From the NCBI RefSeq assembly GCF_000385135.1, contig NZ_ARQM01000010.1, positions 1,178,001-1,242,000 of the forward strand: a DNA stretch of 64,000 nt, read 5' to 3'. Source of the DNA: Promicromonospora sukumoe 327MFSha3.1 (GTDB lineage: Bacteria; Actinomycetota; Actinomycetes; Actinomycetales; Cellulomonadaceae). The position numbers and the translations under genes are program-made. Each line of letters starts with the position of its first letter. Position 1 is the first letter of the stretch. This document shows positions 1 to 64,000 of this stretch, in pieces. The notes under the pieces were generated by a model. The model was not told the DNA's origin. It saw only the letters and a program-made list of their open reading frames with translations, and searched no databases.

Positions 1-1
1 C

Positions 2-1438
2 GCTGCGCCGGAGATCGCGACCGCCGACCTGGCGGGCTTCGCCCTCGACCTGGCGGCGTGGGGCGCACCCGGTGGCGCCGGCCTGACCCTGCTCGAGGCG
101 CCGCCGGCACCGGCGATGACCGCGGCCACCGAGCTGCTGCACCGCATCGAGGCCACCGACGAGGCCGGCCGGATCACGGAGCGGGGCCGGCGGATGGCGG
201 CGGTCGGGGCGCATCCTCGCTTGGCCCGTGCGCTGCTGGACGGCGCTCCCCGGGTCGGCGCCGACCGGGCGCGTGAGGTCGTCGCGCTGCTCTCGGACGA
301 CTCGGGCCGCGGTTCGGGCGACGACCTGCCGGCCCGCTGGCGGGCCCTGCGCCGTGGTGACGACCGCGGCGCCACGGCCCGCTGGCGCGAGGAGACGAAG
401 CGGCTCGGCCGGGGCGCTACTCCTGCGGGAGTGCCGGCCGACCGGGGCACGACCGGGCTGCCGGACGATCTCGCGGCCGGGATCGTCGTCGGGCTGGCGT
501 ACCCGGACCGGATCGCGCGGGTCCGGGGGAGCGACTCGGTCACGTACCAGATGTCCGGTGGCACGGGCGCCGCGCTCGACGCGCAGTCGCCGCTGCGGAC
601 CACGACCTGGCTCGCGATCGCGATCGCCGACCGGGCACCCGGTCGCGCCGACGCCCGGATCCGCTCGGCGGCGCCGATCGACGAGGCCACGGCGCGGGAC
701 GTCGCGGGCGAGCTCGTCACGACCACCGACCAGATCCGCTGGGACGACGGCCGGGTCGTGACGCGGCGCGTCGAGGCGCTCGGCGCGATCGTGCTGGCCG
801 ACGCCCCGCTGGCCAGTCCCGACCCGCTGCTGGTCCAGGCGGCCGTCCGTGACGGGCTCCGGCGCAGCGGCCTGTCCGCGCTGCGCTGGTCGGAGGCCGC
901 CGTCGCCCTGCGGGGACGGATGGCGTTCTGCCACGCCCACCTCGGCGCCCCGTGGCCCGACGTCGCCGACGAGGCGCTGCTGGCCGGTCTGGACGACTGG
1001 CTGGGCACGGAGCTCGCGTCGGTGCGCGGCGCGCGCGACCTGGCCCGCATCGACGTGGCCTCGGCGCTGCGGCGTCTGCTGCCCTGGCCCGAGGCGGCCC
1101 GGCTCGACGAGCTCGCGCCGGAACGGCTCCGGGTCCCGTCGGGCTCCGAGGTCCGGCTCGCGTACGACGGCGTCGAGCCGCCGGTCCTCGCGGTGAAGCT
1201 GCAGGAGGTCTTCGGCTGGACCGCCACCCCGGCGGTCGCGGACGGCCGCGTCCCGGTCGTGCTGCACCTGTTGTCGCCCGCCCAGCGCCCGGTCGCGATC
1301 ACGAGCGACCTCGCGTCGTTCTGGAAGCAGGGCTACCCCCAGGTCCGGGCCGACATGCGCGCCCGCTACCCGCGTCATCCGTGGCCGGAGGACCCGCTGA
1401 CGGCGGCCCCGACCAGGCGGGCGAACCCGCGGCGGTGA
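2..1438 (+). CDS. hrpB: ATP-dependent helicase HrpB, C-terminal part (5' truncated by window edge)
   Basis: Reading frame 2 is open from the first bases of the window to a TGA at 1436-1438, giving 478 residues without an N-terminus. The helicase core (DEAH box, RecA-like domains) must lie upstream. What is visible is the helicase-associated part (ELLHRIEATDEAGRITERGR, then ARALLDGAP) followed by the HrpB-type C-terminal domain, ending in QGYPQVRADMRARYPRHPWP, which is typical of HrpB. The family is a DExH-type putative RNA helicase whose cellular role in bacteria is poorly defined. The frame is intact. Family assignment is firm; the exact substrate is unknown. Confidence 0.93.
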   Translation, partial: AAPEIATADLAGFALDLAAWGAPGGAGLTLLEAPPAPAMTAATELLHRIEATDEAGRITERGRRMAAVGAHPRLARALLDGAPRVGADRAREVVALLSDDSGRGSGDDLPARWRALRRGDDRGATARWREETKRLGRGATPAGVPADRGTTGLPDDLAAGIVVGLAYPDRIARVRGSDSVTYQMSGGTGAALDAQSPLRTTTWLAIAIADRAPGRADARIRSAAPIDEATARDVAGELVTTTDQIRWDDGRVVTRRVEALGAIVLADAPLASPDPLLVQAAVRDGLRRSGLSALRWSEAAVALRGRMAFCHAHLGAPWPDVADEALLAGLDDWLGTELASVRGARDLARIDVASALRRLLPWPEAARLDELAPERLRVPSGSEVRLAYDGVEPPVLAVKLQEVFGWTATPAVADGRVPVVLHLLSPAQRPVAITSDLASFWKQGYPQVRADMRARYPRHPWPEDPLTAAPTRRANPRR

Positions 1439-1454
1439 ACCGGCCGGGCCGCCG

Positions 1455-2357
1455 GTGGCCGCGGGACCCGCGGAAACCCCGTTGACGCTCCGTCAGGCGC
1501 TTCGGTTGACTGCGCGCATGCTGATCGCGCAGGTCCAGGACCTCGTCCGAACCCACTACGTCTTTCCCGACGTGGCAGCCGGCGTCGCCGATGCGCTCGA
1601 CGGGCTCACCGCCGACGCAGCCGACGAGCCCGCGTTCGCCGAGGCCGCAACGGCCGTCCTCCAGTCGGTCAACGGCGACCGGCACCTGCGGGTCCGGCAC
1701 TACCCGGAGGGCGTACCGCCCGAGAAGGACGAGGACGGGGTACGCGCGTACTTCGCCGCCCTGGCCCGGGAACACGGCCCCGCCATCAGCGACGTGCGTC
1801 GTCTCGACGGCAACGTCGGCCTGCTGAAGATCGGCCCGCTGATCCTGCCGCCGGAGTACGTCCGCCCCGCCGCGTCGGCGGCGTTCACGCTGCTGCAGGG
1901 CGTGCGTCGGCTCGTGATCGACCTCCGTGACTGCGTGGGTGGCGTACCCGAGTCCGTGGCGCTGCTGGTGAGCCACCTGCTCGGCGACGAGCCGGTGCAC
2001 CTCCTGGACCTCGTGCACCGGGACGGCACCGTCGAGCCGTCGTCCACCACGCCGGAGGTCGCGCCGCGGCTGCCGGACGTGCCGGTCGTCGTCCTCACGA
2101 GCAGCCGGACGTTCAGCGGCGGCGAGGAGCTCGCCTACGACCTGCAGGCGCTCGGCCGGGCGGACGTCGTCGGCGAGACGACGGTGGGCGGGGCTCATCC
2201 CCGGGAGGCGTTCGACCTCACCGCCCACCTGCAGCTCCACGTGCCGATCGCGCGGTCGGTGCACGCCGTGACCGGCACCAACTGGGAGGGCGTCGGGGTC
2301 GTGCCCGACCACCCGTGTGCCGCCGAGGAGGCGCTCGACGTCGCGCTGGCGCTGTGA
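1455..2357 (+). CDS. S41-family (C-terminal processing/IRBP-like) peptidase
   Basis: 300 residues from a GTG at 1455; an ATG at 1518 (MLIAQVQDLV) is an equally plausible start, since neither has a clear ribosome binding site. An N-terminal helical part (QDLVRTHYVFPDVAAGV) precedes a tail-specific-protease fold: GNVGLLKIG, then LVIDLRDCVGGVPESVALL, then TSSRTFSGGEELAYDLQAL with the presumed nucleophile Ser about 221. The end, VPIARSVHAVTGTNWEGVGV, matches S41 proteins that lack a PDZ domain. There is no signal peptide, so it looks cytoplasmic. It begins 16 bp after hrpB. The substrate cannot be inferred. Confidence 0.8.
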   Translation: MAAGPAETPLTLRQALRLTARMLIAQVQDLVRTHYVFPDVAAGVADALDGLTADAADEPAFAEAATAVLQSVNGDRHLRVRHYPEGVPPEKDEDGVRAYFAALAREHGPAISDVRRLDGNVGLLKIGPLILPPEYVRPAASAAFTLLQGVRRLVIDLRDCVGGVPESVALLVSHLLGDEPVHLLDLVHRDGTVEPSSTTPEVAPRLPDVPVVVLTSSRTFSGGEELAYDLQALGRADVVGETTVGGAHPREAFDLTAHLQLHVPIARSVHAVTGTNWEGVGVVPDHPCAAEEALDVALAL

Positions 2358-2416
2358 CGCCTGGCCGGGAACGTGAGCACGTATGAGGGGCGTGGAGCAC
2401 GGCCAACCGACATTCC

Positions 2417-2689
2417 GTGGACGCGTTGACGACCGCCAGCGTCCTCGTCGTCGGACCGGATGCGGTTCCGGCGATGCGGTCGTTCGTCACGGGGCCTGAC
2501 GGACGCGGCGATCTCGGATGGGCGGAGTACGTCTCGGCGGCGATCGCGTACCTGGGTGGTGGTCCGCCGGTCGCCCCCAGCCCCGAGACGACGGCCTCGT
2601 TCGAGGAGCCGCTCGGCATCGCCACGGATCTCCGAAGCGACTTCCAGGCACGACGACGTAGGCGCCGTACCTGGAGCACGTGGTCCTGA
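2417..2689 (+). CDS. possible small hypothetical protein or gene remnant
   Basis: A 90-residue open frame from a GTG, in the only gap above 300 bp in this window (2358-2867). The first 75 residues look protein-like (LGWAEYVSAAIAYLGGG; SFEEPLGIATDLRSDF) with GC-rich third positions, but the frame then runs into an arginine-rich tail and stops. That pattern is what a decayed or frameshifted gene leaves. No family is recognised and no ribosome binding site is obvious. Apart from this frame and the short tandem repeat at 2822, I see nothing in the gap. Confidence 0.25.
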   Translation: MDALTTASVLVVGPDAVPAMRSFVTGPDGRGDLGWAEYVSAAIAYLGGGPPVAPSPETTASFEEPLGIATDLRSDFQARRRRRRTWSTWS

Positions 2690-2821
2690 CAGCGAGGCGG
2701 CCGGACCTGGCTCAGCCGGCCCTGCCGTCATCTCCGTCCAGCTCGAGTTCTCGCGGCATCCCGTCCCAGGTGAGGTCTGCGCGCAGAATCTCGGCCCCGG
2801 GTGCGGGAGGTAGTTTGTGGG

Positions 2822-2859
2822 CACCAGCACGCCCCAGCACCAGCACGCCCCAGCACCAG
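2822..2859 (+). repeat. 16-bp tandem repeat before the Nudix gene
   Basis: The unit CACCAGCACGCCCCAG occurs twice in perfect tandem (2822-2837, 2838-2853), followed by a partial third copy that runs into the AGGAGG ribosome binding site of the gene at 2868. It is probably a slippage-generated leader repeat; no function is evident. Confidence 0.7.
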
Positions 2860-2867
2860 GAGGCCGC

Positions 2868-3470
2868 ATGACCGGGTTCCCGCCGGAGACCGCCGACCAG
2901 CACCGGCCCGCCTCGCCGCCCGAGGTCGGGCCCGGCACCACGTCCCTCGGGGACGACTGGGTGCCGGGGCCGGACGGCGTCCGCGAGCGCTCGGCGGCGC
3001 GCGTCATCCTGATGGACGACGCCGGCCGGGTGCTCGTGATGCGCGGGCACGACGTCAACCAGCCGGAACGGTCCTGGTGGTTCACGGTGGGCGGCGGCAT
3101 CGACGCGGGGGAGACCCCGGTGCAGGCGGCGCTGCGTGAGACCCGCGAGGAGGTGGGCATCGACCTGCCGGCCGGGGCCTTGGTGGGACCGGTGCTCACA
3201 CGCACGGGCATCTTCGACTTCTACGCCGAGACGTGCCGGCAGTACGAGGTCTTCTACCTCGCGCGCATCCCGGACGCCGTCGAGGTGACGGCCGACGGCT
3301 GGACCGACGCCGAGCGCGAGCTGCTCGACGAGACGGGCTGGCTGACGGCGGCACAGCTGCGCGCGCAGCCGCTGGAAGTCTTCCCGCCCGAGCTGCCGGA
3401 CGTCGTCGACCACCTGGTGGCCGGCTGGGACGGCCAGGTGCGGCACCTGGGTGAGCAGTTCGACGACTGA
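2868..3470 (+). CDS. Nudix hydrolase
   Basis: 200 residues from ATG 2868, chosen because AGGAGG lies six bases upstream; an in-frame GTG at 2817 would add 17 residues encoded by the tandem repeat. The Nudix box is complete: GGGIDAGET, then RETREEVG with the metal-binding glutamates. A Trp-rich strand (ERSWWFTVGGG) precedes it. Such enzymes cleave nucleoside diphosphates linked to another group; the substrate here is unknown. The N-terminal 45 residues are Pro/Asp-rich and probably flexible. It appears to be a single transcription unit, separated from pdxT by 179 bp. Confidence 0.85.
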   Translation: MTGFPPETADQHRPASPPEVGPGTTSLGDDWVPGPDGVRERSAARVILMDDAGRVLVMRGHDVNQPERSWWFTVGGGIDAGETPVQAALRETREEVGIDLPAGALVGPVLTRTGIFDFYAETCRQYEVFYLARIPDAVEVTADGWTDAERELLDETGWLTAAQLRAQPLEVFPPELPDVVDHLVAGWDGQVRHLGEQFDD

Positions 3471-3501
3471 GCCCGTCCAGGACGGAACCACGACCGCCAA
3501 G

Positions 3502-3542
3502 GAGGTAACACAGAGGGAACGTTGCTACGTCTCCGTTACCTC
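3502..3542. promoter_or_regulatory. inverted repeat upstream of pdxT
   Basis: GAGGTAAC at 3502-3509 is repeated inverted as GTTACCTC at 3535-3542, separated by 25 bp, about 110 bp before the pdxT start. It could be a bipartite operator or a weak hairpin after the Nudix gene. There is no T-tract. Role undetermined. Confidence 0.3.
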
Positions 3543-3649
3543 TCTGGCGGGGTAGTACTCGCCCCGTGGGTCGGCCCGCGGCGACCGCTGGGGGCGGGGC
3601 GACCCGTGACGTCCCAGGTCTGTCGACTGCCGCCGTAGAATGAACGGTT

Positions 3650-4285
3650 GTGAGCGTTCCGACCATCGGCGTCCTGGCCCTGCAGGGAGACGTCCGTGAG
3701 CACCTGGCAGCCCTCGAGTCCGTAGGCGCGCGCGGCGTCACCGTACGCCGGCCGGCGGAGCTGGCGGCCGTGGACGGGCTCGTCCTGCCCGGCGGGGAGT
3801 CGACCACGATCGACAAGCTGCTGCGCATCTTCGAGCTGCGCGACCTGCTGCAGGCCCGGATCAAGGAGGGTCTGCCGGTGTACGGCTCGTGCGCGGGGAT
3901 GATCCTGCTCGCCGACCGCATCCTGGACGGCACCGCCGACCAGCAGACCGTCGGCGGCATGGACGTCGTGGTCCGGCGCAACGCCTTCGGGCGGCAGGTC
4001 GACTCGTTCGAGACCGACCTCGACGTCGCGGGCATCTCCGACGTCGGCGCGGGCGGACCGGTGCGCACGGCGTTCATCCGCGCGCCCTGGATCGAGGAGG
4101 CCGGGCCCGAGGTCGAGGTGCTGTCCCGCATCCCGGCTGTGGATACGCAGGGCCGTCCTGTGGCGGCCGCCGGTAGGATTGTCGCAGCACGGCAGGGGTC
4201 GCTGCTCGCCACCGCCTTCCACCCCGAGATCACGGGGGACGCGCGCGTGCACGGGCTGTTCGTCAGCATGGTTGCGGGCGGCTGA
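3650..4285 (+). CDS. pdxT: pyridoxal 5'-phosphate synthase glutaminase subunit PdxT
   Basis: 211 residues from GTG 3650. Class I glutaminase that supplies ammonia to the PdxS synthase in de novo vitamin B6 synthesis. Visible hallmarks are [17 protein letters not shown] at the N-terminus, the LPGGESTT loop, the nucleophile Cys81 in YGSCAGM, and the catalytic His191/Glu193 pair in FHPEITGD. Length is normal for the family. Many actinobacteria have pdxS immediately upstream; here the upstream gene is a Nudix hydrolase, so PdxS must be encoded elsewhere. yebC follows after 84 bp and is likely co-transcribed. Confidence 0.96.
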
Positions 4286-4369
4286 GCGGCCTTCTCGCCG
4301 CCGTTCGGCGTTGCCGAGTTCGAGCGCCATTGATAAGAGCCATCGAAATGCAAGGAGTCAGGTAGAGGC

Positions 4370-5131
4370 ATGTCAGGTCACTCCAAGTGGGCCACGACCA
4401 AGCACAAGAAGGCCGCGATCGACGCCAAGCGCGGCAAGCTCTTCGCGAAGCTGATCAAGAACATCGAGGTCGCTGCGCGGACGGGTGGCGGCGATCTCGC
4501 CGGTAATCCGACGCTGTTCGACGCGGTCCAGAAGGCGAAGAAGTCGTCGGTCCCCAACGACAACATCGACCGCGCGCTGAAGCGTGGTTCGGGCGAGGGC
4601 GCCGACGCCGTCGACTACCAGACGATCATGTACGAGGGCTACGGCACGAACGGCATCGCCGTCCTGGTCGAGTGCCTCACCGACAACAAGAACCGCGCCG
4701 CCTCCGAGGTGCGCCTGGCGTTCTCCCGCAACGGCGGCAACCTCGCCGACCCGGGTTCGGTCTCGTACCTGTTCTCCCGCAAGGGCCTGATCGTGGTGCC
4801 GAAGGCCGACGGGGTGGGCGAGGACGAGGTCATGCTCGCCGCGCTCGACGCCGGCGCCGAGGACGTCACCGACCAGGGCGAGGTCGTCGAGGTCCTCACC
4901 GAGGCGACCGACCTGGTGTCCGTGCGTACGGCCATCCAGGAGGCCGGCATCGAGTACGACTCCGCCGACGTGATCTTCCACCCGTCCATGCAGGTCGAGG
5001 TGGACGTCGAGGGCGCCCGCAAGATCATGCGCCTCATCGACGCGCTCGAGGACAGTGACGACGTGCAGAACGTCTACGCCAACTTCGACGCGAGCGACGA
5101 GGTCATGGCGGCGCTCGACGAGGAGGAGTAG
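4370..5131 (+). CDS. YebC/PmpR-family DNA-binding/translation-associated regulator
   Basis: 253 residues, the usual family length, with the canonical start [20 protein letters not shown] and the conserved [17 protein letters not shown] and [16 protein letters not shown] segments. AAGGAG precedes the ATG. YebC-type proteins were described as DNA-binding regulators and more recently linked to relief of ribosome stalling; which role applies here cannot be read from sequence. It sits between pdxT and ruvC, the standard actinobacterial order, consistent with a long housekeeping operon. The C-terminal tail is very acidic ([14 protein letters not shown]). Confidence 0.95.
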
Positions 5132-5148
5132 CACCCATCCCCGGCCGC

Positions 5149-5195
5149 GTCCGCGCTGGTCGAGCCCGTCCGCGCTGGTCGAGCCTGTCGAGACC
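5149..5195. repeat. duplicated half-copy of the dispersed TGGTCGAGC repeat
   Basis: An 18-bp unit (GTCCGCGCTGGTCGAGCC) occurs at 5149-5166 and 5168-5185; the second copy continues into TGTCGAGACC. The 20-mer at 5176-5195 differs at one base from the left arm of the perfect palindromes at 14235 and 56812. Here the inverted right arm is missing. It lies between yebC and ruvC, genes on the same strand. Confidence 0.75.
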
Positions 5196-5223
5196 GAGCC
5201 CGATGCCGTGAGAGTCTGACGCC

Positions 5224-5790
5224 GTGCGCGTTCTCGGTGTTGATCCCGGTCTGACCAGGTGCGGCGTCGGCGTCGTCGACTCGCTGCCCGGACGGCGGGC
5301 CAGGATGGTCGCGGTCGGGGTGATCCGCTCCGACGTCGACCTGTCCACGGACCTGCGTCTGCTCAAGATCGCCGAGGGCCTGGACCGCTGGCTCGACGAG
5401 CACGTGCCGGACGTCGTCGCGGTCGAGCGCGTCTTCGCGCAGCACAACGTCGGCACGGTGATGGGGACCGCCCAGGCGGCGGGCCTGGCCATGGTGGCCG
5501 CGGCCCGCCGCGGAGTGCCCGTCGCCCTGCACACCCCGTCGGAGGTCAAGGCGGCGGTGACCGGCTCGGGCCGGGCCGACAAGGCGCAGGTGACGACGAT
5601 GATCACCCGCATCCTCGACCTCGACGAGGCGCCGCGGCCCGCCGACGCCGCCGACGCGCTCGCCCTTGCCGTCTGCCACCTGTGGCGCCCCGCCGGTGCC
5701 CTGCAGGGCGGCGACCGGCACGAGCTCACGCCCGCCCAGCGCGCGTGGGCGGCGGCCGAGCAGGCCGCCAAGCAGCGCCCCCGCCGCTGA
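5224..5790 (+). CDS. ruvC: Holliday junction resolvase RuvC
   Basis: 188 residues from GTG 5224. Endonuclease that cuts Holliday junctions symmetrically in recombinational repair, working with RuvAB. The four acidic catalytic residues align with the family: Asp7 in [12 protein letters not shown], Glu68 in AVERVF, and Asp141 and Asp144 in [12 protein letters not shown]. Conserved [15 protein letters not shown] is present. A C-terminal extension of about 35 residues after HLWRP is short and charged. The downstream ruvA starts 73 bp later, with its own good ribosome binding site. Confidence 0.96.
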
Positions 5791-5863
5791 CGGCGTGCCT
5801 CCCCGGCGGACCCCTCTCGCTTGTTAGGCTCCTCGCACGAACGTTCGATAGGAGGGGGAGCCC

Positions 5864-6490
5864 GTGATCGCCTCGCTGACGGGGACCGTGGCCCACGTAG
5901 GTCTGGACCGTGCGGTGGTCGACGTCGGCGGCGTCGGCTACCTGGTGCACGCCACGCCCACGACGCTGGCCGGGCTGCGGGTCGGCGAGCGCGCCGGCGT
6001 CGCCACGAGCATGGTGGTCCGCGAGGACTCGATGACCCTGTACGGGTTCGCCGACCCCGACGAGCGCGACGTGTTCGAGGTGGTGCAGACCGTCTCCGGC
6101 GTCGGGCCGCGCCTCGCGCTCGCGATGCTCGCGGTGCACACCCCGGACGCCCTGCGCCGCGCCGTCGCCGGCGAGGACCTCGCCGCCCTGACCCGCGTGC
6201 CGGGCATCGGCCGCAAGGGCGCGCAGCGCATCGTGCTCGAGCTCGGCGACCGGCTGGGCCCGCCGTCCGGCACCGGCGTGGCCGAGGCCGCCCCCGCCGC
6301 GGCCCCGGGCACCACCGACCACTCCGAGCGCGTCGTGGAGGCCCTGGCGGGCCTCGGCTGGCCCGCCAAGCAGGCCGACGACGCCGTCGCCAAGGTGCTC
6401 GCCGAGGCGGGCGCCGACACCGTGGCGGCCGACGAGGTCGCCTCGACGCTGCGCGCCGCGCTGCGCCTGCTGGGAGGCCACCGTGGCTGA
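5864..6490 (+). CDS. ruvA: Holliday junction branch migration protein RuvA
   Basis: 208 residues from GTG 5864, preceded by GGAGGGGGAG. It forms the tetramer that holds the four-way junction for RuvB. The N-terminal OB-fold starts [20 protein letters not shown]; the helix-hairpin-helix region is [19 protein letters not shown] and [17 protein letters not shown]; the C-terminal RuvB-binding domain ([19 protein letters not shown]) follows an Ala/Pro linker. The stop overlaps the ruvB start by 8 bp, implying translational coupling. Confidence 0.96.
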
Positions 6491-7538
6491 CGTCTCCACC
6501 GAGACGGAGGGCGGGGGCCGGATCGTCGCGCCCAGCGCCGACGAGATCGAGCGCGCCGCCGAGGCCGCCCTGCGGCCCAAGCGGCTGGACGACTTCGTGG
6601 GGCAGCAGGTCGTGCGCGACCAGCTCTCCCTGGTGCTGCAGGCCGCGATCGCGCGCGGCAACCCGCCCGACCACGTGCTCCTGTCCGGACCGCCCGGACT
6701 CGGCAAGACCACGCTGGCGATGATCATCTCCGGCGAGCTGGAGTCGCACCTGCGGCTGACCAGCGGACCCGCCATCCAGCACGCGGGCGACCTCGCCGCC
6801 GTCCTGTCCTCCCTGGAGGAGGGCGACGTGCTGTTCATCGACGAGATCCACCGCCTGGCGCGCCCCGCCGAGGAGCTGCTGTACGTCGCCATGGAGGACT
6901 TCCGGGTCGACGTCGTGGTCGGCAAGGGCGCGGGCGCCTCCGCGATCCCGCTCGCGCTGCCCCGGTTCACCGTGGTCGGCGCCACCACTCGCTCCGGTCT
7001 GCTGCCCGCCCCGCTGCGGGACCGCTTCGGGTTCACCGGGCACATGGACTACTACTCGCCCCAGGAGCTGGAGCGCGTCATCCTGCGCTCCTCCGGGCTG
7101 CTCGGCGTGCACCTCGACCACGCCGCCGCCCACGAGATCGCCGGCCGCTCCCGCGGCACGCCCCGCATCGCCAACCGCCTGCTGCGCCGCGTGCGCGACT
7201 GGGCGCAGGTGCGCGGCGACGGCAAGCTCGACCTGCACGCGGCCAAGTCGGCCCTGGAGGTCTACGAGGTCGACCCCATCGGCCTGGACCGCCTCGACCG
7301 CGCCGTGCTCACCGCGCTGTGCACCCGGTTCGGCGGCGGGCCCGTGGGCCTGTCCACCCTCGCGATGACCGTGGGGGAGGAGGCCGAGACCGTCGAGACC
7401 GTCGCCGAGCCCTACCTCGTCCGCGAGGGCCTGGTCGGCCGCACCCCGCGGGGCCGCGTCGCGACCCTCGCCGCCTGGGAGCACCTGGGACTCACACCGC
7501 CCGGATCCGGTGCCACGGGAACTTTGACCGCCCCCTGA
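6483..7538 (+). CDS. ruvB: Holliday junction branch migration DNA helicase RuvB
   Basis: 351 residues. AAA+ motor that drives branch migration on RuvA-bound junctions. Walker [10 protein letters not shown] (residues 69-77), Walker [10 protein letters not shown], sensor-1 GATTRSGLL with the arginine finger region LRDRFG, and the C-terminal winged helix ([19 protein letters not shown]) are all present. The ATG at 6483 lies inside the end of ruvA. Tail residues after HLGLTPPG are dispensable-looking. Complete and ordinary. Confidence 0.97.
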
Positions 7539-7550
7539 CGTTGTCCAGGT

Positions 7551-7569
7551 GGTGCCCCTACCGTGGGGC
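7551..7569. terminator. small hairpin after ruvB
   Basis: GGTGCCCC, a six-base loop (TACCGT) and GGGGCGCC form a short GC-rich hairpin 13 bp after the ruvB stop, ahead of yajC. There is no T-run, so it may only be a weak terminator or processing site. Confidence 0.3.
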
Positions 7570-7680
7570 GCCCGAGGATCCGTGCCCGAGCGAGCACTAC
7601 ACTGGGTTGGATCCTCGTCGTACTTGCGCCACCGAACGTGCGCAGCACATCCGACACAGCAATCGAACAGGGACCTCACC

Positions 7681-8118
7681 GTGGAAATGTTTATTCTCGT
7701 CGCGATCCTCCTCGTGGCGATGTTCTTCATGTCCTCCCGCACCCGCAAGCAGCAGCGCGCGGCGGCGGAGTTCCGGAACAACCTCACGGTCGGCACCAAG
7801 GTCATGACCGCCTCCGGGATGATCGGGACCGTCGTCGACGTCGACGAGGCCGCCGACCAGGTGACCATCGAGTCCGTCGCCGGCAGCCAGACCACCTGGC
7901 TCCGCGCCGCCATCTCCAAGAAGGTCGAGGAGCCCGTCGCCGACGACGAGGACACCGACATCACGGCGGATGAGTCCGACGTCACAGCAAAGAGCGAAAC
8001 GGGAAGTACGATCAGCCCCGACGCGACCGACGTCCCCGACGACCTGTCCAGCCTCGACACCGCCCAGCGCGAGTACCGGGACCAGCAGCGACGGGACGCC
8101 GACGCAGACGGCAAGTGA
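7681..8118 (+). CDS. yajC: preprotein translocase subunit YajC
   Basis: 145 residues if translation starts at GTG 7681 (MEMFILVAILLVAMFFMSSR), or two fewer from ATG 7687. One N-terminal transmembrane helix is followed by the conserved TRKQQRAAAEFRNNL and VGTKVMTASGMIGTVVDVD. YajC is an accessory inner-membrane partner of SecDF. The C-terminal 45 residues are acidic and poorly conserved. Upstream in-frame starts would add an arginine-poor, unconserved stretch and were not used. secD follows closely. Confidence 0.92.
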   Translation: MEMFILVAILLVAMFFMSSRTRKQQRAAAEFRNNLTVGTKVMTASGMIGTVVDVDEAADQVTIESVAGSQTTWLRAAISKKVEEPVADDEDTDITADESDVTAKSETGSTISPDATDVPDDLSSLDTAQREYRDQQRRDADADGK

Positions 8119-8199
8119 CGGCTGCGCCGTCCGGTGACCCCGGGCGGCGCCTTACCCGCGCCGGACGTACCCCGGCGCGCACACGAGAAGAGACAGACG

Positions 8200-10119
8200 T
8201 TGGCGACTGACACCCGGCGCTCGCGGCCGGTTCGCACGATCGTGCTCCTCACGATCCTGACGATCCTGCTGCCCTTCGGCGCCCTCTTGGCAGGTTGGCA
8301 GCTCGACGGCAAGTCGAGCGACAACCCGGACGGCGCGAGCCTTGCACCCGGTCTGGCCCTCGACCTCCAGGGCGGAACCCAGGTCCTCCTGAAGGCGGTG
8401 ACCTCCGACGGCTCCGAGATCACCCCCGAGGCGATGGAAGAGGCCATCGGCGTGATCCGGCAGCGGGTGGACGCCAACGGCGTTACCGAGGCCGAGATCG
8501 CCAGCCAGGGCAACAACCAGATCGTGGTCGAGATCCCGGGTGAGGTGGACGACGAGACCGTCGCGCTGATCTCGAAGGCCGCGCAGATGAAGTTCCGCCC
8601 GGTCCTGACCATCGGCAACCCGACCCCGACGGCGCAGCCCTCGGCCAGCCCGTCGGCGTCGCCGTCGGCCTCCGCGGACGGCGAGGGCGACGGCGCCCAG
8701 GCCGACGGTGCGGACGCCGAGGCGGACGCGCCCGTCGGCGGCCAGCTGACCAAGGACGAGATCGCCGAGCAGCAGAAGGCGGTCGAGGCCGCGACGGACC
8801 CCTCGGACCTGGCGCAGATCACGCCGTCGGTCCAGGCCCGGTTCGACGAGCTGGACTGCACCGACCCGAAGAACCTCGAGGGTGGCGGCGGCGACCGTCC
8901 GGAGCTTCCGCTCGTCACGTGCGACGCCACGGGCGCGGCCAAGTACATCCTCGGACCGGTCGAGGTGGACGGCACCGCGATCTCGAGCGCGAGCTCGGGC
9001 CTGCGGTCGGGTGCGAACGGCACCGTCACGAACGAGTGGGCGGTGCAGCTCGACCTCGACAGCGAGGGGACCAAGCTCTTCCGGGAGTCGACGCAGCGCC
9101 TGAACACGCTGGAGAGCCCGCGCAACCAGTTCGCGATCACGCTGGACGGCCTCGTCATCTCGGCGCCCTCGCTGAGCCCTGGCGTCGTCATCACGGACGG
9201 GCGCCCGGAGATCTCGGGCTCCTTCACGCAGCAGTCGGCCGCCACGCTGGCCAACCAGCTCAACTTCGGCTCGCTGCCCCTGACCTTCCAGGTCGACGGG
9301 CAGAACCAGATCTCCGCGACGCTCGGTTCCGAGCAGCTGCAGCGTGGTCTGTTCGCCGGTCTGATCGGTCTGGCCCTGGTCGTCGTGTACTCGCTGTTCC
9401 AGTACCGCACGCTCGGCCTGCTGACCGTGGCCTCGCTGGTCGTGGCCGCCGCCATGACCTACGTCGTGATCGCGCTGCTCAGCTGGGGCATGGGCTACCG
9501 CCTGTCCCTGCCGGGTGTCGCCGGTCTGATCGTGGCCATCGGCTTCACCGCCGACTCGTTCATCGTGTACTTCGAACGTATCCGGGACGAGCTACGTGAC
9601 GGTCGGTCCCTGCGGCTGGCCGTCCAGCGCGGCTGGGTCCGTGCCCGCCGCACGATCTACGCCGCCAAGGCCGTCAACCTGCTGTCGGCCGTCATCCTGT
9701 ACTTCATGACCGTCGGCGGTGTGCGCGGCTTCGCGTTCACCCTGGGTCTGACCACGATCATCGACGTCATGGTGGTCATCTGGTTCACGCACCCGGTCAT
9801 GGAGCTGCTCGCCAAGGTGCCGTTCTTCCGTGACGGGCACAAGGCCTCCGGCCTGTCCGCCGACCGGATCGAGGTGACGCCGCGGTACCGGGGCGCCGGC
9901 CGGATCTCGGCCCCGTCGGCCGGGGCGGCGCACGCCCCCGACGACGCCGCGTCCGAGCCGGAGCGTGAGCTGGTCACGGCACAGTCCGTGACTCCTGCCC
10001 CGCGCACCGCCGACGACGGCCGCCGGATGACGATCGCCGAGCGGCGTGCCGCCGAGCGCAAGGCTGCCGCAGGGTCCGCAGACGCGACCCAGCAGGCTCA
10101 GAACGAGGAGAAGCACTGA
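8200..10119 (+). CDS. secD: protein translocase subunit SecD
   Basis: About 639 residues from TTG 8200 (GAGAAG nine bases upstream); an in-frame GTG at 8134 would add 22 unconserved residues. SecD with SecF uses the proton gradient to finish protein export. Visible parts are the first membrane helix (TIVLLTILTILLPFGALL), the DLQGG signature (ALDLQGGTQVLLKAV), the P1 periplasmic domain, and the RND membrane bundle (GVAGLIVAIGFTADSFIVYF). The P1 domain carries an unusual Pro/Ser/Ala then Asp/Ala/Gly-rich insertion around 8623-8740. The C-terminal tail is long and charged. Stop and secF start share one base. Confidence 0.95.
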   Translation: MATDTRRSRPVRTIVLLTILTILLPFGALLAGWQLDGKSSDNPDGASLAPGLALDLQGGTQVLLKAVTSDGSEITPEAMEEAIGVIRQRVDANGVTEAEIASQGNNQIVVEIPGEVDDETVALISKAAQMKFRPVLTIGNPTPTAQPSASPSASPSASADGEGDGAQADGADAEADAPVGGQLTKDEIAEQQKAVEAATDPSDLAQITPSVQARFDELDCTDPKNLEGGGGDRPELPLVTCDATGAAKYILGPVEVDGTAISSASSGLRSGANGTVTNEWAVQLDLDSEGTKLFRESTQRLNTLESPRNQFAITLDGLVISAPSLSPGVVITDGRPEISGSFTQQSAATLANQLNFGSLPLTFQVDGQNQISATLGSEQLQRGLFAGLIGLALVVVYSLFQYRTLGLLTVASLVVAAAMTYVVIALLSWGMGYRLSLPGVAGLIVAIGFTADSFIVYFERIRDELRDGRSLRLAVQRGWVRARRTIYAAKAVNLLSAVILYFMTVGGVRGFAFTLGLTTIIDVMVVIWFTHPVMELLAKVPFFRDGHKASGLSADRIEVTPRYRGAGRISAPSAGAAHAPDDAASEPERELVTAQSVTPAPRTADDGRRMTIAERRAAERKAAAGSADATQQAQNEEKH

Positions 10120-11210
10120 TGGCGCGGGGTGGCTTTGCTCAGTGGGGTAACGACCTCTACACGGGTCGTAAGTCGTACCCGATCGTCCAGAAGCGCAAGC
10201 TCTGGTACTCGATCGTCGCCGCGTTCTCCCTGGCGTCGGTCCTCGTGCTCGGCCTCCAGGGCCTGAACCTCGGCATCGACTTCCGCGGTGGCTCCGAGTT
10301 CACCGTGTCCGGCACCTCGACCACGGACGAGGACGTCGCGATCAACGCGGTCGCCACCGTCGCCCCGGGCGAGGAGCCGCACGTCAGCCAGGTTGGCGCC
10401 AACGCCGTCCGCGTGCAGGTCTCGCAGCTCGACAACCAGCAGACCGACCAGGTCGGCCAGGCCCTCGCCGACGCCTACGGTGTAGACGTCAGCGAGGTGA
10501 CGTCGAACTTCATCGGCCCGACCTGGGGCCAGTCCGTGAGCATGCGGGCCCTGTGGGGCACCGTCGCGTTCGTGCTGGCGGCCGCGGTCTTCATGGCGAT
10601 CTACTTCCGCGCCTGGCGGATGTCGGTGGCGGCCATCGTGGCGATGCTCACGGACGTGCTGGTCTCGGCCGGTGTGTACGCGGTCATCGGCTGGGAGGTC
10701 ACGCCGTCGACGATCATCGGCTTCCTGACCATCCTCGGCTTCTCTCTGTACGACAAGATGGTCGTCTTCGACAAGGTGCGCGAGAACACCGCCGCGGTGA
10801 CCGAGCAGACGCGCAGCACCTACGCCGAGCGCGCCAACCTCGCGGTGAACCAGACCCTGGTCCGGTCCATCAACACCTCCGTGGTGGCCCTGCTGCCGGT
10901 CGCGGGCATCCTCTTCGTCGGTGGCTTCCTGCTGGGGGCCGGCACGCTGAAGGACATCTCGCTGTCGCTGTTCGTCGGTATCGCGGCGGGCGCGCTGTCG
11001 TCGCTCTTCTTCGCCACGCCGCTGGACGTAACGCTGCGGGAGCGCGAGCCCAAGATCGCCGCGCACACCAAGAAGGTCATGGACCTGCGGGCGGGCCTCG
11101 TGGCCGAGGGCGCGGACGAGGGTGAGCTTGCCGCCGCCGCGTCCGGTTCGGCCCAGCTCGTCCCGGGTCACCACCAGGGACAGTCTGCTCAGCCCAGGCG
11201 TCGCCGGTAG
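10119..11210 (+). CDS. secF: protein translocase subunit SecF
   Basis: 363 residues; ATG 10119 overlaps the secD stop (TGATG). The IDFRGGSEF signature follows the first helix, and the RND-like membrane core contains TPSTIIGFLTILGFSLYDKMV and NTSVVALLPVAGILFVGGFLL. Six membrane segments are expected. It partners with SecD in proton-driven late translocation. Length is normal. apt begins 11 bp later. Confidence 0.96.
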   Translation: MARGGFAQWGNDLYTGRKSYPIVQKRKLWYSIVAAFSLASVLVLGLQGLNLGIDFRGGSEFTVSGTSTTDEDVAINAVATVAPGEEPHVSQVGANAVRVQVSQLDNQQTDQVGQALADAYGVDVSEVTSNFIGPTWGQSVSMRALWGTVAFVLAAAVFMAIYFRAWRMSVAAIVAMLTDVLVSAGVYAVIGWEVTPSTIIGFLTILGFSLYDKMVVFDKVRENTAAVTEQTRSTYAERANLAVNQTLVRSINTSVVALLPVAGILFVGGFLLGAGTLKDISLSLFVGIAAGALSSLFFATPLDVTLREREPKIAAHTKKVMDLRAGLVAEGADEGELAAAASGSAQLVPGHHQGQSAQPRRRR

Positions 11211-11221
11211 GCTCACGCCTC

Positions 11222-11806
11222 GTGGCAGACGACATGACCGACGTCGCCCTCTCCGGCCTGGTGCCGGAGAGGGCGACGCGCGTTCGCGACCTGATCGCGG
11301 ACGTCCCGAACTTCCCTGAACCCGGTGTCCTCTTCAAGGACATCACGCCCCTCCTGGCCGACGCCGAGGGCCTGGCCGACGTCGTGGAGGCCTTCACGCG
11401 CCTCGCGCTGGCCGACGGCGTGGACGTCGTGGCCGGCATGGAGGCCCGTGGCTTCCTGCTCGGCGCGCCGGTGGCGCACGCGCTCGGCCTTGGCTTCCTG
11501 CCCCTGCGCAAGGCCGGCAAGCTGCCGCCGCCCACCCACAGCGTCTCCTACGACCTGGAGTACGGCTCGGCGGCCATCGAGCTGCGTGCGGGAACATTGA
11601 CCCCCGGTGCGCGCGTTCTCATCATCGACGACGTTCTCGCCACGGGCGGTACCGCGGCGGCCGCAGCAGAGCTGGTGGAGAAGTGCGGCGGCGTGGTCTC
11701 GGGGCTCGCCTTCCTGATCGAGCTCGAGGCACTTCACGGCCGCGACAGGCTCCAGGGCCACAACGTCGATACTCTCCTGCGGGTGGACACCCCGTCCGGT
11801 CAATGA
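11222..11806 (+). CDS. apt: adenine phosphoribosyltransferase
   Basis: 194 residues from GTG 11222. It converts adenine and PRPP to AMP in purine salvage. Typical features are VPNFPEPGVLFKDITPLLAD, the EARGFLLGAPVA segment and the PRPP-binding loop VLIIDDVLATGGTAAAA. The position between secF and rel is the conserved actinobacterial order. It probably belongs to the secDF transcription unit; rel has its own ribosome binding site 76 bp later. Confidence 0.95.
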   Translation: MADDMTDVALSGLVPERATRVRDLIADVPNFPEPGVLFKDITPLLADAEGLADVVEAFTRLALADGVDVVAGMEARGFLLGAPVAHALGLGFLPLRKAGKLPPPTHSVSYDLEYGSAAIELRAGTLTPGARVLIIDDVLATGGTAAAAAELVEKCGGVVSGLAFLIELEALHGRDRLQGHNVDTLLRVDTPSGQ

Positions 11807-11882
11807 TCGGGTCGGACGGCGCATAGAGGTCCAGGGCTAGACTGTCGACTCCGGGTTTCGTCCCGGGGAAGGAGGCGCGTAC

Positions 11883-14219
11883 ATGGCGGAGAACACGGTG
11901 TCACGCGCTCCGGTGCCCGAGAAGAACCCGCCGACCCCTCCGGGCGGCAACCGGATGCGCAACCGGCTGGTGCGCCTGGGCGTGCGCAGCATCGGCGGCG
12001 GCACCCCTGCGGCGATCGAGCCGCTGCTGCAGGCGATCCGCAGCAACCACCCGAAGGCCGACGTCGCCCTCATCGAGCGCGCCTACGTGGTGGCCGAGAA
12101 GGCCCACCGCGGGCAGATGCGCAAGAGCGGCGACCCGTACATCACGCACCCCGTCGCGGTCTCCACGATCCTGGCGGAGCTCGGGTTCGAGGGCACCACG
12201 ATCGCGGCCGCGCTCCTGCACGACACGGTCGAGGACACCGACTACGCGCTGGACACGCTGCGCAACGACTTCGGCGACGACGTCGCCCTGCTGGTCGACG
12301 GCGTCACCAAGCTGGACAAGGTCAAGTACGGCGACGCCGCGCAGGCCGAGACCGTGCGCAAGATGGTCGTCGCGATGGCCAAGGACATCCGCGTGCTGGT
12401 CATCAAGCTCGCCGACCGGCTGCACAACGCCCGCACCTGGAAGTACGTGCCGTCCAAGTCGGCGGAGCGCAAGGCGCGCGAGACCGTCGAGATCTACGCG
12501 CCGCTGGCCCACCGGCTGGGCATGAACACGATCAAGTGGGAGCTGGAGGACCTCTCCTTCCAGACCCTGTACCCCAAGGTGTACGACGAGATCGTGCACC
12601 TGGTGGCCGAGCGGGCGCCCGCGCGCGAGGAGTACCTCGGTGTGGTCAAGGGCCAGATCGAGTCGGACCTGCGCAGCGCGAAGATCAAGGCCACGGTCAC
12701 CGGCCGGCCGAAGCACTACTACTCGATCTACCAGAAGATGATCGTGCGCGGTCACGACTTCGCGGAGATCTACGACCTCGTCGGCACGCGCGTCCTGGTG
12801 GACACGGTGCGCGACTGCTACGCGGCGCTCGGCGCCATGCACGCGCGGTGGAACCCGGTCCCCGGCCGGTTCAAGGACTACATCGCGATGCCGAAGTTCA
12901 ACATGTACCAGTCGCTGCACACGACGGTGATCGGCCCGGGCGGCAAACCCGTGGAGATCCAGATCCGGACGCACGACATGCACCGCCGCGCCGAGTACGG
13001 CGTCGCGGCGCACTGGAAGTACAAGGAGAAGACGCCGGCCGCGGGGGCCAACGACCCCAAGAACCAGGACATGGCCTGGCTGCGCCAGCTCGTGGACTGG
13101 CAGCGCGAGACCGCCGACCCGGCGGAGTTCCTCGACTCGCTGCGGTTCGAGATCGGCGGCGACGAGGTCTACGTCTTCACGCCGAAGGGCTCGGCCATGG
13201 CGCTGCCCGGCGGCGCCACGCCGGTCGACTTCGCGTACGCGGTGCACACCGAGGTGGGGCACCGGACCATGGGCGCCCGCGTCAACGGCCGCCTGGTGCC
13301 GCTGGACTCCCCGCTGGAGAACGGCGACGTCGTCGACATCCTCACGTCCAAGTCGGAGACGGCGGGGCCGAGCCGCGACTGGCTCGGGTTCGTGAAGTCG
13401 CCGCGGGCGCGCAACAAGATCCGCCAGTGGTTCACCAAGGAGCGCCGCGAGGAGGCCGTCGAGACCGGCAAGGACTCGATCGCCAAGGCCATGCGCAAGC
13501 AGGGCCTGCCGATCCAGCGCCTCATGTCGCACGAGACCCTGGTCGGGGTCGCGGACGAGATGAACTACCAGGACGTGTCCGCGCTGTACGCGGCCGTCGG
13601 TGAGGGGCAGATCTCCTCGGCCCACGTGGTCGACAAGCTCGTCAAGGCCCTGGGCGGCGCGGACGGTGCGGAGGAGGACGTCGCCGAGGCGGCCCGGCCG
13701 GGCGGCCTCACGGCCCGGCGCGTGCGGTCGGGGGACCCGGGCGTCATGCTCAAGGGTTCCGAGTCGGCCGACGTCTGGGTCAAGCTCGCCAAGTGCTGCA
13801 CGCCGGTGCCGGGCGACGACATCGTGGGCTTCGTGACCCGCGGCCAGGGCGTGAGCGTGCACCGCACGGACTGCGTGAACCTGGACGGGCTGCGCAAGCA
13901 GCCCGAGCGGCTGGTCGAGGTCGAGTGGACGCAGGGCGCGAACACGATGTTCCTCGTGCAGATCCAGGTCGAGGCGCTCGACCGGTCCCGGCTCCTGTCG
14001 GACGTGACGCGCGTGCTGTCCGAGAACCACGTCAACATCCTGTCGGCCTTCGTCTCGACGTCGGACGACCGGCTCGCGGTCTCGCGGTTCATCTTCGAGA
14101 TGGCCGAGCCCGCCCACCTCGCGACCGTCCTCTCGGCGGTCCGCAAGGTCGAGGGCGTGTTCGACGTGCACCGCATCACCGGCACCAAGCCGGTCGAACG
14201 GCCGCAGCTCCCGGTGTGA
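11883..14219 (+). CDS. rel: bifunctional (p)ppGpp synthetase/hydrolase (Rel)
   Basis: 778 residues; GGAAGGAGG precedes ATG 11883. The stringent-response enzyme makes and degrades (p)ppGpp. The N-terminal HD hydrolase domain is intact ([10 protein letters not shown], His113-Asp114; [17 protein letters not shown]). The synthetase region has [20 protein letters not shown]. Then come a TGS domain ([20 protein letters not shown]), a Cys-containing conserved segment ([16 protein letters not shown]) and a C-terminal ACT domain ([18 protein letters not shown]). Both active sites look functional. A perfect palindrome after the stop is the likely terminator. Confidence 0.97.
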
Positions 14220-14234
14220 CCGGAGGCCGATCGC

Positions 14235-14276
14235 TGGTCGAGCTTGTCGAGACCCGGGTCTCGACAAGCTCGACCA
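14235..14276. repeat. perfect 42-bp palindrome between convergent genes (dispersed repeat copy)
   Basis: The 21-base arm 14235-14255 (beginning TGGTCGAGCTTGTCGAGACC) is followed directly by its exact reverse complement at 14256-14276, with no fixed loop. It lies between rel (+) and the DUF418 gene (-), where it can act as a bidirectional terminator. The same arm recurs at 56812-56859 and as a half copy at 5176-5195. Confidence 0.9.
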
Positions 14277-14322
14277 ACGACGGCCCGACTAATGACGGCT
14301 CGACCTAGACCGACCGCCCCGG

Positions 14323-15615
14323 TCAGCGCCGCCCGTAGGTGAGCCGGCGCAACAGGTTCTCGGCCGGGCCCCGGTCGCCGCGCCGTTCCAGCACCGCGGC
14401 GCCGACCACGGTCAGGGCCCACACCGCCACCGCGCAACCGGCCGCGGCGAACGTGGGGCTGGCGGCGTGCCGCGGCAGATCCAGCAGGAACGGGGCGGCC
14501 AGCACCAGCCACGCCACGGACTGGACCAGGTAGCCGGACAGGCTCCGGCGCCCGAGCGCGGCGACGGCGTCCACCAGCGCGGCGGCCCGGCCGCCGTCCG
14601 CGGCGCGGCCGCTCGCTGACCGGGCAGCGCGGGAGACCGTGATGCGGTGCGCCAGGAGGCCGAACAGGCACGTCCAGCCGATCGCGCCGAGCGTCCCCGA
14701 AGCGTTGTACAGCGTGGTCACCAGGCCGGCCGTACCGGCGTCGACCGTGAGCCAGCCGGCGGCGAGCAGGCCCATCGGCAGGCCGCCGAGGGCGCCGATC
14801 GTCAGCCCGCCGGCCGCACCCCGGCGCAGCAGCGTCAGGTGGTCGCCCGGCTGCTCAAGAATGCGTCGCCGGGCGGCCCAGGCGCCGATCCAGACGAACA
14901 GGATGAAGGGCAGCACCGTGAGGGTGTGCGCCGGCCACTCGCCCAGGCGCGCCACGACGCCGTCGAGGAACGTGGGCGCCAGCACCGACGGCATCGGGCT
15001 GGTGGGCACGGCGGCGGCGTCGGCGGGACCGGCCGGGCCGGGGGAGAGCAGGCGCAGCGTCACGAGCACGAGCAGCGCCAGGGACGCGAGCACCTCGAGC
15101 GCGATCAGCACCGGGACGAACCGGTAGAGCCGGTCCGAGCGGCGCAGGAGCAGCAGCGTGAACGCGATGCCGACCAGGCCGTACGCGCCGAGGAAGTCCC
15201 CGGAGTAGAGCAGGACCCCGTGCACCGCGCCGAAGGCGAGCAGCCAGGCGTTGCGGCGCACGAGGATGCGGCGGACCTCCCGGGGCGTGGCGCCGGCGGC
15301 GTCCTGCCGGGCGGCGAGCTGGACCAGGCCGTAGCCGAACAGGAAGGCGAACAGCGGGAACGCCCGGGAGTGCACGAACAGGAACAGCAGCACGATCCAC
15401 GGGCGCTCGGCGCCGTGCGGCGTGGGGTCCAGGCCGGGGGCGTTCGCGAAGAACACGCCGATGCTGTTCGCGAGCGCGATCAGCAGCAGCATCGCGCCGC
15501 GGGCGAGGTCGGGGGCGAGCGCGCGCTCCGCGCGCCGCACGGGACCGCGAGTGTGCGGTGCGGTTCGGGTGCCGGACGCCGGAGCGGCGCCGGCTGGGTC
15601 CGCGGCTGTCGTCAT
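14323..15615 (-). CDS. DUF418 domain-containing membrane protein
   Basis: 430 residues; GAGGAGA precedes the ATG at 15615. After a Pro/Ala/Arg-rich cytoplasmic N-terminus come about ten hydrophobic segments. Recognisable DUF418 features are ALAPDLARGAMLLLIALANS, RAFPLFAFLFGYGLVQLAAR and RNAWLLAFGAVHGVLLYSGD, with RRSLSGYLVQS near the end. The family is widespread, and its substrate is not established; transport or membrane modification is often proposed. A TetR regulator is transcribed divergently from a 124-bp gap, so it is the probable controller. Confidence 0.88.
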   Translation of the reverse strand: MTTAADPAGAAPASGTRTAPHTRGPVRRAERALAPDLARGAMLLLIALANSIGVFFANAPGLDPTPHGAERPWIVLLFLFVHSRAFPLFAFLFGYGLVQLAARQDAAGATPREVRRILVRRNAWLLAFGAVHGVLLYSGDFLGAYGLVGIAFTLLLLRRSDRLYRFVPVLIALEVLASLALLVLVTLRLLSPGPAGPADAAAVPTSPMPSVLAPTFLDGVVARLGEWPAHTLTVLPFILFVWIGAWAARRRILEQPGDHLTLLRRGAAGGLTIGALGGLPMGLLAAGWLTVDAGTAGLVTTLYNASGTLGAIGWTCLFGLLAHRITVSRAARSASGRAADGGRAAALVDAVAALGRRSLSGYLVQSVAWLVLAAPFLLDLPRHAASPTFAAAGCAVAVWALTVVGAAVLERRGDRGPAENLLRRLTYGRR

Positions 15616-15676
15616 GGGTCTCTCCTCGGTGCGTGGGTGGGTGTGGTGACGCGCGCGGCATTAACATACTCATGAA

Positions 15677-15693
15677 ACTATAAGCCGTACAGT
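15677..15693. promoter_or_regulatory. candidate TetR operator between DUF418 and TetR genes
   Basis: ACTATAAGCCGTACAGT is an imperfect palindrome (ACTATA / TACAGT, one mismatch, 5-bp spacer) inside an unusually AT-rich patch (15660-15700) of the divergent intergenic region. The placement fits a TetR operator overlapping one or both promoters. Inference from position and symmetry only. Confidence 0.4.
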
Positions 15694-15739
15694 AATAAGC
15701 GCCGGATGCTCCGCCCGGACCCGGCAGCAGCGAGGACGT

Positions 15740-16657
15740 GTGATCATGAGCCACGTGAGCGATCCCGAGACCCCGGCCGGTGGCCCGCCCGACGACGGCG
15801 CCACGCTTCCCGCCGCGGACGACGTGCCCGCCGGTCTCGCGCGGCTCTGGCGCCTTGGCGCGCCGTCCCGGCTGGGCCGCCGCGCCGTCCTGGACGTGGA
15901 CCAGGTGGTCGGGGCGGCGATCGGGCTGGCGGACCGCGGCGGCCTGGCCGGCGTCACGCTGCCCAAGGTGGCCCAGGAGCTCGGCGTCACGCCGATGTCG
16001 CTGTACCGCTACGTGGGGTCCAAGGACGAGCTGCTGGTGCTCATGGCGGACCAGGCGAGCGGCCCCGCCGAGGCGGCGCCGGGCACCGAGGGGGCGGACG
16101 CCGCGGCGGACGTCGGCGACGACCCGGCCTGGCGCACCGCGCTGCGCTGCTGGGCGGCCGACGTGCGCGGCATGTACCTGCGGCACCCGTGGCTGGTGCA
16201 CCTGCCGGTGCAGGGTCCGCCGTCGGGCCCGCACGGCCTGGCGCGGATGGACGCGGGCCTGGCGGCCCTGCGCGGCACGGACCTCGACTGGGCGGCCAAG
16301 GTGGGCGTGGTGACGCTGGTGAGCGGCTACGTGCGCACCGCGTCGCAGCTCGCGGCGGACCTGTCCGCGGCGCGGGCCGGCTCAGGGCTGGACCAGGCGC
16401 AGTCGGAGCAGGAGTACGGGCGGGCGATGGCTCGCCTGGTGCGCCCGGACCGGTTCCCCGAGGTGGCGGCGCTGTTCGGCTCGGGGCTGTTCGAGCAGGA
16501 ACAGCCCGAGCAGATCGCCGAGGAGGGCCCGGACCACGACTTCCGGTTCGGGCTGGAGACCGTCCTGGACGGCGTGGCCGTGGCGGTGGAGCGGGCGGCG
16601 GGCGCTGTCAGGCCGTCCCGGGCGCGCCCGGGAGCAGCTCGCCCAGGTCGAAGCTGA
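15740..16657 (+). CDS. TetR/AcrR-family transcriptional regulator
   Basis: 305 residues from ATG 15740 (a second ATG at 15746 is possible). An unconserved Pro/Asp-rich leader of about 50 residues precedes the helix-turn-helix domain (AAIGLADRGGLAGVTLPKVA, then LGVTPMSLYRYVGSKDELL). The long C-terminal ligand domain resembles the TetR_C_1-type family that controls efflux or membrane genes. It is divergent from the DUF418 gene, which it probably represses. Its last 50 bp overlap the convergent DNA ligase gene, an unusual arrangement that leaves no room for a terminator. Confidence 0.88.
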   Translation: MIMSHVSDPETPAGGPPDDGATLPAADDVPAGLARLWRLGAPSRLGRRAVLDVDQVVGAAIGLADRGGLAGVTLPKVAQELGVTPMSLYRYVGSKDELLVLMADQASGPAEAAPGTEGADAAADVGDDPAWRTALRCWAADVRGMYLRHPWLVHLPVQGPPSGPHGLARMDAGLAALRGTDLDWAAKVGVVTLVSGYVRTASQLAADLSAARAGSGLDQAQSEQEYGRAMARLVRPDRFPEVAALFGSGLFEQEQPEQIAEEGPDHDFRFGLETVLDGVAVAVERAAGAVRPSRARPGAARPGRS

Positions 16658-17768
16658 CCGGCTCCTCCAGCTGTTCGTACGTGCAGGACTCCGGCTCGCG
16701 GTCGGGACGCCAGCGCTTGAACTGCGACGTGTGGCGGAACCGGGAGCCCTCCATGTGGTCGTAGCCCACCTCCAGCACGCGCTCGGGTCGCAGCGGCGTG
16801 AACGACAGGTCCTTGCCCGCGCTCCAGCGCGACTGCGCGCCGGGCAGGCGGTCGCCCGCCTCGGCCTTGGTGGGGTCGGTCCAGCCCTGCCAGGGGTGCT
16901 CCTGGGCCGCGTCGGTGCCCGGCTCCACGACCAGCGGCGCCAGCTCGGCGACGAGCTCCGCGCGCCGCGTCGCCGAGAACGACGCAGCGACGCCGACGAA
17001 CTGCAGGCGCGGGCCGTCGTCGGTCTCGTCCCACAGGCCCAGCAGCAGGGAGCCGAGCAGCGGCGCCTCGGGCGTCGACGTCTTGTGCAGGCGGTAGCCG
17101 GCCAGCACGACGTCGGCGGTGCGCGTGTGCTTGATCTTGAGCATCGTGCGCTTGTTGGGGGCGTAGGGGCCGTCCGCGGGCTTGGCGACGACGCCGTCCA
17201 GGCCCGCTCCCTCGAACGAGCCGAACCACTCCGTGGCCACCGCGGCGTCCAGGGTGCGGGGCGTGGCGAACACGAGCGGGCCGGTCAGCCCCAGACCGTC
17301 CAGGGTCTCGATCCGTTCGGTGAGGGGGCGGTCCATGAGGTCGTCGTCGCCGAGCGCCAGCACGTCGAACACGACGAGCGCCGCCGGCGTCGTCTCGGCG
17401 AGCATGTGCACCCGGGACTCCGCGGGGTGGATGCGCTGGGACAGCAGCTCGAAGTCCAGGTGCGCGGCGCCGTGCCCGGGCCGCTGGGCGATGACGATCT
17501 CGCCGTCGACCACGCACCGCTCCGGCAGGGCCTCGCGGACGGCCGCGACGACGTCCGGGAAGTAGCGCTCCATCGGCTTGGCGTTGCGGGAGTCGATGCG
17601 TACCTCGTCGCCGTCGCGGTAGACGATGGCCCGGAACCCGTCCCACTTGGGCTCGTAGACGTACGCGGGGCCGGCGTCGTCGCCGGCGGGCTGGGCGGGC
17701 ACCGACGGCACGCTCTTGGCGAGCATCGGCCGGACCGGGGGCTGCACGGGCAGGTTGAGAGTGGTCAC
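16608..17768 (-). CDS. ATP-dependent DNA ligase (LigC/LigD-ligase type)
   Basis: 386 residues. The adenylation motif EPKWDGFRAIV places the nucleotidyl-accepting Lys at residue 41; further ligase motifs are RNAKPMERYFPD, VVDGEIVI, GLDGVVAKPADGPYAP and RTMLKIKHTRTADVVLAGYR. The OB-fold C-terminal domain follows. It seals DNA nicks and, with Ku and a LigD-type polymerase, can serve end joining or base excision repair. Here it is a stand-alone ligase without fused polymerase or phosphoesterase domains. It starts 15 bp after the reductase-like gene, likely in one operon. Confidence 0.92.
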   Translation of the reverse strand: MTTLNLPVQPPVRPMLAKSVPSVPAQPAGDDAGPAYVYEPKWDGFRAIVYRDGDEVRIDSRNAKPMERYFPDVVAAVREALPERCVVDGEIVIAQRPGHGAAHLDFELLSQRIHPAESRVHMLAETTPAALVVFDVLALGDDDLMDRPLTERIETLDGLGLTGPLVFATPRTLDAAVATEWFGSFEGAGLDGVVAKPADGPYAPNKRTMLKIKHTRTADVVLAGYRLHKTSTPEAPLLGSLLLGLWDETDDGPRLQFVGVAASFSATRRAELVAELAPLVVEPGTDAAQEHPWQGWTDPTKAEAGDRLPGAQSRWSAGKDLSFTPLRPERVLEVGYDHMEGSRFRHTSQFKRWRPDREPESCTYEQLEEPVSFDLGELLPGAPGTA

Positions 17769-17783
17769 GGGTACGAGCCTGCC

Positions 17784-18347
17784 TCAGCGCGGGAGGTAGC
17801 GCAGGTAGACGCACCCGCTGTCGAAGGTCCGGGACTCCACCAGGCGCAGGCTCAGCCGCGCGTCCCGGGGCAGCGCGGGCAGCCCGCCGCCCACCACCTC
17901 GGGGTAGACCACGAAGCGGAAGTCGTCCACGAGACCCTGCCGGATGAAGTCGGCGGCCACGGTCGGCCCGCCGATGGAGACGACGCCGGGCGCGCAGTTC
18001 ACGATGCGCCGCAGCTCGCCCGGCTGCAGGTCGCGCACGAGCCGTGTCCGGGCCGACGTCACGGCGTCGGGCGACAGCGACGACGACGCGACGACCTTGT
18101 CGACGCCCTGCCAGATCTCCGCGTACCGGTCCGCGTGCGGGTTCGGGTCGGGGCCCGGTTCGTGGGTCTCCCAGTAGACCATCGTCTCGTACATGCGCCG
18201 GCCGTGGACGTAGACGGCGGAGTCGGCCTCGGTCTCGTTGACGAACGCGAGCAGCTCGTCGGTCGGCCGGGCGAAGTCGAAGCTTCCCTGGGCGTCGACG
18301 GTGTACCCGTCGGCGGACATGTTCGCGGTGTAGCGCAGCGTTCCCAT
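17784..18347 (-). CDS. dihydrofolate reductase-family protein (RibD C-terminal type)
   Basis: 187 residues from ATG 18347 (MGTLRYTANMSADGYTVDAQ); an ATG at 18380 would add 11 residues. The fold markers are an N-terminal strand with GY, YVHGRRMYETMVYWETHE, ISIGG-like VVSIGGPTVAADFIRQGLVD, and VYPEVVGGGLPAL. These proteins bind NADPH, but most members have no assigned substrate and are not true folate reductases. It is upstream of, and probably co-transcribed with, the DNA ligase. Whether this neighbourhood has functional meaning is unknown. Confidence 0.85.
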   Translation of the reverse strand: MGTLRYTANMSADGYTVDAQGSFDFARPTDELLAFVNETEADSAVYVHGRRMYETMVYWETHEPGPDPNPHADRYAEIWQGVDKVVASSSLSPDAVTSARTRLVRDLQPGELRRIVNCAPGVVSIGGPTVAADFIRQGLVDDFRFVVYPEVVGGGLPALPRDARLSLRLVESRTFDSGCVYLRYLPR

Positions 18348-18455
18348 GCCGGTCCGACGCCGAGGCGCGGCCGAACTCATCGGTCCCGCGGGTGCGAGCG
18401 GGGTGAGATCGCGTGATCGTGGAGGTGCACGTCCAGCCCGTCGGGAGGAGCAACC

Positions 18456-18725
18456 ATGCCGAAGCGTGACCCCGGACCGAGCGTCAAGGACAAGGAGCTG
18501 TACGAGAAGCTCCGGGACGAGGGCAGCTCGAAGGAGAAGTCCGCGCGGATCGCCAACGCCGCCGCGAACACGTCCCGCAAGAGCGTGGGCCGCAAGGGCG
18601 GGAAGTCCGGCGACTACGACGACTGGACCGTGGAGAAGCTGCGCAAGCGCGCCGCCGAGATCGGCATCGAGGGCCGCTCCTCGATGCGCAAGGACGACCT
18701 GATCAAGGCGCTGCGGTCCCACTGA
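18456..18725 (+). CDS. DUF7218 / Rho-termination-factor N-terminal-like small protein
   Basis: 89 residues with GGGAGGAG upstream of ATG 18456. Very basic and charged. It opens MPKRDPGPSVKDKELYEKLR and contains KSARIANAAAN. The second half (DDWTVEKLRKRAAEIGIEGR, then MRKDDLIKALR) is a SAP/Rho-N-like helix-loop-helix motif that usually binds nucleic acid. Small proteins of this kind are common in actinobacteria beside ligase genes. It sits between the ligase operon and the LigD-type polymerase gene; a role at DNA ends is only a guess. Confidence 0.85.
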   Translation: MPKRDPGPSVKDKELYEKLRDEGSSKEKSARIANAAANTSRKSVGRKGGKSGDYDDWTVEKLRKRAAEIGIEGRSSMRKDDLIKALRSH

Positions 18726-18753
18726 CCGCCGCGCCGGGCGGGGCGCCGCCGGC

Positions 18754-19857
18754 TCACTCGCCGACGGCGTCCTTGCTCCGGTCCCGGTCCTTGTCGCGGC
18801 TCGGCTGGACCCGCTTGGGCTCGCCCGGCATCTTCGGGTACTCGGGCGGGTAGGGCAGGTCCTCCAGCCCGTTCGCCTCGTCCCGGGCCGCCAGGTCCAG
18901 GGCCGCGTCCAGCGAGCAGTCCAGGGCCGGGTCGCGGTCGGCGCGCAGCGCGGCGAACAGGTCGCCCCGCTCGGCGAACCGCGCCGGGGCGGACAGCACG
19001 TCGAAGTCGTCGGGGTGCACGTCGGGCACCTCGTCCCAGTCCAGCGGCATCGACACCGTGGCCCGGCCGTTCGCCCGGATCGACCACGCCGACGCGATGG
19101 TGCGGTCCCGCGCCATCTGGTTGTAGTCCACGAAGATCGCCTCGCCGCGCTCCTCCTTCCACCACCGCGTGGTCACCTGGCCCGGCAGACGCCGCTCCAG
19201 CTCGCGGCCGATCGCGATCGTGGCCCGCCGCGCCTCGGTGAAGGTCCACCGCGGCTCCAGCGGCACGAACACGTGCAGCCCCCGGCCGCCGGACGTCTTG
19301 GGATACCCCGTCAGGTCCAGCTCGCCCAGCAGCTCCCGCAGGTGCGGGGCCACCGCGGCGGCGTCGGAGAAGTCCGTGCCCGGCTGCGGGTCCAGGTCGA
19401 TGCGGAGCTGGTCCACCGCCTCGACGTCGTCCCGCCGCACCGGCCAGGGGTGGAAGGTGAGCGTGCCCATGTTCGCCGCCCAGGCCACCACGGCCGGCTC
19501 GGTGGGGCACACCTCGTCCGCCGTCCGGCCCGACGGGAACGCGATGGTCGCGGTCTCCACGTAGCCCGGCGCGCCCCGCGGGATGCGCTTCTGGTAGAAG
19601 CCGTCCCCCTTCGGGTCGTCCGGCTTGGGCATGCGCGTGGCGAGGTGCGCGCCCTCGTGCCAGCCCTTGGGCCAGCGCTCCAGCGTGGTGGGGCGGTGCA
19701 GCAGGGCACCGGTGATCCCGTCGGCCACCGCCACGAAGTACTCCACGACCTGGAGCTTGGTGATGTCACGGGGGAAGACGACGCGGTCCGGGCTCGTCAC
19801 GCGCACGGTACGGCCCGCGACGTCGAGCTCCACAGCGGGTGTCTTGGATCCGGCCAT
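18754..19857 (-). CDS. LigD-type DNA polymerase/primase (non-homologous end-joining)
   Basis: 367 residues from ATG 19857. It corresponds to the polymerase domain of LigD as a separate protein. Motifs: RIDLDPQPG with the metal-binding Asp154/Asp156, SGGRGLHVFVPL, and FVDYNQMARDRTIASAWSIR with the third acidic residue. Such enzymes fill or extend ends with ribonucleotides during end joining. The C-terminal tail (KRVQPSRDKDRDRSKDA) is charged. It begins 9 bp after the AbiEi-like gene, so it is co-transcribed with it. No ku gene is visible in the window. Confidence 0.93.
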   Translation of the reverse strand: MAGSKTPAVELDVAGRTVRVTSPDRVVFPRDITKLQVVEYFVAVADGITGALLHRPTTLERWPKGWHEGAHLATRMPKPDDPKGDGFYQKRIPRGAPGYVETATIAFPSGRTADEVCPTEPAVVAWAANMGTLTFHPWPVRRDDVEAVDQLRIDLDPQPGTDFSDAAAVAPHLRELLGELDLTGYPKTSGGRGLHVFVPLEPRWTFTEARRATIAIGRELERRLPGQVTTRWWKEERGEAIFVDYNQMARDRTIASAWSIRANGRATVSMPLDWDEVPDVHPDDFDVLSAPARFAERGDLFAALRADRDPALDCSLDAALDLAARDEANGLEDLPYPPEYPKMPGEPKRVQPSRDKDRDRSKDAVGE

Positions 19858-19866
19858 GGACCGAAC

Positions 19867-20481
19867 CTAGCCCGCCAGCAGCTCTCGCGCCGCAGAAAGC
19901 GCCCGGTGGGCCGCGGGCCGGCCCACCACGCGGGCCCGCCGGTCCAGCGCCCGGGTCGCCGCACGCAGGTCCACCCCGCCGCGCGCGAGGGCGACCAGCA
20001 CGGGCACGGCCGCCTCCGGCGGCGCGGTGCACGCGACGTCGACGGCGGTGCGTGTCGGCCCCGTGACCGGCACCCCCGCCAGGTGCACGGTGTCCCGCGC
20101 GAGGCCCGGCGCCCGCCGCGTGAGCTGCCCCGGGCGCGGGACCGGCCGGTGGGTGTCGGGGGAGTAGGCCAGCTCCACCGGCACTCCCGCCGGCCAGGCC
20201 GCTGCGTCGCGCCCGACGTACAGGCCCGTGTGCACCCACGCGGCCGTCGCCGCGGCCAGCACGCACCGGGCGGGCACCTCGCGCGCCAGCGCCAGGGCAC
20301 GGTGCTCCGGACCCACCACCGCGCCGACCGCGACCGCCGCGCCGTCGTGCAGCTCGACCAGCGCCCCCGCACGCCGCAGGTCCCACCAGGCCACCGGGCC
20401 CCCGACGTGCCCCGGGGTGACGACGAGGGCCGGCGCCGTCGGCCCGGGGTCGAGGAGCGCGGCGAGGGACGGGAACGGCAC
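19867..20481 (-). CDS. hypothetical protein resembling AbiEi-type antitoxin C-terminal domains
   Basis: 204 residues from GTG 20481. Rich in Ala/Val/Arg with a pattern seen in actinobacterial proteins grouped with type IV AbiEi antitoxins: CVLAAATAAWVHTGLYVG, then VPVTGPTRTAVDVACTAP and VPVLVALARGGVDL. The classical N-terminal winged helix is reduced or absent, and no AbiEii nucleotidyltransferase toxin lies beside it, so a toxin-antitoxin function is doubtful. It follows the hairpin at 20498 and precedes the LigD-type polymerase gene by 9 bp. Confidence 0.6.
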   Translation of the reverse strand: MPFPSLAALLDPGPTAPALVVTPGHVGGPVAWWDLRRAGALVELHDGAAVAVGAVVGPEHRALALAREVPARCVLAAATAAWVHTGLYVGRDAAAWPAGVPVELAYSPDTHRPVPRPGQLTRRAPGLARDTVHLAGVPVTGPTRTAVDVACTAPPEAAVPVLVALARGGVDLRAATRALDRRARVVGRPAAHRALSAARELLAG

Positions 20482-20497
20482 CTGCAGAACCTACGCG

Positions 20498-20536
20498 CAA
20501 CGGGCCCGGTCGCGCAGCGCGCGACCGGGCCCGTTG
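20498..20536 (-). terminator. strong hairpin after the DUF349 gene
   Basis: A perfect 18-bp stem (20498-20515 with 20519-20536) closes on a three-base loop. It lies 19 bp beyond the DUF349 stop on the minus strand. There is no T-run, as is common for GC-rich actinobacterial terminators. It also sits just upstream of the start at 20481, so read-through could be regulated. Confidence 0.8.
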
Positions 20537-20555
20537 TGGACAACCTCAGCCAGGG

Positions 20556-22457
20556 TCAGCCCCGGGAGTCCTCCGCGGCCTTGACGACCTGCTCCAGCCA
20601 CGAGCGGCGCGCCGCCACGGCGGCCTCCAGCTCCGAGACCTTGCGCTTGTCACCCTTCGCCTGCGCCTCCGCGAGGTCCGCCTCGAGACCCGCGATCGCG
20701 GACTCGAGCTGCGCCGCCGCACCCTCGGCACGCGCCCGCGTCTCCGGGTTCGTGCGCTTCCACTGCGCCTGGTCGGCGTCGCGGACCGCGGTCTCCACCG
20801 CACGCAGGCGGGCCTCGATGCGCTGGATGTCGCCGCGCGGAACCTTGCCGGCCTCCTCCCAGCGCTCCTGCACGCTGCGCAGGCCCGCCTTGGCCTTGTT
20901 CAGGTCCTTGACCGGGAGCAGCGCCTCCGCCTCCTCCAGCAGGACCTCCTTGACCTTCAGGTTCTCGCCGTACTCCGCGTCGATCACGGCGTTCTCGGCG
21001 TCCCGCGCCTGGAAGAACCGGTCCTGCGCGGCCCGGAACCGGGCCCACAGCGCGTCGTCGTCCTTGCGGGACGCCCGACCGGCCGCCTTCCAGCGCGTCA
21101 TCAGGTCGCGGTACGCACCCGCGGTGTAGCCCCAGTCGGTGCTGTCCGACAGCGCCTCCGCCTCGGACACCAGCTTCTCCTTCTCGACCTTGGCCGCGCT
21201 GTTGCGCTGCTCCAGGTCGGCGAAGAAGTGCCGGCGCTCACGGTCGAACGCGGTGCGGGCGTGGCTGAACCGCTTCCAGAGGGACTCCTCCGTGGGGCGG
21301 TCGATGCGCGGCCCGGAGCGCTGGGCGTCCTTCCAGCGGTCCAGCAGGGCGCGCAGCTCCTCGCCCGCCGGGCGCCACTGCATCTTGCTCGGGTCGGTCC
21401 CCGCGATCTTCTCGGCGGCCTCCACGATCGAGGTGCGGGACGCGACGGCCTCGGCCTTGGCGGCCGACCGCGCCTGCTCCAGGACGGCACGGCGCTCCGC
21501 GGAGCGGCCACGCAGGGTCTCGACCCGGGCCCGCAGGCCGTCCAGGTCGCCGACGGCGGCCGGCTCGGCCGTCTCCTCGCCCAGCTTCTGCAGCGTCTGG
21601 TCGATCTCGCGCACCGACAGGTCGGCGCTCTCCAGGCGGGCCTCGAACAGCCCGACCTTGGCGCTCAGGTCGAGGTAGCGGCGCACGTACAGCGAGAGCG
21701 CCTCCTCGGTCGTGACGCCGGGGAACTGGCCCACGACACGCTCGCCCGCGGCGTCGTGCACGTAGACGTTGCCCTCGTCGTCGACGCGGCCGAACTTCTC
21801 CGCCTCGGCGTGCGCGACGGCGTCCGCGGCGGCGGGCACCACGGGTGCGGCCGGCGCCGCGGGTGCGGCCTGGGCCGCGGGGGCCGACGGCGCGCCCGGC
21901 TTCGGGGCACGCGGCCGTGCGAGCGCGGCCGGCGACGGGATCGCGGACGGCTTCGGGGTGGCAGGCTTCGGCGCGGGGGTCGCGGCCGGGGGCTCGGCGG
22001 AGGGTGCCTCCTCGGCCAGGGTCTCCTCCGTCGTCGCCTCGGCAGTCGCAGGCTCCTCGGCCGTCGCCTCGGGCTCCGCCGGAGCCTCGGGCTCGGCGGC
22101 GGGAGCGTCCTCAGCGGGAGTCTCGGCCGCAGCGGTCTCGGCCTCGGCGGCCGGGGCCTCCTCGGCCGGGGCCTCCTCGGCCGGGGCCTCGGCGGCGGGC
22201 GCCTCGTCCGCGGGAGCCTCCGCGACCGGAGCCTCCTCGGCGGGCGCCTCGGGCTCGGCCACGGGAGCTTCCTCGGTGACCTGTTCCGTCGCGGGCGCCT
22301 CTTCGGTCGCCTCCACGGCAGCCTCCGGTGCGTCGGCCTCGACGGCCGCCTCGGGCGCCTCAGCCGGTGGCTTGGCCGCGGTCGGAGTCTCGGCCACGGG
22401 CTCGACGGGCGCGTCCTGCTGGACGGGCTCGGTCGAGCGAGAAGTGGGTTCGCTCAC
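20556..22457 (-). CDS. DUF349 domain-containing protein with long Ala/Glu/Pro-rich N-terminus
   Basis: 633 residues from GTG 22457. Residues 1 to about 210 are low-complexity Ala/Glu/Pro (blocks such as EEAPAEEAPAAE) then Pro/Ala/Lys. From FGRVDDEGNVYVHDAAGERV on, the protein is helical, with several DUF349 repeats (LLDRWKDAQRSG, LWKRFSHARTAFDRER; LMTRWKAAGRASRKDDDALW; VQERWEEAGKVPR). The family is uncharacterised; coiled-coil nucleic-acid or structural roles are proposed. Its GTGA start overlaps the cyclophilin stop by 4 bp, so the two are translationally coupled. Confidence 0.9.
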   Translation of the reverse strand: MSEPTSRSTEPVQQDAPVEPVAETPTAAKPPAEAPEAAVEADAPEAAVEATEEAPATEQVTEEAPVAEPEAPAEEAPVAEAPADEAPAAEAPAEEAPAEEAPAAEAETAAAETPAEDAPAAEPEAPAEPEATAEEPATAEATTEETLAEEAPSAEPPAATPAPKPATPKPSAIPSPAALARPRAPKPGAPSAPAAQAAPAAPAAPVVPAAADAVAHAEAEKFGRVDDEGNVYVHDAAGERVVGQFPGVTTEEALSLYVRRYLDLSAKVGLFEARLESADLSVREIDQTLQKLGEETAEPAAVGDLDGLRARVETLRGRSAERRAVLEQARSAAKAEAVASRTSIVEAAEKIAGTDPSKMQWRPAGEELRALLDRWKDAQRSGPRIDRPTEESLWKRFSHARTAFDRERRHFFADLEQRNSAAKVEKEKLVSEAEALSDSTDWGYTAGAYRDLMTRWKAAGRASRKDDDALWARFRAAQDRFFQARDAENAVIDAEYGENLKVKEVLLEEAEALLPVKDLNKAKAGLRSVQERWEEAGKVPRGDIQRIEARLRAVETAVRDADQAQWKRTNPETRARAEGAAAQLESAIAGLEADLAEAQAKGDKRKVSELEAAVAARRSWLEQVVKAAEDSRG

Positions 22458-23236
22458 TGGGTCTCAACTCCTTCGATGGTGACCGGGTTGGCAGGTGGAC
22501 CGTCTGGTGCACCTTCTGCCACGCCCGCGTCAGCGACTGCTTGGACAAAGTCCAGGCCGGATGTGATCGTGCCGAAGACCGTGTACCCGCCGGCGGAGTC
22601 GGAGGGGATGGTCGATTCCTCGTAGACGAGGAAGAACTGGGAGCCCATGGAGTTGGCGTCGTCGCCGCGCCGCGCCATCGCGAGGGTGCCCGCGGGGTAG
22701 ACGTCGTCGTCCGGGGCGTTCTCGACGGGGCCGAAGGAGTAGCCGGGGCTGCCGGAGCCCGTGAAGGTCGGGTCGCCGCACTGGAGCACGAAGATGCCCT
22801 CCGTGGTCAGGCGGTGGCAGCCGGTGCCGTCGAAGTACCCGTCCTGGGCGAGGGTGACGAAGCTGGCGACCGCCTGCGGTGCGGCCGCGCCGTCGAGCTC
22901 GAGCACGATGTCGGCGGTCGTGTCGCCGGAGCAGGCCTGCAGCGTGACTGTCCAGGTACGGTCCTCGGCCACCGAGGGGTCGGCGAGCTCGTAGGTGTCC
23001 CGCGCCTCCTCGACGGCTGCCGGGCAGGCGCCGGCCTCGGCCGCGGCGTCGTCGGGCGCGGCGTTGTTGTTGATCAGCGCGGCGACCACGAAGGCGCCCA
23101 CCAGCGCGAGCACGGTGAACAGCGCGACCAGGCTCCACAGGCGCTGCTTGTGCGCGCGCTTGGCCGCCTGCCGCTGCGCGCGCTTCTCGGCCTGCCTGGC
23201 CTGCTGCGCGCGCTGCCGCTGCTTGGTGGAAGCCAC
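22454..23236 (-). CDS. membrane-anchored cyclophilin-type peptidyl-prolyl isomerase
   Basis: 260 residues from GTG 23236, supported by GGAGAAGGGA upstream. A cytoplasmic Gln/Arg/Lys-rich N-terminus (TKQRQRAQQARQAEKRAQRQ) is followed by one membrane helix (LWSLVALFTVLALVGAFVVA) and an extracytoplasmic cyclophilin domain. Domain markers are FVTLAQDGYFDGTGCHRLTT, GTLAMARRG and SMGSQFFLVYEES; the usual FHR arginine is present as CHR. It should assist folding of exported proteins. The gene order rel, ppi, MBL hydrolase, hisS is typical of actinobacteria. Confidence 0.93.
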   Translation of the reverse strand: MASTKQRQRAQQARQAEKRAQRQAAKRAHKQRLWSLVALFTVLALVGAFVVAALINNNAAPDDAAAEAGACPAAVEEARDTYELADPSVAEDRTWTVTLQACSGDTTADIVLELDGAAAPQAVASFVTLAQDGYFDGTGCHRLTTEGIFVLQCGDPTFTGSGSPGYSFGPVENAPDDDVYPAGTLAMARRGDDANSMGSQFFLVYEESTIPSDSAGGYTVFGTITSGLDFVQAVADAGVAEGAPDGPPANPVTIEGVETQ

Positions 23237-23347
23237 CGCGTTCCCTTCTCCGTGCTCTCTTGTGCTCGCCCCGACCCGGGCGCGGTCCCGCTGGGACCGG
23301 TTCACCTGATGGATCCGGGGCGAATCACCCCGTGCGGGGACAGTGTA

Positions 23348-23424
23348 GGCATCGGATGCCAGGTCATACTGTCTGAGCCGCGCCCGCGAGGGGTGAACAA
23401 GCGTCCACATGGGTCGGACCGACC
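23348..23424. promoter_or_regulatory. two short palindromes in the divergent ppi/MBL intergenic region
   Basis: GGCATCGGATGCC (23348-23360) and GGTCGGACCGACC (23412-23424) are each perfect 13-bp palindromes with one central base. They lie in the 204-bp gap between the divergent cyclophilin and MBL genes, near CATACT (a -10-like element). Either could be an operator; no regulator is identifiable nearby. Confidence 0.3.
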
Positions 23425-23440
23425 GGTTAGCGTGGGTTTC

Positions 23441-24103
23441 GTGGAGCTTCGAGTCGTGGTCGCGCCGGTCTTCGGGACCAACTGCTGCGTGGTGTCCTCC
23501 GGTACCGACTGCGTGGTGGTGGACGCCGGAGCGGGCGTCGCGGACGCCGTCGGGCGGCTGGTCGACGACGCCGGCCTGACCCCGCGCGCCGTCCTGGCCA
23601 CCCACGGCCACGCGGACCACACGTGGGACGCCGGGGCGCTGTGCGCCCGGTACGGGGTCCCGATGCGGCTGCACGAGGCCGACGCCTACCGGCTGGCCGA
23701 GCCGTTCGCGACCCTCAGCCCGGCGCTGGAGTCCGCGCTCGGCCTGCACCGCGACGACTATCACGCTCCGGACGTGGTCGAGCCGTTCTCGACCCCGGGC
23801 GGGTCGGCGACGCTCACGTTCGGCGCCGTCACGCTCCACGCCCTGCACGCGCCCGGCCACACGGAGGGCTCCACGCTCTACCGGCTCGACGACGAGGTGG
23901 TGCTCTCCGGCGACGTCCTGTTCGCGGGCTCCGTCGGCCGCACCGACCTGCACGGCGGCTCCGGCCAGGTGATGGGCAAGACCCTGCGCGACGTCGTGCG
24001 CGCGCTGGAACCGGGGCTCGCCGTCGTCCCGGGGCACGGCCCGGCCACCACCGTGGCGCACGAGCTGGGGACCAACCCCTTCCTCGCGACGGGCCACGGG
24101 TGA
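23441..24103 (+). CDS. MBL-fold metallo-hydrolase (glyoxalase II-like)
   Basis: 220 residues from GTG 23441 (MELRVVVAPVFGTNCCVVSS). The binuclear metal site is complete: HGHADH at residues 55-60, the third His in HAPGHTEGST, Asp in VLSGDVLFAG, and His in VPGHGPAT. This resembles hydroxyacylglutathione-hydrolase-like thioesterases; in a mycothiol producer a thiol-ester substrate is conceivable, but that is inference. It is divergent from ppi and overlaps the next gene by 4 bp (GTGA). Confidence 0.92.
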   Translation: MELRVVVAPVFGTNCCVVSSGTDCVVVDAGAGVADAVGRLVDDAGLTPRAVLATHGHADHTWDAGALCARYGVPMRLHEADAYRLAEPFATLSPALESALGLHRDDYHAPDVVEPFSTPGGSATLTFGAVTLHALHAPGHTEGSTLYRLDDEVVLSGDVLFAGSVGRTDLHGGSGQVMGKTLRDVVRALEPGLAVVPGHGPATTVAHELGTNPFLATGHG

Positions 24104-24765
24104 GGGCCTACGTCGACGCGGGCGCGGGCATGGCCGAGGACGGCTGGTCCGCCGCCTGGACGTTCGACCTGGAGCACTGGGGCGCCTGCGGACAGGGGCC
24201 CGACGACGACGCGGCGCTGACCGACCTCGCCGACCGGTGCGGGCTCGACGTCGGCGCGCTCGACGTCGTCGAACGCGTGGGCCGCGCCACGAGCGGGGAC
24301 GAGACGGTGTTCGAGCGGGACGCCGTCCCGGCGTCCGAGGGGGAGCGCGCGGCGACGCTCGCGGTCCTCGACTGGGCCCGGGCGCGGACCCTCGCCCTGG
24401 TGCGGGCCGCGCCGCGCGGCGTGCTGGACTACCGCGACCCCGGCAGGCAGCTGCCCGCCTACGCCTCCTGGCACACGGTGAAACAGCTCGCGTTCCACAT
24501 CGCGGACACCGAGTCGCGCTACTACCTGCCGCTGCTGGGCCTGCCCGTGCGGGAGCGGGCGGACGACGTGGTGACCGAGCTCGAGGAGTCCGGGGCACAC
24601 GTGCGACGCGCGGTCGAGGCGCTGGCGCCGGACCTGGCCACGACCTGGCCCGAGCACGGGAGCTGGACCAGCGTGAAGGTGCTGCGCCGCCTGGCGTGGC
24701 ACGAGCGCGGCGAGCTCGACGTGCTCGCCCGCCTGGTCGACCAGGCTGTGGAAAACCCGGGCTGA
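24100..24765 (+). CDS. DinB-like (mycothiol-dependent-enzyme fold) protein
   Basis: 221 residues from GTG 24100, inside the MBL stop. The first 70 residues (WTFDLEHWGACGQGPDDD) form a separate small unit with no recognised family. The rest is a four-helix DinB-like domain with histidines suitable for metal: SWHTVKQLAFHIADTESRYY and LRRLAWHERGELDVLARL. Related proteins include thiol-transferring enzymes, but many are unassigned. Coupling to the MBL gene suggests a shared pathway. hisS follows 30 bp later. Confidence 0.75.
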   Translation: MRAYVDAGAGMAEDGWSAAWTFDLEHWGACGQGPDDDAALTDLADRCGLDVGALDVVERVGRATSGDETVFERDAVPASEGERAATLAVLDWARARTLALVRAAPRGVLDYRDPGRQLPAYASWHTVKQLAFHIADTESRYYLPLLGLPVRERADDVVTELEESGAHVRRAVEALAPDLATTWPEHGSWTSVKVLRRLAWHERGELDVLARLVDQAVENPG

Positions 24766-24795
24766 CCGGTCGCTGCTCGTGGGAAGATCTGAGGC

Positions 24796-26166
24796 ATGGC
24801 AAAGCCCACTCCTCTCTCCGGTTTCCCCGAATGGCTCCCTGACGGTCGCATCGTCGAGCAGCACGTCCTCGACACCCTGCGTCACACCTTCGAGCTGCAC
24901 GGGTTCGCCGGTATCGAGACGCGGGCCGTCGAGCCGCTGGACCAGCTGCTGCGCAAGGGCGAGACGTCCAAGGAGGTCTATCTGCTCTCCCGCCTTCAGG
25001 AGGAGAACAGCCAGATCCCCGACAAGCAGCTCGGCCTGCACTTCGACCTGACCGTCCCGTTCGCGCGCTACGTGCTCGAGAACGCCGGGCGCATCGCGTT
25101 CCCGTTCCGTCGCTACCAGATCCAGAAGGTGTGGCGCGGCGAGCGCCCGCAGGACGGCCGGTTCCGCGAGTTCGTGCAGGCCGACATCGACATCGTGGGC
25201 GCGGGCGAGCTGCCGTACCACTTCGAGGTCGAGGCGCCGCTGGTCATGGCCGAGGCGCTCGGCGCCCTGGGCGAGATCGGCCTGCCGCCCGTGCGCATCC
25301 TGGTGAACAACCGCCGGGTCGCCGAGGGCTTCTACCGCGGCGTCGGCCTCGAGGACGTCGAGGGCGTGCTGCGGCAGATCGACAAGCTCGACAAGATCGG
25401 CCCGGAGAAGGTCTCCGAGCTGCTCGTCACCGAGTGCGGTGCCACCGACGACCAGGCGAAGGCCTGCCTGGCGCTCGCGTCGATCTCGGGGTCCGACATC
25501 GCCGTGATCGACGAGGTGCGCGCGCTGGCCGAGTCGTACGGTGCGGTCACGGAGCTGCTGGAGACCGGCCTGGCCGAGCTCGGCGCGCTGATCGCCGCGG
25601 CGGCGCAGCGCGCCCCGGGCGTGGTCGTCGCGGACCTGAAGATCGCGCGCGGCCTCGACTACTACACGGGCTCGGTGTACGAGACGGTGCTGGTGGGCCA
25701 CGAGCAGCTCGGCTCGGTCTGCTCCGGCGGCCGTTACGACACCCTCGCCTCCGACGGCAAGAACACCTACCCCGGTGTGGGCCTGTCGATCGGCGTCTCG
25801 CGGCTGGTCTCCCGGCTGCTGTCCGCCGACCTGGTGGAGGCGACGCGCTCGGTGCCGTCCGCCGTGCTGGTCGCGGTGGCGTCCGAGGAGGAGCGCGCGA
25901 CGTCCGACGCCGTGGCCGCCGCGCTGCGCGCGCGGGACATCCCTGTCGAGGTGGCGCCCAGCGCCGCAAAGTTCGGCAAGCAGATCAAGTACGCCGACCG
26001 GCGCGGCATCCCGTTCGTGTGGTTCCCGGGCTCCGCCGGCGAGGACGGCGTGGTGGGTGCCGACCAGGTCAAGGACATCCGCTCCGGCGATCAGGTCGAC
26101 GCCGACGCCGCCTCGTGGGCGCCGTCGGACGAGGACCGCTGGCCCCGGGTCGTGCCGCGCGGGTGA
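24796..26166 (+). CDS. hisS: histidyl-tRNA synthetase
   Basis: 456 residues. Class II synthetase charging tRNA-His. Motif 1 region DLTVPFARYVLENAGR, motif 2 RYQIQKVWRGERPQDGRFRE and the His-specific RGLDYYTGSVYE are clear; the C-terminal anticodon-binding domain (VAVASEEERATSDAVAAALR) is present. ATG 24796 gives the family-typical MAKPTPLSGFPEWLP. No leader regulatory structure is evident. Confidence 0.97.
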   Translation: MAKPTPLSGFPEWLPDGRIVEQHVLDTLRHTFELHGFAGIETRAVEPLDQLLRKGETSKEVYLLSRLQEENSQIPDKQLGLHFDLTVPFARYVLENAGRIAFPFRRYQIQKVWRGERPQDGRFREFVQADIDIVGAGELPYHFEVEAPLVMAEALGALGEIGLPPVRILVNNRRVAEGFYRGVGLEDVEGVLRQIDKLDKIGPEKVSELLVTECGATDDQAKACLALASISGSDIAVIDEVRALAESYGAVTELLETGLAELGALIAAAAQRAPGVVVADLKIARGLDYYTGSVYETVLVGHEQLGSVCSGGRYDTLASDGKNTYPGVGLSIGVSRLVSRLLSADLVEATRSVPSAVLVAVASEEERATSDAVAAALRARDIPVEVAPSAAKFGKQIKYADRRGIPFVWFPGSAGEDGVVGADQVKDIRSGDQVDADAASWAPSDEDRWPRVVPRG

Positions 26167-26281
26167 ACCTCACGGGTGAACTGGACCCTGTTGTCCGGTA
26201 TGCCCGAAGCCGCGTGCTCGCGGTCGGCTAGCCTCGCGTCGAGTCGATGAGACTCCGTACGTAACGACGCCGCCTGGCCGA

Positions 26282-26310
26282 CCCTCGGCCTGCCGGCGGG
26301 CCGAGGGGAC
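26282..26310 (+). promoter_or_regulatory. hairpin covering the ribosome binding site of the next gene
   Basis: CCCTCGGCC (26282-26290) pairs perfectly with GGCCGAGGG (26299-26307) around an eight-base loop. The right arm contains most of the GAGGGGAC ribosome binding site for ATG 26316. In RNA this stem would hide the site. It could equally be a terminator for hisS. Confidence 0.4.
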
Positions 26311-26315
26311 AGTCG

Positions 26316-27125
26316 ATGACGGGTTCGGGACGCTTCGGTGACGAGGTCGTCGGCGAGCGCTGGGAACAGTCGCTCGTCGGGGTGACCGGCGCGCCCCGGG
26401 AACCGGTGAGACGCCGTCGCAACCAGGGCGTCGTGAAGGCGGCCTGGACGCGTCGGGTCCGGCGCTCGCGTCGTGTCGCCGAGAGGATCATCGCTGCCGA
26501 CCGGCCCGGCGGCGCTGACGAACTCAGCGCTGCTGGCGGGCTCGGCGCCACCGACGGGGTCGGTGCTGCCGGCTGGGGCCGCGGCACCGAGCCCGCCGGC
26601 GGGTTCCGCGCCGTTCCGGCGCCCCGCGGCGCTGAACCGCACCGCGCCGGTCTGGTGCCCCGCGGCGGCCCGGACGACAACCGGCTCCACCCTCGCCGTC
26701 CCGCCCGGCGCCGGATCCAGGTACCCGCCGTCGTGCTCGCCTCGGCGCTCGCGGGGTCCACTGCGGTCCTCGCGTTCTCGCCGGTCGAGGCCGACCGTGT
26801 CGCGCTCGTCTGCCCGGCCGGGGCGTCCGTGACCTGGGTCGACCGGTACCGCGACGTCCTCGGCCTGCGGCTGCCGGACCCGGGGGACCACCTCACGGTC
26901 GAGGCCCCTGTCGGCGCGACCGTCGCCGTGACGTTCACCGACGGCGACGGTGCGACCTACCCGACCGTGCGCGACGCGGTCCCAGGCGCCGGGACGCTCG
27001 TCGTCGAGCCGCCGCGCGCGCTGAGCGCGGCCGAGCGTGGGCGGTGGAGCGTGTCGGTCGTGGTGTCGGGTGCTGCCGCGTCGCGCGATGCGGTCTCGGC
27101 GGGGTGTGCCGCGTCGCTGCCCTGA
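26316..27125 (+). CDS. hypothetical single-pass membrane protein with Arg-rich N-terminus
   Basis: 269 residues. Residues 1-130 are Arg/Gly/Pro/Ala-rich and disordered-looking. One membrane helix (VPAVVLASALAGSTAVLAF) follows, then an extracytoplasmic domain of about 110 residues (SVTWVDRYRDVLGLRLPDPG; VAVTFTDGDGATYPTV; RWSVSVVVSGAAASRD) with a beta-rich look and two Cys. No family recognised. The start is supported by GAGGGGAC. The opposite strand is also open through part of this region, but the membrane helix and codon use favour this frame. Confidence 0.55.
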   Translation: MTGSGRFGDEVVGERWEQSLVGVTGAPREPVRRRRNQGVVKAAWTRRVRRSRRVAERIIAADRPGGADELSAAGGLGATDGVGAAGWGRGTEPAGGFRAVPAPRGAEPHRAGLVPRGGPDDNRLHPRRPARRRIQVPAVVLASALAGSTAVLAFSPVEADRVALVCPAGASVTWVDRYRDVLGLRLPDPGDHLTVEAPVGATVAVTFTDGDGATYPTVRDAVPGAGTLVVEPPRALSAAERGRWSVSVVVSGAAASRDAVSAGCAASLP

Positions 27126-27168
27126 CCTCGCGCCGGGGTTCTGCCCGTGTGGACAACTTGACGCCTCA

Positions 27169-27184
27169 TCGAACGAGTGTTCGA
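27169..27184. promoter_or_regulatory. LexA (SOS) box
   Basis: TCGAACGAGTGTTCGA is a perfect palindrome with a 4-bp spacer and matches the actinobacterial/Gram-positive LexA consensus (CGAAC-N4-GTTCG). It ends 8 bp before the ATG of the radical SAM gene, so bound LexA would block initiation. The M. tuberculosis homologue Rv2578c is, to my knowledge, among genes reported with an SOS box. Confidence 0.88.
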
Positions 27185-27192
27185 ATCGACTC

Positions 27193-29331
27193 ATGCGTTG
27201 GCAAGGGCAGGCGATATCGAACGACGACGACGGCGCGCTGCCCGGGCTCGAACTACCCGCGCTGCGCGGCGCCGGGCTGCTGCGCACCGTCCGGTCGCCC
27301 GAGTTCGCGGGCGTGACCTTCCACGAGGTACTGGCCAAGAGTGCCCTGTCGAAGGTTCCGGCGGCCTCCCAGATGCCGTTCCGCTGGACGGTGAACCCGT
27401 ACCGCGGATGCAGCCATGCGTGCACCTACTGCGTGGACCCGTCGACCCTCGTGCTGATGGCCGACGGCCGCCAGAAGCCGATCCGGGACCTCGTGGTGGG
27501 TGACCGCATCGTCGGCACCGAACGCGACGGCGCCTACCGACGGTTCGTGGAGACCGAAGTCCTGGCTCGCCGTGGCACGACCAAGACTGCCTACCGGGTG
27601 ACCCTTGAGGACGGCACCGAGATCGTCGCCAGCGCGGACCACCGGTTCCTCACCGAGCGCGGGTGGAAGTACGTGGCCCCGCTGCCCAAGGGCGAGGGGC
27701 AGCGTCCCTACCTGACGACCAACAACCGGCTCCAGGGCTTCGGCCTGGGGATGGTCGCCGACGCCTACGCGTCGCCGCCCGAGTCCGTGGACTACCGCCA
27801 GGGGTACCTCACCGGGATGATCCGCGGCGACGGGATGCTCTTCGACAAGACCTACCCGAGCGGCCGGATCACCATGTTCCGGCTCGCCCTGGTCGACGGC
27901 GAGGCACTGACCCGCTCCCAGGACTACCTGGCCGAAGCCGGTGTCCCGACCAACCGCCGTCTCTTCTCGGCCGCCACCGAGAGGCGGCAGGCGATCGACG
28001 GGATCTTCACCTCCAAGCGAGCCACCGTGGCCGCGATCCGCGGGATGATCGAGTGGCCCGGCATGCCGACGCGCGAGTGGCACGCGGGTTTCCTCGCCGG
28101 CATCTTCGACGCGGAGGGCAGCTGCGACGGGCAGATCCTGCGCATCGCCAACTCCGACGAGCGCATGCTCAGCATGACCACGGGGGCCATGGACGTGCTG
28201 CGCATCCCGTACGTCCGGGAGCCGGCCAACAAGATCGGCGTCGCCAACATCCGCGTCATCGGCGGCCTGTCCAGCCGCCGCCGGTTCTTCGCCCTCACCA
28301 ACCCCGCGATCACCCGGAAGCTCAAGATCATCGGCGCGGCCGTCAAGACCTCGGTACCCCTGCGGATCGTCTCCGTCGAGAACCTCGGAACCGAGACCGA
28401 GATGGTCGACATCACCACTGGTACCGCCGACTTCATCGCCAACGGAGTGATCAGCCACAACTGCTTCGCAAGGCCGACCCACGAATACCTCGACCTCGAC
28501 GCCGGCCACGACTTCGACTCCCAGGTGGTCGTCAAGGTCAACGCCGACCAGGTGCTGCGCGCCGAGCTCGCCAAGCAGTCCTGGTCGCACGAGCCGGTCG
28601 CGCTCGGCACCAACACCGACCCCTACCAGCGGGCCGAGGGCCGCTACAAGCTCATGCCCGGCATCATCTCGGCGCTCGCGGACTCCGGCACGCCCTTCTC
28701 GATCCTGACCAAGGGCACGCTCCTGCGACGCGACCTGCCGCTGATCACCGAGGCCGCGCAGCGGGTCGACGTCGGCCTGGGCGTCTCGCTCGCGTTCGCC
28801 GACACGCCGCATGGCAAGGAGCTGCAGCAGGCGGTCGAGCCCGGCACCCCGACGCCGAAGGCCCGGCTCGACCTGATCCGCGCGATCCGGGCGGCGGGCC
28901 TGCCGTGCGGCGTCATGGTCGCGCCGGTGCTGCCCTGGCTGACCGACTCCCTCGCCCACCTCGAACGGCTGCTCGACAACCTGGTCGACGCCGGCGCGAC
29001 CGGCGTCACCGTGCTGCCGCTGCACCTGCGGCCCGGTGCGCGCGAGTGGTACCTCGGCTGGCTCGAACGTTCGCACCCGCACCTCGTCGAGGGCTACGGC
29101 CGCGTCTACGCGCGCGGTGCGTACGCGCACAAGGGCTACCGCGACTGGCTCTGGGAGCGGGTGCGCCCCCTGATCTACGAGCGCGGCCTGGGCGGCGCCG
29201 CGATGCACCGCGTCGGCGACGACCAGCACGCGGAGGGCGACTACCCGCGCGGCGCGTTCACCGGCGTCCGGGCCGACGGCGCCGGCGCGGCCTCCCTGAC
29301 CGCCGACGTCGGCAGCGAGACCTTGTTCTGA
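27193..29331 (+). CDS. intein-containing Rv2578c-family radical SAM protein
   Basis: 712 residues encoded; 368 after removal of a 344-residue intein (80-423). The start MRWQGQA matches the family; upstream in-frame residues overlap the SOS box and are unconserved. Extein: SALSKVPAASQ, YRGCSHACTY, then CFARPTHEYLDLD, followed by VALGTNTDPYQRAEGRY and GTPFSILTKGTLLRRDLPLI. The iron-sulfur motif CX3CX2C uses Cys73, Cys77 and the Cys just after the intein, so the enzyme cannot bind its cluster until splicing is complete. The family belongs to the SplB-like radical SAM group; its reaction is unknown. The LexA box suggests a DNA-damage role. Confidence 0.96.
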   Translation: MRWQGQAISNDDDGALPGLELPALRGAGLLRTVRSPEFAGVTFHEVLAKSALSKVPAASQMPFRWTVNPYRGCSHACTYCVDPSTLVLMADGRQKPIRDLVVGDRIVGTERDGAYRRFVETEVLARRGTTKTAYRVTLEDGTEIVASADHRFLTERGWKYVAPLPKGEGQRPYLTTNNRLQGFGLGMVADAYASPPESVDYRQGYLTGMIRGDGMLFDKTYPSGRITMFRLALVDGEALTRSQDYLAEAGVPTNRRLFSAATERRQAIDGIFTSKRATVAAIRGMIEWPGMPTREWHAGFLAGIFDAEGSCDGQILRIANSDERMLSMTTGAMDVLRIPYVREPANKIGVANIRVIGGLSSRRRFFALTNPAITRKLKIIGAAVKTSVPLRIVSVENLGTETEMVDITTGTADFIANGVISHNCFARPTHEYLDLDAGHDFDSQVVVKVNADQVLRAELAKQSWSHEPVALGTNTDPYQRAEGRYKLMPGIISALADSGTPFSILTKGTLLRRDLPLITEAAQRVDVGLGVSLAFADTPHGKELQQAVEPGTPTPKARLDLIRAIRAAGLPCGVMVAPVLPWLTDSLAHLERLLDNLVDAGATGVTVLPLHLRPGAREWYLGWLERSHPHLVEGYGRVYARGAYAHKGYRDWLWERVRPLIYERGLGGAAMHRVGDDQHAEGDYPRGAFTGVRADGAGAASLTADVGSETLF
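27430..28461 (+). other. intein with LAGLIDADG homing endonuclease, inserted in the CX3CX2C motif
   Basis: 344 residues, starting at the Cys of CVDPSTLVLMADG and ending in GVISHN before the +1 Cys of CFARPTHEYL. Block A has nucleophile Cys1; block B is TEIVASADHRFLTERGW, with the conserved His; the C-terminal blocks are MVDITTGTADFIANGVISHN with His-Asn. A homing endonuclease is inside: YLTGMIRGDG (acid at host residue 213) and FLAGIFDAEG (acid at 308). All splicing and nuclease residues look intact, so it is probably an active mobile intein. Confidence 0.95.
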
Positions 29332-29358
29332 GACGGCCCCGCCCGCTCCCCGTCAGCG

Positions 29359-30450
29359 TCAGTTCCGTGCGTTCGAGAGTTCCTGCCGGGTGACGTCCTT
29401 GGTGAGCCGGACGACTCCGTCGGCGCCCCCTGCTGATGTCGAGCGATACCCCTCGCCGTGGTAAAAGCTCAGATTTCGTCGGCTGCGGGCGCCGGTGTGC
29501 AGCACCGTGCGGACACAGCCTGGTTCGGCCGTGGCCTCCGCGGCTCGTAGCAGCCATCGGCCGATTCCCCGCCCCCGCAGGTCAGGCACGACGCCGAGCC
29601 GGCCCACGTGAAGGTCGTCGTCGGCGCGCAGGGTCCGCACCATCCCGAGCAGCCGGCCGTCCTGCCACAGCCCGGACGTCGTCCAGGTGCCCAGCCACTC
29701 GCGCACCTGCTCGAGCGACTCGTGCAGTGCCGGGACGGCCAGGGTGTCGTTGGCCAGCGCCTCGTCGACCCAGCAGCATCGCTGAAGCGCCAGCACCTCG
29801 GCGGAGTCCTGCGGTGCCAGTCGCCGCAGATAGGAGCCGGGCAGCGGGCCGGCCCGGTGGTCCGGGTGTCCGATCTCGCGCATCGGCCGCAGCGCGTTCG
29901 CGGCCCGGACCAGCTCGTCGAGGACCCTCACGGCGGACTCGGCCGCTGCGGCGGGCGGGAGGACTCGTCCGCCGTCGACCGCCTCGCCGATGCGCAGGGC
30001 GACCGTGGAGCCGAGGGGAACCAGTCGAAGTGCTGTCACGACCTGCTTGGCGTGCTGTACCGAGCGGGTGCCGGAGGAAGTGTTTCCGTAGCTGACGAAG
30101 CCGATCGGCTTCCACGCCCACTCGCGACCGAGGTAGTCGAGGGCGTTCTTCAAGGTCGCCGGCATTCCGTGGTTGTACTCCGGCGTCACCACGACGAAGC
30201 CGTCCGCGGCGTCCACGAGCGCGCTCCAGCGCTTGGTGTGCTCCTGTGTGTAGACCCCGGCGGACGGATGGTCTTCCTCGTCCAGGAACGGCAGGCTGAG
30301 CTCGCTCAGTGACAGGGGGACTAGTTCCGCGCCGAGCTGTGCGGTGCGGGGCCCGACCGTCTCGACCAACCACCGGCCCACTGCCGGTCCGAGCGCTCCC
30401 GGACGTGTGCTGCACACCAGGACGAGGACTCGCACGTTTTTCGTTGACAT
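29359..30450 (-). CDS. NADPH-dependent FMN reductase fused to a GNAT acetyltransferase
   Basis: 363 residues. Residues 1 to about 190 are a flavodoxin-like FMN reductase: VRVLVLVCSTRPGALGPAVG, then VVVTPEYNHGMPATLKNALD and SYGNTSSGTRSVQHAKQV. Residues from about 205 on are a GNAT domain: LHVGRLGVVPDLRGRGIGRW with the acetyl-CoA loop, and RRNLSFYHGEGYRSTS. The frame is continuous. The fusion suggests sequential quinone/xenobiotic reduction and acetylation, but that is inference. A MarR regulator is divergent at 31 bp and shares an operator with it. Confidence 0.9.
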   Translation of the reverse strand: MSTKNVRVLVLVCSTRPGALGPAVGRWLVETVGPRTAQLGAELVPLSLSELSLPFLDEEDHPSAGVYTQEHTKRWSALVDAADGFVVVTPEYNHGMPATLKNALDYLGREWAWKPIGFVSYGNTSSGTRSVQHAKQVVTALRLVPLGSTVALRIGEAVDGGRVLPPAAAAESAVRVLDELVRAANALRPMREIGHPDHRAGPLPGSYLRRLAPQDSAEVLALQRCCWVDEALANDTLAVPALHESLEQVREWLGTWTTSGLWQDGRLLGMVRTLRADDDLHVGRLGVVPDLRGRGIGRWLLRAAEATAEPGCVRTVLHTGARSRRNLSFYHGEGYRSTSAGGADGVVRLTKDVTRQELSNARN

Positions 30451-30493
30451 GGAAACGAAATCTAGGCGGTAGGTTGATGACGTGTCAACGAAA
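30439..30493. promoter_or_regulatory. symmetrical MarR-type operator overlapping both divergent start codons
   Basis: TTTCGTTGACA (30439-30449) is repeated as an exact inverse TGTCAACGAAA (30483-30493), 33 bp apart. The left arm contains the start region of the reductase gene and the right arm that of the MarR gene. A second pairing, TTTCGTT (30439-30445) with AACGAAA (30454-30460), forms a 22-bp palindrome. Both unrelated proteins therefore begin MSTK. Confidence 0.65.
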
Positions 30494-30949
30494 CCTGAGG
30501 CAGAGGCCGTGCGATGGTTGGACCCGGACGAGGAGCGGGCATGGCGGGCCTACCGCCGCACCGTGATCGCAGTGCAGGCCGCCACGGCACGGGACCTGGC
30601 TGCGATCGGCCTCTCGGAGCCCGACTACGAGGTGCTCAGCACGCTGTCCGAGAGACCCGGACACACCAGCACGCTCCGCGAGCAGGCTGACAAGATGCGC
30701 TGGTCGCGCAGCCGACTCTCGAGGCACGCCTCACGAATGGAGGAGCGCGGCTTGCTGCGGCGCGCACCCGACCCGGCGGACGGCCGAGGATGTCTGCTCG
30801 TCCTCACTGACAGCGGCCTCGACGTCCTCCGGGACGCGGCGCCCAGACACCTGGAGTCGGTGCGGCGGCACTTCGTCGACAGGCTCCTGCCCGAGGACCT
30901 CCGGTCGATCGAGCGCATCGCGCAGCGGCTGGCGGACGTCGACGGCTGA
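30482..30949 (+). CDS. MarR-family transcriptional regulator
   Basis: 155 residues from GTG 30482. The winged helix is typical: LSEPDYEVLSTLSERPGHTS, LREQADKMRWSRSRLSRHAS, RMEERGLLRRAPDPADGRG and VLTDSGLDVLRDAA. It probably represses itself and the divergent reductase-acetyltransferase; ligands of such regulators are often phenolic or oxidising compounds. No Cys-based redox switch is visible in the DNA-binding domain. Confidence 0.92.
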   Translation: MSTKPEAEAVRWLDPDEERAWRAYRRTVIAVQAATARDLAAIGLSEPDYEVLSTLSERPGHTSTLREQADKMRWSRSRLSRHASRMEERGLLRRAPDPADGRGCLLVLTDSGLDVLRDAAPRHLESVRRHFVDRLLPEDLRSIERIAQRLADVDG

Positions 30950-31020
30950 CCGCGAGCCGTAGGCACCCTGCCCGATCGTCTCGGTGGACACGTCGGCGTC
31001 GGGAACGAGACCCTCCTCTG

Positions 31021-32004
31021 ATGCAGCCCGCGACCCCGCGCGTCGACCCGCGCCTGCCCGGCCATCTCCTGGAGCCGCTGGCAGGCGGGTGGTCGGGGGA
31101 GACGTTCCTCCAGGTCCCGGGGTCGGGTGGTGGTGACCGCCTCGTGGCCCGGTTCTTCGACGATGCGCGACATGCTCCCGGCGCTGCAGGGATCCAGGCG
31201 GCGTTGCTCGAACGCGTTCGCACCGCCCTGCCGGTCCCGGCCGTCCACCAGGCGCACGACGGCGACGGAGTACTGCCCGGGCTGCTGGTCACCGAGCTGC
31301 TGCCGGGTGAGCGAGGCGACCTGGTGCTGGCACGCCTCGTCTCCGAACACCGGGAGGGCGGACGGCGGACTGCGGCGCTCAGCGCCCTGGGTACGGCGCT
31401 CGGCCGGATCGCGGGAACGCTCGCCGCCATGCCTATGTCGCGGACCGGGCTGTTCGCCGACGCCACCCTGCGGATCGAGCCGTTCGACCTCCGCCTGCCC
31501 GACTGGGTCGACACCCACGCACCCCGGCTGGGCCAGGCCGGTTGGTCCGATGGCGAGGTCGCGGACCTGCGCGCGGTCGCCGAGCGGGCCGCCGTCGACC
31601 TGGACGGTGCCGCGCCCTGCCTGGTGCACAGCGACCTGAACCCCAAGAACGTGCTGGTCGACCCGGCGACGCTCCAGGTCACCGGCGTGCTCGACTGGGA
31701 GTTCGCGCACGCCGGGCATCCGGCCACCGACCTGGGCAACCTGCTGCGCTTCGACCGTGAGCCGGCGTACGTCGATGGCGTCCTGGACGGCTGGTTCGCG
31801 GGCTCGGGTGCGAATTCCGGCGGCGGCGCGGACCGGGGCTCCGGCGAGCCCGACCGGCGTCGGGCAACCGACCTTGCGCGCGCCGCCGACCTGGTCGCCC
31901 TGATCGACCTCGCGGCCCGCGCGGAGGCCAACCCGGTGGTGCGCCAGGCCCGCGCGCACCTGCGCGCGATCGCCCGCACCGGCGACGTCAACGCGGCGCC
32001 CTGA
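31021..32004 (+). CDS. phosphotransferase-family (APH-like) protein
   Basis: 327 residues from ATG 31021 with no strong ribosome binding site. Kinase-like fold: LEPLAGGWSGETFLQV (nucleotide loop), VLPGLLVTELLPGERGDLVL (hinge), the catalytic loop LVHSDLNPKNVLVD and the metal-binding VTGVLDWEFAHAGHPATDLG. Members phosphorylate aminoglycosides, macrolides or metabolites such as sugars and choline; substrate unassigned. A Gly/Ser-rich insertion follows GWFAGSG. Not obviously linked to its neighbours. Confidence 0.87.
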   Translation: MQPATPRVDPRLPGHLLEPLAGGWSGETFLQVPGSGGGDRLVARFFDDARHAPGAAGIQAALLERVRTALPVPAVHQAHDGDGVLPGLLVTELLPGERGDLVLARLVSEHREGGRRTAALSALGTALGRIAGTLAAMPMSRTGLFADATLRIEPFDLRLPDWVDTHAPRLGQAGWSDGEVADLRAVAERAAVDLDGAAPCLVHSDLNPKNVLVDPATLQVTGVLDWEFAHAGHPATDLGNLLRFDREPAYVDGVLDGWFAGSGANSGGGADRGSGEPDRRRATDLARAADLVALIDLAARAEANPVVRQARAHLRAIARTGDVNAAP

Positions 32005-32123
32005 CCGGCGGTCCGAACGGGCCGGCGCCGGGGCGGGAGACCCGGGCACGCCCCGGGGGTGAAGACCCGGACGCGCTTCAAGTCGGCGTCCGGCCGCCCA
32101 GCCCCGGGACCTAGGGTGTCGGC

Positions 32124-32723
32124 ATGGCCGAACTCGCCCCGTACACGATCACGCCCGGCACGCTGGCGCGGCGGGCACAGCCCACGCTGCCCCTCGGCGA
32201 CGGCGAGACGCTGCGGCCCTGGAACGGGACCGACGCCCTGGCCCTCCGGGACGCCTACGCCGACCCCGACATCCAGCGCTGGCACGTGCGCCGGATCGAC
32301 TCGCCCGACGAGGCGCTCGGGATGATCGTGAACTGGCAGCACGCGTGGGCGCAGGAGCGCCGCCTGGAGTGGGCGGTCGCCGGCGCGGACGGGTCGCTGC
32401 TCGGGCGCCTCGCGCTCAAGGACCTCGAGCTGTTCGACGGCGTCGCCGAGATCGCCTACTGGACCGTCCCGGCCGCCCGGGGCCGCGGCGTGGCGCCGCG
32501 GGCCGTCACGGCGGCGAGCCGGTGGGCGTTCGACGTCGGCTTCCGGCGGCTGGAGCTGGAGCACTCGACGCTCAACCAGGCCTCCTGCCGCGTCGCGGAG
32601 AAGGCCGGGTTCGCCCTGGAGGGCACCCGCCGCGGCGCTGCCCGGCACGCGGACGGCCACCACGACATGCACGTCCACGCCCTGCTGGCCGACGCCGCCG
32701 GCGCTCTCCCTCTCGAGGCCTAA
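32124..32723 (+). CDS. GNAT-family N-acetyltransferase (RimJ/RimL-like)
   Basis: 199 residues. Acetyl-CoA-binding features are EIAYWTVPAARGRGVAPRAV and LEHSTLNQASCRVAEKAGFA followed by LEGTRRG, the pattern of RimJ/RimL ribosomal-protein or small-molecule acetyltransferases. The acceptor is unknown. Its TAA stop lies inside the left arm of the long terminator hairpin at 32715-32768. Confidence 0.88.
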   Translation: MAELAPYTITPGTLARRAQPTLPLGDGETLRPWNGTDALALRDAYADPDIQRWHVRRIDSPDEALGMIVNWQHAWAQERRLEWAVAGADGSLLGRLALKDLELFDGVAEIAYWTVPAARGRGVAPRAVTAASRWAFDVGFRRLELEHSTLNQASCRVAEKAGFALEGTRRGAARHADGHHDMHVHALLADAAGALPLEA

Positions 32724-32768
32724 GTTTCTTGGCTTTGCGGAGCCGCAAAGCGAAGAAACTTAGGCCTC
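32715..32768. terminator. long nested bidirectional terminator
   Basis: A perfect outer stem of 16 bp (32715-32730 with 32753-32768) and an inner perfect 8-bp stem (CTTTGCGG / CCGCAAAG) are separated by 2x2 mismatches around a two-base loop. It lies between the convergent GNAT and aminotransferase genes and contains the GNAT stop codon. AAGAAACTT-type runs give it A/T tracts on both sides. Confidence 0.88.
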
Positions 32769-32791
32769 AAAGGGGAGGCCGGCCGCGGGCC

Positions 32792-34006
32792 TCAGGCCCG
32801 GACCTCCTCCAGGTACTCCGCGATGCGGCCGATCGCCTCGGTGAGCACCTCGACGTCGGGCAGCGTGACCAGGCGGAAGTGGTCCGGCTCGGGCCAGTTG
32901 AAGCCCGTCCCGTGCGTCACCAGGATCTTCTTGGCGCGCAGCAGGCCGATCACGAACGCCTCGTCGTCCTTGATCGGGTACATCTCGGGGTCGAGCCGCG
33001 GGAAGCAGTACAGGGCGCCGCGCGGCCGCACCGAGGTGACGCCCGGGATCTCGTTGAGCAGCTTGTCCGCCAGCATCGACTGCTCGTAGAACCGGCCGCC
33101 GGGCTGGACCAGGTGGTCGATCGACTGGTAGCCGCCGAGTGCCGTCTGGATGGCGTGCTGCGCCGGCACGTTGGCGCACATGCGCATGTTGGAGACGAGG
33201 GTCAGGCCCTCGATGAAGTCGGTCGCGCGGTGCTTGGGGCCGGAGATCATGGCCCAGCCCGACCGGTACCCGCAGATCCGGTACGCCTTGGACAGGCCGC
33301 TGAACGTGATGCACAGGACGTCGTCGGCGGCGAACGTGGCGGTGTGGTGGTGCGTGGCGCCGTCGAACAGGATCTTCTCGTAGATCTCGTCGCTCAGGAG
33401 CACCAGGTCGTGCCTGCGCGCCAGCTCCGCCAGGCCCTTGACCGTCGACTCGCTGTACACCGCTCCGGTCGGGTTGTTCGGGTTGATGATCACGAGCGCC
33501 TTCGTGGCGGGCGTGATGCGCGACTCGATGTCCTCCAGGTCCGGGTTCCACCCGTTGGACTCGTCGCACCGGTAGTGCACCGGCGTGCCGCCCTGCAGGC
33601 TCACGGCCCCGGTCCACAGCGGGTAGTCCGGCGCGGGCACCAGCACCTCGTCGCCGTCGTCGACCAGCGCCTGCAGCACCATGCTGATCATCTCGGAGAC
33701 GCCGTTGCCGATGAAGACGTCGTCCACGTGCGTGTCGATGCCGTGCGACTGGTAGTACTGCGCCACCGCGGTGCGCGCCGAGTAGATGCCCCGGCTGTCG
33801 CTGTAGCCCTGGGCCTCGGGCAGGTGGTGGATCATGTCCGCGAGGATCGCGTCCGGCGCCTCGAACCCGAACGGCGCCGGGTTGCCGATGTTCAGCTTGA
33901 GGATCTGGTGACCCTCCGCCTCCAGCCGGTACGCCTCCTCCAGGATCGGCCCACGGACGTCGTACCGGACGGACTTCAGCTTGCGGCTCTGCCTGATCTC
34001 TCGCAC
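32792..34006 (-). CDS. pyridoxal phosphate-dependent aminotransferase (alanine/aspartate type)
   Basis: 404 residues from GTG 34006. Class I aminotransferase: NIGNPAPFGFEAPDAI, EGYSDS-like AQGYSDSRGIYSARTAVAQY, IINPNNPTGAVYS, LSDEIYEKILFDGATHH and the PLP-lysine region TFSGLSKAYRICGYRSGW. This matches the actinobacterial alanine aminotransferase group (AlaA-like) rather than a biosynthetic specialist, though exact specificity needs assay. An in-frame ATG is not available nearby; GTG is the best start. Confidence 0.92.
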   Translation of the reverse strand: MREIRQSRKLKSVRYDVRGPILEEAYRLEAEGHQILKLNIGNPAPFGFEAPDAILADMIHHLPEAQGYSDSRGIYSARTAVAQYYQSHGIDTHVDDVFIGNGVSEMISMVLQALVDDGDEVLVPAPDYPLWTGAVSLQGGTPVHYRCDESNGWNPDLEDIESRITPATKALVIINPNNPTGAVYSESTVKGLAELARRHDLVLLSDEIYEKILFDGATHHHTATFAADDVLCITFSGLSKAYRICGYRSGWAMISGPKHRATDFIEGLTLVSNMRMCANVPAQHAIQTALGGYQSIDHLVQPGGRFYEQSMLADKLLNEIPGVTSVRPRGALYCFPRLDPEMYPIKDDEAFVIGLLRAKKILVTHGTGFNWPEPDHFRLVTLPDVEVLTEAIGRIAEYLEEVRA

Positions 34007-34195
34007 CCGCTCATGGTCGCAGGTCCGGTGGTGTGCCCGTGCACTTCCGCACCGGGTGAGATGACCGTTCCGACCGCTTTCGGGAAGTTCACCCGGGCCG
34101 TCGCGCAGTTTCGCCCGGGAGGCCCGCGCGGCGCCAGTAATCTCCGGTCGGGCAGCGACGCCCCCAAGGATCTCGACCCCCCGGACAGGTAACTG

Positions 34196-35182
34196 ATGGC
34201 CACCACACGTGACGCGGCGCCGACCGCGAACTTCTTCGACCCGCTGGCACACGTGCCCGACGGCGCCGCCCTGCGGGCGGCCCGTGACGCGGGTGACCCG
34301 ACGGCTGCGCTCGCGGTGATCCGCGGCATGATTGTGCCCGACGACATCGCGGCCGCGTTGTGGGCGCTCGCGGACACCTCGGCGGGGGTCACGGACGAGG
34401 CGCAGCAGCTCACGGCGGCGATCGAGGCGGCAGACGACGGCACGCCGCTCGCGCGTACCCTGCGGGCGATCCGCTATGTGACGGTGGGCTGGGCGATCCG
34501 GTCGCACGCCCGGGCGGAGCACGTGTCGGCGGGCCAGTTCGAGCAGTTCCACGACTGGCTCCGGCGGGCCGAGCGCGTCCTCTTCGACGTCTGCTCCGAG
34601 CATCCTGACTACGTGCCGGCCTGGGAGCCGCGGATCACGACGGCTCGCGGCCTGCAGCTCGGGCACGGCGAGGCGCGACGTCGGTACGACCGGCTCGCGG
34701 CCCTCGACCCGCAGGTGTTCGCCGCGCAGCAGGTGTACCACCAGCAGATCCTGCCCAAGTGGAGCGGCTCGTGGGAGGAGGCTTCCCGGTTCGTCGAGGA
34801 GTGCGCTGCCGCGGCCGCACCAGGTTCGCTCGGGTCGGCGCTCGTGGCCGACCACGCGATCGAACGGTGGCTCGACGGCGAGAAGAAGGTCCCGTCCGCG
34901 ATGGTGGACCGGGTCCGCGAGGCAGCCGCCGCCACGGTGCTGCATCCCGACCACGTCCGCACCGCGGCGACGGCGACGGCGCACACGAACTTCGCGTTGT
35001 TCTTCACGATCGCCAAGGCGCCCGTCGACGCCTGGCCGCATTTCGAGGCCCTCGGGAGCTCGCCCGTCGAGGGCATGTGGAGCTACTACGACCTGCGCGC
35101 CGAGGTGCCTTACCAGGTGCAGCGGGACCTTGCCGCCAAGGCCGCGGCGAAGGCCTCCGCCCGTCCGGGCGTGCCGGCATGA
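34196..35182 (+). CDS. hypothetical helical protein, first gene of the M16 operon (DUF4034-like features)
   Basis: 328 residues. No membrane segment or signal peptide. The middle part (EHPDYVPAWEPRITTARGLQ; RYDRLAALDPQVFAAQQVYH; QQILPKWSGSWEEASRFVEE) has the TPR-like look and KWxGSWEE motif seen in DUF4034-type proteins. The function of that group is unknown. Its stop overlaps the next start (ATGA), tying it to the two M16 proteins; it could be a scaffold or adaptor. The 189-bp upstream gap is shared with the divergent aminotransferase gene. Confidence 0.7.
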   Translation: MATTRDAAPTANFFDPLAHVPDGAALRAARDAGDPTAALAVIRGMIVPDDIAAALWALADTSAGVTDEAQQLTAAIEAADDGTPLARTLRAIRYVTVGWAIRSHARAEHVSAGQFEQFHDWLRRAERVLFDVCSEHPDYVPAWEPRITTARGLQLGHGEARRRYDRLAALDPQVFAAQQVYHQQILPKWSGSWEEASRFVEECAAAAAPGSLGSALVADHAIERWLDGEKKVPSAMVDRVREAAAATVLHPDHVRTAATATAHTNFALFFTIAKAPVDAWPHFEALGSSPVEGMWSYYDLRAEVPYQVQRDLAAKAAAKASARPGVPA

Positions 35183-36888
35183 GCATCGCAGCGCTCCCCG
35201 ACCTGGCGGACTTCCCGGGTGTCGCGCTCGCCGAGTCCGGCGGGGTACCCGTGCTTCTCGCTCCGCGGGAGGGGAACCTGGGCGCCGGAATCGCCTTCCG
35301 GGTCGGCACCGCGCACGAGACCCTCGCGACGTCCGGCATCACGCACCTGGTCGAGCACCTCGCCCTGCGTGGCCAGGTGCTCAGTGAGGCGCACCTGAAC
35401 GGGCACACCCACACGGACGTCACCGTGTTCCACGTGGCGGGATCTGCCGCCGATGTCGTGTCCTACCTGAACGATGTGTGCGCGTCGCTCCAGGATCTGC
35501 CGCTCGACCAGTTCGAGACCGAGAAGGACATCCTGCGGTCCGAGGCGGAGGGCAGGAAGCCGGGCTTCGTCGGCGCACTGCGGGTCAACCGACACGGCGC
35601 GCGCGGCTACGGGCTGGCGGGGTACGGAGAGCGGGGCCTCGACCGGATCACGCCGGGCGAGGTGCGGCAGTGGGCGGCACGGATGTTCACGCGGGAGAAC
35701 GCGGTCGCCTGGGTCACGACGGACGCGCTTCCTGCGGGCCTGGACCTGAGCCTGCCGTCGGGTGAGCGGATGGGTCCGCCCGCCCGGACCGACGTGCTCC
35801 AGGGCACTCCCGCCTACCTGTGCGGGCTGGGGGACGGTGTGGCCCTCGACGCGATGGTGCCGCGAGGGTATCCGGCGCTCCTGGCGACCGGGGTGATCCG
35901 GGAGGTGCTGCACCGCGACCTGCGCCGTGACGCCGACGTCGCACAGTCCTTGAGCGTGTCCTACGAGCACCTGGACGACGAGCTCGCGCGGGTCGGCATC
36001 GTCGTGCAGGCGGGCGAAGGGCGCCAGGACGCGGCGGCCGGTGGCCTGGCCGACGCGCTGGGCGGCCTCCGGTTCCACGTCACCGAGGACGACCTGGCCG
36101 CCGCCCGCGAGGCGCTGCTCGAGGAGACGACGGAGGCTGCCGCGGCGCCTGCCGCCGATCTAATGCCGTCGCTCGCCTACCGCATGGTGACCGGCCGGGA
36201 CCTCGACGGGGTGGCCCGTGCGCGTGCCGCCGTGGAGGAGGTGTCGGCGGACGACGTCCTCGGGATGATGCGTGAGATCTGGGCGAGCGCGCTCTGGTAC
36301 GGACCCGCACCCCTGGACTGGGCGGGTATGACGCCCGCACCGGAGCGGTCGCCCGCGCTCGCGAAGGGGCGGTCGTACCAGCGCATCGACGCCCCGGACC
36401 TGTCGCTGGTGATCGGTTCCGAGGGCGTCGGGAACGTGTCGCGCGACGGCGTAGTCACGGTCCTCTTCGCCGACTGCGTGCTGATGGAGGCGGTGCCCGA
36501 CGGTGCGCGGGTGCTCACCGGTGGCGACGGGTTCCGGGTCGTGATCGAGCCGACCCTCTACCGCTCCCTCTCGGTGGCTGACGTCGTCGCGTCCGTGGAC
36601 CGGTACGTGCCCGAGGACGTCGTGGTGCACCATCCCGCACGGGACCCGCAGGACATCCCGGTCGCCGTGCCGCCGAAGAAGGCGGGCAAGGTCGCGCGTT
36701 CGGTGTGGGGGACCGTCGAGCGCCTGATCGCGCTCTGGTTCGGCGTGATCGTCCTGTTCGCCGGGGCGGAGGCCGTCGCGCGCGAGTTCTTCGGAACCGA
36801 GCTGCGCCTCGGCTTCCTTCCGCTGCTCGCCCTGGTGGCAGCCACGGTCCAGGTCTTGCGCAAGCGGCACGGGAAGGGGGACCGATGA
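35179..36888 (+). CDS. M16-family (insulinase-like) metallopeptidase with C-terminal membrane anchor, active-site intact
   Basis: 569 residues. The inverted zinc motif HXXEH is present as HLVEH at 56-60 within ETLATSGITHLVEHLALRG; Glu122 in KDILRSEAEGRK is a plausible third ligand. A second M16-like domain follows (RGYPALLATGVIREVLHRDL). After residue 500 come two membrane helices (LIALWFGVIVLFAGAEAVA; FLPLLALVAATVQVL). There is no signal peptide, so the peptidase is expected to face the cytoplasm, tethered to the membrane. It is translationally coupled on both sides (ATGA overlaps). Substrate unknown. Confidence 0.85.
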   Translation: MSIAALPDLADFPGVALAESGGVPVLLAPREGNLGAGIAFRVGTAHETLATSGITHLVEHLALRGQVLSEAHLNGHTHTDVTVFHVAGSAADVVSYLNDVCASLQDLPLDQFETEKDILRSEAEGRKPGFVGALRVNRHGARGYGLAGYGERGLDRITPGEVRQWAARMFTRENAVAWVTTDALPAGLDLSLPSGERMGPPARTDVLQGTPAYLCGLGDGVALDAMVPRGYPALLATGVIREVLHRDLRRDADVAQSLSVSYEHLDDELARVGIVVQAGEGRQDAAAGGLADALGGLRFHVTEDDLAAAREALLEETTEAAAAPAADLMPSLAYRMVTGRDLDGVARARAAVEEVSADDVLGMMREIWASALWYGPAPLDWAGMTPAPERSPALAKGRSYQRIDAPDLSLVIGSEGVGNVSRDGVVTVLFADCVLMEAVPDGARVLTGGDGFRVVIEPTLYRSLSVADVVASVDRYVPEDVVVHHPARDPQDIPVAVPPKKAGKVARSVWGTVERLIALWFGVIVLFAGAEAVAREFFGTELRLGFLPLLALVAATVQVLRKRHGKGDR

Positions 36889-38672
36889 CCGGCGACACCC
36901 TTGAGCTTCCCCGGATCCTCTTCGCGCGGCGTCCCGGCCGCGTCGCCGGAGGTCTCGTGTTCCGCGTGGGCCTTGCCGACGAGACGCTCGCCACCAGCGG
37001 CATCACTGCTCTGGTGGTGGCTCTCGCCCTGCGCGCGGTGGAGCGACCGGGTCTGGACATCAGTGCCTCGGTCGGCCCCGTCGTGACCCACGTCCGGGTG
37101 AACGGCTCCGCCGAGCGCGTGCGCACCACGCTCCGGGACCTGACGCGTGCCCTGGCGAGCCTGCCGGTGCAGCACCGCGAGACCGAGACGCGTGCGCTCG
37201 ACGAGCGGCAGACGGATGCCCTCGGGGTCCTGGCCTGGCGGTACGGGTTCCAGTCGTACGGCCTGGGCCCTGGGCAGCACGTGGGGCTCCACGGTGCGAC
37301 CGACGCCGATCTCCGGTCGTGGTCCGCCGAGCGGTTCGCGAGCTCCAACGCGGTCGCCTGGTACGCGGGTGACGAGGAGCCGGACCTCGACCTCGCGTTG
37401 CCGGCCGGAGCGCTCGGCGCCGCACCGCACCCGCTGCCGGCAGTCCCGGAGCCGGTGCGTCCGCTCCCCGCCGAGGCTCCGGTCGGCGGCCCGAACGTGG
37501 TGTGGGAGGTCGTGGCTCCCGACGTGCCGACCCTCCAGGTGCTCGCCGAGGTCGCCCGCCGGGCGCTGTTCCAGCGCATGCGCCAGGACCAGGGCTGGAC
37601 CTACGACGTCTCTGCCACGATCGGGGTGCTCGACGGGCGGCAGGCCACGCTGCGGGTCGCGGCAGGACTGCGACCGGAGACGGCCGCCGAGGCCACCGGC
37701 GAGTTCCTCGACACCCTGGGTCGGCTGCGGTACGCCGTCGCCGAGGACGACGTCGCAGCGGCGCGCGCCCATCTGCTGCTGGCGTTCGACGAGCCGCACC
37801 AGGAAGCGATGTGGCTGCCCGACGAGGCCGCGCTGGTGCTGCTGGGGCAGCCCGTACCGTCGCCGACCGAGCGGAGAGCGGCGATCGCCGACGTCACTGC
37901 CGCAGACGTCGTCTCCCTGGCGGGTGCTTCCTGGGAGACCGGGCTGCTGGTCGCGCCGGTCGGGTCCGGCTGGGCCGGGACCGACGTCGCGCGGCGGGGC
38001 ACGGGCGAGGTAGTCACCGGCCGTGCCTTCGAGCGCATCGACGTGGACGCGACGATCGTCGTCGGGGACCAGGGCGCCACGCTCCGGGACGGGCGGACCC
38101 GGACGACCGTCCGGTTCGCCGAGACGGCCGCGCTGCTGGCCCACCCCGACGGCGGACGCCTCCTGGTCGGGCTCGACGGGGCGCGGATCCCCTTCGAGCC
38201 CACTCAGCACGACGACCTGGACGCGCCGACCGTCGCCGAACTCGTGGACCGGCACGTGCCCGAGGAACTGGTCGTGCCCGTTCCCCGCGCGACGCCACCG
38301 CAGCGCCCCGACAAGGAGCGGATCAAGCAGGCGGGCCGGGCCCGCGCCGACCGCGAGGTCGAGGAGGACGGGATCCTGCGTACCGCCGGGGCTGCGGTGG
38401 TCGGCACCGGCAAGGCCGCGCTCGAGCTGGGCAAGCTGATCGGCGTCCTCGCCCTGGCCCTCGTGCTGCTCGCCGCCGTCGGTGGCACGCTCTTCTCCGG
38501 CGTGCTGCTCATGGTCTGGATCGGCAGCCTGCTGGACGGCGAGCGCGACTGGCTGACGCTCGCCGTCATCGTGCCCGCCGGCCTGGCCTGCGCCGGCATC
38601 ACCCGGCTCACCTACAAGGCCGTCATCAAGATGGGCGGCGAGGACAAGGGCAAGGCCGAGGACGCCGGCTGA
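36885..38672 (+). CDS. M16-like paralogue lacking the zinc motif, membrane-anchored
   Basis: 595 residues. It aligns with its upstream neighbour (ETLATSGITALVVALALRA against ETLATSGITHLVEHLALRG), but both zinc histidines and the catalytic glutamate are replaced (ALVVA at the HLVEH position). The second domain keeps an M16-like substrate-binding sequence (RRALFQRMRQDQGWTYDVSA). The C-terminus has two or three membrane helices (LALALVLLAAVGGTLFSGVL; WLTLAVIVPAGLACAGITRL). As in mitochondrial processing peptidase or paired bacterial M16B proteins, it is probably the non-catalytic partner of the active subunit. Confidence 0.83.
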   Translation: MTGDTLELPRILFARRPGRVAGGLVFRVGLADETLATSGITALVVALALRAVERPGLDISASVGPVVTHVRVNGSAERVRTTLRDLTRALASLPVQHRETETRALDERQTDALGVLAWRYGFQSYGLGPGQHVGLHGATDADLRSWSAERFASSNAVAWYAGDEEPDLDLALPAGALGAAPHPLPAVPEPVRPLPAEAPVGGPNVVWEVVAPDVPTLQVLAEVARRALFQRMRQDQGWTYDVSATIGVLDGRQATLRVAAGLRPETAAEATGEFLDTLGRLRYAVAEDDVAAARAHLLLAFDEPHQEAMWLPDEAALVLLGQPVPSPTERRAAIADVTAADVVSLAGASWETGLLVAPVGSGWAGTDVARRGTGEVVTGRAFERIDVDATIVVGDQGATLRDGRTRTTVRFAETAALLAHPDGGRLLVGLDGARIPFEPTQHDDLDAPTVAELVDRHVPEELVVPVPRATPPQRPDKERIKQAGRARADREVEEDGILRTAGAAVVGTGKAALELGKLIGVLALALVLLAAVGGTLFSGVLLMVWIGSLLDGERDWLTLAVIVPAGLACAGITRLTYKAVIKMGGEDKGKAEDAG

Positions 38673-38675
38673 CGA

Positions 38676-38738
38676 CCGGTGGCGACGGGCAGGTCACCCC
38701 TCGGCGAGACGCGCCGGGAACCCGCCCGTCGCCACCGG
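38676..38738. terminator. hairpin between the M16 operon and the PPOX gene
   Basis: CCGGTGGCGACGGGC (38676-38690) is exactly complementary to GCCCGTCGCCACCGG (38724-38738), with a 33-bp loop. The right arm lies in the 3' end of the convergent PPOX gene. It could end transcription from either side; the large loop makes it weaker than the other hairpins here. Confidence 0.45.
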
Positions 38739-39164
38739 GCCCCAGCGCTCGATCGTGATCCGCACCAGCGACTTTCCCTGCTGGACCATCGCCGCGCGGT
38801 ACTCGTCCCAGTCGGGGTGCTCCTTGCCCGCGGCCGCCCGGAAGTAGTCGACCAGCGGCTCCACCGACTCGGGGACGTCCAGCACCTCGGCCGTGCCGTC
38901 GACCTGCACCCACGCGCCGCCGAAGTCATCGCCGAGCGCCATGAACGACGCCGCCGGCCGCTTCTTCAGGTTCCGCACCTTGGCTCGCTCGGGGTACGTC
39001 GAGACGACGACGCGTCCCTCCTGGTCCACCCCGTACGTCACCGGGCTCAGCTGCGGGGCGCCGTCGGCCCTGCTGGTCACGAGGATCCCGTTGCGGCGCG
39101 AGCGCAGGAACTCCAGCAGCTCGTCCCGGGACACGGTCGTGTTGGTCGCGATAGTCCTGGCCAT
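38694..39164 (-). CDS. PPOX-class (pyridoxamine oxidase-like) flavin/F420-dependent oxidoreductase
   Basis: 156 residues from ATG 39164 (MARTIATNTTVSRDELLEFL). Split-barrel flavin-binding fold: RRNGILVTSRADGAPQLSPV, GRVVVSTYPERAKVRNLKKR, and VQVDGTAEVLDVPESVEPLV. This is the TIGR03618-like group, often using F420 or FMN in actinobacteria. Substrate unknown. Divergent from aspS. Confidence 0.88.
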   Translation of the reverse strand: MARTIATNTTVSRDELLEFLRSRRNGILVTSRADGAPQLSPVTYGVDQEGRVVVSTYPERAKVRNLKKRPAASFMALGDDFGGAWVQVDGTAEVLDVPESVEPLVDYFRAAAGKEHPDWDEYRAAMVQQGKSLVRITIERWGPVATGGFPARLAEG

Positions 39165-39273
39165 GGGCGTCAGGCTACGCGCAGCGGAGCCCGCCACGGC
39201 CGGCGACGCCAAGGTGGCCCGGCGGTGACTAGAATTCTCGGCGACCCTCACCTCACCCTGGAAGGACTTCTTC

Positions 39274-41061
39274 GTGCTCCGCACCCACACGGCCGGCTCA
39301 CTGCGGGCCGAGCACATCGGCCAGACCGTCACCCTCACGGGCTGGGTCGACCGCCGCCGTGATCACGGAGGAGTGGCGTTCATCGACCTGCGCGACGCGT
39401 CCGGCATCGCCCAGGTCGTCATCCGCGACGAGGAGATCGCCCACCCGCTGCGCGCCGAGTTCGTGCTGCAGGTCACCGGCGAGGTCGGCCGCCGCCCCGA
39501 GGGCAACGCCAACCCCAACCTCGCCACCGGCGAGATCGAGGTCGTCGCCACCGAGGTCGTCACCCTGAACGAGTCGGCCCCGCTGCCGTTCCAGGTCTCG
39601 ACGGCGCTCGCGGACACCGAGGTCATCGGCGAGGAGGCGCGCCTCAAGCACCGCTACCTCGACCTGCGCCGTCCGGCTCCCGCCCACGCGCTGCGCCTGC
39701 GCGCCAAGGCCAACCAGGCCGCGCGCCGCGTGCTGGACGAGCAGGACTTCGTCGAGATCGAGACGCCGACCCTGACCCGGTCCACGCCCGAGGGCGCCCG
39801 CGACTTCCTGGTCCCGGCCCGCCTGGCACCCGGCTCCTGGTACGCCCTGCCGCAGTCGCCGCAGCTGTTCAAGCAGCTCCTCATGGTCGGCGGCATGGAG
39901 CGCTACTACCAGATCGCCCGCTGCTACCGCGACGAGGACTTCCGCGCGGACCGCCAGCCGGAGTTCACGCAGCTCGACGTCGAGATGAGCTTCGTGGACC
40001 AGGAGGACGTGATCGCCCTCGGCGAGCAGATCCTCCAGGCCCTGTGGGCGCTGGTCGACGTCGAGATCCCGACGCCCATCCAGCGCATCACGTTCCACGA
40101 GGCCATGCGCCTGTACGGCACGGACAAGCCGGACCTGCGCTTCGAGAACCCGATCGTCGAGCTCACCTCGTACTTCGCGGACACGCCGTTCCGGGTGTTC
40201 CAGGCCGAGTACGTGGGCGCCGTCGTCATGGCCGGCGGGGCGGCCCAGCCGCGCCGCCAGTTCGACGCCTGGCAGGAGTGGGCCAAGCAGCGCGGCGCCC
40301 GCGGCCTCGCGTACGTCACCTTCTCGGAGGACGGCGAGCTCGGCGGCCCCGTCGCCAAGAACCTGTCCGACGGCGAGCGCGAGCACCTGGCGAAGGCGAC
40401 CGGCGCGCAGCCGGGCGACGCCGTGTTCTTCGCCGCGGGCAAGACGTCGGAGGCGCGCGCGCTGCTCGGCGCGGCTCGCCTGGAGATCGCACACAAGACG
40501 GGCGCGATCGACGAGGACGCCTGGTCCTTCGTGTGGGTCGTGGACGCGCCCCTGTTCAAGCCGGCCGGCGAGGACGACGACGTCGACCTCGGCTCGTCCG
40601 CCTGGACCGCCGTGCACCACGCGTTCACGTCGCCCACCCCCGAGTGGATCGACACGTTCGAGAAGGAGCCGGGCGAGGCTCTGGCCTACGCCTACGACAT
40701 CGTCTGCAACGGCAACGAGATCGGCGGCGGCTCGATCCGTATCCACCGCCGTGACGTGCAGGAGCGCGTCTTCGACGTGATGGGCATCGGGCAGGAGGAG
40801 GCGCAGGAGAAGTTCGGCTTCCTGCTCGACGCCTTCGCGTTCGGCGCCCCGCCGCACGGCGGCATCGCGTTCGGCTGGGACCGCATCGTGTCGCTGCTGA
40901 CGAAGTCGGCCTCGATCCGCGACGTCATCGCGTTCCCGAAGTCGGGCGGCGGGTTCGACCCGCTGACGGCGGCGCCGGCGCCGATCACGCCGGAGCAGCG
41001 CAAGGAGGCCGGCGTGGACTTCACGCCCGAGGCCGCGCCCGTGGCGGCCCCCACCGCGTGA
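39274..41061 (+). CDS. aspS: aspartyl-tRNA synthetase
   Basis: 595 residues from GTG 39274, preceded by GGAAGGAC. Class II synthetase of the bacterial type with an N-terminal anticodon OB-fold ([20 protein letters not shown]), motif 2 [20 protein letters not shown], the bacterial GAD insertion ([20 protein letters not shown]) and motif 3 [14 protein letters not shown]. Whether it also charges tRNA-Asn depends on gatCAB, not visible here. The stop overlaps the next gene by 4 bp. Confidence 0.97.
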
Positions 41062-41837
41062 CGCGCCTGGACGGTCACGGGCTCGACCACGTCTTCCACC
41101 GGGTGCGCGCCGACGTCCTCGACGTCACGCGCGCCTGGACGGACAGCGGCGGCCGCGCCGACACCGGCGCGGCCGCCGTCCTGGAGCTAGCCGACCCGAC
41201 GGGGGAGCGGCCCGGCCGGTGGCTGAACGCCGTCGGGCGGCCCGCTCGGCTGGCCCGCCTGCTGGCCACCGTGGTGCCCGAGGACGACGTCGTGGCCGCG
41301 ACCCTCACGCGCGGCACCGGGGCCCTGGCCGGCGAGGTGCTGGCCGGCTGGGGCCTCGGGCCCGCCACCACCTGGGACCGCATGGTCACCGAGGTGGCGC
41401 CGCCCGCGTCCGGCGACGGCGTGCCCGCCGTGGAGCTGCTCGACCTCGACCGGGACGTGGACGAGATCGAGGCGGTGCTCGCGGAGGCGAACCCGGACAC
41501 GCACGCGGGCGCGCGCGGCCCCCGGGCCCGCGCGGCCCGCTGGTACGGCGTGCGCGAGCCGGCGGCGGGCCGGGCCGGCGCCGGCTCGCTCGTCGCCGTC
41601 GGCTCGGCGACACCGGTCCCGGCCGGGGCGGCCCACCTCGGGGCCATCGGCACGCTGCCCGCTCACCGCGGCCGGGGGTACGGCGGCGCCCTGACGGCAC
41701 GGATGACGGCGGACGGCATCGCGGAGCACGGGCTGGTCACGCTCGGCCTGTACGACGACAACGCGGGCGCCCGCCGCGTGTACGAGCGGCTCGGGTTCGC
41801 GGTGGCGCACGAGGTGGAGACCTGGCGGCCGAGCTGA
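41058..41837 (+). CDS. GNAT-family N-acetyltransferase
   Basis: 259 residues from GTG 41058, in the aspS stop (GTGA). The C-terminal half has the acetyl-CoA site: [20 protein letters not shown] and [20 protein letters not shown]. The N-terminal half ([37 protein letters not shown]) is a degenerate GNAT-like or accessory domain seen in actinobacterial two-domain acetyltransferases. The tight coupling to aspS is notable, but the acceptor is unknown. Confidence 0.83.
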
Positions 41838-41942
41838 CGCCCGGCGTTCCCGCGCAGGTCGGGGTCAACCCTGGTTAGGTGGAGTGTGGGGCACCGGACC
41901 CGGCGTCCCACAGGACCCCGATCTGGAAGGGAAGGCAGCCTC

Positions 41943-42563
41943 ATGACCGAGAACGAGGGCGGTACGCCGCGCGATCCCCAGCCGGAGACGCCGCCTACGC
42001 AGCCGTTGCCCGGGTCGACCTCGCCGCAGGTCCCCGAGGGCTCACCCACCCAGCCGCTCCCGGACCAGCCGTACGGCTCGGAGCAGCCGCCCGCGCCGCA
42101 GCAGCCGGGCCCGCACCAGCCCGGACAGGACCCGGGCTCCCCGCGGCACCCCGGCCCCGACCCGAACGCGCCGTATGTCCAGCACGGGCAGCACAGCGCC
42201 CCGACGCCGTACGGCCAGCCCGGCGGCCCGACCACCACACCGCCCCAGTACGGGTACTCCCAGACGCCGCCCAAGAACGACCTCGGCGTGTGGGCGCTGG
42301 TCACGGGCATCCTCAGCTATGTGTTCTGCCCGCTGCTGCTCGGGATCGCGGCGATCATCACGGGCACCATGAGCCGCCGGGCCGCCGACGAGGGCCTAGC
42401 GAACAACCGCGGGATGGGTACCGCGGGCCTGATCCTGGGCTGGATCAACGTCGCGCTGGTGGTGGCCGCGATCATCTTCTTCGTCATCGCGCTGGCGGTC
42501 GGCCTGTTCGCCGGCGGCATCAACTGGGACCAGATGCGCGACCCCAACGACTGGAACTACTGA
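41943..42563 (+). CDS. DUF4190 membrane protein, copy 1 of 4
   Basis: 206 residues from ATG 41943 (GAAGGGAAGG upstream). The N-terminal 110 residues are Pro/Gln/Gly-rich and disordered. Then come NDLGVWALVTGILSYVFCPL, a GTMSRRAADEGLANNRGMGT loop and LILGWINVALVVAAIIFFVI, i.e. the DUF4190 double helix, with a short exposed tail. The family is uncharacterised; similar proteins with long Pro/Gln tails are common in actinobacteria. This copy lacks the MTQPD start of the next three. Confidence 0.87.
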   Translation: MTENEGGTPRDPQPETPPTQPLPGSTSPQVPEGSPTQPLPDQPYGSEQPPAPQQPGPHQPGQDPGSPRHPGPDPNAPYVQHGQHSAPTPYGQPGGPTTTPPQYGYSQTPPKNDLGVWALVTGILSYVFCPLLLGIAAIITGTMSRRAADEGLANNRGMGTAGLILGWINVALVVAAIIFFVIALAVGLFAGGINWDQMRDPNDWNY

Positions 42564-42585
42564 CCAGGAACTAGTTCGGACCGGG

Positions 42586-42629
42586 GTAGGGCTCCCCGTG
42601 CGGTTTTCCTGCCGCGCGGGGGGTCCTAC
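42586..42629 (+). terminator. imperfect hairpin after DUF4190 copy 1
   Basis: GTAGG...CCCCG..GCGG (42586-42603) pairs with CCGC.CGGGG...CCTAC (42612-42629) around a TTTTCCTG loop, with internal mismatches. It starts 23 bp after the stop codon and separates copy 1 from copy 2. Confidence 0.6.
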
Positions 42630-42692
42630 CTGTAGGTTTGGCACCTCCGGGCCGGATCGGCCCCGGTACCGAGCAACCAGAGAGGCAGCACG

Positions 42693-43277
42693 ATGACCCA
42701 GCCTGACGGCGGCCAGTCTCCTTACGACCCGCCGCAGCAGCCGCAGCAGCCCGAGCAGAGCCAGCCGGGCGCGGTTGCGGGCCAGCCTGCCCCGTACCAG
42801 CAGCAGCCGTACCAGCAGCAGCCGTACCAGCAGTCGCCGTACCCGCAGCAGGGCGACGCGCAGGCGCCCGTCTACGCGCAGGGCGGCCAGCCCGGCTACG
42901 GCGCCCCGCTGCCGAAGAACAGCCTCGGCGTCTGGTCGCTGGTGCTGGGCATCCTCTCGGTGCTGGGCTGCGGCCTGCTCACCGGTATCGCTGCCATCAT
43001 CACGGGTGTCAAGAGCCGCCAGGCGCAGCGTGAGGGCCTCGCCAACAACGGCGGCATGGGCCTCGCGGGCCTCATCCTCGGCTGGATCGGCACCGTGCTG
43101 GTGACCCTCGGCATCATCGCGTACATCGTGTTCTTCGCCTTCGTGGTCACCTCGCCGGAGTTCCAGGACGGCATCGAGCAGGAGCTGCAGAACAGCTACG
43201 AGCAGGAGCTCGGCGACAGCGGCGCGACCATGGACCCGGAGCTCCAGGAGCTCATGGACGAGCTCGAGAACAGCTGA
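42693..43277 (+). CDS. DUF4190 membrane protein, copy 2 of 4
   Basis: 194 residues starting MTQPDGGQSPYDPPQQPQQP. A Gln/Pro/Tyr-rich N-terminus is partly encoded by a 15-bp tandem repeat (QQQPY units at 42798-42827). Then NSLGVWSLVLGILSVLGCGL, TGVKSRQAQREGLANNGGMG and LILGWIGTVLVTLGIIAYIV. The C-terminal tail is acidic (DPELQELMDELENS) and longer than in copy 1. Followed by its own hairpin terminator. Confidence 0.88.
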   Translation: MTQPDGGQSPYDPPQQPQQPEQSQPGAVAGQPAPYQQQPYQQQPYQQSPYPQQGDAQAPVYAQGGQPGYGAPLPKNSLGVWSLVLGILSVLGCGLLTGIAAIITGVKSRQAQREGLANNGGMGLAGLILGWIGTVLVTLGIIAYIVFFAFVVTSPEFQDGIEQELQNSYEQELGDSGATMDPELQELMDELENS

Positions 43278-43298
43278 GCCCGCATCTCAGCAGCCGGC

Positions 43299-43347
43299 CA
43301 GCCCGCCGCGACCCGAGGTGAGATCTCCTTCGGGTCGCGGCGGGCTG
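43299..43347 (+). terminator. hairpin after DUF4190 copy 2
   Basis: A perfect 18-bp stem (43299-43316 with 43330-43347) with a 13-base loop containing AGATCTCC lies 21 bp after the stop, ahead of copy 3. Confidence 0.8.
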
Positions 43348-43403
43348 ACTCGTCCCCACCCCTCCGCGCCACCCGGCGCGGCTGAACCACGGAAGGCAGC
43401 ACG

Positions 43404-44192
43404 ATGACCCAGCCCGACGACGGGACCGCCGCGACCGGCCCACAGGACCAGCCGGCGCCCGACCAGCCGACGACGGAGCAGCCCGCTCCCTCCCAGCCGA
43501 CGGCGGAGCAGCCGGCGGCCGAGCAGCCGACGTCGCCCTACGGGCCCGCGTCCCCGACGCCGCCCGCCGGGCCGGTCTACGGCCACCCCGTGCAGCACCT
43601 GCCGGGTCCGCCGGTCCCGCCGGTCCAGGACGCCGCGGCCCACCCGGGGCAGCAGGCCTCGGGCCAGCCGGCCGAGTACCCGTCCGGCCAGTACGCCTCG
43701 GGCCAGCCGGCCGAGTACCCGTCCGGCCAGTACGCCTCGGGCCAGTTCGCCCCTGGCCAGCCGGCCCAGTACCAGTCGGGTCAGTACCCCACCGGGCAGT
43801 ACCCCACGGGCCAGTACCCCACGGGCCAGTACCCCACGGGCCAGTACACCTCCGGGCAGTACCCCTCCGGCCAGGTCCAGCCGTACCAGCCGCAGTACCA
43901 GTACGGCTACGCGCCCGCGCCGCCGAAGAACGACCTGGGCGTCTGGTCGCTGGTGACGGGCATCCTGAGCTGGATCATGTGCCCGCTCGTGCTGGGCATC
44001 GTCGCGATCTTCACCGGGAACGCGAGCCGCAAGGCGGTCCGCGAGGGACTGGCGAACAACCCCGGCTCGGCGACGGCGGGGCTGGTCCTCGGCTGGATCA
44101 ACGTGGGCCTCTTCGGCCTCGGGGTGGTCGTGTGGATCATCTTCGTGTTCTTCGGGCTGCTCGGCGCCGCGTTCTCCGTGTCCCAGTCGTGA
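43404..44192 (+). CDS. DUF4190 membrane protein, copy 3 of 4, with pentapeptide-repeat-like tail
   Basis: 262 residues, the longest copy, starting [14 protein letters not shown]. The cytoplasmic N-terminus of about 170 residues is low complexity, with [13 protein letters not shown] repeated twice and QYPTG-type units six times. The membrane part is [20 protein letters not shown], then [20 protein letters not shown] and [20 protein letters not shown]. The repeats are near-identical at the DNA level, so length variation between strains is likely. Confidence 0.88.
43656..43745 (+). repeat. 39-bp tandem repeat inside DUF4190 copy 3
   Basis: Two identical 39-bp units (43656-43694, 43695-43733) plus 12 bp of a third. 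Each encodes [13 protein letters not shown]. The perfect identity implies recent duplication. Confidence 0.9.
43782..43871 (+). repeat. 15-bp tandem repeat (six units) inside DUF4190 copy 3
   Basis: Six 15-bp units beginning CAGTAC, from 43782 to 43871; the units at 43797, 43812 and 43827 are identical. They encode [10 protein letters not shown] and QYPSG. Confidence 0.88.
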
Positions 44193-44271
44193 GCGGCGGC
44201 CCACGCACGCGCGCGGCCCGGCCGCGTGTTGCGGCACACAGCGTCCCGCGTACCCGGTGGAAGGTGGAAGC

Positions 44272-44793
44272 ATGACCCAGCCCGACGAGTGGAAGTCGCC
44301 CTACGACCCGCCCGCCCAGCCCGCCGACCGCGGCGCCCAGCCGGGGCCGGAGCAGCCGGCACCGCCCAGCCCCTACGGGCAGCCCGACCCGCAGGGGCAG
44401 CCGTACGGGGCCCAGCCCTATCCGGCGCAGCCGTACCCCGGCCAGCCCTACCAGTACGGTGCCCCCTACGGCTACGCCGCCCCGCCCGAGAAGAACGCCC
44501 TGGGTGTCTGGTCCCTCGTGCTCGGCATCCTGAGCGTCCTCATGCTGTTCAGCTGCGGGGTCGGGTTCCTCGCCGGCATCCCGGCGGTCATCACCGGGCA
44601 CCTGAGCCGCAAGGCGCAGAAGGAGGGCCTGGCGGACAACGGCGGCATGGGCCTGGCCGGGCTCATCACGGGCTGGGTCACGGTCGGCCTGACTCTCCTC
44701 GCGGTGGTCGGGCTCGTCATCCTGTTCAGCATCCCGGAGTTCCGGGAGGGCTTCTTCAGCGAGACGACCTCCAGCTACAGCTACGAGTACTGA
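44272..44793 (+). CDS. DUF4190 membrane protein, copy 4 of 4
   Basis: 173 residues, the shortest copy, from ATG 44272 (GGTGGAAGC upstream), starting MTQPDEWKSPYDPPAQPADR. The N-terminus is Pro/Gln/Tyr-rich. The membrane part is NALGVWSLVLGILSVLMLFS, then TGHLSRKAQKEGLADNGGMG and LAGLITGWVTVGLTLLAVVG. The tail ends SSYSYEY. The next gene is convergent with a 23-bp gap. Confidence 0.88.
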   Translation: MTQPDEWKSPYDPPAQPADRGAQPGPEQPAPPSPYGQPDPQGQPYGAQPYPAQPYPGQPYQYGAPYGYAAPPEKNALGVWSLVLGILSVLMLFSCGVGFLAGIPAVITGHLSRKAQKEGLADNGGMGLAGLITGWVTVGLTLLAVVGLVILFSIPEFREGFFSETTSSYSYEY

Positions 44794-44816
44794 GCCGACG
44801 CACGGCCGGCCGCGCG

Positions 44817-46223
44817 TCACGCACCCGCGGCCGCGTCGGCCACGTACCCGTCGGGCCGCACCAGCAGGGTGGTCGCGCCGCCGTCGGTCCGGCGGGTCAC
44901 GACGCGCTCGGCGGGGTCCACCTCGCCGAGCGCCGCGGGCAGGTCCGGCGTCGGCGCCCCGGCCGGTGCGACCAGCACGAACCGGCCCGCGCGGAGCGCC
45001 TCGGCCAGCCGCGTGCCGCCCTCGAGCGGCAGGTCGCGTGCCCGCGTGCCGACCAGCGGGTGCGCCCCGCGCGGGCGGGGGTAGGCGACACCGAGCGCGG
45101 ACACGGTGAGCGCCGCCCGGCGCCGCACGGGCGCCACCCGCGACACCAGGCCGACGACGCCGCTCCGCACCGCCGCGACGAACGCGCCCGGCAGGGTGGC
45201 GACCCGCAGGATCCCGCCGCTGGTACGCAGCACCTCGCGGCCCACGGGGTGCCGCTCGCCGTCGTAGCTGTCCAGCACCGCGTCGGCCGCGTCGTCGGGC
45301 AGCCGGAGCGCGGCGGCGAGCTTCCAGCCGAGATTGGCGGCGTCCTGCATTCCCGTGTTCATGCCCATGCCGCCTGCCGGGCTGTGCACGTGCGCGGCGT
45401 CGCCGGCGAGGAAGACCCGGCCGGCGCGGTAGGTGGGGGCCTGCCGCTCGTCGGCGTGGAAGCGGGACAGGAAGCGCGCGTCCGTCATGCCGAAGTCGTC
45501 GTGCAGCGTGGCGCGCGCGATCGCGCGGACCTCGTCGAGGTCGACGGGCTCGTCCTCGCCCACGTCGCGGTTGCCGTGCCAGCCGATGAACCGGTACCAG
45601 CCGTCGCCGAACGGGACGAGGAACCCGAGCGAGTCGTTCGCGGCGGCGACCGTGAGCAGGTCGGCAGGCCGGCGCGCCAGCCGCACGTCGGCCAGGACCA
45701 TCGACCGGATCACGGCCCGGCCGGGGAACGGGATGCCGACGGCGGCGCGCACCGTGGACCGTGCGCCGTCGGTACCCACGACGTACCGGGCGGTCAGGGT
45801 CGACCCGTCGGCGAGCGTGACCGTGACGCCGTCGGCGTCCTGGGCGAGGTCGCTGACCTGCGTGTCGTGCCGGAGGACGGCACCGGCCTCCTCGGCGCGT
45901 CGGCGCAGCAGCCGCTCCACCTCGTACTGGGGCGTGACCAGCACGTATCGGAACCGGGACGGCAGGTCGGCCAGGTCGATGGTCAGACGCTGGAAGAGCC
46001 GCAGGCTGCCGACCTGCTGCCCGGTGGTGAGCAGCTCGTCCGCCAGCCCGCGCGCGTCCAGCGTCTCCATGCTGCGGGCGTGCACGGCGAACGCGCGGGT
46101 CAGGTTGCTCAGCCCCGCCGGCCGCTTCTCCAGCACGAGCACGCGAGCCCCGGCGGTGGCCAGGTCCCCGGCCAGCAGCAGGCCGGTGGGCCCGGCTCCG
46201 ACGACGATGACGTCCGTGTCCAT
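44817..46223 (-). CDS. FAD-dependent aromatic-ring monooxygenase
   Basis: 468 residues from ATG 46223 with AGGAGG upstream. PHBH/RdmE-type flavoprotein hydroxylase: the dinucleotide fold VIVVGAGPTGLLLAGDLA, the DG motif VGTDGARSTVRAAVGIPFPG, and the GD motif RVFLAGDAAHVHSPAGGMGM then NTGMQDAANLGWKLA. A C-terminal thioredoxin-like region is short. Such enzymes hydroxylate phenols or polyketides, or inactivate antibiotics such as rifampicin; substrate unknown. It is divergent from a TetR gene with an operator-rich gap, so inducible expression is likely. Confidence 0.92.
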   Translation of the reverse strand: MDTDVIVVGAGPTGLLLAGDLATAGARVLVLEKRPAGLSNLTRAFAVHARSMETLDARGLADELLTTGQQVGSLRLFQRLTIDLADLPSRFRYVLVTPQYEVERLLRRRAEEAGAVLRHDTQVSDLAQDADGVTVTLADGSTLTARYVVGTDGARSTVRAAVGIPFPGRAVIRSMVLADVRLARRPADLLTVAAANDSLGFLVPFGDGWYRFIGWHGNRDVGEDEPVDLDEVRAIARATLHDDFGMTDARFLSRFHADERQAPTYRAGRVFLAGDAAHVHSPAGGMGMNTGMQDAANLGWKLAAALRLPDDAADAVLDSYDGERHPVGREVLRTSGGILRVATLPGAFVAAVRSGVVGLVSRVAPVRRRAALTVSALGVAYPRPRGAHPLVGTRARDLPLEGGTRLAEALRAGRFVLVAPAGAPTPDLPAALGEVDPAERVVTRRTDGGATTLLVRPDGYVADAAAGA

Positions 46224-46243
46224 GGTGTCCTCCTGGTGTGCGC

Positions 46244-46330
46244 GGTCAACGGGTGTTTGCCAACGCTTGTTGACCAACGTAGCCGACCGCCCGGACCGTG
46301 GTCAACGGATGTTGGCCTACAGTTGTTGGC
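46244..46330. promoter_or_regulatory. cluster of four TetR-type operator half-palindromes
   Basis: Four copies of GGTCAAC-N4-GTTGGCC-like sites lie in the 107-bp gap: 46244-46261 (GTTTGCC variant), 46259-46275 (reverse orientation), 46300-46317 (best match) and 46314-46330 (GGCCTAC variant). The last ends directly at the TetR ATG. The sites overlap in pairs, so two repressor pairs could bind and control both divergent genes. Confidence 0.65.
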
Positions 46331-46903
46331 ATGACAGAGACGGATGCCCCGCGCCGCCGGTCCGACGCCACCCGCGCGGCGATCCTGGCGGCGGCCCGGG
46401 AGCGCTTCGCGGCCGACGGCTACGAGCGCGCCACGGTGCGCGCCATCGCGCAGGACGCCGGCATCGACCCGTCGATGGTGATGCGCTACTACGGCTCCAA
46501 GGAGGGCCTGTTCGCGGCAGTCATCGACGTCGAGCTGGTGCTCCCGGGCCTGGCCGAGATCCCGGTGGACGACGTCGGCACCGTGCTGGTGGGTCACTTC
46601 CTGGACCTCTGGGAGCACGACAGCGTGCTGCAGACCCTGCTGCGGGTGGGCGTGACCAACGAGGCGGGCGCCGAGCGGATGCGCGGCGTGTTCTCCGGCC
46701 AGATCCTGCCGCTCGCCGAGCGGTTCGTGGTGACCCGGGCCGACGCCGCGCGCCGGGCCGCGCTGGTGGCCTCGCAGGTGCTCGGCATGGCCCTGGTGCG
46801 CTACGTGCTGCGGTTCGGGCCCGCCGCGCAGATGTCGCGGGCGGACCTGGTGGCCTGGGTGGGGCCCACGGTGCAGCGGTACCTCACCGCGCCGGAGCCG
46901 TGA
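46331..46903 (+). CDS. TetR/AcrR-family transcriptional regulator
   Basis: 190 residues from ATG 46331. The helix-turn-helix is RAAILAAARERFAADGYERA, then AIAQDAGIDPSMVMRYYGSK. The C-terminal domain (LLRVGVTNEAGAERMRGVFS; QVLGMALVRYVLRFGP) is of the TetR_C type found in actinobacterial regulators. It is divergent from the FAD monooxygenase and presumably represses it and itself through the operator cluster. Confidence 0.9.
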   Translation: MTETDAPRRRSDATRAAILAAARERFAADGYERATVRAIAQDAGIDPSMVMRYYGSKEGLFAAVIDVELVLPGLAEIPVDDVGTVLVGHFLDLWEHDSVLQTLLRVGVTNEAGAERMRGVFSGQILPLAERFVVTRADAARRAALVASQVLGMALVRYVLRFGPAAQMSRADLVAWVGPTVQRYLTAPEP

Positions 46904-47000
46904 CGGGCGGCGGGGGTGCCGTGATTCACGTTGCGCCCCGGCGTCGTCCCATGTCAGGCTGTGTGCGCTCCTGCGGGTGTGCCGCGCGTGTGAGGGAGCG

Positions 47001-47054
47001 ATGACAAGGACTGTGATGACAGGCATCTCCCGGTACGAGAACACCTCGCGCTGA
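47001..47054 (+). CDS. leader peptide (uORF) of the ABC-F gene
   Basis: ATG 47001, with GAGGGA upstream, encodes 17 residues, MTRTVMTGISRYENTSR, and stops at 47052-47054, exactly where the attenuator-like hairpin begins. Short leader ORFs before ABC-F resistance genes in Gram-positive bacteria allow antibiotic-stalled ribosomes to prevent termination. The peptide lies 62 bp before the ABC-F start. Confidence 0.7.
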   Translation: MTRTVMTGISRYENTSR

Positions 47055-47085
47055 CGCCTGCCCTCCGCAGAGGGCACCGGGCGTC
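47053..47085 (+). terminator. attenuator-like hairpin before the ABC-F gene
   Basis: Stem GACGCC-TGCCCTC (47053-47065), loop CGCA, then GAGGGCA and GGCGTC (47070-47085), with a three-base bulge. The left arm overlaps the uORF stop. An upstream GGCGTC at 46940-46945 could pair with the left arm as an antiterminator. A ribosome stalled on the uORF would disturb the stem. Confidence 0.6.
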
Positions 47086-47115
47086 GGCACCAGCCACCAC
47101 CCGGGAGTCCTTGCT

Positions 47116-48789
47116 GTGTTGTCCAACCCTTCTGTCGTGCTGCACGACGTCACCTTTGCCTGGCCCGACGGCGCCGTCGCGCTCGACCACGTCTCCGGCG
47201 CCTTCGGCCGCGGCCGCACCGGCCTGACCGGCCTCAACGGAGCCGGCAAGTCCACGCTGCTGCGCGTCGTCGCCGGCCTGCTGCCGCCCACGTCGGGCCG
47301 CGTGTCGCTGAGCGGCACCGCCGACTACCTGCCGCAGCGCATCACGCTCGACGTGCACGCCACGGTCGCCGACCTGCTCGGCATCACACCCGTCGTGCGG
47401 GCGCTGCGCGCCATCGAGTCGGGCGACGTCGACGAGGCGCACTTCGACGTCGTCGGCGACGACTGGGACGTCGAGGAGCGGGCCGTCGCGCTGCTCTCGG
47501 CGACCGGTCTGCCCACCGGCCTCGACCGCTCGGTCGCCACCCTGTCCGGCGGCGAGACCATGCTGACCGCGATCACCGGCGTGCGGCTGCGCCAGTCCAG
47601 CGGCGCCGCCTCCGTCGCGCTGCTCGACGAGCCGACCAACAACCTGGACGGCGCCGCGCGCGAGCGCCTGTACGAGCTGGTCAGGGGCTGGCGGGGCGCG
47701 CTGGTGGTCGTCTCGCACGACCTGGCGCTGCTGGAGCTGATGGACGACACGGCCGAGCTGCGCGCCGGGTCCCTGACGACGTTCGGCGGCCCGTACTCGG
47801 AGTACCGGGCCTGGCTCCAGGTGCAGCAGGAGGCCGCCGCGCAGACGCTGCGCGCGGCCGAGCAGACGCTGCGCCGCGAGAAGCGGCAGCGGATCGAGGC
47901 CGAGGAGCGCATCGCGCACAGCGAGCGCAAGGGCCGCAAGGACGTCGCGAACAGCAAGTACGTCAAGGCGGTGATCAACGACCGGCGCAACAGCGCGGAG
48001 AAGTCGGCCGGTGCGCGGCGCGGGATGCTGGACGACAAGGTGGACGCCGCACGTGCCGCCGTCGACCTGGCGGAGCGCGCGGTGCGCGACGACGACCGGA
48101 TCTCGGTGGTGCTGCCCGACCCGGACGTGCCGGCCGGGCGCCGGCTGGCGGTGCTGCGGGGCGCGGACGGCCGGGAGGTCGTGGTCCAGGGTCCGGAGCG
48201 GATCGCGCTGACGGGCCCGAACGGCGTCGGCAAGACGACGCTCCTGGAGCGCCTGCTGTCGGGCGCGGACGGCGGATCGGTCAGCGGGACCGACGGCGGC
48301 GCGGACGGCGGCGGCGCGGACGGCGAGGTCGACGGCGAGGCGGCGTTCGCGTCGGGTGAGCTGCTGACCGAGCGCGCGGCGTACCTGCCGCAGCGGGTCG
48401 ACGTGCTGCCGGATGCGTCGTCGGTGCTGGACGCGGTGCGCGAGGGCGCGCCGCACGTGCCGCCGGGGGAGCTGCGCAACCTGCTGGCGCGGTTCCTGGT
48501 GCGGGGCGCGGCGGTGGACCGGCCGGTGGCGACGCTGTCGGGCGGCGAGCGGTTCCGGGTGGCGCTGGCGAGCCTGCTGCTGGCGGACCCGCCGGCGCAG
48601 CTCCTGGTGCTGGACGAGCCGACGAACAACCTCGACATCGCGAGCACCGACCAGCTCGTCGACGCATTGTCCGCCTACCGGGGCGCGCTGCTGGTGGTGA
48701 GCCACGACTCGGCGTTCCTGGAGCGGCTCGGCCTGGACGCCGAGATCCGGCTCGACGCCGCGGGCAACCTGACGCACGTGCGTGCCTGA
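47116..48789 (+). CDS. ABC-F family ATPase (antibiotic-resistance/ribosome-protection type)
   Basis: 557 residues from GTG 47116. Two ABC cassettes without membrane helices: Walker A GLNGAGKST and GPNGVGKTT, signatures LSGGE and LSGGER, Walker B VALLDEPTNNLD and LVLDEPTNNLD. The interdomain linker is highly basic (RREKRQRIEAEERIAHSERK) as in ABC-F proteins that enter the ribosomal E site. The Gly/Asp-rich insertion after GADGGSVSG is unusual. The upstream leader peptide and hairpin strongly suggest antibiotic-inducible expression. Which drug class is unknown. Confidence 0.9.
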   Translation: MLSNPSVVLHDVTFAWPDGAVALDHVSGAFGRGRTGLTGLNGAGKSTLLRVVAGLLPPTSGRVSLSGTADYLPQRITLDVHATVADLLGITPVVRALRAIESGDVDEAHFDVVGDDWDVEERAVALLSATGLPTGLDRSVATLSGGETMLTAITGVRLRQSSGAASVALLDEPTNNLDGAARERLYELVRGWRGALVVVSHDLALLELMDDTAELRAGSLTTFGGPYSEYRAWLQVQQEAAAQTLRAAEQTLRREKRQRIEAEERIAHSERKGRKDVANSKYVKAVINDRRNSAEKSAGARRGMLDDKVDAARAAVDLAERAVRDDDRISVVLPDPDVPAGRRLAVLRGADGREVVVQGPERIALTGPNGVGKTTLLERLLSGADGGSVSGTDGGADGGGADGEVDGEAAFASGELLTERAAYLPQRVDVLPDASSVLDAVREGAPHVPPGELRNLLARFLVRGAAVDRPVATLSGGERFRVALASLLLADPPAQLLVLDEPTNNLDIASTDQLVDALSAYRGALLVVSHDSAFLERLGLDAEIRLDAAGNLTHVRA

Positions 48790-48831
48790 GGCGTACGTGA
48801 TTACCCTGATGCGCCATTTTTCACCCCGGTT

Positions 48832-48849
48832 GTACGGTCTCTTTACTTA
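48832..48849 (+). promoter_or_regulatory. shared upstream element of the first chitinase gene
   Basis: GTACGGTCTCTTTACTTA lies 27 bp before the ATG. An 18-bp sequence differing at three positions sits 29 bp before the second chitinase. It could be a common promoter or operator. Confidence 0.45.
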
Positions 48850-48876
48850 TCCGACCGACATCTTCGGGAGACGACG

Positions 48877-49890
48877 ATGAAGACCAACCCGAGGCGCCTG
48901 GCACTGCTCGGCGCCGTGACCGCGATGGTCCTGGCCGGCAGCGGCATGGTCGGCGCCGGCGCGATGGAGCTCGCCGGCCCGCGGACCGACGTGCAGGCGG
49001 AGCCGCAGGCCCTGGCGGAGAAGATGCCCGGTGCGCCCTACCTGTACCTGGGCTGGGGCGACCCGCAGAGCGCCACCTCGGTGATGAGCGAGACCGGGGT
49101 CTCGGCGTTCACCATGGCGTTCATGCTGTCGTCCGGCGGCTGCACGCCCGCGTGGGACGGCCAGCGCCCGCTGACCGGCGGCACCGACGAGCAGACGATC
49201 GACGCGATCAAGGCCGCGGGCGGCCAGGTGCAGATCTCGTTCGGCGGCTACTCGGGCAACAAGCTGGGCCCGAACTGCTCCAGCCCGGAGGCGTTCGCCG
49301 GTGCGGTGCAGCAGGTCATCGACGCGCACGGGCCCGACGTCGTGGACTTCGACATCGAGAACACCGACGAGTACGAGGACTACGCCGTCCAGGACCGCAT
49401 CCTCCAGGGGATCGCGATCGTCAAGCAGAACAACCCTGGCGTGAAGGCCGTCGTGACGATCCCGACCACGACGACCGGGCCCGGCGGGGCGGGCTCGCGC
49501 CTCATCACGCGCGCCGCCGAGCTGGGCACGCCGATCGACAACTACACGATCATGACGTTCGACTTCGGCGGCTCCGACATGGTGGCCGACACGATCAACG
49601 CCGCTGAGGGCCTGAAGGACCAGCTCAAGGCGGCGAACGGCTGGTCCGACGCCGAGGCGTACTCGTACTCCGGGATCTCCGGCATGAACGGGCTGTCCGA
49701 CGTCGGCGAGACCACCACGCCCGCGCAGTGGACCGAGATCCGGGACTGGGCGAGCTCCAACGGGCTGACCCGGTTCGCGTACTGGGCCGTGAACCGCGAC
49801 CGCGGCTGCGAGGGCGGCGGCGTGACGTCCAACTGCAGCGGCATCGCGCAGGAGGACCTCGAGTTCACGCGGATCACCGCGGGGTTCTGA
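48877..49890 (+). CDS. secreted GH18 chitinase, single domain
   Basis: 337 residues. A signal peptide (RRLALLGAVTAMVLAGSGMV) is followed by a short linker and a GH18 barrel starting MPGAPYLYLGWGDPQSATSV. The family motif is VVDFDIENTDE, with catalytic Glu161 and Asp157/Asp159; the QISFGGYSGN strand is also conserved. Expected to hydrolyse chitin outside the cell. It is a paralogue of the next gene (very similar catalytic domain), but has no binding domain. Followed by a hairpin terminator, so it is a separate unit. Confidence 0.93.
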   Translation: MKTNPRRLALLGAVTAMVLAGSGMVGAGAMELAGPRTDVQAEPQALAEKMPGAPYLYLGWGDPQSATSVMSETGVSAFTMAFMLSSGGCTPAWDGQRPLTGGTDEQTIDAIKAAGGQVQISFGGYSGNKLGPNCSSPEAFAGAVQQVIDAHGPDVVDFDIENTDEYEDYAVQDRILQGIAIVKQNNPGVKAVVTIPTTTTGPGGAGSRLITRAAELGTPIDNYTIMTFDFGGSDMVADTINAAEGLKDQLKAANGWSDAEAYSYSGISGMNGLSDVGETTTPAQWTEIRDWASSNGLTRFAYWAVNRDRGCEGGGVTSNCSGIAQEDLEFTRITAGF

Positions 49891-49907
49891 CCGCGCCACC
49901 CCGCCCA

Positions 49908-49942
49908 AGGGCACCGGTTCGCAGCCTGTGAGCCGGTGCCCT
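49908..49942 (+). terminator. terminator after the first chitinase gene
   Basis: AGGGCACCGG (49908-49917) pairs with CCGGTGCCCT (49933-49942); three more base pairs, including a wobble, extend the stem. It starts 18 bp after the stop. Confidence 0.75.
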
Positions 49943-50015
49943 GCGTCGTCCGGGAGCGGGAACCTGTGTGGTGCCTGTACGGGTAAGCCCCAATGTTGCG
50001 GGTGTCAAAGAAGTC

Positions 50016-50033
50016 GTACGTTCTCCTCACTTA
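50016..50033 (+). promoter_or_regulatory. shared upstream element of the second chitinase gene
   Basis: GTACGTTCTCCTCACTTA, 29 bp before the ATG, matches the element at 48832-48849 at 15 of 18 positions. Confidence 0.45.
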
Positions 50034-50062
50034 CAGGCTTGAAAGTTTTGAGGAGGACGACC

Positions 50063-51394
50063 ATGCAAGCACGTCTACGGCGCCGTGTCCTCGGTGGCCT
50101 CGCGACACTGTCCCTGGCCTTGGCCACCGCGCTCACGCTCGGCGCCGTCGCGCCGGCCGCGCAGGCGGCGACGGGTGCCATCACCGGCTACGGCGGCAAG
50201 TGCGTCGACGTCGCGGCGGCCAGCTCGGCCAACGGGACGCAGATCCAGCTCTACGGCTGCAACGGCACGAACGCCCAGAGCTGGGACGTCCGCACCGACG
50301 GCACGGTCCGGGCGCTCGGCAAGTGCCTCGACGTCGCGGACGCGAGCACCGCGAACGGCGCCCGGATCCAGCTCTGGGACTGCAACAGCAGCGCGGCGCA
50401 GCGCTGGACAGCGGGCTCGGACGGCACCCTGCGCGCGCTCGGCAAGTGCCTGGACGCGACGGGGCCGAGCTCCGCGGACGGCACCCCGCTCCAGCTCTGG
50501 GACTGCTTCGCGGGCGCCAACCAGCGCTGGACCCTGCCGTCCGGTGGCGGCAACCCGGAGCCGAACCCGGCGAAGATGCCGGGCGCGCCCTACCTGTACC
50601 TGGGCTGGGGCAACCCGCCGAGCGCGACGTCGGTGATGAGCCAGACGGGCGTGCGGGCCTTCACCATGGCGTTCATCCTGTCGTCCGGGGGCTGCAACCC
50701 CGCGTGGGACGGCAGCCGCCCCCTGACCGGCGGCGTCGACCAGCAGACGATCAACGCGATCAAGGCCGCCGGTGGCCAGGTGCAGATCTCGTTCGGCGGC
50801 TGGTCCGGCAACAAGCTCGGCCCCAACTGCTCGACGCCGGCCGCCTACGCCGGGGCCGTGCAGCAGGTCATCAACGCGCACCAGCCGAACGTCGTGGACT
50901 TCGACATCGAGAACTCCGACGAGTTCGAGAACTACACGGTGCAGGACCGCATCCTCCAGGGCCTGATCATCGTCAAGCAGAACAACCCGAACGTGAAGAT
51001 CGCCGTGACGATCGGCACGGGCCGCGGCGGCCCGGAGGGCGCGGGCACCCGGCTGATCAACCGGGCCGCGCAGCTCGGGGTCCCGATCGACAACTACACG
51101 ATCATGCCGTTCAACTTCGGCTCCTCGAACATCACGCAGGACACGATCAACGCGTCCGAGGGCCTGAAGAACCAGCTCAAGGCGGCCAACGGCTGGACGG
51201 ACGCCCAGGCGTACGCCCACATGGGCATCTCCGGCATGAACGGGAGCTCCGACCAGGGCGAGGTCACCACCACCGCCGCCTGGACGCAGATCCGTGACTA
51301 CGCCCGCAACAACGGCCTGACGCGCCTCGCGTTCTGGTCCGTCAACCGGGACCAGCCCGGGTTCGAGTTCACGCGCATCACGGGAGGCTTCTGA
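50063..51394 (+). CDS. secreted GH18 chitinase with N-terminal ricin-B-type (CBM13) domain
   Basis: 443 residues from ATG 50063 (GAGGAGGACGACC upstream). A signal peptide ends at AAQAA. Residues about 36-155 carry three QxW-type repeats (IQLYGCNGTNAQSW, IQLWDCNSSAAQRW, LQLWDCFAGANQRW), the trefoil of CBM13/ricin-B lectins. After the linker GGGNPEPNPAKMPG comes the catalytic domain, with VVDFDIENSDE, Glu283 as acid. It likely arose by duplication of its neighbour plus domain gain. It shares one base (TGATG) with the next gene, forming an operon. Confidence 0.93.
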   Translation: MQARLRRRVLGGLATLSLALATALTLGAVAPAAQAATGAITGYGGKCVDVAAASSANGTQIQLYGCNGTNAQSWDVRTDGTVRALGKCLDVADASTANGARIQLWDCNSSAAQRWTAGSDGTLRALGKCLDATGPSSADGTPLQLWDCFAGANQRWTLPSGGGNPEPNPAKMPGAPYLYLGWGNPPSATSVMSQTGVRAFTMAFILSSGGCNPAWDGSRPLTGGVDQQTINAIKAAGGQVQISFGGWSGNKLGPNCSTPAAYAGAVQQVINAHQPNVVDFDIENSDEFENYTVQDRILQGLIIVKQNNPNVKIAVTIGTGRGGPEGAGTRLINRAAQLGVPIDNYTIMPFNFGSSNITQDTINASEGLKNQLKAANGWTDAQAYAHMGISGMNGSSDQGEVTTTAAWTQIRDYARNNGLTRLAFWSVNRDQPGFEFTRITGGF

Positions 51395-52680
51395 TGAGGA
51401 TCCGTCACAGGTCGGCCGGCCGCAGCCGGGTCCTGGTCACCCTCGTCGTGGCCGTCGGGCTGGCGCTGCCCGCGGCAGCCGCCGGGACCGCGGCCGCCGC
51501 GCCCGGGCCGCGCGCCGCCGTCGGGCAGCAGTCGGTGACTGCGCCGGACGCCGTGCCGGACGCCGTCGCCGCCGACGTGCCGACGACGTTCACGCACCCC
51601 GGGGTGCACGTCAGCGCGCCGCAGCTCGACTTCATCCGGGGTCGCGTGCAGGCCGGCGCGCAGCCCTGGCGCAGCGCGTACGACTCGATGATGGGCAGCC
51701 GGTACGCGTCGCTGTCCTACACGCCGCACCCGCGGGCCGTGGTCGAGTGCGGGTCGTACTCCAACCCGAACTACGGGTGCACCGACGAGCGCGAGGACGC
51801 CATCGCGGCGTACACCCACGCCCTGGCCTGGTCGATCACCCGGGACACGCGGTACGCGAACAAGGCGATCTCGATCATGAACGCGTGGTCGCCGGTGATC
51901 CGGGACCACACCAACTCCAACGCCCCTCTGCAGACGGCCTGGGCCGGCTCGGTGTGGCCGCGCGCCGCGGAGATCATCCGGTACACGGGCGCGGGCTGGG
52001 CCGCGGCCGACGTCGACCGGTTCGAGACGATGCTGCGCAACGTGTACCTGCCCGAGGTGATCAACGGCTCCAACAGCAACGGCAACTGGGAGCTGTCGAT
52101 GATGGAGGCCGCCGTCGGCATCTCGATCTTCCTCGACGACCGCAACGCCTACGCCTCGGCCCGGCAGCGGTTCCTGGTGCGGGTGCCCGCGTTCATCTAC
52201 CTGACCTCCGACGGGTCGGTGCCGCGCACCGTGCCGGGCTCCGGCCGGGACACACCGGACCAGATCTTCTCGTACTGGCACAACCAGCGCACGCTGGTCA
52301 ACGGCCTGTCGCAGGAGACCTGCCGCGACTTCACGCACACCGGCTACGGCATCTCGGCGATCTCGCACGTGGCCGAGACCGCCGCGATCCAGGGTGACGA
52401 CCTGTACCCGCAGGTGGGGGAGCGGCTGCGGCACGCGCTCGGGTTCCACTCGACCTACCAGCGGGGCACCGCCGTGCCGTCCTGGCTCTGCGGCGGATCG
52501 GTCAACCTCGGCCTCGGCCCGGTGACCGAGGTCGGCTTCAACGCCCTGCACAACCGTCAGGGCCACGCCATGAGCAACACCCAGGCCCTGACGGAGTCCA
52601 GCCGTCCGGCGGGCACCAACAACCTGTTCGTGGCGTGGGAGACCCTGACCCACGCGGACAACCCGAACGTGCTGCCCTGA
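51394..52680 (+). CDS. secreted alginate-lyase-family protein
   Basis: 428 residues. A signal peptide (RVLVTLVVAVGLALPAAAAG) is followed by a helical barrel of the alginate lyase family: THPGVHVSAPQLDFIRGRVQ, AYTHALAWSITRDTRYANKA, NGNWELSMMEAAVGISIFLD and FSYWHNQRTLVNGLSQETCR. The His/Tyr/Arg-rich conserved segments suggest activity, but the polymer is unknown; the operon link to a chitinase suggests cell-wall or shell polysaccharide rather than alginate. A strong palindrome follows. Confidence 0.85.
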   Translation: MRIRHRSAGRSRVLVTLVVAVGLALPAAAAGTAAAAPGPRAAVGQQSVTAPDAVPDAVAADVPTTFTHPGVHVSAPQLDFIRGRVQAGAQPWRSAYDSMMGSRYASLSYTPHPRAVVECGSYSNPNYGCTDEREDAIAAYTHALAWSITRDTRYANKAISIMNAWSPVIRDHTNSNAPLQTAWAGSVWPRAAEIIRYTGAGWAAADVDRFETMLRNVYLPEVINGSNSNGNWELSMMEAAVGISIFLDDRNAYASARQRFLVRVPAFIYLTSDGSVPRTVPGSGRDTPDQIFSYWHNQRTLVNGLSQETCRDFTHTGYGISAISHVAETAAIQGDDLYPQVGERLRHALGFHSTYQRGTAVPSWLCGGSVNLGLGPVTEVGFNALHNRQGHAMSNTQALTESSRPAGTNNLFVAWETLTHADNPNVLP

Positions 52681-52710
52681 CGGGCTGATCCTCGGCAGTT
52701 TGCCCCGCGG

Positions 52711-52772
52711 ACTCGGCAGTTGGCATCGAGATCGGCTCAGGCCTGAGCCGATCTCGATGCCAACTGCCGAGT
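52711..52772. terminator. perfect 62-bp palindrome between convergent genes
   Basis: The 31-base arm 52711-52741 is followed without loop by its exact reverse complement 52742-52772. An extra partial copy of the arm (CTCGGCAGTT) occurs at 52691. It lies between the lyase-family gene (+) and the DUF6314 gene (-) and should terminate both. Confidence 0.9.
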
Positions 52773-52803
52773 GCTCTGCTGAGCGTCCTGCGGAGTGCCG
52801 AAC

Positions 52804-53226
52804 TCAGCGCTCCGTGTACCAGGTGTGCATCAGGTAGTCCTTCTCCGGGCCCGTCACGTGCCAGCGCAGCTCCCAGGACGACGTCGGCCGCGCCGGCACC
52901 TCGATGCCGCCCTGGTACAGGTCCCGGCCGCACAGGTGCTCGACGGCGCCGGCGGTCCAGGGGTGGAAGTCGCGGCCGTCCTCGAAGGTCACGCGCCACC
53001 GGGCCACGGCCCCGCCGTCGCGCCCCGCCTCCCGGACGACGAACAGTGTGCGCGTCACCGGCGTCGTCCCCGCGGCCCAGCGGAGCGTGCCGTGCTCCGC
53101 CCAGCGCACCCGGCCGTCGTCCTCCACCGAGAACCGGGCCTCGCCGTCGGCCGAGTACTCGGCGCCGTCGGCGTGCCGGATCTCCCGCCGGAAGTCCCAG
53201 GTGCCCACGAGCCGGAAAGGATCCAC
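52804..53226 (-). CDS. DUF6314 family protein
   Basis: 140 residues from GTG 53226 (GTG 53232 is also possible). A lipocalin/THAP4-like beta-barrel pattern: FRLVGTWDFRREIRHADGAE, VRWAEHGTLRW, FEDGRDFHPWTAGAVEHLCG, and ELRWHVTGPEKDYLMHTWYT at the end. Members have no known function; the FHPW and GPxKDY motifs are the family signature. It starts 79 bp from the divergent M3 peptidase gene. Confidence 0.85.
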   Translation of the reverse strand: MDPFRLVGTWDFRREIRHADGAEYSADGEARFSVEDDGRVRWAEHGTLRWAAGTTPVTRTLFVVREAGRDGGAVARWRVTFEDGRDFHPWTAGAVEHLCGRDLYQGGIEVPARPTSSWELRWHVTGPEKDYLMHTWYTER

Positions 53227-53305
53227 GCCCACGACCCTAGACCGCGCCCCCGACCCCACGGAAAGCGTGCGGTCCCGAGCGGGCCGATGGGCGAGGATGT
53301 TCCCC

Positions 53306-55408
53306 ATGACCTCGACCCATGAGACCACCACGCCCGCGGAGCTGGACCCGGCCAACCCCTTCGCCGCGCCGTCCGCCCTCCCGTACGGCCTGCCCGACTT
53401 CTCCGCGATCCGCGAGGAGCACTACGAGCCCGCGATCCTGGCCGGCATGGCGGCCCACCGGGCCGAGGTCGAGGCCATCGCCACCAACCCCGAGCCCGCC
53501 ACCGTCGAGAACACGTTGGAGGCGCTGGAGCGCTCCGGTCAGCTCCTGGGCCGCGCCGCCCGCGCGTACTTCAACCAGCTGCCCTCGGACTCCACCCCCG
53601 GCCTCGAGGACGTCCAGGAGCGGCTCGCGCCCCTGTTCGCCGCCCACCAGGACGCGATCAACATGGACGCGCGCCTCCACGAGCGCGCGAAGGCCCTGGC
53701 CGACGCCGCGGCGGCCGGCGACCTGGTGCTCGAGCCCGACACCGCCTACCTGCTCGAGAAGCAGATGACGCAGTTCAAGCGGTCCGGCATCGCGCTGTCC
53801 GCGGGGGACCAGGACACGCTGCGCGAGCTCAACGCGCGCATCACGACGCTGGAGGCGAGCTTCGGGCGCAAGCTGCTGGCCGGCGCCAACGAGGCGAGCG
53901 TGCTCGTGACCGACGAGGCCGAGCTCGCCGGGCTCTCCGCGGACGCCAAGGCCGGCGCCCGCGCCGCCGCCGAGGCGCGCGGCCAGGACGGCTGGCTCCT
54001 GGAGATGCAGCTCTTCACGCACCAGAACGTGCTCGCCTCGCTGGAGGACGCCGCCACCCGCGAGCGCGTGCAGAGCGCCTCGATGGCGCGCGGCGCCACC
54101 GGCGGCGAGAACGACACCCGCGAGGTGCTCCTGGAGCTCGCGCGCCTGCGGGCCCACCACGCGCGGCTGCTCGGCTACGAGCACCACGCCGCGTACATCG
54201 CCGCCGACGCGACCGCCGGCACCACCGCCGCCGTCAACGAGATGCTCGGGCGCCTCGCGCCCGCCGCCGTAGCCAACGCGCGGCGCGAGGCGGCCGAGCT
54301 CGCCAAGGTGAGCGCCGCCCCGGAACGGGACGGCGTGGCCGCCGCCGACTGGTCCTACCTCAACGAGGCCGTGCGCAAGGAGCGCTTCGACCTGGACGAC
54401 GCCGCCCTGCGCCCCTACCTGGAGCTCGAGCGCGTGCTGCGCGACGGCGTCTTCCAGGCCGCCGGCCTGCTGTTCGGCCTCTCCTTCGTCGAGCGCCCCG
54501 ACCTGCCGGGCTACCACCCGGACGTGCGCGTCTTCGAGGTGTTCGACAGCGTCGAGCCGGGGGAGCCGGACACCGGCCTCGGCCTGTTCCTCGGCGACTT
54601 CTACACCCGCGAGTCCAAGCGCGGCGGCGCCTGGATGGACAGCCTCGTCGTCCAGAGCCACCTGCTGGGCGAGAAGCCCGTCGTGGTCAACAACCTCAAC
54701 ATCGTCAAGCCGCCGGCCGGCGAGCCCACGCTGCTCGTGTGGGACGAGGTCACCACCCTGTTCCACGAGTTCGGGCACGCCCTGCACGGTCTGCTCAGCG
54801 ACGTGCGCTACCCGTCGCAGTCCGGCACCTCCGTGCCACGCGACTTCGTCGAGTACCCCTCCCAGGTCAACGAGATGTGGTCCTGGGACCCGGCGATCCT
54901 GAGGTCCTTCGCGGTGCACCACGCCACCGGCGAGCCCATGCCCGCCCAGTGGGTCGACACCATGCTGGCCTCCCGCGTCTGGGGCGAGGGCTTCTCGACC
55001 ACCGAGTACCTCGCCGCCGCGCTGCTCGACCAGGCCTGGCACCAGCTCACGCCCGACCAGGTGCCGACCTCCGTCGACGACGTGCTGCCCTTCGAGGCGG
55101 CGGCGCTCGCGGCCGCGGGGGTGGACTTCGCCTCCGTGCCGCCCCGGTACCGCAGCACGTACTTCAACCACATCTTCGGCGGCGGCTACTCGGCCGGGTA
55201 CTACTCGTACATCTGGTCCGAGGTGCTCGACGCCGACACCGTGCAGTGGTACGCCGAGAACGGCGGGCTGACCCGGGAGAACGGCGAGGCGTTCCGGCGC
55301 AAGCTGCTCGCCCGCGGCGGGTCGCAGGACCCGCTGGCCTCGTTCGCGGACCTGCGGGGCCGGGCGGCCGAGATCACGCCGCTGCTGGAGCGCCGCGGCC
55401 TCGTCTGA
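53306..55408 (+). CDS. M3-family oligopeptidase (peptidyl-dipeptidase Dcp type)
   Basis: 700 residues from ATG 53306 (GCGAGGA upstream; ATG 53297 would add three residues). The zinc motif HEFGH (His487-His491) is within TLFHEFGHALHGLLSDVRYP, and the third ligand is in FVEYPSQVNEMWSWDP. The long N-terminal helical domain and the C-terminal IFGGGYSAGYYSYIWSEV are typical. No signal peptide, so it degrades peptides in the cytoplasm. Confidence 0.95.
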   Translation: MTSTHETTTPAELDPANPFAAPSALPYGLPDFSAIREEHYEPAILAGMAAHRAEVEAIATNPEPATVENTLEALERSGQLLGRAARAYFNQLPSDSTPGLEDVQERLAPLFAAHQDAINMDARLHERAKALADAAAAGDLVLEPDTAYLLEKQMTQFKRSGIALSAGDQDTLRELNARITTLEASFGRKLLAGANEASVLVTDEAELAGLSADAKAGARAAAEARGQDGWLLEMQLFTHQNVLASLEDAATRERVQSASMARGATGGENDTREVLLELARLRAHHARLLGYEHHAAYIAADATAGTTAAVNEMLGRLAPAAVANARREAAELAKVSAAPERDGVAAADWSYLNEAVRKERFDLDDAALRPYLELERVLRDGVFQAAGLLFGLSFVERPDLPGYHPDVRVFEVFDSVEPGEPDTGLGLFLGDFYTRESKRGGAWMDSLVVQSHLLGEKPVVVNNLNIVKPPAGEPTLLVWDEVTTLFHEFGHALHGLLSDVRYPSQSGTSVPRDFVEYPSQVNEMWSWDPAILRSFAVHHATGEPMPAQWVDTMLASRVWGEGFSTTEYLAAALLDQAWHQLTPDQVPTSVDDVLPFEAAALAAAGVDFASVPPRYRSTYFNHIFGGGYSAGYYSYIWSEVLDADTVQWYAENGGLTRENGEAFRRKLLARGGSQDPLASFADLRGRAAEITPLLERRGLV

Positions 55409-55469
55409 GTCGTGAGACGCGGGGTCACGGTTGACCGGCCGGGTCGTCCGGCCGGTTACCGTGGCCCCT

Positions 55470-56807
55470 GTGACTGAGACTGTTCCGACTTCCGCGCCCG
55501 TGCCCACCGCCGCCGACGAGGTCATCCGGATCTGCCAGGAGCTGATCCGGATCGACACGTCGAACTACGGCGACAACGAGGGCCCGGGGGAGCGCGCCGC
55601 GGCCGAGTACGTCATGGAGCTGCTGCACGAGGTCGGCCTGGAGCCCGAGCTGTTCGAGTCCAGCCCGGGGCGCGCCTCCGTCGTCGTCCGGCTGGAGGGG
55701 CAGGACCGGACCCGGCCCGCGCTGGTGCTGCACGGGCACCTCGACGTGGTGCCCGCCGCGAAGGACGACTGGACCGTCGACCCGTTCGGCGCCGAGCTCA
55801 CCGACGGTCTCCTGTGGGGCCGCGGCGCCGTCGACATGAAGGACATGGACGCCATGATCCTGGCCGTCGTGCGGCAGATGGTGCGCGAGGGCCGCAAGCC
55901 CGCGCGCGACGTCGTGGTCGCGTTCTTCGCCGACGAGGAGGCCGGCGGCGTCTACGGCGCCCGCTGGGCCGTGGACAACAGGCCCGAGCTGTTCGAGGGC
56001 GCCACCGAGGCGATCTCCGAGGTGGGCGGCTACTCGGTCGAGGTGGACGGCAAGCGCGCCTACCTGCTGCAGACGGCGGAGAAGGGCATCGCCTGGCTGC
56101 GCCTGATCGCCGACGGCCGCGCCGGGCACGGCTCGCAGGTCAACCACGAGAACGCGGTCACGGAGCTCGCCGCCGCCGTCGCGCGGATCGGGCAGCACGC
56201 CTGGCCGTACACGGTCACGCCCACGGTCGACGCCCTGCTGCGCGGCGTCAGCGACCTGACCGGCCTGCCCGTCGACTACGAGGACCCGAGGACGATCGAC
56301 GCGCTGGTCGACGCGCTCGGCCCCGTCGCGAAGTTCGTCGGCGCCACCGTGCGCAACACCTCCAACCCGACCCAGCTGGAGTCCGGCTACAAGGCCAACG
56401 TGATCCCCGGCCGGGCGGAGGCGACCGTGGACGTGCGCCTCCTGCCGGGCCACGAGGAGGCCGGGATGGCCACGCTGCGCGAGCTCGCCGGGCCGAACGT
56501 CCGGATCGAGCCGATCCACCTGGACACCGCCCTGGAGGTGCCGTTCAGCGGGTCGCTGGTCGACGCGATGGTCGCCGCGATCGACGCCGAGGACCCGGGC
56601 GCCAAGGTGCTGCCCTACACGCTGTCGGGCGGCACGGACAACAAGTCGCTGCACCGCCTCGGCATCACGGGGTACGGCTTCGCGCCGCTGCAGCTGACGA
56701 ACGACCTCGACTTCGCCGGCATGTTCCACGGCGTCGACGAGCGGGTGCCGACCGAGGCCCTCAAGTTCGGCACGCGCGTGCTGGACCGCCTGCTCGGCAC
56801 CTGCTGA
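55470..56807 (+). CDS. M20/M28-type metallopeptidase (dipeptidase)
   Basis: 445 residues from GTG 55470 (MTETVPTSAPVPTAADEVIR). The co-catalytic zinc site is complete: HGHLDV at 88-93, GRGAVDMKDMDA, FFADEEAGG, and the distal His in LSGGTDNKSLHRLG. The lid domain includes AGHGSQVNHENAVTELAAAV. It should hydrolyse peptides or acyl-amino acids. It ends just before the 48-bp palindrome. Confidence 0.93.
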   Translation: MTETVPTSAPVPTAADEVIRICQELIRIDTSNYGDNEGPGERAAAEYVMELLHEVGLEPELFESSPGRASVVVRLEGQDRTRPALVLHGHLDVVPAAKDDWTVDPFGAELTDGLLWGRGAVDMKDMDAMILAVVRQMVREGRKPARDVVVAFFADEEAGGVYGARWAVDNRPELFEGATEAISEVGGYSVEVDGKRAYLLQTAEKGIAWLRLIADGRAGHGSQVNHENAVTELAAAVARIGQHAWPYTVTPTVDALLRGVSDLTGLPVDYEDPRTIDALVDALGPVAKFVGATVRNTSNPTQLESGYKANVIPGRAEATVDVRLLPGHEEAGMATLRELAGPNVRIEPIHLDTALEVPFSGSLVDAMVAAIDAEDPGAKVLPYTLSGGTDNKSLHRLGITGYGFAPLQLTNDLDFAGMFHGVDERVPTEALKFGTRVLDRLLGTC

Positions 56808-56811
56808 GCGG

Positions 56812-56859
56812 CCGCTGGTCGAGCTTGTCGAGACCGGTCTCGACAAGCTCGACCAGCGG
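56812..56859. repeat. perfect 48-bp palindrome between convergent genes (dispersed repeat copy)
   Basis: The 24-base arm 56812-56835, containing TGGTCGAGCTTGTCGAGACC, is followed directly by its exact reverse complement 56836-56859. It lies between the M20 peptidase (+) and DUF5703 (-) genes and shares its core with the palindrome at 14235. Confidence 0.9.
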
Positions 56860-56873
56860 GGACAGCGTCGAGG

Positions 56874-57089
56874 TCAGAGGGTCGAGGAGACCTTGATGAT
56901 CTTGCGGCGGAGCCAGACCTTGCGTCTGCCGCCGATGTAGAGAAGGGTCCGTGCCAGTTCCCAACGGCCGTACTCGGCTTCGTCGGTGAGCGCCTTGCGG
57001 GCGTCCGGCACGGTGGTGTCCGGCTCGAAGGTCACGACGCGGTACTCGTACTGACTGTTCTTGCGGAACACGGAGCCGTCTCTCGCCAT
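56874..57089 (-). CDS. DUF5703 family protein
   Basis: 71 residues from ATG 57089 (GAGGACGG eight bases upstream; a GTG at 57098 is too close to that site). The sequence YEYRVVTFEPDTTVPDARKA, then EYGRWELARTLLYIGGRRKV and WLRRKIIKV, is characteristic of this small actinobacterial family of unknown function. Confidence 0.88.
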   Translation of the reverse strand: MARDGSVFRKNSQYEYRVVTFEPDTTVPDARKALTDEAEYGRWELARTLLYIGGRRKVWLRRKIIKVSSTL

Positions 57090-57206
57090 CTGATGCACCG
57101 TCCTCGGGTCGTGGGTGAGGTCAGTTTATGCCGGTTTGGTTGCAGACCGGTGACAGCAACAATTTTCGTCTGCCCATTGTGGCCCATGGGGCGCTACCTT
57201 CAAGGC

Positions 57207-57515
57207 ATGACCGTTGAACCGCGTGCCGCGCTCGACCGCCTCGTAGCCGCACTCGAGGCCCACCATCACGCGGTCGCCACTCGCCGGAGTGACGACGACC
57301 CCGCAGTCGACGACGCCTACGACGTGCTCGCCGACGCCTACGAGGTGTACGAGGACTCCCTGGCGACAGTGTTCGGCGAGGTGACTCCCTTCTACCTGGC
57401 CGACGAGGTGGACGAGGACGAGGACGACGAGTCGGACGAGGACCTCGACGACATCGACTTCGACGACGACCTGGACGAGGCCGAGGAGGAGCCGCAGCCC
57501 GCGCAGCAGCGCTGA
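57207..57515 (+). CDS. small acidic hypothetical protein
   Basis: 102 residues from ATG 57207. The N-terminal part (AALDRLVAALEAHHHAVATR; DDAYDVLADAYEVYEDSLA) is helical; the last 45 residues are almost entirely Asp/Glu (EDEDDESDEDLDDIDFDDDL). It resembles small actinobacterial proteins loosely annotated as primosomal, for which I see no motif support. It is divergent from DUF5703 and convergent with the aldo/keto reductase. Confidence 0.72.
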   Translation: MTVEPRAALDRLVAALEAHHHAVATRRSDDDPAVDDAYDVLADAYEVYEDSLATVFGEVTPFYLADEVDEDEDDESDEDLDDIDFDDDLDEAEEEPQPAQQR

Positions 57516-57552
57516 CCGGGCAGGGGCCAGAACACCACCGGCGGGCGGGCGG

Positions 57553-58527
57553 TCACCAGCGCTCCGGGTAACCGATGTCGGGGGCGGAGACGTCGTCGAG
57601 CGCGGCGTGCACCTCGTACGGCAGCTCGAGGGTCGCCGCCGTGAGCGAGGAGCGAAGCTGGGTGGGCGTCCGCGCGCCCACGATCGCCGACGCGATGCCC
57701 TCGCGCTCCAGGAGCCAGGCCAGCGCCACCTCGCCGGCGGCGCGGCCCAGCCCCTCGGCGGCGGTCGCCACGGCCTCGACGACGGCGGTCGCCGGCCCCT
57801 CCAGGTACGGCTGCACGAAGCCGGCCAGCGAGCCGGCGGCCCGGGAGTCGCCGGGGATGGCGCGCCGGTACTTGCCGGTGAGCACCCCGCGCCCGAGCGG
57901 GGACCAGGCGAGCAGCCCGGCCCCGAGGGCGTCGGTGGCGGGGATGACGTCGCGCTCCACGCCGCGCTGCAGCAGCGAGTACTCGAGCTCGACGGCGGCC
58001 AGGCCGACGTCGGGCTCCAGCAGCGTGGCCACGCGCGCCGTCGCCCAGCCGGGGTGGTTGCTCAGCCCCACGTACCGGGCGCGGCCGCTGGTCACGGCGA
58101 TCCGCAGCGCGTTGCAGGTCTCCTCCAGCGACGTGTTGGGGTCGGGGCAGGCCACGAGGAACAGGTCCACGTGGTCCGTGCTCATGCGCACCAGCGACTC
58201 GTCCAGGCTGTCCAGCAGCGCGCCGCGGGAGGCGTCCACGACGCGGCCGGGGCCGCCGTCGGGCCGCGACTCGGCGCGGATGCCGGCCTTGGTGGCGAGC
58301 ACCAGCTCGCTGCGCGCCACCTTGCCGCCGAGCAGCGTGCCGATGACGCGCTCCGAGTCGCCGTCGGCATAGCTGGCCGCGGTGTCGACGAGGGTGCCGC
58401 CGGCGTCGAGGAAGTCCCGTACCTGCTCGGCCGCGTCGATCTCGTCGGTGTCGCGGCCCCATGTCATGGTGCCGAGCCCGAGCTCCGAGACCCGCAGGCC
58501 CGATCTGCCCACCCGGCGTCGTTCCAT
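57553..58527 (-). CDS. aldo/keto reductase
   Basis: 324 residues. The TIM-barrel AKR signatures are present: RRVGRSGLRVSELGLGTMTW, the catalytic Asp/Tyr in LVDTAASYADG, Lys in LVLATKAGIRAES, and His in STDHVDLFLVACPDP, and the NADPH site PTQLRSSLTA near the end. The ATG at 58527 is the family-typical start. Substrate unknown. Divergent from uppP. Confidence 0.92.
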   Translation of the reverse strand: MERRRVGRSGLRVSELGLGTMTWGRDTDEIDAAEQVRDFLDAGGTLVDTAASYADGDSERVIGTLLGGKVARSELVLATKAGIRAESRPDGGPGRVVDASRGALLDSLDESLVRMSTDHVDLFLVACPDPNTSLEETCNALRIAVTSGRARYVGLSNHPGWATARVATLLEPDVGLAAVELEYSLLQRGVERDVIPATDALGAGLLAWSPLGRGVLTGKYRRAIPGDSRAAGSLAGFVQPYLEGPATAVVEAVATAAEGLGRAAGEVALAWLLEREGIASAIVGARTPTQLRSSLTAATLELPYEVHAALDDVSAPDIGYPERW

Positions 58528-58596
58528 GTGCGGCAGGCTACCCGCGGCTGGAGCGGGTGCGTCAGGAGGCGCGCCGTTGGGGTAGTGTCACGGCCC

Positions 58597-59517
58597 GTGA
58601 CTGCGTGGGAAGCCATCCTTCTGGGCCTGGTCCAGGGCCTGACCGAGTTCCTCCCGATCTCCTCGTCGGCGCACCTGCGGATCGTCGGTGAGCTGATCGG
58701 GTCGAGCGACCCTGGCGCGGCCTTCACGGCCATCACGCAGATCGGCACCGAGGCCGCGGTGATCATCTACTACCGCAAGAAGATCGGCGTCATCCTCGTC
58801 GCCTGGTTCAAGGCCCTGGCGGGCGCCAACGGCAAGGGCTGGCGCGCCCGCGCCGGCCTGGGCCCGCGCCCCGGCTCCGTCGACGTGCGGCATGGCCGCC
58901 CCGGCGTGATCGCCAACCCGGACGCCGCGATGGGCTGGTACATCATCTTCGGCTCGGTGCCGATCGTGGTGCTGGGCCTGCTGTTCCAGGACTACATCGA
59001 GACCACCCTGCGCAACCTGTGGATCACGGTGTTCACCCTCGCGTTCTTCGCGATCCTGCTGCTCATCGCGGACATCTACGGCCGCCGGGAGCGCGAGCTG
59101 ACGACGCTGACCGGCCGCAGCGCCATCGGCTTCGGCTTCGCCCAGGCCCTCGCGCTGGTGCCCGGCGTGTCCCGCTCCGGCGGCACCATCACCGCCGGCC
59201 TGGCCATGGGCTTCACGCGCAAGGCCGCCGCGGACTACTCGTTCCTGCTGGCCATCCCGGCCGTGCTGGGCTCGGGCTTCTACCAGCTCGTCAAGACCCT
59301 CGGGGAGCCGCTGCCCGCCGGTTCGCCCGGCTGGGGCGCCATCCTGCTGGCGACGGTCGTCGCGTTCGGCGTGGGCTACGCGGTGATCATCGGGTTCCTG
59401 AAGATCATCGGCAACTACTCGTACAAGCCGTTCGTGTACTACCGGCTCGTGCTCGCGGGCGTGGTCGTGTACCTGCTCATGTCGGGCACGATCGACGCGA
59501 CCGGCGGCGTCGCGTAG
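58597..59517 (+). CDS. uppP: undecaprenyl-diphosphate phosphatase
   Basis: 306 residues from GTG 58597. It recycles undecaprenyl pyrophosphate for cell-wall synthesis. Motifs: GLVQGLTEFLPISSSAHLRI with the catalytic E/S/H region, and ALVPGVSRSGGTITAGLAMG with the catalytic Arg. Seven to eight membrane helices. The order uppP-mshC-PAC2 is common in actinobacteria. Confidence 0.95.
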   Translation: MTAWEAILLGLVQGLTEFLPISSSAHLRIVGELIGSSDPGAAFTAITQIGTEAAVIIYYRKKIGVILVAWFKALAGANGKGWRARAGLGPRPGSVDVRHGRPGVIANPDAAMGWYIIFGSVPIVVLGLLFQDYIETTLRNLWITVFTLAFFAILLLIADIYGRRERELTTLTGRSAIGFGFAQALALVPGVSRSGGTITAGLAMGFTRKAAADYSFLLAIPAVLGSGFYQLVKTLGEPLPAGSPGWGAILLATVVAFGVGYAVIIGFLKIIGNYSYKPFVYYRLVLAGVVVYLLMSGTIDATGGVA

Positions 59518-59581
59518 AACACACCGTCCGGCGCCCTGACATGGTCAGGGAGTGTCACAGGCGGCGGTTATCGTTGGTCGC

Positions 59582-60892
59582 GTGCACGCCTGGCCCACAC
59601 CCCAAGTCCCGCAGCTCCCCGCCCCTGAGGCCGTCGCCCCGGTGCGGGTCCACGACTCGTCGACGGGCGAGCTCGTGGAGGCGGCGCCGGGTCCCCGGGC
59701 GCGGCTGTACGCGTGTGGCATCACGCCGTACGACGCCACCCACATCGGGCACGCCAACACCTACGTGACGTTCGACCTGCTGGTGCGCGCGTGGCTCGAC
59801 GCCGGCAAGGACGTCACCTACGCCTCGAACGTGACCGACGTCGACGACCCGCTGCTGGAGCGCGCCGAGCAGACGGGCATGGACTGGCGCGAGCTCGCCG
59901 CCTCCCAGATCGCCCTGTTCCGAGAGGACATGACGGCGCTGGGCGTGGTCCCGCCCGCCACCTGGACGGGCGCCGTCGAGTCGGCCCCCGACGTCGCGCG
60001 CGCCGTGGCCGCCATGCTGGAGTCGGGCGCGGCCTACCGCGTGTCGCTGGAGCCGGGCGCCGGCGGGTCGACGCCGGAGCTGGGCGACGTCTACGCCGAC
60101 CTCACCGCAGACCCGCGCTTCGGCGCCGTCGCGCACCTCGACCGGGCCGCGGCCCTGGCCACGTTCGCCGAGCGCGGCGGCGACCCGGACCGCGAGGGCA
60201 AGAAGGACCCGCTGGACCCGCTGCTGTGGCGGCGCGAGCGCCCGGGCGAGCCGGCGTGGGACGGCGGCCCCCTCGGGTCCGGCCGGCCGGGCTGGCACAT
60301 CGAGTGCGCCGTGATCGCGCGCGACGGGCTCGGCCTGGCCGACGGCGAGCGGTTCGACGTGCAGGGCGGCGGGTCGGACCTGCTGTTCCCGCACCACGAG
60401 ATGTCGACGTCGCACCTGCGCGTGCTGTGCCCGGCGGACGAGGGCGGCGAGGAGGCCGGCGCCCGCACGCACGTGCACGCCGGCCTGGTGGCGTACCAGG
60501 GCGAGAAGATGAGCAAGTCGCTCGGCAACCTCGTGCTCGTCTCCCGACTGCGCGACGACGGCCACGACCCGATGGCGATCCGTCTGGCCCTGCTGGCGCA
60601 CCACTACCGCACCGAGTGGGAGTGGGACGAGACGTCGCTGCCGGCGGGCGAGGCGCGGCTCGTGCGGTGGCGCGACGCGGTCTCGGGCAACGGTGGTCCG
60701 GCGGCCACGGAGACCCTCGCGGCGGTCCGCGCGGCCCTGGCCGACGACCTCGACGCGCCGGCCGCGCTGGCCGCCGTCGACGCGTGGGCTGAGCGTTCCC
60801 TGGACCCGACCCGGGACACCACGGCCGACGAGGAGGGCGCCCCCGGCATCATCGCCCGGACGGTGAATGCCCTGCTCGGAGTGCGTTTGTGA
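59582..60892 (+). CDS. mshC: mycothiol synthesis cysteine ligase MshC
   Basis: 436 residues from GTG 59582, giving the family-like MHAWPTPQVPQLPAPEAVAP; GTG 59552 would add ten unconserved residues. It joins cysteine to glucosaminyl-inositol using ATP. A CysRS-like catalytic core carries THIGHAN within ITPYDATHIGHANTYVTFD, the zinc-site Cys in YACGITPYD and HIECAVIA, and EKMSKSLGNLV. It lacks the CysRS anticodon domain. Its presence marks a mycothiol-producing actinobacterium. Confidence 0.95.
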   Translation: MHAWPTPQVPQLPAPEAVAPVRVHDSSTGELVEAAPGPRARLYACGITPYDATHIGHANTYVTFDLLVRAWLDAGKDVTYASNVTDVDDPLLERAEQTGMDWRELAASQIALFREDMTALGVVPPATWTGAVESAPDVARAVAAMLESGAAYRVSLEPGAGGSTPELGDVYADLTADPRFGAVAHLDRAAALATFAERGGDPDREGKKDPLDPLLWRRERPGEPAWDGGPLGSGRPGWHIECAVIARDGLGLADGERFDVQGGGSDLLFPHHEMSTSHLRVLCPADEGGEEAGARTHVHAGLVAYQGEKMSKSLGNLVLVSRLRDDGHDPMAIRLALLAHHYRTEWEWDETSLPAGEARLVRWRDAVSGNGGPAATETLAAVRAALADDLDAPAALAAVDAWAERSLDPTRDTTADEEGAPGIIARTVNALLGVRL

Positions 60893-61014
60893 CCCCTCGG
60901 GAAGCCAGTTTCGACCCGGTTTCGGTGAGGTAGGCCAGAACCGCGTCAAGCGCTTACCGGGTTAGTTTTGACCCCTGCTTCCGTTTGCATTTAACCCGGG
61001 GCAGGATGGGGAGC

Positions 61015-61230
61015 ATGACGGAGTACGAGGAAGACTTCACGGGTGAGACCCGGGTCACCGTCACCACGACGCCCCGGTGCAGCACACGATACCGAGTGGT
61101 ACGTAACGGACCGGGGTACGCCCCGGTCTACGACCGCGTCGAGGACGCCGCAAGGTGTCTCGAGACATGGGTGGGCTTCCACGGGCCGGACGCCGGAGTG
61201 CGGATCGAGCCCATCTCCAGCAGCGCGTGA
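61015..61230 (+). CDS. small conserved-looking hypothetical protein
   Basis: 71 residues from ATG 61015 with GGGGAGC upstream. Sequence MTEYEEDFTGETRVTVTTTP then RYRVVRNGPGYAPVYDRVED and AARCLETWVGFHGPDAGVRI. No family recognised. The upstream gap (60893-61014) has a TTGACC box at 60968 and an inverted repeat CCGGGTTA / TAACCCGG (60957-60964, 60992-60999) that brackets the presumed promoter, so it is probably transcribed separately from mshC. Confidence 0.6.
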   Translation: MTEYEEDFTGETRVTVTTTPRCSTRYRVVRNGPGYAPVYDRVEDAARCLETWVGFHGPDAGVRIEPISSSA

Positions 61231-61252
61231 TCGTCACGCCGGACAACACGTC

Positions 61253-61286
61253 AGAGGCCTGAGCCCCACCGGGGGCTCAGGCCTCT
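61253..61286. terminator. bidirectional terminator
   Basis: A perfect 15-bp stem (61253-61267 with 61272-61286) closes on the loop ACCG. It lies between the convergent small hypothetical gene and the PAC2 gene. Confidence 0.88.
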
Positions 61287-61317
61287 GTGCTCGTACCGGC
61301 GGGCGCCGGCGGGCTCC

Positions 61318-62196
61318 TCAGAGCCGCTCGGGCCCGCTGTCCTTGCCGCCGCCGTCGCGGCGGCGCAGGTAGCGCTCGAACTCGCGCGCGATGGCGTCGC
61401 CCGACGCCTCGGGCAGCTCGGCGGTGTCCTTGGCCTCCTCGAGCTGCGCCACGTACTCGGAGATCTCCGAGTCCTCGGACGCCAGCTCGTCCACGCCGTG
61501 CTGCCAGGCGGCCGCGTCGTCGGGCAGCTCGCCCATCGGGACGGTCTCGCCCAGGATCTCCTCCACGCGGGTGAGGATCGCGAGCGTCGCCTTGGGCGAC
61601 GGCGGGTTGGCCACGTAGTGCGGCACGGCCGCCCACAGGCTCACCGACTGCAGGTTGCGCTCGGCGGCCTCGTGCTGCAGCACCCCGACGATGCCCGTGG
61701 GGCCCTGGTACGTGTTGGCCTCGATGTCGAGGACCGACTGCAGGCCCACGCTGTCCGAGGTCGCGGTCATCGGGATGGGCCGGGTGTGCGGCACGTCGGC
61801 CAGGAGGGCGCCGAGCGTGATCACGGTGCGGACCCCGAGCTCGTCGGCGACGCGCAGCAGCTCCTCGCAGTACTTGCGCCAGCGCATCGACGGCTCGACG
61901 CCGTGCACCAGCACGACCTTGCGCTCGCCCACCTGCGCGACCGAGATCGTCGTCGTCGGCCAGGTGATGGAGCGTTTCCCGTCGTCGTCCAACGAGATGT
62001 ACGGGCGGTTGACCTGGAAGTCGTGGAACTCCTCCGGGTCGAGCTCGGTCACCTTCTCGGCGCCCCACACCTCGGCCAGGTGCGTGAGCGCCGTCGTGGC
62101 GGCGCTCCCCGCGTCGTTCCACCCTTCGAAGGCAGCCAGGAGCACGGTCTGGCGAGGCGAGGCCTGCTCCGGCTGCTCGTGATGCGCGTCGGTCAT
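61318..62196 (-). CDS. PAC2 family protein
   Basis: 292 residues. PAC2-family markers: LLAAFEGWNDAGSAATTALT, VLVHGVEPSMRWRKYCEELL, GVRTVITLGALLADVPHTRP and YQGPTGIVGVLQHEAAERN. The family is related to proteasome-assembly chaperones; in actinobacteria it often accompanies proteasome or mshC loci, but no client is proven here. C-terminus is acidic then basic. Confidence 0.92.
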   Translation of the reverse strand: MTDAHHEQPEQASPRQTVLLAAFEGWNDAGSAATTALTHLAEVWGAEKVTELDPEEFHDFQVNRPYISLDDDGKRSITWPTTTISVAQVGERKVVLVHGVEPSMRWRKYCEELLRVADELGVRTVITLGALLADVPHTRPIPMTATSDSVGLQSVLDIEANTYQGPTGIVGVLQHEAAERNLQSVSLWAAVPHYVANPPSPKATLAILTRVEEILGETVPMGELPDDAAAWQHGVDELASEDSEISEYVAQLEEAKDTAELPEASGDAIAREFERYLRRRDGGGKDSGPERL

Positions 62197-62263
62197 CCCC
62201 CCACCCTAGGGTGTGCGGCGCTCGACGTGACCAGGGGCACGGCCGCGTTCGCGGACGGGCGAA

Positions 62264-62551
62264 TCAGAACACGGGGACGCCGGCGCGCAGCGCGCCGCGC
62301 ACCTGGACCTCGACCCCGCGCCAGGTCCCGGACCACAGCGTGTAGCCCGGGTTCAGCATGCGCTGGTCGATGGCGTGGTCCAGGCCCAGCGCCCGCGCGA
62401 TGCTCTCGCCGTCGTCCAGGTGCCACGGCTGCAGGCACACGCGCTCGGGCGTCACCGTCAGCACCTCGATCCAGTCCGCGCGGACGTGGCGCAGCAGATC
62501 GATGACATCGCCAAGACGTTCTGTGACCGACTGCGAGGCAATGGGGTTCAC
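62264..62551 (-). CDS. hypothetical protein divergent from the XRE regulator
   Basis: 95 residues from GTG 62551, supported by CGGAGAG. Sequence VNPIASQSVTERLGDVIDLL, ADWIEVLTVTPERVCLQPWH, LWSGTWRGVEVQVRGALRAG. A compact alpha/beta pattern, no family recognised. Its 127-bp gap to the XRE gene contains two inverted repeats. Confidence 0.6.
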   Translation of the reverse strand: MNPIASQSVTERLGDVIDLLRHVRADWIEVLTVTPERVCLQPWHLDDGESIARALGLDHAIDQRMLNPGYTLWSGTWRGVEVQVRGALRAGVPVF

Positions 62552-62598
62552 GAGGCTCTCCGGGACACGGGTCGGGCAGGTGGACAGACTGGTACCAC

Positions 62599-62664
62599 CA
62601 TGCGCCGGACGCATGGGACGTGCCATCGGCAGCGCCCGGGACGTTTCGGTGATAGATACGTCCC
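62599..62664. promoter_or_regulatory. two inverted repeats before the XRE regulator gene
   Basis: CATGCG-N5-CGCATG (62599-62615) and GGGACGT-N13-ACGTCCC (62638-62664) lie in the divergent gap. The second ends 14 bp before the regulator's start codon and adjoins its ribosome binding site. Likely operator or promoter elements; which protein binds is not known. Confidence 0.45.
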
Positions 62665-62678
62665 TAAGGGGGTGACAC

Positions 62679-63440
62679 GTGAGAAACCAAAGACTGGTCG
62701 CGGCGATGAGCCAGGCGGGCCTGAGCCAGGTACGGCTCGCGGCCGCGGTGGGCGTCGACCCGAAGACGGTGGAGCGCTGGGTGGCGCAGGGGCGCACCCC
62801 GCACCCGCGCCATCGCGTCGCGGTGTCCGACGCGCTGGGCTGCGACGTCGCGGCCCTGTGGGGCGACGTCGACCGCGCGGAGGCCGCCGCCCAGGAGATC
62901 GTGGGCGTGTACCCGGCGCGGCGTGCCGTGCCGTCCGGTACGTGGCGGGCGTTCCTGGCGGGGGTGGAGCAGCGGTTCGAGATGCACGCGTTCGCGGCGA
63001 CGTTCCTGCCCGACCAGACGCTCGACCTGACCACCGAGATCGTCACCATGGCGGAGCGCGGCGTGCGGGTCCGGCTGCTGCTCGGCGACCCGGACGGCGA
63101 GGCCGTCGCGGTCCGCACGCGGGAGGAGGGCGGCACGGGCCTCTCCGGCCGGATCGCACTGGTGCTGGCCTACCTGGCCCCCGCGCTCGGCACGCCGGGC
63201 GTCGAGGTGCGGCTGCACGACGAGACGCTGTACGCCACGACCTTCCGGTTCGACGACGACCTCCTGGTCAACACGCACGTCTGGGGCTCGCCCGCCGGGG
63301 CGAACCCGCTGCTGCACCTCAAGGACGGTCCCGAGGCGTCGATGGCGCCCGCCTACCAGGCCGGCTTCGAGCGGGTCTGGAACGCCGCGCCGCCGCTGAC
63401 GGTCTGGCCGCGGACGGAGGACCCGGACAGGGAGTCGTGA
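62679..63440 (+). CDS. helix-turn-helix (XRE) regulator with PLD-like C-terminal domain
   Basis: 253 residues from GTG 62679 (AAGGGGGTG upstream). The N-terminal HTH is QAGLSQVRLAAAVGVDPKTV then ERWVAQGRTPHPRHRVAVSD. From about residue 85 there is a domain resembling the phospholipase-D-like/DUF5919 sensor of actinobacterial regulators (FAATFLPDQTLDLTTEIVTM; VRVRLLLGDPDGEAVAVR; DDDLLVNTHVWGSPAGANPL). HxK catalytic motifs are not evident, so it may bind rather than cut a nucleotide. Stop and next start overlap. Confidence 0.8.
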   Translation: MRNQRLVAAMSQAGLSQVRLAAAVGVDPKTVERWVAQGRTPHPRHRVAVSDALGCDVAALWGDVDRAEAAAQEIVGVYPARRAVPSGTWRAFLAGVEQRFEMHAFAATFLPDQTLDLTTEIVTMAERGVRVRLLLGDPDGEAVAVRTREEGGTGLSGRIALVLAYLAPALGTPGVEVRLHDETLYATTFRFDDDLLVNTHVWGSPAGANPLLHLKDGPEASMAPAYQAGFERVWNAAPPLTVWPRTEDPDRES

Positions 63441-63913
63441 TGTCCCGGCGCGACTACTTCGACGACCCGGCCGCGCCGGCGGTGAACTCCGTGGTCCCCT
63501 CGGTCACGGTCGCCGTGCGCGACGACGGCGGGCGCCTGCTGCTCATCCACCGGACCGACAACGACCTGTGGGCGCTGCCGGGCGGGGGCATCGACCCGGG
63601 GGAGACGGTGCGGCAGGCCGGCGTCCGGGAGACCGAGGAGGAGACGGGGTACCACGTGCGGATCACGGGCCTCGTCGGGATCTACACCGACCCCCGCCAC
63701 GTGATCGTCTACTCGGACGGCGAGGTCCGCGCGCAGTTCTCCATCTGCATGCACGCCACGGTCACCGGTGGCAGCGCGCGCATCTCGCGCGAGTCCAGCG
63801 AGGTCGTGTGGCAGCCCGTGGACCGGCTCGGTGAGCTGGAGATCCACCCGTCGATGCGACTGCGCATCGACCACGCGGTGGACACCACGCGCACCGAGCC
63901 GTTCCTGACCTGA
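63440..63913 (+). CDS. Nudix hydrolase coupled to the XRE regulator
   Basis: 157 residues from ATG 63440, overlapping the regulator's stop (TGATG). Nudix box GGGIDPGETVRQAGVRETEE then ETGY, complete with the metal-binding glutamates. N-terminal VNSVVPSVTVAVRDDGGRLL is typical. The coupling suggests it controls the level of the nucleotide sensed by the regulator, which is inference. Confidence 0.88.
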   Translation: MSRRDYFDDPAAPAVNSVVPSVTVAVRDDGGRLLLIHRTDNDLWALPGGGIDPGETVRQAGVRETEEETGYHVRITGLVGIYTDPRHVIVYSDGEVRAQFSICMHATVTGGSARISRESSEVVWQPVDRLGELEIHPSMRLRIDHAVDTTRTEPFLT

Positions 63914-63922
63914 GGGCTCTCG

Positions 63923-64000
63923 TCAGCCGAGCCGCATGCGCGCGTCGACCGTGGACACGATGCGCCGCAGCTGCGGCTCGGCGCGGTGGATGCTGCGCGA
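63923..64000 (-). CDS. C-terminal end of a minus-strand gene (truncated by window edge)
   Basis: A minus-strand frame is open from the window edge to a TGA at 63925-63923, encoding SRSIHRAEPQLRRIVSTVDA then RMRLG. The sequence looks like a genuine helical protein end, convergent with the Nudix gene. Too short to assign a family. Confidence 0.45.
   Translation of the reverse strand, partial: SRSIHRAEPQLRRIVSTVDARMRLG

Follow-up and report, generated by a model that had tools for sequence, protein, structure and literature searches.

The zinc site of M16 peptidases is described as an HxxEH motif plus a distal Glu, and an Arg and a Tyr (the R/Y pair) are assigned a role in substrate binding and the transition state (PMC12731061). 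The same M16 review describes BHP from Bacillus halodurans (3hdi) as a homodimer of identical subunits and lists, in a table, HFLEH at residues 46–50 and E126 for this protein. MPP alpha/beta combines catalytic and non-catalytic M16B subunits (PMC11266112) and is presented in the review as having a glycine-rich loop instead of an R/Y pair (PMC12731061). HxxEH and R/Y are divided between the subunits in Bcn-gP1/Bcn-gP2 and in PttP1/PttP2, and subunit interaction has been demonstrated for both pairs (PMC8960859); the main text of that paper never uses the word “membrane,” and the main text of the review uses neither “transmembrane” nor “TPR.” YmfF/YmfH of B. subtilis are reported to be membrane-associated in spores (PMC13393411).

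We analyzed a stretch of 64,000 nucleotides (the window) from the 6.25 Mb genome of Promicromonospora sukumoe 327MFSha3.1. Three consecutive genes in the window, here A, B, and C, are likely to encode a heterodimeric M16B peptidase on the cytoplasmic face of the membrane, together with a TPR-like partner. These genes and their surroundings are as follows; the three neighboring genes are our own gene calls, named by eye.

34196..35182, plus strand: gene A, 328 aa, predicted all-helical TPR-like solenoid protein
35179..36888, plus strand: gene B, 569 aa, M16B-type subunit with zinc-site motif and C-terminal membrane hairpin
36885..38672, plus strand: gene C, 595 aa, M16B-type subunit without zinc site, R/Y pair kept, C-terminal membrane helices
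35179..35182, plus strand: ATGA shared by the stop codon of A and the start codon of B
36885..36888, plus strand: ATGA shared by the stop codon of B and the start codon of C
32792-34006, divergent, upstream of A: aminotransferase-like gene
34089-34250, minus strand: 53-codon frame in the upstream gap of the operon
38694-39338, convergent, downstream of C: oxidase-like gene
39274-41061, beyond the oxidase-like gene: aspS-like gene

B and C are paralogues with 34% identity over 486–487 aa; the coordinates and motifs given for this adjacent pair in the original prediction, with HLVEH in B and ALVVA in C, were verified. The same prediction had all starts overlapping stops, which is correct for B and C and incorrect for A, since the called neighbor at 32792-34006 is divergent and places no stop under the start of A. 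No match at Rfam gathering scores was found in the window, and no plasmid match was found when the plasmid collection was searched with B. No σ70 promoter or terminator was identified in 33900-38800 (0.1 and 0.5 expected), a result that says little for an actinobacterium. A defense system was rejected, as the sole PADLOC match at E ≤ 1 (ZorF3 against B, E = 0.026) was too weak; identification of the window proteins by NCBIfam was also rejected, with two matches (E = 0.16 and 0.083) far below the cut-offs.

The features of B and C on which the following analyses draw are listed below.

35344..35358, plus strand: zinc-site motif HLVEH at residues 56-60 of B
35542..35544, plus strand: distal zinc ligand of B, assigned by homology to Glu122; replaced by Arg in C
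35923..35946, plus strand: R249...Q256 of B, at the position of the R/Y pair but without its Tyr
36370..36603, plus strand: beta-rich domain of B, approximately residues 398-475, after two M16 domains
36703..36867, plus strand: membrane hairpin of B, residues 509-563, with helices 509-538 and 547-563
37008..37022, plus strand: ALVVA of C, residues 42-46, place of HxxEH
37581..37604, plus strand: RQDQGWTY of C, R/Y pair kept (R233, Y240)
38412..38609, plus strand: membrane helices of C, approximately residues 510-575

The predicted model of B (pLDDT 93.6) shows the fold typical of M16 subunits, with two homologous domains. Its best structural match is 7v4y_A from the Thermus TTHA1264/TTHA1265 complex (Z 32.1, 356 residues aligned), and the 50 matches listed consist of M16 proteins and of subunits of the bc1 core or MPP (Z 29.0–32.1, 348–367 residues). 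The PF00675 score of B (20.1 bits) falls short of the cut-off (22.3), while PF05193 is found in C at 35 bits, above its cut-off of 23; the family profile retrieves M16B structures with 4nnz first (E = 5e-12). Among 57 aligned M16 family members, PF05193 and PF00675 matched 49 and 36 proteins, respectively, at E ≤ 0.01, and the NCBIfam YfmF model matched 10 (best E = 2.8e-5). The zinc-site residues of B are H56, E59, H60, and E122, with E122 located 62 positions past H60, compared to 76 in BHP; we take E115-x6-E122 to be the usual spacing, with which the alignment to 4nnz agrees. The beta-rich domain of B shows a PH-like order of strands and helix in the model, and bPH_6 was matched in one of the 57 relatives; no PH family match was obtained with eight fragments of this domain.

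Six positions were scored in a 92-row M16 alignment (the three conserved residues of HxxEH, the distal Glu, and both residues of the R/Y pair), and the motif loss between B and C is reciprocal, a pattern that the original prediction had missed. All eight B rows keep H, E, H, E, and the Arg, with Q, S, G, or D replacing the Tyr; these rows leave out the frameshifted B of one congener (G001) and include that of P. citrea, which ends at a contig edge past the scored positions. All nine C rows keep both R and Y and have lost all four zinc and catalytic residues, showing A/S/G, V/L, and A at the zinc positions and R/S at the distal Glu. The complementary R/Y is stronger evidence for an active/inactive pair than was available to the original prediction. 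Constraint was compared over the eight species common to B and C, with 300 column resamples and domain limits read from the B model. Domain 1 is better conserved in B (mean identity 0.735, versus 0.601 in C; difference of +0.080 to +0.186), while domain 2 is better conserved in C (0.674, versus 0.565 in B; difference of −0.171 to −0.046); the intervals for both domains exclude zero, and the third domain and the tail show no difference between B and C.

The loss of every zinc ligand from C would also fit a regulatory or scaffold pseudoenzyme that modulates B or holds it at the membrane, with B active by itself or in a homodimer. PMC11266112 describes pseudopeptidases that have regulatory roles, and two proteins from Streptomyces loci with a single M16 gene (L102 and L120) have S for the Tyr and no C alongside. 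However, such a role for C, which we regard as improbable, would not readily account for the retention, in nine of nine C rows, of exactly the R/Y pair that B has lost, or for the better conservation of domain 2 in C and domain 1 in B. Residue loss by itself is no proof of a partner, as indicated by L102 and L120 and by two order-level relatives (L074 and L075) in which the catalytic Glu and R/Y are both gone. Disappearance of all zinc and catalytic residues could likewise mark C as a decaying, functionless duplicate, but this is very hard to reconcile with its dN/dS of 0.23–0.42 across five comparisons, which resembles that of A and B. In the comparison with strain MEB111, dN/dS is 0.23 for C, 0.19 for A, and 0.24 for B, and the other comparisons give 0.28–0.42. 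C is therefore maintained, under purifying selection, and its reading frame is open in all nine genomes read. In the congener G001, an intact C lies beside the frameshifted B, which counts against the two acting as a pair.

Under the preferred reading, a heterodimer of B and C, B would provide the zinc site (H56, E59, H60, and E122), and C would close the clamshell and contribute R233 and Y240, which would help substrate binding and transition-state stabilization.

Named genome contigs were scanned with A, giving 357 stretches that encode a relative, of which the best 80 were taken and represent 79 distinct loci; the counts in this paragraph refer to these best 80 of 357 unless otherwise noted. 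Seven of the 79 loci (L082–L088) carry the three-gene form, which was found only in Promicromonospora (five loci), Isoptericola halalbus, and Myceligenerans pegani; at one of these (L086) the contig ends ahead of C. The remaining 72 loci present a single form, in which A is followed by one M16 gene, in Streptomyces, Micromonosporaceae, and others. Both sites (H, E, H, E, R, and Y) are present in one protein in 69 of 71 single-form M16 proteins, a set that excludes L113, whose gene was missed by the script, and counts L071 and L111, which are the same, once. A lies directly 5′ of the M16 gene in 77 of the 78 loci with a called A (the exception is L113); at L120, no A was detectable by tblastn. 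The original prediction would have been refuted by homologues that occur singly with no conserved gene order, and the outcome was mostly the opposite, as singles are common but nearly all hold both sites and A precedes M16 almost throughout. Within the genus Promicromonospora, A is found in seven of 13 genomes and C in the same seven. A search for C in 150 genomes of the family gave matches at E ≤ 1e-10 in 19, including nine with a C-like gene at an identity of at least 51% and 10 with weaker matches only. In Isoptericola halalbus, both forms are present on one contig (L084 and L095).

In an M16 tree of 44 rows, from which the trait columns were left out, B and C form separate clades (100/100 each), and within each clade Isoptericola and Myceligenerans group together, beside Promicromonospora. 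B and C fall in an open fork in the unconstrained tree, with a long C branch (1.51), and the AU test does not reject a tree that unites B and C (p = 0.325). In the A tree, the A proteins of the three-gene loci form one clade (100/99) nested among single-form A proteins of Promicromonosporaceae (97/92 and 96/91), so that the simplest reading derives the split form from the single one. An enzyme of the homodimer type was apparently duplicated, and complementary losses in the two copies turned it into a heterodimer. The ancestral form, which many actinobacteria still have, would consist of A and one M16 protein with both sites; this protein would form a homodimer in which, as in BHP, the two active sites are equivalent. 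A tandem duplication of the M16 gene may then have occurred in Promicromonosporaceae, with the two copies shedding complementary residues, so that one active site would be left per dimer. We put somewhat better than even chances on the joint proposal that this is a natural conversion of a homodimer-type enzyme to an obligate heterodimer (by tandem duplication, complementary site loss, and relaxation of the disused domains) acting on a membrane-linked peptide substrate, within an apparently undescribed actinobacterial unit of a TPR-like protein and a cytoplasm-facing, anchored M16 peptidase.

Hydropathy calculation, which was used for topology in place of a trained predictor, verified that both M16 proteins end in C-terminal hydrophobic helices. 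The accompanying claim that both lack signal peptides held for B, in which none was found, while C has a hydrophobic stretch at residues 35–49 that is not an N-terminal signal but what is left of the zinc helix after degeneration (LATSGITALVVALAL), which lies within domain 1 and aligns with the HLVEH helix of B. Of the 83 anchored family proteins, four were flagged for such a stretch within residues 1–50; these four are C proteins, and the one in the window is among them. C-terminal hydrophobic helices were found in 83 of 87 family proteins (exactly two in 69, one in 11, and three in three), and in 68 of 71 single-form M16 proteins from the best 80 of 357 stretches (L149, L154, and L160 have none). 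At least two Lys/Arg immediately precede the first helix in 79 of the 83 proteins, and the tail is net positive in 69 of 72 family proteins with at least two helices. C-terminal helices, positive tails, and the lack of a true N-terminal signal together suggest that the M16 part of B and C most likely faces the cytoplasm.

The AlphaFold model of A (pLDDT 94.3) is all helical, with 16 helices. Its best structural matches are TPR solenoids, with TPR subunits of APC/C at Z 13.7 and a best Foldseek E of 3.7e-3, a level that is reachable by chance for helical models, and TPR_14 and TPR_19 were each matched weakly in six of 52 relatives of A. No solved structure was related to A by sequence at better than E = 0.14. 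A TPR-like solenoid is a fair description of this model and fits better, though not decisively, than the “DUF4034-like” label initially given to the first gene, which found no support in Pfam. PF13226 (DUF4034) is absent from the Pfam matches of A at E ≤ 1, and no match was found in the 52 relatives at E ≤ 0.01 or across the whole host genome at E ≤ 10, while a control search gave matches in two of 14 genomes. An A-like match is present in 70 of 394 genomes of the class. Among 20 loci examined, 13 with weaker A-like proteins have no adjoining M16 gene and the seven strongest (besides the window) have one adjacent, indicating that some paralogues of A serve other roles and that the A-M16 unit is patchy rather than universal. 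In the proposed enzyme, A probably binds and presents the substrate or docks the enzyme. Overall, the analysis supports the original proposal of an active/inactive M16 pair that is anchored in the membrane, probably faces the cytoplasm, and is accompanied by a scaffold-like protein.

By analogy with M16 enzymes, the pair would be expected to cleave short, unfolded peptides within a closed chamber. The membrane tether and solenoid partner suggest a substrate at the inner membrane surface, most likely a short unfolded peptide located there. B and C could instead serve solely to mature a peptide natural product whose genes lie elsewhere in the genome (cf. PttP1/PttP2 and AlbF/AlbE), as M16B pairs are described as maturing lanthipeptides and subtilosin, some of them away from the cluster (PMC8960859, PMC12731061). 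We consider this unlikely, as several observations count against it; among peptide classes, the search covered lanthipeptides. The LanC-like family PF05147 is absent from five of seven Promicromonospora genomes that carry the three genes, i.e., that of the window (G000) and four of the six others, and present in G001 and G002. Only 189 bases upstream and 21 bases downstream of the operon are free of called genes. The upstream gap is overlapped by five mechanical ORFs of at least 20 codons, the small ones being a 27-codon plus-strand frame and the 53-codon minus-strand frame; of seven related loci searched, four gave clear matches to parts of the minus-strand frame and a fifth (L086) a weak one, and in the congeners where it aligns the frame is not retained as a single intact one. 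The originally suggested check for conserved small ORFs near homologous operons, run on the frames of the upstream gap, found none. The A-M16 unit also has differing gene surroundings in differing taxa, the commonest neighbor cluster besides A and M16 occurring at 29 of the 79 loci (best 80 of 357 stretches). With no LanC match in the genome and no conserved small ORF by the operon, lanthipeptide maturation in particular appears unlikely.

M16B pairs are already known; for the anchored A-M16 unit and its split in this lineage, which are apparently undescribed, no report was found, as the titles and abstracts of the literature matches listed, mainly open papers, include no anchored M16 protein with a TPR partner and no Promicromonospora M16 operon. 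While MPP-like catalytic/non-catalytic M16 pairs are classic, the homodimeric state that preceded the split is seldom available for study; in the present case, the two states would occur in one bacterial family and even in one genome (Isoptericola halalbus), each beside the same type of partner, so that the step from homodimer to heterodimer would be open to ordinary enzymology. The comparison also points to the A-M16 unit in Streptomyces and Micromonosporaceae, among others. MPP differs from the pair described here in that C retains the R/Y that MPP is without. Bcn-gP1/Bcn-gP2 and PttP1/PttP2 resemble B/C in how HxxEH and R/Y are split between the subunits, but their substrates are lanthipeptides, whereas the genome of the window has no LanC-like match. 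Sph2681/Sph2682 (3amj) and TTHA1264/TTHA1265 (7v4y) are, like B/C, two-domain M16 subunits of which one has HxxEH; B superposes on 3amj_B at Z 30.4, and the placement of R/Y in the non-catalytic partner that marks heterodimers of this type is found in C (R233/Y240, nine of nine rows). The pair described here differs from them in its membrane hairpin, its TPR-like partner gene, and what appears to be a separate origin in one actinobacterial family. BHP, of which 3hdi_A matches B at Z 31.4, would be the model for the single-form relatives, whereas B and C are each without one of the two sites.

Upstream of A, the gene for the TPR-like protein that opens the trio, three blocks (AAGNTCACCC, CCAGTA, and GTCGGGC) are invariant across the six aligned Promicromonospora sequences (34000-34195 of the window) and represent a possible promoter or operator. 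Elsewhere in the window, downstream of an aspS-like gene (41943-44793), four Pro/Gln-rich proteins are encoded in succession; judged by eye, they are apparently tandem paralogues.

In the congener G001, A and the gene for the non-catalytic M16 protein (C) are intact, and the gene for the catalytic M16 protein, B (L035, 7615-9344), carries a frameshift directly after the codon for the distal Glu, reflecting either a recent loss or a sequencing error. A second congener (G004) lacks the trio; the protein encoded there at the corresponding site (L047, 8452-8988) is 178 aa long, contains two hydrophobic hairpins, and is the source of the match to the tail of B (E = 9.4e-4). M16 remnants split among separate open pieces were found in genome G014 (L043, 8012-8680), apparently a decayed unit.

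Two related loci contain A and a single M16 gene without the catalytic Glu:

L074, 6347-7897: A and an M16 gene without the catalytic Glu
L075, 6289-7803: A and an M16 gene without the catalytic Glu

In these M16 proteins, HLVSH or HVVGH replaces HxxEH and the Arg/Tyr pair (R/Y) is also gone; both loci appear to be pseudoenzyme units. Genes for A-like paralogues were also seen next to an HSP90-family-like ORF and a large ORF (named by eye), with no M16 gene (L169, L173, L174, and L176).

Beyond the window, the P. sukumoe genome contains a second, stronger Peptidase_M16_C match (contig C12, 282534-283085; E = 1.2e-36). Two tandem M16 genes adjoin a sufS-like gene (named by eye) in L046 (7361-10521); both products retain HLVEH, and Phe replaces the Tyr of R/Y in one. 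In Actinoplanes sp. DH11, an additional, unanchored M16 protein with HLIEH and no R/Y is encoded (L148, 3498-4994) immediately upstream of a complete unit of A and one M16 gene, perhaps a different route to a pair.
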